The position numbers and the translations under genes were made by a program. This document shows positions 1 to 12,154 of a stretch of DNA of 12,154 nucleotides, piece after piece. The stretch is from positions 1-12,154 of the forward strand of contig JAEZQV010000279.1 of assembly GCA_023441125.1 (NCBI GenBank), read 5' to 3'. Origin of the DNA: Bacillota bacterium. GTDB taxonomy: Bacteria; Bacillota_C; Negativicutes; Sporomusales; Sporomusaceae. The notes beneath the pieces were generated by a model. That model had not been told where the DNA came from, ran no database searches, and was given only the letters and a program-made list of their open reading frames with translations. How positions within the stretch are numbered: position 1 is the first letter of the stretch; each line of letters opens with the position of its first letter.

Positions 1-297
1 GTAGTAGCCTGTCGCACACACTATGTTCACACCGGATTGCAGCGAAATTTCCTTTAAGAGTTCCGGCTGCCGGCCGGCATCATTCGGTGTGGCGTCAACA
101 ATTGTTTGTACCCCGTGGGCTTTAGCCCGCCCGGCGGCAGCTATCCCGATTGCAAGGGCCCGGTCTCTGTCAAACCGTCCCAAAGTCAAATCGCCCGCAA
201 ACCCTGGATAACCGAAGACAAAATGCTCATGCATCAGGGTCTTGCCTAATTGGCCAGCATCAACAGGCCCGGTAACCGTATTGACCTTATCTCCCAT
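1..297 (-). CDS. Phosphotriesterase-family metal hydrolase / lactonase, N-terminal part (truncated by window edge)
   Basis: The first 99 residues of an amidohydrolase-fold protein are visible; the rest lies beyond position 1. The segment TLMHEHF (His23-Glu24-His25) is the first metal-binding His-x-His of the phosphotriesterase family. It is followed by a conserved VDATPNDAGR stretch (about residues 67-76) and NIVCATGYY at the end, which match strands 2 and 3 of the family barrel. Known members hydrolyse lactones, phosphotriesters or other esters with two metal ions held by His, a carboxylated Lys and Asp; those later ligands cannot be checked here. The ATG at 297 has AAGGTGG (308-314) at good spacing. 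The gene begins 18 bases after the stop of the upstream SDR, so it is very likely in the same transcript. In a catabolic cluster a lactonase role is more plausible than organophosphate hydrolysis, but that is inference. Confidence 0.85.
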   Translation of the reverse strand, partial: MGDKVNTVTGPVDAGQLGKTLMHEHFVFGYPGFAGDLTLGRFDRDRALAIGIAAAGRAKAHGVQTIVDATPNDAGRQPELLKEISLQSGVNIVCATGYY

Positions 298-315
298 ACT
301 GCATCGGCCACCTTA

Positions 316-1131
316 CTATTTGATATACACTTTATTATTCGTACCGCCGTTTACTTCCAGCACATGGCCTGTTACATAATCCGACATGTTAGTTGTTAAA
401 AATTCGATGCCATATGCGCAGTCTTCCGGAGTGCCGAACCGTTGCAGGGAAACATTGCGTAAAAATTTATCCTCACCGGTTGCTGCAAACCCTTTTTTTA
501 ATCTGGCGGTGCCGATATACCCCGGGGCAATGCAGTTTACATTAATGCCATAAGAGCCAAGTTCATGGGCAAGCAGCCTGGTATAATGAATAATGGCCGC
601 CTTGGACATTGAATAGTGCGCATACGTTCCGTCAAAGCTGGCCATTTGCCCGCCTACGGAGGCAACGGTTACAATTTTTCCGGCCTGATTCTTTTTCATC
701 ATTGGCGCTACGGCAGTAACCGTGTACACTGTACCGTGCATATTTCTCGCTACTACTTGCTGATAAATATCCAAATCCATTTGCGATGCCTTGCCTTCTG
801 TCAACGGGCCCAGGCCGCCCCCGGCATTGCAAATCAGAATGGACACCTCACCGAGTTCGCCGCTGATTTTTTTCACTGCGGCAAATACTTGTTCCCGATT
901 GGCAATGTCGGCCTCAGCGCCAACCGCCTTTACCCCCAGCGCCTGAATTTCCTCCACGACCGTAGCTGCCGTCAGCTGGTCTGCTTCGGCCTGAAACTCC
1001 TGGAAAGATCGCAAGCTAATATCAATAACGCCGATGTTGGCTCCCAGCTTTGCCAGATGCAGGGCATAGGTTCTGCCCAAACCTCTGGCCGCGCCTGTAA
1101 TTAGCGCGGTTTGTCCAGATAACTTGCCCAT
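316..1131 (-). CDS. Short-chain dehydrogenase/reductase (SDR), copy 1
   Basis: A 271-residue classical SDR, an NAD(P)-dependent oxidoreductase that interconverts a hydroxyl and a ketone. The N-terminal nucleotide-binding motif TGAARGLG starts near residue 12. The ICNAGGG motif, the catalytic serine in VASVGG, and the catalytic YSMSK (Tyr-x-x-x-Lys) follow in the expected order. A C-terminal VTGHVLEVNGG closes the fold. An acidic VIDIS after the second strand suggests NAD(H) rather than NADP(H). The length is slightly above the usual 250 because of an insertion after the second strand (SFQEFQAEADQL). The ATG at 1131 follows a GGGAG-rich Shine-Dalgarno tract, and the gene sits 30 bases after the hydroxyacid dehydrogenase. 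The substrate is unknown; a cyclic or linear hydroxy-ketone intermediate of this cluster is likely. Confidence 0.92.
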   Translation of the reverse strand: MGKLSGQTALITGAARGLGRTYALHLAKLGANIGVIDISLRSFQEFQAEADQLTAATVVEEIQALGVKAVGAEADIANREQVFAAVKKISGELGEVSILICNAGGGLGPLTEGKASQMDLDIYQQVVARNMHGTVYTVTAVAPMMKKNQAGKIVTVASVGGQMASFDGTYAHYSMSKAAIIHYTRLLAHELGSYGINVNCIAPGYIGTARLKKGFAATGEDKFLRNVSLQRFGTPEDCAYGIEFLTTNMSDYVTGHVLEVNGGTNNKVYIK

Positions 1132-1161
1132 GGTTTTCTCCCTCTCCTCGCTGTAATGTAA

Positions 1162-2127
1162 CTATAGTTTTTTATGGAGCTTCAACAGCTCAATCAGCAT
1201 ATCGTCCCGGAATTTTATCAGGTCTTTATCGGTTTTTCCGAACCCTGCCGGACGATTTTCCAGTTCACGCAGTACGCCTTCATGGGCGATATCAGCCCAT
1301 TCTTCTGGAATTTCTGTTCCTGAGGCCATATCTTTCAGCCACATCATGCCCGGCTCCCGCATTTTGGTCAGCATACCTTTTGCGCCTTGCGGACCACCGC
1401 CAAGATGCAGCGCCAAAATCGGCCCCATGATGGCAAACCGTAGCCCTGGTCCATACAGCATGGCTTTGTCGACATCTTCGATTGTACAAACACCGCGCAT
1501 AACCAGATCCATAATTTCCCTGGAAATTGCCATTTGCAGACGGTTGGCAATAAACCCGAGGGTTTCCTTATTCAAAATGACAGGCTCTTTACCTAATAAC
1601 GAATAAAACTCTTTAACGCAGCTCAGTGTTGCCATACTTGACTGCTCACCTTTAGTTATTTCAACTAAAGGAATCAGGTGAGGCGGATTGTAGGGATGGC
1701 CGCCAATGCATCTTTCCGGATGGTTAGCGTGTTTCGCAATCTCGGTAATCAATAGCCCGGATGTACTGCTGGCAATAATGGCATCCGGCTGAGCATACTT
1801 TTCAACCTCGGCTAATACCTTTTGTTTTATGTCATATTTTTCCGGACCTGATTCCTGAATAAATTGCACATCTTTTACAGCTTCTTCTATATCCAGTGTG
1901 TAGGTTACCAGGGCCATGGCCGCTTCTGCGCCTGCCGGGGATATCACTTCTTTCCTAACAAGAAAATCCACATTGTCTTTTACAGTATCCTTAGCTGCCG
2001 CCAACTGGGCCTGCATGATATCATAAATTACTACCGGGTAACCACGGACAGCAAAATTGGTTGCCCAGCCTGAGCCGATAACCCCCGCGCCGATGCAGGC
2101 AATCTTTTTTATATCGCTAGCCTTCAT
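1162..2127 (-). CDS. NAD-dependent hydroxyacid dehydrogenase, 3-hydroxyacyl-CoA dehydrogenase superfamily (carnitine dehydrogenase-like)
   Basis: A 321-residue protein with the two-domain architecture of 3-hydroxyacyl-CoA dehydrogenases. The N-terminal NAD fold has GAGVIG (residues 13-18) and Asp36 at the end of strand 2, which favours NAD. The ASSTSG serine region lies near residue 120. The catalytic pair appears as GHPYNP (His144) and LVEIT (Glu156). A helical C-terminal dimer domain follows. The size and the HPYNP...LVEI signature resemble L-carnitine dehydrogenase, gulonate dehydrogenase and lambda-crystallin, several of which oxidise free 3-hydroxy acids rather than CoA esters. I chose the ATG at 2127 because GGAG lies 8 bases before it; an in-frame TTG at 2133 would add two residues but sits too close to that site. 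The gene follows a strong hairpin at 2167-2201. No CoA ligase, CoA transferase or thiolase is visible, which also favours a free-acid substrate. Confidence 0.88.
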   Translation of the reverse strand: MKASDIKKIACIGAGVIGSGWATNFAVRGYPVVIYDIMQAQLAAAKDTVKDNVDFLVRKEVISPAGAEAAMALVTYTLDIEEAVKDVQFIQESGPEKYDIKQKVLAEVEKYAQPDAIIASSTSGLLITEIAKHANHPERCIGGHPYNPPHLIPLVEITKGEQSSMATLSCVKEFYSLLGKEPVILNKETLGFIANRLQMAISREIMDLVMRGVCTIEDVDKAMLYGPGLRFAIMGPILALHLGGGPQGAKGMLTKMREPGMMWLKDMASGTEIPEEWADIAHEGVLRELENRPAGFGKTDKDLIKFRDDMLIELLKLHKKL

Positions 2128-2166
2128 TGCCAATTCTCCATTTCTAAGTCTTATTCGGTATTTGTT

Positions 2167-2201
2167 AAATAACTGGAAGCCTTGCAGGCTTCCAGTTATT
2201 T
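2167..2201 (-). terminator. Perfect 15-bp inverted repeat, likely intrinsic (bidirectional) terminator
   Basis: AAATAACTGGAAGCC (2167-2181) pairs perfectly with GGCTTCCAGTTATTT (2187-2201) around a five-base loop. On the minus strand the stem ends in TTATTTAAC, a short T-rich tail typical of a rho-independent terminator; because the arms end in A and T runs it would work in either direction. It stands 22 bases after the stop of the cyclase gene and about 39 bases before the ATG of the hydroxyacid dehydrogenase. Either it ends the cupin-SDR-cyclase transcript, or it partly reads through, or it acts as an mRNA-stabilising or processing hairpin inside one operon. Confidence 0.75.
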
Positions 2202-2223
2202 ACACCATAATGGGAAACAAGTT

Positions 2224-3030
2224 TTAATAGATGCCGTATTTATACTCTCTCGGCTTCACATCTTTATTGATTTCATCTTCATCAATAAAAGCGACAATTC
2301 TTACCCAGGAACCATCACCCATATACCATTTGGTCGGAAAAGCGGAAATTACACAGCGTTTGCCCACCACCATTTCAATATCACCGCCGACATTTTCAAA
2401 GCCGGGAATGCCGTTAGAAAGCAGTGTATAATGCACCGGTTCCCATTCCGGATGATCCTCTTTAGGGTTTCGTCCCAGTTCTTGGCGATAGTCTTCAATC
2501 AGACGCGGTACGAAAGGTCCCACACCATGGGCAATCATATAGGTTGCGCACGGATGATCCAAAGCCTGGCAGTCAATGCCGAAAGCCTTAATTTCCCTTT
2601 TTACCAGCCATTCAGCCGCCGCTTTGTTTAAGCCAGGTCCATGAGCGAAATATTTGTCATTATCGCCCCAATAACGATGACTGCCGGTATGAACAATAAC
2701 AATATCGCCTTTTTCGATTTTTGGGGTGGCCTTTTCCAAATCTTCCGGGGTAATTATGCCCCATTTTCCCTTGGGAATGTCAACGATAACGGCAGTTCCG
2801 TGATATTTCTCCAACGGCATTTCATGCATAAACGGCGATTCCTGCACAACATGGGCCGGAGCATCGGTATGGGTACCGATATGCATATGCATTCCATAAA
2901 ACAGTTGGGTCAGGCGATCATGTTTGGCAAAATACTGAACTCTTTTGCTGTGATAATCTTCACCGGCTGGCCACACCGGGGTGTTTTCCCCAAAGGGATG
3001 TGATAAATCAACCAGTTTCATTTTTCCCAT
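2224..3030 (-). CDS. Cyclase-family metal-dependent hydrolase (kynurenine formamidase-like)
   Basis: A 268-residue protein of the bacterial cyclase/kynurenine formamidase-like family. It opens with the typical VDLSHPFGENTPVWP. The signature metal motif is HIGTHTDAPAH, with His50, His54, Asp56 and His60. A second conserved region, GIDCQALDHP, follows in the C-terminal half. Known relatives use Zn or Mn to hydrolyse amide, cyclic amide, lactone or cyclic diketone bonds, for example formylkynurenine and cyclohexane-dione type rings. The ATG at 3030 has GGGAGGAAA about 8 bases upstream; an in-frame TTG at 3057 lacks such a site and I rejected it. It lies between two dehydrogenase genes, which fits hydrolytic ring opening between redox steps. 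The gene is followed by the 2167-2201 hairpin. Substrate not identifiable from sequence. Confidence 0.88.
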   Translation of the reverse strand: MGKMKLVDLSHPFGENTPVWPAGEDYHSKRVQYFAKHDRLTQLFYGMHMHIGTHTDAPAHVVQESPFMHEMPLEKYHGTAVIVDIPKGKWGIITPEDLEKATPKIEKGDIVIVHTGSHRYWGDNDKYFAHGPGLNKAAAEWLVKREIKAFGIDCQALDHPCATYMIAHGVGPFVPRLIEDYRQELGRNPKEDHPEWEPVHYTLLSNGIPGFENVGGDIEMVVGKRCVISAFPTKWYMGDGSWVRIVAFIDEDEINKDVKPREYKYGIY

Positions 3031-3157
3031 AGTAAATTTCCTCCCTAGTTTTAACAACTGTGTTTGTTATTTTTTTACATCTATAATATATTGACCGCAA
3101 CGCCGCTGCCGCTTTGACTGCACAGCTCAGCAATGGCGGGCATATTATAGCTCATTT

Positions 3158-3931
3158 CTAACCGATGGCCGTAAGGCCGCCATCGGGGTAAATAACCTGG
3201 CCTGTCACATAGTTTGATGCATCTGACGCCAGAAAGACCGCCGCCCCCATCATATCTTCCGGTACGCTGAGTCTGCCTAATGGATGCGCACCGGTAAGGC
3301 GTTGCTGCAAAGCAGGATTGTCTGCCAGCAGCTTTGCCATCATGGGGGTTTCGGTAACCGTAGGCCCCACCGCATTTACGGTAATATGAAAGGGAGCAAG
3401 CTCAACCGCCAGCGTCCTGGTCATCATATCCACAGCGCCTTTACTCGAATTGTAGGCACTGTTTCCGCCCCCGCAGGCTCTAGCCCCCCGTACGGAAGAT
3501 ACATTAATAATTTTGCCGTAGTTTTGCTGGGACATAATTTGGGCAAACGCTTTGCAGCACATCATTACGCCTTTTACATTTACATTAAATAAGGCATCCC
3601 ACTGGTCCATCGGAAATTCCAGAGCGTTTTGCTTGATATTAATTCCCTGGGAGTTCACCAGGATGTCAACTCTGCCCATTTCGGCAACCACTTTGTCGGC
3701 AAGGGCTTTAATACTGTCTTCATTGGCAGAGTCTACCTGAAATATTTTTACCTCTTTGCCAATTTCGCTCTGGATTTCTTGCGCTGCCTTGGCCAGATTC
3801 TCAAGTTTTCTGCTGGCAATCCCTACATTGGCACCATAGAAAGCCAAGGCCTTGGCAATTGCCTGACCAATGCCGCCGGCACCGCCAATGACTATGGCAT
3901 TTTTCTCTTGTAACGAAAAAATATCTTTCAT
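3158..3931 (-). CDS. Short-chain dehydrogenase/reductase (SDR), copy 2 (gluconate 5-dehydrogenase-like)
   Basis: A 257-residue classical SDR. The nucleotide-binding motif is GGAGGIG (from about residue 16), with ASRK after the second strand; that basic pair is often linked to NADP(H). NSQG takes the place of the usual NAG. The catalytic residues are the serine of INVSSVRG and YNSSK (Tyr-x-x-x-Lys). The C-terminus VTGQVIYPDGG is typical. It shares general fold features with the SDR at 316-1131 but is clearly a separate paralogue. The ATG at 3931 has an excellent AAAGGAGG about 9 bases upstream and lies 47 bases after the cupin gene. The final codons form a GC-rich hairpin (GATGGC...GCCATC), but it has no T tail. 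Likely role: reduction or oxidation of a keto/hydroxy intermediate; substrate unknown. Confidence 0.92.
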   Translation of the reverse strand: MKDIFSLQEKNAIVIGGAGGIGQAIAKALAFYGANVGIASRKLENLAKAAQEIQSEIGKEVKIFQVDSANEDSIKALADKVVAEMGRVDILVNSQGINIKQNALEFPMDQWDALFNVNVKGVMMCCKAFAQIMSQQNYGKIINVSSVRGARACGGGNSAYNSSKGAVDMMTRTLAVELAPFHITVNAVGPTVTETPMMAKLLADNPALQQRLTGAHPLGRLSVPEDMMGAAVFLASDASNYVTGQVIYPDGGLTAIG

Positions 3932-3978
3932 GAAAAGCGACCTCCTTTGGGTATGTAAGTAGCGACTGGCTGTCTGTA

Positions 3979-4305
3979 CTACATGATGACAAGCATTGTC
4001 GCCGGTAAGTTGGTTTCATTAATGACTTCTCGGCCGTCACCAGGCAGGATATGGATGGAATCCCATTTTCGCAGGACAAATTTGTCACTCTTTGTTTTGA
4101 CTGTGATTTCGCCTTCCAGTACGAAATAAACTAATTCCATAGGCACTTCCGCATATTCCGCACCGCCACCGGGGAGAAAATGGGACATCCCCAGCCAGTA
4201 CTTTGATTCGCCGGCACTTTCTTTCTCGTGCAGTTTCAGTCCAACCATATTAAAATGCTTCGGAGCTGCGTACGGTGTAACATTCTTTAACTCAATCTTC
4301 TTCAT
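3979..4305 (-). CDS. Small single-domain cupin with degenerate metal-binding motifs
   Basis: A 108-residue protein with the double-stranded beta-helix pattern of cupins. The recognisable core is LPGGGAEY (44-51), ELVYFVLEGE (57-66), then a second motif around LPGDGREVIN (87-96). In typical cupins motif 1 reads HxHxxxExxxVLxG and motif 2 ends in HxxxN. Here the two histidine positions are Tyr51 and Glu53, the glutamate (Glu57) is kept, and the motif 2 histidine position is Arg92. It therefore probably does not bind a metal in the standard way. It may act as a binding, sensing or non-metal isomerase domain. GGGAGG lies 5 bases before the ATG at 4305. It is the first gene of the cupin-SDR-cyclase group, 228 bases after the GRE activase. 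Function not identified. Confidence 0.8.
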   Translation of the reverse strand: MKKIELKNVTPYAAPKHFNMVGLKLHEKESAGESKYWLGMSHFLPGGGAEYAEVPMELVYFVLEGEITVKTKSDKFVLRKWDSIHILPGDGREVINETNLPATMLVIM

Positions 4306-4533
4306 TGCTTCCTCCCAATTAATCCAGTTGTTTGCAGCTATACAGCAACTGTTTTTTCTACTTAATCAGCTCGTACCATTTCCTATTCTCTGCATTTCAG
4401 CTCCTGGTTTCATGGTAGCAAACCGGTCTTTGCCTGTAAAATATCCCGATGTCATCAAGCTATTACCATTTGGTTATACCTCGCAGCCCGGCATATAAAG
4501 CTCCGCTGACAGAGCCTTTTATAGCAGCGAATA
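4306..4533. other. Intergenic region between GRE activase and cupin
   Basis: This 228-base gap separates the two halves of the cluster. It holds the terminator-like hairpin just after the activase stop (4497-4519). It also holds a second hairpin, CAGTTG (4325-4330) with CAACTG (4346-4351), followed by six T on the plus strand (4352-4357). That second element has terminator polarity on the plus strand, where no gene ends, so on the minus strand it would be a leader hairpin just before the cupin gene. I see no convincing -35/-10 pair for a cupin promoter. The only small reading frame of note (about 15 codons, within roughly 4370-4420) lacks a ribosome site and I do not call it. Confidence 0.4.
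4497..4519 (-). terminator. Possible weak terminator after the GRE activase gene
   Basis: On the minus strand AAGGCTCTG-TCAG-CGGAGCTTT forms a stem of about nine pairs, including two G-T wobbles, with a four-base loop, and runs into TTTATA. It begins about 15 bases past the activase stop codon. The stem is short and the T tail weak, so it may only lower expression of the cupin and later genes rather than stop transcription. Confidence 0.4.
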
Positions 4534-5454
4534 TTACCCGCCAATTTGCGCAGTCAAGCCATAACTTGCAAACAAAGCTTTAATTTGTTCCTGCCGTTCC
4601 GGCGAAATCAGTTGCACATCACCTAATTTGTATTCCATGCCGATCTGGGCATACTTCACTTTGCCAAATTGATGTACAGGCAGTATATCCACTCTTACCA
4701 CCGCTGGCAGCGTTGCCAGAAAGGCCGCAGTTGCTGTAAGGTTTTGCTGCGAATCGGTATATCCCGGGATAACAGGCACCCGGATTATGATCTCTTTCCC
4801 CAGGGCGTTCAGATTTTTTAGGTTTTCTAAAATAATTTCATTGGGAACGCCGGTGTTTTTAAGGTGGTCCTGCGAATCCATTCCTTTCAGATCGAACAGG
4901 ATCAAGTCGGCTTCAGCCAAAGCCTGGCGCCCTTCCGTACTGGTGACATAGCCGCAGGTATCAATAGCGGTGTGAATATAGTTTTCTTTGCATTTCCGGA
5001 TTAGCGCCAGCGTGAATTCAGGCTGCCAGGTCGCTTCACCGCCGCCAATGGTTACCCCACCGTCAGAGGAACGGTAAAAAATCGCATCCTTTTGGATGAT
5101 GTTAAACAGTTCCTCCACGGTATACTCTTTGCCAAAAAAGCTTAATGCGTTGGTATAGCACACATCTATGCACCGGCCGCAATGGTTGCAGAGCTTCCGG
5201 TCTACGGTAAGCAAAATGCCGCCTGGCTGATTTTCCATGAGAATGGCCCCCTGAGGGCAGGCAGAAACACAGTTTCCGCACCCGTTACAATCGGCGGCAA
5301 TAACTTTTAATTCTTGCTGAAAGGCCTGCCCCTCGGGATTACAGCACCAAATGCATTTTAGCGGGCAGCCTTTTAAAAATACGGTTGTCCGTATTCCGTA
5401 GCCATCAACAAAAGATCCATGAATAATATGAAATACCGACCCTTTAATCGCCAT
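4534..5454 (-). CDS. Glycyl radical enzyme activating protein (radical SAM, with two extra 4Fe-4S clusters)
   Basis: A 306-residue radical-SAM activase of the pyruvate-formate-lyase-activase family. It uses a 4Fe-4S cluster and S-adenosylmethionine to abstract a hydrogen from the partner GRE glycine. The SAM cluster motif is Cys30-x3-Cys34-x2-Cys37 in KGCPLKCIWCCNPEG. A two-cluster ferredoxin insert follows, with Cys56/59/62/66 and Cys89/92/95/99, as in activases of the non-PFL GREs. The GGGEATWQPEF motif binds the SAM amino group. The conserved DGPGIR just before the cluster reads DGYGIR (Tyr19). I prefer the ATG at 5454: AAAGGA sits 6 bases upstream, whereas the in-frame GTG at 5472 overlaps the GRE end and has no spaced ribosome site. 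Only 11 bases separate it from the GRE stop, so the pair is translationally linked. All cluster cysteines are present, which makes the missing glycine of its neighbour puzzling. Confidence 0.95.
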   Translation of the reverse strand: MAIKGSVFHIIHGSFVDGYGIRTTVFLKGCPLKCIWCCNPEGQAFQQELKVIAADCNGCGNCVSACPQGAILMENQPGGILLTVDRKLCNHCGRCIDVCYTNALSFFGKEYTVEELFNIIQKDAIFYRSSDGGVTIGGGEATWQPEFTLALIRKCKENYIHTAIDTCGYVTSTEGRQALAEADLILFDLKGMDSQDHLKNTGVPNEIILENLKNLNALGKEIIIRVPVIPGYTDSQQNLTATAAFLATLPAVVRVDILPVHQFGKVKYAQIGMEYKLGDVQLISPERQEQIKALFASYGLTAQIGG

Positions 5455-5465
5455 ACTGTTCCTTT

Positions 5466-7835
5466 CTAACACTCCTGGAATTCCATTCTGTCAATAATGT
5501 CGTTCTGGAGTTCGGTACTGAGCTCAACAAAATACGCACTGTAGGTTGCCACCCGCACCAGTAAATCTTTATACTTTTCCGGCTCCTTTTGCGCTTTCTT
5601 CAGCGTATCGGTACTTACAATATTAAACTGTACAAGATACCCGCCGGTCTCACAGAAGGTTCTGATCAGGCTGGCAAATTTTTTGATTTTGCCAGTATCT
5701 TTAAAGGCGTCCGGACTAAATCGCATGTTAAGAACAGAACCGTTGGTAATTTTGGTGTGGTCCAGTTTCGCTACCGACATTAGTGTCGCGGTAGGCCCGC
5801 ACACATTGCGGCCTTGATGCGGCGATATGCCGCCCTCGGCAATGGGAGTTCCCGCCTTCCTCCCGTCCGGCAAAGCGCCGACAACAAATCCCAGCGGGAT
5901 ATTAGCCGTAACCGTGCCGGCCGCACAGTTGGAGACGGCTCCCCTAAATCCCTTGACCTTACCCACTTCGCGGCTGCCAAGCGCAATTACGTCATTGACA
6001 AACGAATCCACATACTCATCATCGTTGCCGAATTTCGGAACAGCGGCCAATATCTGCAGAATTTGCTCTTCTCCGGCAAAGTTTTTATCCAATGCGTTGA
6101 TCAATTGTTCCATAGTGATTTTTTTATCTTCAAAGACGGCTTTTTTAATGGCCGCCAACGAATCGCCCACATTGGGTGTACCTGCCAGCGAAACCGCATA
6201 GCTGATATACGGCGCCGTGCCGCCGTTAAACACATCCAGCCCTTTTTTGATGCATGACTCGTACAGCGAGGATTCGAAAACAATCGGCAAATACTCACCG
6301 AACAACTGCTTATCCACATTTCTAAACAGCAGGGCGGCCGGCATTAATGCTTCTACCTGCTTGGCAAAAGCCTGCCAAACCTCTGCAAACGAGTTGAATT
6401 TTCTAGGATCTCCTGTCTGCGGGCCGATTTGTTGTCCTGTCATTCGGGAAACACCGTTATTCAGTGCTAACTCCAGCAAGAACGGCATATTTACCATTCC
6501 GCCGGGAATATCCAGGGAATGCCCGGGTACGGTCGGGCTGTTGCAGCCGGTTACCCCGTAATTTCTGGCTAATTCCAGCGGTTTTCCGTCCCGCATAAGC
6601 TGCTGGATGGTCGTCTCATCGCTCAGGAATTTGATTTTCCCGCTGAGTTTATAAGCCACCTCACAGGCTTTAATCACAAATGCATCCGGCGTCTTTTTGT
6701 GAATCCTCACGATAATATCCTCAGAATTTAGCGCGATGTCTTTTTCAGCTTCAAGAAAAAGATAGGAAAGCTCATTAACAGCATTCTTACCCTGCTCCGT
6801 TATTCCACCTAAAATGAAATTTACCCCGGCTGATAAACCGGCAAAAAACCGTACCGCTTGGGAAGGATAAATAATAATCATGCCGTTACATTTGATATAG
6901 AGCAGTTCGATTAGTTCAATGACTTCCGCATCAGTAATTCTGCCTGCGACTATATCTTTTTTGTAGAAAGGATACAAATACTGGTCAACTCTGCCAAAGC
7001 CATTTCCCGGCCCTATGCCTTCAATCATAATTACCAGATAAGCAAACCACATCGACTGCAGCGCCTCATAAAACGTTTCCGCCGGCTGATAAGGAACCCG
7101 CTTACAAGTTGCCGCAATCTTCTCCAGCTCTGCTTTTTTCTGACTGTCGTGCTCTCTTGCCGCCATTTCGGCGGCAAGGTCGGCATAGCGTTTGGCAAAA
7201 CCAACTGTCGCCTCCAGCGTAATATTAACCGCTGTTAAGAACTGATATTTTTCAAAGTCTGCCACATCAGCAAAATTTAGCGTGGCCATTTCGTCCTGGA
7301 TCTGCTGCTGGAGGCCTTTTATCCCTTTCGTAATAATTACGTTATAATCAGCACTGGAGTGGCCGAAATACTGGTTGTTGCCGCAGAAGGCGCCGCCCCC
7401 CTGCACCAGGTTGTTTAATTTCAGGATGCTCGGCGGTATCCGCGCCGTCCACATATCTAGCAGTGATTTATCTTGCCAGTAGGGCATAAATTCACGCATT
7501 TTCGCTTTGTCTTCCTCTTGAATGGGAGCAAATTTATCGACACTTCTCGTCGAAAGTTCTTCCATTTCTGCCAGATACCAGCTGGCGTTAAGCTCCGGCG
7601 TCATCACCCCGCCGCGCTGCTTACTGGACCCCCGGCCGACAATAAGCTCTCCCTCATCAATATAAATACTCATTTCCTGTAAAATCTTGGCCACCGCCAT
7701 GGCTCTTCGCAGTATGTGCGGCTGGCTTTCCGTCTGCTTATAGGATTCAGTCAGCAGTAAACCTCGTTCAATGCACACTTCGGGCATTGAAAGCATCTTC
7801 TCCCGCAATTTTAATACCCTTGCACTAGCTTCCAT
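5466..7835 (-). CDS. Glycyl radical enzyme (PFL/diol dehydratase-like) with threonine at the radical glycine position
   Basis: A 789-residue, full-length GRE of the PFL2/CutC-like superfamily. An N-terminal PFL domain runs to about residue 640; conserved landmarks include GRGSSKQRGG (67-76), FGNDDEYVD and ALPDGRKAG. The active-site loop is GVTGCNSP with Cys431, the expected thiyl residue. The C-terminal domain is typical (GGYLVQFNIVS, then LLVRVATYSAYFVEL), but where relatives read RVAGYSA this protein reads RVATYSA. Thr764 (codon ACC at 5544-5546) replaces the glycine that carries the stored radical. Cys+2 is Ser433, not the Glu of diol, choline or hydroxyproline lyases, so a classical dehydration is doubtful. 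The ATG at 7835 follows AAAGGAG, 38 bases after the transporter gene. The frame is open throughout. It is sure to be a GRE homologue; whether it is catalytic, and on what, is open. Confidence 0.95.
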   Translation of the reverse strand: MEASARVLKLREKMLSMPEVCIERGLLLTESYKQTESQPHILRRAMAVAKILQEMSIYIDEGELIVGRGSSKQRGGVMTPELNASWYLAEMEELSTRSVDKFAPIQEEDKAKMREFMPYWQDKSLLDMWTARIPPSILKLNNLVQGGGAFCGNNQYFGHSSADYNVIITKGIKGLQQQIQDEMATLNFADVADFEKYQFLTAVNITLEATVGFAKRYADLAAEMAAREHDSQKKAELEKIAATCKRVPYQPAETFYEALQSMWFAYLVIMIEGIGPGNGFGRVDQYLYPFYKKDIVAGRITDAEVIELIELLYIKCNGMIIIYPSQAVRFFAGLSAGVNFILGGITEQGKNAVNELSYLFLEAEKDIALNSEDIIVRIHKKTPDAFVIKACEVAYKLSGKIKFLSDETTIQQLMRDGKPLELARNYGVTGCNSPTVPGHSLDIPGGMVNMPFLLELALNNGVSRMTGQQIGPQTGDPRKFNSFAEVWQAFAKQVEALMPAALLFRNVDKQLFGEYLPIVFESSLYESCIKKGLDVFNGGTAPYISYAVSLAGTPNVGDSLAAIKKAVFEDKKITMEQLINALDKNFAGEEQILQILAAVPKFGNDDEYVDSFVNDVIALGSREVGKVKGFRGAVSNCAAGTVTANIPLGFVVGALPDGRKAGTPIAEGGISPHQGRNVCGPTATLMSVAKLDHTKITNGSVLNMRFSPDAFKDTGKIKKFASLIRTFCETGGYLVQFNIVSTDTLKKAQKEPEKYKDLLVRVATYSAYFVELSTELQNDIIDRMEFQEC

Positions 7836-7873
7836 GTTCCAATCTCCTTTTTAAAATGGTAATTATAAAGCAG

Positions 7874-9166
7874 TCATCTCTGAATTTCGCCGAAGGCAGA
7901 CTGTTCATTATTAACCTGAGAATATACTTGCGGCGGACTCAAAAAGCTGGTGGCAATGGCGCCCACAACACAGACCCCGGCAACAATAGTGATCGATACG
8001 ATATATTGGCCTGTGGCATGCAATGCCGCCGCCCCGGTCGCAACCCCGGCCACACCGCCAAAAACGCTGATTCCATAGACAATGCCGCCCACTTTGCCGG
8101 TAATATGCTCAGGGTAGTGCTTGGAAATGAACGCCATAACCTGCGGTTGAATCAGCGATGAGAAAAAACCAAAGAGTACTAACGCGATCAGTAAGCTGGT
8201 ATCATTGGCTACAATTCCGGCAACACGCAAACTGTACGCCGCTGCACATGACACAATGTATCCCATCATAATTACCGGTTTTTCCCTGCCTTTAAACAGC
8301 TTTTCGGTTATAAAGCCACCGCTTACCGCACCGATCATGAAAATAAATGAGACCAGGGAAAACATTTGGCCGGAGCCGATAGCCCCCTTACCCAGGCCAA
8401 CCGGCGGGTCGACCGACAAATAAACCGGCGTCAGATCGTTAAAGGCCTGGAATATCCAGGTAAGGCCAAAGTTACAAATCACCGCGATCCAGGTCGTGGG
8501 CTGCGCCAGCGCCAGCTTAACTTCAGCGGTTATCTCACTCAGGTTCTCTTCCTTGCCAACACTATGAGTAACAGGCGGCTTGGGTCCTAAGGCTACTATT
8601 ACAACCAGAATAAAGGCAATAACGCTACTAAAAACTCCTTCCCAGAATAAACCGGTCTGCCAGCTGCCAGTCAGGTGCGCAAGCATAGGTCCAAGGACAA
8701 TGCCGACAGTTACACCAATGCCCATTGCCAAGCCCTGCAAGCCGGCTACTATGCCCCGTTCCTTGGCAGGAAACCATTGGGCAGCCAGTGCCGGCACACA
8801 GCCCATAATCGGCCCGGTACCTGCCCCCTGAATAATTCTTACAAAGGTTATGCCTTTTGGGGTATCGCCGATAAGCGGTGTTAACACGGCTCCCAGGATC
8901 AGGAGCCCTAAACAGCCAAACCACACGCGGACAAGACCAAACCGGTCGATAATTGCCCCGCCGGTAATTGCCCCCAAAGCAACCAGCAGATTAAAGGTTC
9001 CCATGACAATGCCTACCGTTATTCCCATGTCCAGCCCAATCGTGCGGGCAACCTCAACCTGAAGTGGGGCAATGGAAATCAGCGCAAACGCAGACGCAAC
9101 GGTTACGAGCACATAAGTTGCGACAACAAACCATCGAAAACGCGGATAATTAACTGTCTTTTCCAC
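7874..9166 (-). CDS. Major facilitator superfamily (MFS) transporter
   Basis: A 430-residue integral membrane protein with about 12 hydrophobic segments in two halves joined by a charged cytoplasmic loop (around residues 195-215, KPPVTHSVGKEENLSE). The MFS signature between segments 2 and 3 reads GAIIDRFGLVR (residues 70-80). The second half has a related GGFITEKLFKGREKP loop. It belongs to the broad group of organic-acid/oxalate-formate-like MFS carriers by general appearance, but I cannot name a substrate. The start is GTG at 9166 with AGGAGG 7 bases upstream; an ATG three bases earlier is out of frame. It lies 117 bases after the chemoreceptor and 38 bases before the GRE. The position suggests it imports the GRE pathway substrate or exports a product. 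Confidence 0.9.
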   Translation of the reverse strand: MEKTVNYPRFRWFVVATYVLVTVASAFALISIAPLQVEVARTIGLDMGITVGIVMGTFNLLVALGAITGGAIIDRFGLVRVWFGCLGLLILGAVLTPLIGDTPKGITFVRIIQGAGTGPIMGCVPALAAQWFPAKERGIVAGLQGLAMGIGVTVGIVLGPMLAHLTGSWQTGLFWEGVFSSVIAFILVVIVALGPKPPVTHSVGKEENLSEITAEVKLALAQPTTWIAVICNFGLTWIFQAFNDLTPVYLSVDPPVGLGKGAIGSGQMFSLVSFIFMIGAVSGGFITEKLFKGREKPVIMMGYIVSCAAAYSLRVAGIVANDTSLLIALVLFGFFSSLIQPQVMAFISKHYPEHITGKVGGIVYGISVFGGVAGVATGAAALHATGQYIVSITIVAGVCVVGAIATSFLSPPQVYSQVNNEQSAFGEIQR

Positions 9167-9283
9167 AACATTTCCTCCTGCAAATTCAGTTTATAGACTA
9201 CCGGGTACCGTAGGATCTCAACTTTTCAGACCCTAAATTTAGCCTCGCAAATCTCTCCGGGTTACTAGCTTTGTACTTGCCAC

Positions 9284-10117
9284 TTACATTGTTTTAGCCA
9301 GTTCCTCAAGTTCACCGGAGGTAGAGGCCAGTGACTCCATCGTCGAAGAAATTTCCTGCATGGCTGCAGCCTGTCTTTCACTAATCGTTGACGTGTTCTG
9401 AATTGTTTTTACTACTGCCACAGTTTCTTCATGGATAGCCAAGAGAATCTGCTTTATTTCCCGCACCGCTTGAGCGCTGTTCGCTGCCATTTTGCGTATT
9501 TCATCGGCGACAACGGCAAATCCCCTCCCTTTTTCCCCTGCCCGGGCCGCTTCAATGGCGGCATTCAGGCCGAGCAAATTCGAATTGGCGGCGACATCAC
9601 TGACAAATTTCAGGATATCATCGGTTCTGTTGATTCTCGCCAGGACATTCTCGCTGCCGTTCCTTGCTTTATCTAACTCTTTAGCAAGATGAACGGCATT
9701 AGCTCCCAACTCCTGGGTACTGGCAGCCATTTCTTCCGTCGTAGCTGCGATGGCTTGGGCAGCACTGTTAAGGGTATCCTGGCTGTCCAGACTTACGGCA
9801 ATAACCAGCACGCCGGCAACCTGACCGTCTTCGTCAAATATCGGACAGTTATGCGTTTTCCAGCGGAACCCGAAAACCTCTTTGGGAACAATGATCGTAA
9901 GCGGCTTCTTCTCTCTTATACAGTCATACGTTACTGCGTCCGCCGGAAGCTTGTCGCCTATCCTGAATGAGGGTATGACCGGGTTTTTTAAATGAAAGTC
10001 GGCCGGTAGCGAAGCCAATACAATTCCATTTCGGTCAATAACCAGCACGCTGCAATCCAAAGGACAGGCAATTTGAATAATTTCCGCAGAAGCAACCACC
10101 GCATCAAGCTTATTCAC
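9284..10117 (-). CDS. Soluble methyl-accepting chemotaxis protein with short N-terminal sensor domain
   Basis: A 277-residue receptor with no hydrophobic membrane segment, so cytoplasmic. Residues 1 to about 112 form a sensor domain with alternating strands ([35 protein letters not shown]), PAS/Cache-like in layout; I cannot assign a ligand. It contains several cysteines (Cys18, Cys22, Cys66, Cys91). Residues 115-277 are a coiled-coil signalling domain whose hairpin tip carries the highly conserved [20 protein letters not shown] and [12 protein letters not shown] (about 180-211), the CheA/CheW contact region. The adaptation helices are short. The start is GTG at 10117 with AGAGG upstream; no in-frame ATG is near. 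It is the first gene ahead of the transporter and GRE, which suggests chemotaxis toward the same compound or a redox cue. Confidence 0.9.
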
Positions 10118-10191
10118 CTATGAACACCTCTTTATTATCAGAACCCCTCTGTCAGCACCACAATAACCGAACCAATCCTTTTACAACAGTT

Positions 10192-10202
10192 CCTCCTTTT
10201 TT
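10192..10202 (-). promoter_or_regulatory. Orphan Shine-Dalgarno-like AAAAAAGGAGG in the chemoreceptor leader
   Basis: The minus strand reads AAAAAAGGAGG, a near-perfect ribosome site, about 75 bases before the chemoreceptor GTG. The only start at suitable spacing is TTG followed at once by TAA, so no leader peptide of useful length is encoded. It may be a decoy or regulatory ribosome-binding element, a remnant of an earlier gene, or chance in an A-rich leader. Confidence 0.3.
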
Positions 10203-10212
10203 CTCTATTTTT

Positions 10213-10242
10213 AAAATATTGACTAAGTTCATAGTATTACAA
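10213..10242 (-). promoter_or_regulatory. Candidate promoter for the chemoreceptor-transporter-GRE-activase unit
   Basis: In the AT-rich gap the minus strand has TTGTAA (10242-10237) and, 18 bases on, TATTTT (10218-10213), each 4 of 6 to the vegetative consensus. Position after the upstream terminator and before the first gene of the unit is right, but the match is weak. I saw no sigma-54 GG-N10-GC element. A small inverted repeat CTTAT-gcaaa-ATAAG (10279-10293) lies upstream and could be an operator half-size; this is speculative. Confidence 0.25.
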
Positions 10243-10334
10243 ATTAATTTACAATGGAAATATTGTATCCGGTGGCCTCTTATGCAAAATAAGAATTACA
10301 AATTTAGAACAGGCAGGGTTTATAAGAGCAAAGA

Positions 10335-10372
10335 GGACCCGTCATATCGGCCAATACCGCTATGACGGGTCC
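10335..10372 (-). terminator. Strong rho-independent-type hairpin after the flavoprotein gene
   Basis: GGACCCGTCATA (10335-10346) pairs perfectly with TATGACGGGTCC (10361-10372). Inside, one mismatch is followed by CGG/CCG around the loop CCAATA, giving a long stable stem. On the minus strand it is followed by the T-rich TCTTTGCTCTTATAA. It starts 24 bases beyond the stop of the flavoprotein gene, so it most likely ends that transcript and separates it from the chemoreceptor unit. Confidence 0.8.
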
Positions 10373-10396
10373 ATCCGCGTTCTGCCTATTTTTCGT

Positions 10397-12154
10397 TTAG
10401 ATTTGCATTGCTGCCGAAAAAGCGCTGGCTATTGCGTGTTCTACTGTCGCTGGCCGCACACAGTCACCGACAGCAACAAACCGGTCTGCTACTGCCCGGA
10501 AAGACTCTGCTTGCTGGTCCATAGCGCGTAAACCAACGGCAATAATTACACTATCGGCGTCAACCCGCTGTCCGTCGCCGGCTTGATCCTGATAGGCAAT
10601 GCCAGTTTCCATAATAGACGTGCAGCAAGCGGAAGTAAGATAACTAATATTTTTATCCTTATCCAGTTCCAGCAACAACTCTGTCCGGTGTGTTCGGGAA
10701 GCGTCAGGAGCAATTTCCGGCTTCATTTCTACAACAGTTACCGTTTTACCCATTCTTGCCAGATGTAACGCAGTTTCACAGCCAACCTGTCCACCACCGA
10801 CAATTACAATTTTCGGACCCAGCTGCGCTTCCTGCCCATAGGTTTGTAAAGCCATCAGCACATTTGAGCCGCCAATGCCGGGAATCGGTGGTATGATCGG
10901 TGTGGCACCAACGGCCGCAATAATAACGTCGGCATTTTCTGCCATCACAAGTTTTGGTGTTGCCTCAGTATTTAGCTGCACACGAATATTAGATTTTGAC
11001 ACCTGATGAACAAGATACTCTGTAAACCGATTCAGATCGTATTTGAAAGCTACGTAGCCTGCAAATTTTATGGCACCGCCAAGTGACTCACTTTTTTCAA
11101 GCAGGGTAACGTCATGGCCGCGTTCCGCCGCAATCAGCGCCGCCTTCATACCGGCAGGGCCACCGCCAATAACCAGCACTTTTTTCCGGACGGCAGCAGG
11201 TTGGACCAAGGCCGGCAGAAAATGTTCAAAACCAATTACCGGGTTAACAGAACAAACATAACGATTTTCATATACGGCACTATCATGACAGCGCATACAC
11301 TTAATACAGGGGATTATATCGTCGCCCCGGCCGTTATAGGCTTTTTCCCCTAAATCAGGATCGGCAATAAATCCCCGCGCAATGCTGACGATATCAGCTC
11401 TTCCGCCGGCAATTATTTTCTCAGCTCCGCTAAGTTCCTGAATACCCCCGATGGTCACGACAGGAATTCTTACATTCGCTTTTTTTACTGCCTCAGCCAG
11501 AAAGACGTTCGGCATCGGCGGCAAAAAGCCGCAGGGATGCGTTACTGTCATCCATTTAGGGATATGCATACCGGCGGAAACGTGAATAAGATCAATTTTA
11601 TCCTGTATCATCCTGATAAATTCAATAGCCTCGTCAATAACAATTCCGCCCGGCTCAAATTCAGTTCCACTGATACGAACCTCAATAAGCAGATCTTTTC
11701 CGACCTTTTCGCGAATACGATCGATAATCATGCTGGGAAACCGCGCCCGGTTTTCCAGACTGCCACCGAATTCATCGGTTCGCTTGTTGCTTAAAGGCGA
11801 AAGAAATTGACCGACTTGAAGGGCATGCCCAAAATGCAACAAGACCATATCAAAACCGGCCTCTTGCAAAGCAGCGGCGGCATATGCATAGCCATCTGCC
11901 GTACGTTCGATTTCTGCTGCTGACATTTCTTTGCCCAGTTGCCCATCGATCAGGAGAACACCATCGCTGACTGCGTGTACACTGCCGGCCACACCGCCAA
12001 CACCCAGTTCCATCGACGCTTTGGCCCCATAAAAATGGATGCGGTCCGCAAGTTGCGCCAGATAATGCCGGGGAGCTCTACTATATACGTCATAGCCGAG
12101 ATTACCGTCATTTGTTACAGGAAAAATGCTGACGCCGGCACAAGTGACACAGGC
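10397..12154 (-). CDS. NADH:flavin oxidoreductase, 2,4-dienoyl-CoA reductase/enoate reductase type (5' end outside window)
   Basis: 585 residues are visible and the frame stays open to the window edge, so the true start lies upstream; the ATG at 12013 is internal, as the 47 codons before it (AGVSIF, GYDVYSRAP, HFYGAKAS) fit the family's FMN barrel. About 60-80 residues are probably missing. Numbering from the first visible residue, the barrel contains GQFLSPLSNKRTDEFGGSLENR; a 4Fe-4S site follows with Cys283, Cys286, Cys289 and Cys301 (spacing 2-2-11). The FAD fold has GGGPAG (330-335) and the NAD(P)H fold has GGGQVG (453-458). Such enzymes reduce activated C=C bonds of enoates, enones or dienoyl-CoA. 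The stretch usually reading HGAHGY is HFGHAL, so the dienoyl-CoA reductase tyrosine position is leucine. The gene is closed by the 10335-10372 hairpin, so it is a separate transcript next to the GRE unit. Confidence 0.92.
   Translation of the reverse strand, partial: ACVTCAGVSIFPVTNDGNLGYDVYSRAPRHYLAQLADRIHFYGAKASMELGVGGVAGSVHAVSDGVLLIDGQLGKEMSAAEIERTADGYAYAAAALQEAGFDMVLLHFGHALQVGQFLSPLSNKRTDEFGGSLENRARFPSMIIDRIREKVGKDLLIEVRISGTEFEPGGIVIDEAIEFIRMIQDKIDLIHVSAGMHIPKWMTVTHPCGFLPPMPNVFLAEAVKKANVRIPVVTIGGIQELSGAEKIIAGGRADIVSIARGFIADPDLGEKAYNGRGDDIIPCIKCMRCHDSAVYENRYVCSVNPVIGFEHFLPALVQPAAVRKKVLVIGGGPAGMKAALIAAERGHDVTLLEKSESLGGAIKFAGYVAFKYDLNRFTEYLVHQVSKSNIRVQLNTEATPKLVMAENADVIIAAVGATPIIPPIPGIGGSNVLMALQTYGQEAQLGPKIVIVGGGQVGCETALHLARMGKTVTVVEMKPEIAPDASRTHRTELLLELDKDKNISYLTSACCTSIMETGIAYQDQAGDGQRVDADSVIIAVGLRAMDQQAESFRAVADRFVAVGDCVRPATVEHAIASAFSAAMQI

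Follow-up and report, generated by a model that had tools for sequence, protein, structure and literature searches.

Can an enzyme built like a glycyl radical enzyme (GRE) work when the residue that should store the radical is threonine in place of glycine, and what may such an enzyme work on? The question is raised by a minus-strand gene at 5466..7835 of the window, by which we mean the whole analysed stretch of 12154 bases. Its open reading frame encodes a protein of 789 aa with a PFL-like barrel and a Gly_radical domain, both well over the Pfam cut-offs, and in the translation residue 764 is T inside the motif DLLVRVATYSAYFVELSTELQNDII. On the plus strand, positions 5544-5546 read GGT; codon 764 (5544..5546, minus strand) is therefore ACC, and the radical site reads RVATY; the Gly that marks a canonical GRE at this site is absent from the window protein.

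Such enzymes have been described. Fu et al. (2024; PMC11528403) presented 17 alanyl, 21 serinyl and 71 threonyl radical enzymes, and assigned the EPR signals installed by their activases to alpha-carbon radicals on Ala, Ser or Thr. For FpTRE1 and FpTRE2 the Thr alpha-carbon radical was activase-dependent and was assigned by eliminating alternatives, and thiyl formation in FpTRE1 was backed by indirect evidence. Three sequence features of a threonyl radical enzyme (TRE), one kind of aminoacyl radical enzyme (AARE), are found in the window: Thr in the RVxGY position, a conserved catalytic (thiyl) Cys midway along the chain, and a nearby CX3CX2C radical SAM activase with auxiliary clusters, as in the published TREs (PMC11528403). 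The window protein is an additional TRE of an already published class, and the substitution itself is not new. We consider that the protein is a working TRE, with a probability of about 0.88. The published TREs came mainly from human-gut metagenome genomes (PMC11528403), whereas the window TRE is Sporomusa-like. It groups in a single clade with Thr enzymes from Oscillospiraceae-type genomes, among which no sequence was identified as an FpTRE. In the open-access literature after Fu et al. 2024, the later work found concerned other enzymes.

The radical-site codon and its conservation

The first homologue search gave 1,872 matches, of which the best 120 were taken for alignment. Two of these (P0073 and P0109) end before the motif, and the remaining 118 motif-reaching sequences all have Thr at position 764. 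The closest homologue listed, a Sporomusa aerivorans protein of 90% identity, also has Thr. Genomic searches gave 5 strong matches (E <= 1e-190) in 3 of 300 genomes from the class of a Sporomusa malonica genome, and 12 (E <= 1e-160) in 8 of 300 genomes from the family of an Oscillospiraceae genome. These 17 genes, from 11 other genomes, all encode Thr at the site, with the codons ACC (7), ACA (4), ACG (4) and ACT (2). Since the homologues conserve Thr and all four Thr codons are in use, the residue is kept by selection and is not an error.

The original prediction had regarded the substitution as real, arguing that a change from Gly to Thr requires two base changes and that a single sequencing error was unlikely. 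The ACC codon and the Thr shared by the listed homologues bear this out. The prediction had also proposed a search for Gly in homologues as a test that could overturn it, and none was found among the motif-reaching sequences listed. Its suggestion of a recent inactivation is contradicted by the conservation of Thr over a large family. A strain-specific mutation or a sequencing or assembly error has practically no probability left, because every listed homologue long enough to include the motif has Thr, as do the genes of 11 other genomes; together with the variety of Thr codons, we regard error and recent inactivation as ruled out.

A contig scan gave at least 80 loci, with Gly in 79 and Thr in none of those whose motif was read (the motif of one locus, L072, was not among them). 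Twelve genomes of the S. malonica family yielded 30 matches, all of at most 41% identity and none with Thr. No match at E <= 1e-205 was obtained in 400 genomes (one phylum draw) or in two overlapping draws of 249, the viral contigs gave no matches, and the 152 plasmid records that matched were every one below 60% identity.

The statement that the frame is intact to a normal C-terminus holds as well. The AlphaFold2 model, built from an alignment of 37 sequences, has a mean pLDDT of 92.5 and a pTM of 0.92, and its top Foldseek match in the PDB is 1r8w, the B12-independent glycerol dehydratase (TM 0.96), which is consistent with an intact predicted fold. No PDB entry is named as a TRE, and the radical-site motif was viewed in a few entries.

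The activase and the proposed stored radical

The gene adjoining the TRE gene (4534..5472, minus strand; the true start may be an ATG a few codons inside) encodes a GRE-type activase, a radical SAM protein with two ferredoxin-type clusters. Both ferredoxin motifs and the CX3CX2C motif are present, so that the cluster cysteines are kept, as the original prediction had noted. The sequence CPLKCIWCC (5341..5367, minus strand) comprises the CX3CX2C motif and an extra cysteine, Cys44, which immediately follows the last of the three cluster cysteines. A tree of 71 activases places the window activase and those of nine other TRE loci, two of which are separated from the TRE by intervening genes, in one clade with an SH-aLRT of 99. 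Cys44 is present in all 10 of these activases vs 2 of the 61 others, which mostly have His, Ser or Ala at this position, and an aromatic residue in the motif DG-x-G is found in 9 of the 10 vs none of the 61 (Pro in 48). Both positions presumably lie near the bound glycine loop in the PFL activase. Among the papers listed by a literature search on activase residues, none dealt with the activases of TRE loci.

To follow residues that track with Thr, we used an alignment of 452 rows, which comprised the best 120 matches from each of three homologue searches (1,872, 710 and 3,508 matches) and the genomic genes, and which was thus picked by similarity and is non-random. Residue 764 is Thr in 171 rows, Gly in 261, Ala in 16 and Ser in 1, and the site is missing in three. 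Cys431 (6543..6545, minus strand), the thiyl radical residue predicted from the alignment, is Cys in all of the Thr, Gly and Ala rows. Residue 677 (5805..5807, minus strand) covaries with Thr764: it is Asn in 169 of the 171 Thr rows, the exceptions being P0264 (Ser) and P0292 (Asp), and in none of the 261 Gly or 16 Ala rows; the Gly rows have Asp (241), Glu (19) or Ala (1).

From these data and the published relatives, we propose that the activase would cleave SAM and that the resulting 5'-deoxyadenosyl radical would abstract the alpha-hydrogen of Thr764. The radical stored on Thr764 would then move to Cys431, whose thiyl radical would activate the substrate, and would afterwards return to Thr764. 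Asn677, Cys44 and the Ala-rich sister clade described below offer concrete hypotheses on how a stored radical may be shifted from glycine to a chiral residue. The original prediction had listed a radical stored on some other residue among its explanations. As a candidate, storage on a residue other than Gly stands, and in the relatives FpTRE1 and FpTRE2 the radical was assigned to the Thr itself (PMC11528403).

The other readings were weighed against the same evidence. Were the protein a catalytically dead paralogue that serves as a scaffold or regulator, position 764 would simply tolerate Thr, and it speaks for this that Fu et al. 2024 (PMC11528403) report no reaction for any TRE, although radical formation was observed by EPR in relatives in the same study. 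It is difficult to reconcile such a protein with an invariant Cys431, with the finding that Thr, and not just any residue, is invariant within the clade, and with the separate clade formed by the activases of TRE loci. We therefore regard this reading as improbable, and both the invariant Cys and the activase clade specific to TREs speak against the non-radical scaffold that the original prediction had mentioned.

Stand-alone proteins of the YfiD/GrcA type repair PFL in other bacteria, and the original prediction had suggested that such a glycyl radical domain might supply the radical in trans. The C-terminus of the TRE does match GrcA models weakly. However, a search of 11 related TRE genomes, other than the source genome, for a stand-alone Gly_radical protein gave 65 Gly_radical matches with no open frame shorter than 341 aa, and the published relatives were activated directly (PMC11528403), which makes a supply in trans very improbable. 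Equally remote is an attack of the activase on the Thr side chain, with either of two outcomes: beta-scission of an alkoxyl radical, which would release acetaldehyde and leave a glycyl radical, or oxidation of the Thr. The stereochemistry lends this some weight: the hydrogen that GRE activases abstract from glycine is held to be the pro-S one and a changed stereospecificity is noted by Fu et al. (PMC11528403), and by our own reading the side chain of an L-residue would occupy the pro-S position. Against it, the EPR spectra of FpTRE1 and FpTRE2 contained no glycyl doublet, on which ground we rejected beta-scission to a glycyl radical, and oxygen-, beta- and gamma-centred radicals were excluded by the authors (PMC11528403). 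The working TRE, with its radical on Thr764, is thus the reading that we retain.

Descent and active site of the TREs

In a tree of 62 sequences inferred with columns 764 and 677 removed, the 15 TRE rows form one clade with bootstrap/SH-aLRT values of 100/96. The clade was recovered in further trees, with 99/96 when both columns were again removed, with 99/97 when only column 764 was removed, and with 99 in a quick tree. Its sister clade (98/92) has 11 rows, 10 with Ala and one nested row, P0248, with Ser. The rows of the sister clade are P0140, P0151, P0157 and P0241-P0248. An Ala-rich sister clade favours the order Gly, Ala, Thr, with one base change per step (GGN, GCN, ACN), and this suggests that residue 764 changed in that order. 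A route through Ala or Ser was named as possible by Fu et al. 2024 (PMC11528403); in their analysis the serinyl enzymes stood beside the TREs and the alanyl enzymes apart, whereas the sister clade found here is mostly Ala. Ala or Ser also occurs elsewhere in our tree, so that 4 changes are needed, of which 3 are forced by supported branches (P0204 is a single sequence, and the Ala rows are known here from protein sequences), in contrast to the single origin suggested by Fu et al. 2024 (PMC11528403).

The residue two positions after the catalytic Cys is Ser433 in the window protein (6537..6539, minus strand). At this position Glu is present in 225 of the 261 Gly rows and 15 of the 16 Ala rows vs 14 of the 171 Thr rows. 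When the Thr rows were sorted by pairwise identity to tree representatives, Glu was found in 14 of 18 early TRE rows vs 0 of 153 rows in the larger group of the window. Therefore, this eliminase Glu was probably lost within the TREs, on the branch leading to the window. An absence of the Glu from the whole TRE family, which a count of 0 of 136 had indicated, was too strong a statement, as wider searches gave 9 of 150 and then 14 of 171. A Glu assigned to L172 by pattern search belonged to another GC site, and the alignment has no Glu at Cys+2 in L172.

The substrate contacts of glycerol dehydratase, which we take to be N156, H164, H281, S282, Y339, C433, E435, D447 and Y640, map by alignment to N153, H159, P276, G277, G337, C431, S433, P444 and G640 of the window protein. 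Only 3 of the 9 are kept, so the pocket is unlikely to hold a small polyol as glycerol dehydratase does. The glycerol and propanediol dehydratases 1r8w and 5i2g match the window TRE over the whole predicted fold (TM 0.96 and 0.95-0.96) and have the Cys and Gly-loop architecture in common with it, but differ in the radical site (Gly vs Thr), the Cys+2 residue (Glu vs Ser) and most of these contacts. The window TRE therefore lacks the combination of Cys+2 Glu and polar contacts (the contact list being the one assumed above) by which a GRE eliminase is recognised. Since the window branch is without this Glu and without most polar contacts of the diol dehydratases, a simple diol dehydration is unlikely, and we rejected a simple diol dehydratase as a candidate function.

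The operon and its likeness to phloroglucinol breakdown

According to Fu et al. 2024 (PMC11528403), no reaction has yet been assigned to any AARE, finding one is critical, and varied genomic contexts have hampered prediction. The window contains eleven genes in the same direction, all on the minus strand. In order of transcription, these encode an OYE/BaiCD-like reductase (10397..12154, frame open to the right edge), a soluble sensor with an MCP signalling domain (9284..10117), an MFS transporter whose gene immediately precedes that of the TRE (7874..9166), the TRE, the activase, a cupin (3979..4305), an SDR (SDR1, 3158..3931), a cyclase-family hydrolase like dihydrophloroglucinol cyclohydrolase (DPGC; 2224..3057), a 3HCDH-family dehydrogenase (1162..2133), a second SDR (316..1131) and a phosphotriesterase-family protein, perhaps a lactonase (1..297). 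As the last gene only starts within the window and runs past the left edge, the operon extends beyond it. The counts of promoters and terminators in the window were no better than chance. A published but non-defining general pattern is two TREs per activase (PMC11528403); the window has, in its 12154 bases, one TRE adjoining its activase in an operon that passes both edges. The DPGC-like hydrolase sets the window operon apart from the TRE loci described in the main text of Fu et al. (PMC11528403), and neither there nor in the open-access literature searched (most subscription journals lie outside it) was a TRE tied to such an operon.

A comparable gene set without a TRE was found in a 20-kb stretch of S. 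malonica, which encodes a sensor, a cyclase, an SDR, a cupin, a CoA transferase, a thiolase, a BKACE protein and a TfD-like dehydrogenase (the CoA transferase, thiolase and BKACE were named from reading of the sequences). This set matches the characterised phloroglucinol cluster of Zhou et al. 2023 (PMC10470551), and a Clostridium-genus genome, G958, has a cluster similar to that of S. malonica. The S. malonica cyclase has both Trp20 and Tyr22, as reported for the characterised DPGC of C. scatologenes (PMC10470551). The window cyclase, 37% identical to the S. malonica enzyme, retains the WP-motif Trp together with the C-terminal part but has Ala in place of Tyr22, and thus lacks the residue pair of a DPGC.

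The window operon has in common with the phloroglucinol cluster (PMC10470551) a cyclase-family hydrolase, an SDR, a 3HCDH-family dehydrogenase and an MFS transporter, and its cupin recurs in phloroglucinol-type clusters, in S. malonica and in a Clostridium genome. Unlike that cluster, it contains TRE, activase, OYE and phosphotriesterase-family genes, has no CoA transferase or thiolase within the window, and has a cyclase without Tyr22. No BKACE-type triacetate lyase was found among the window genes, the operon continuing past the left edge. The lack of a BKACE lyase in the window and the Ala for Tyr22 argue that the operon is not the phloroglucinol pathway itself. The identities to S. malonica (cupin 68%, SDR1 41%, cyclase 37%, and 32.5% over 246 aa between the 3HCDH-family dehydrogenase and the TfD-like protein) make it look like a variant of the pathway for another ring compound. 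The S. malonica cluster (L145, 9534-18936) is of phloroglucinol type, and the role of its cupin is unassigned; cupins of this type recur at two Clostridium-genus loci (L158 and L160) and at L192 of an Oscillospiraceae-type genome.

We tentatively propose that the TRE may perform an early step in an operon for the uptake and degradation of a cyclic, polyphenol-like compound, in which a cyclic 1,3-diketone would be formed and then opened by the cyclohydrolase-like enzyme. This pathway role, inferred from the gene neighbourhood, is possible but more doubtful than not, and clearly less likely than the assignment as a working TRE. A fuller and slightly more doubtful version is that the TRE would catalyse the entry step of an undescribed anaerobic pathway: by a threonyl-radical reaction without the eliminase Glu, a cyclic polyphenol-like or alicyclic substrate would become a 1,3-diketone for the DPGC-like cyclohydrolase. 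In this version, if it is true, no TRE before the window TRE would have had a pathway assigned to it, and TREs would have arisen once via an alanyl-radical ancestor (Gly, Ala, Thr), with Asn677 and Cys44 of the activase as part of the change. The position of the TRE within a one-direction array of recognisable catabolic partners provides a testable clue to the reaction of TREs. Given this array and the 90%-identical S. aerivorans protein, it seems feasible to test induction and substrates in a relative that is in culture.

The window cyclase was matched (E <= 1e-5) in 11 of 11 TRE genomes tested, the weakest match being in G1038 (2.5e-8, over part of the length), and also in 5 of 10 Gly-enzyme genomes, which are from other taxa and are not a matched control for the 11; the S. 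malonica cyclase was matched in 5 of 7 Clostridium-genus genomes. Neighbours were examined at ten of the matched cyclase places. In G1110, DPGC homologues of 65% identity occur at two loci, each beside a TfD-like gene, accompanied at one (L192) by BKACE and cupin genes and at the other (L193) by a thiolase gene. In G731 a 69%-identical DPGC adjoins an SDR, and in G726 a window-type cyclase adjoins an OYE gene. Within the stretches examined at 14 other TRE loci, no relative of the cyclase or cupin was found beside the TRE, so the link is local to the window operon. The neighbours at these loci vary and include an FAD reductase, a UGSC protein, an OYE, a VOC protein and SDRs; in G731 a 66%-identical copy of the window sensor adjoins the TRE. 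A link of OYE to TREs in general is weak (2 of 14 loci by phmmer), the comparison of 14 TRE loci with 65 Gly loci being thin.

Several features of these genomes were observed in passing. G726 carries three TREs (L141, L142 and L143) that are 72, 64 and 53% identical to the window TRE, and for two of them the flanking sequence, about 8 kb in each direction, yielded no activase. G998 and G1023, with 14 and 16 Gly_radical matches, are unusually rich in these among the 11 genomes searched. In two TRE-bearing genomes, cyclase-family genes lie in tandem pairs (L188, 8708-10321; L189, 9411-11021), whose products are 40-48% identical to the window cyclase.
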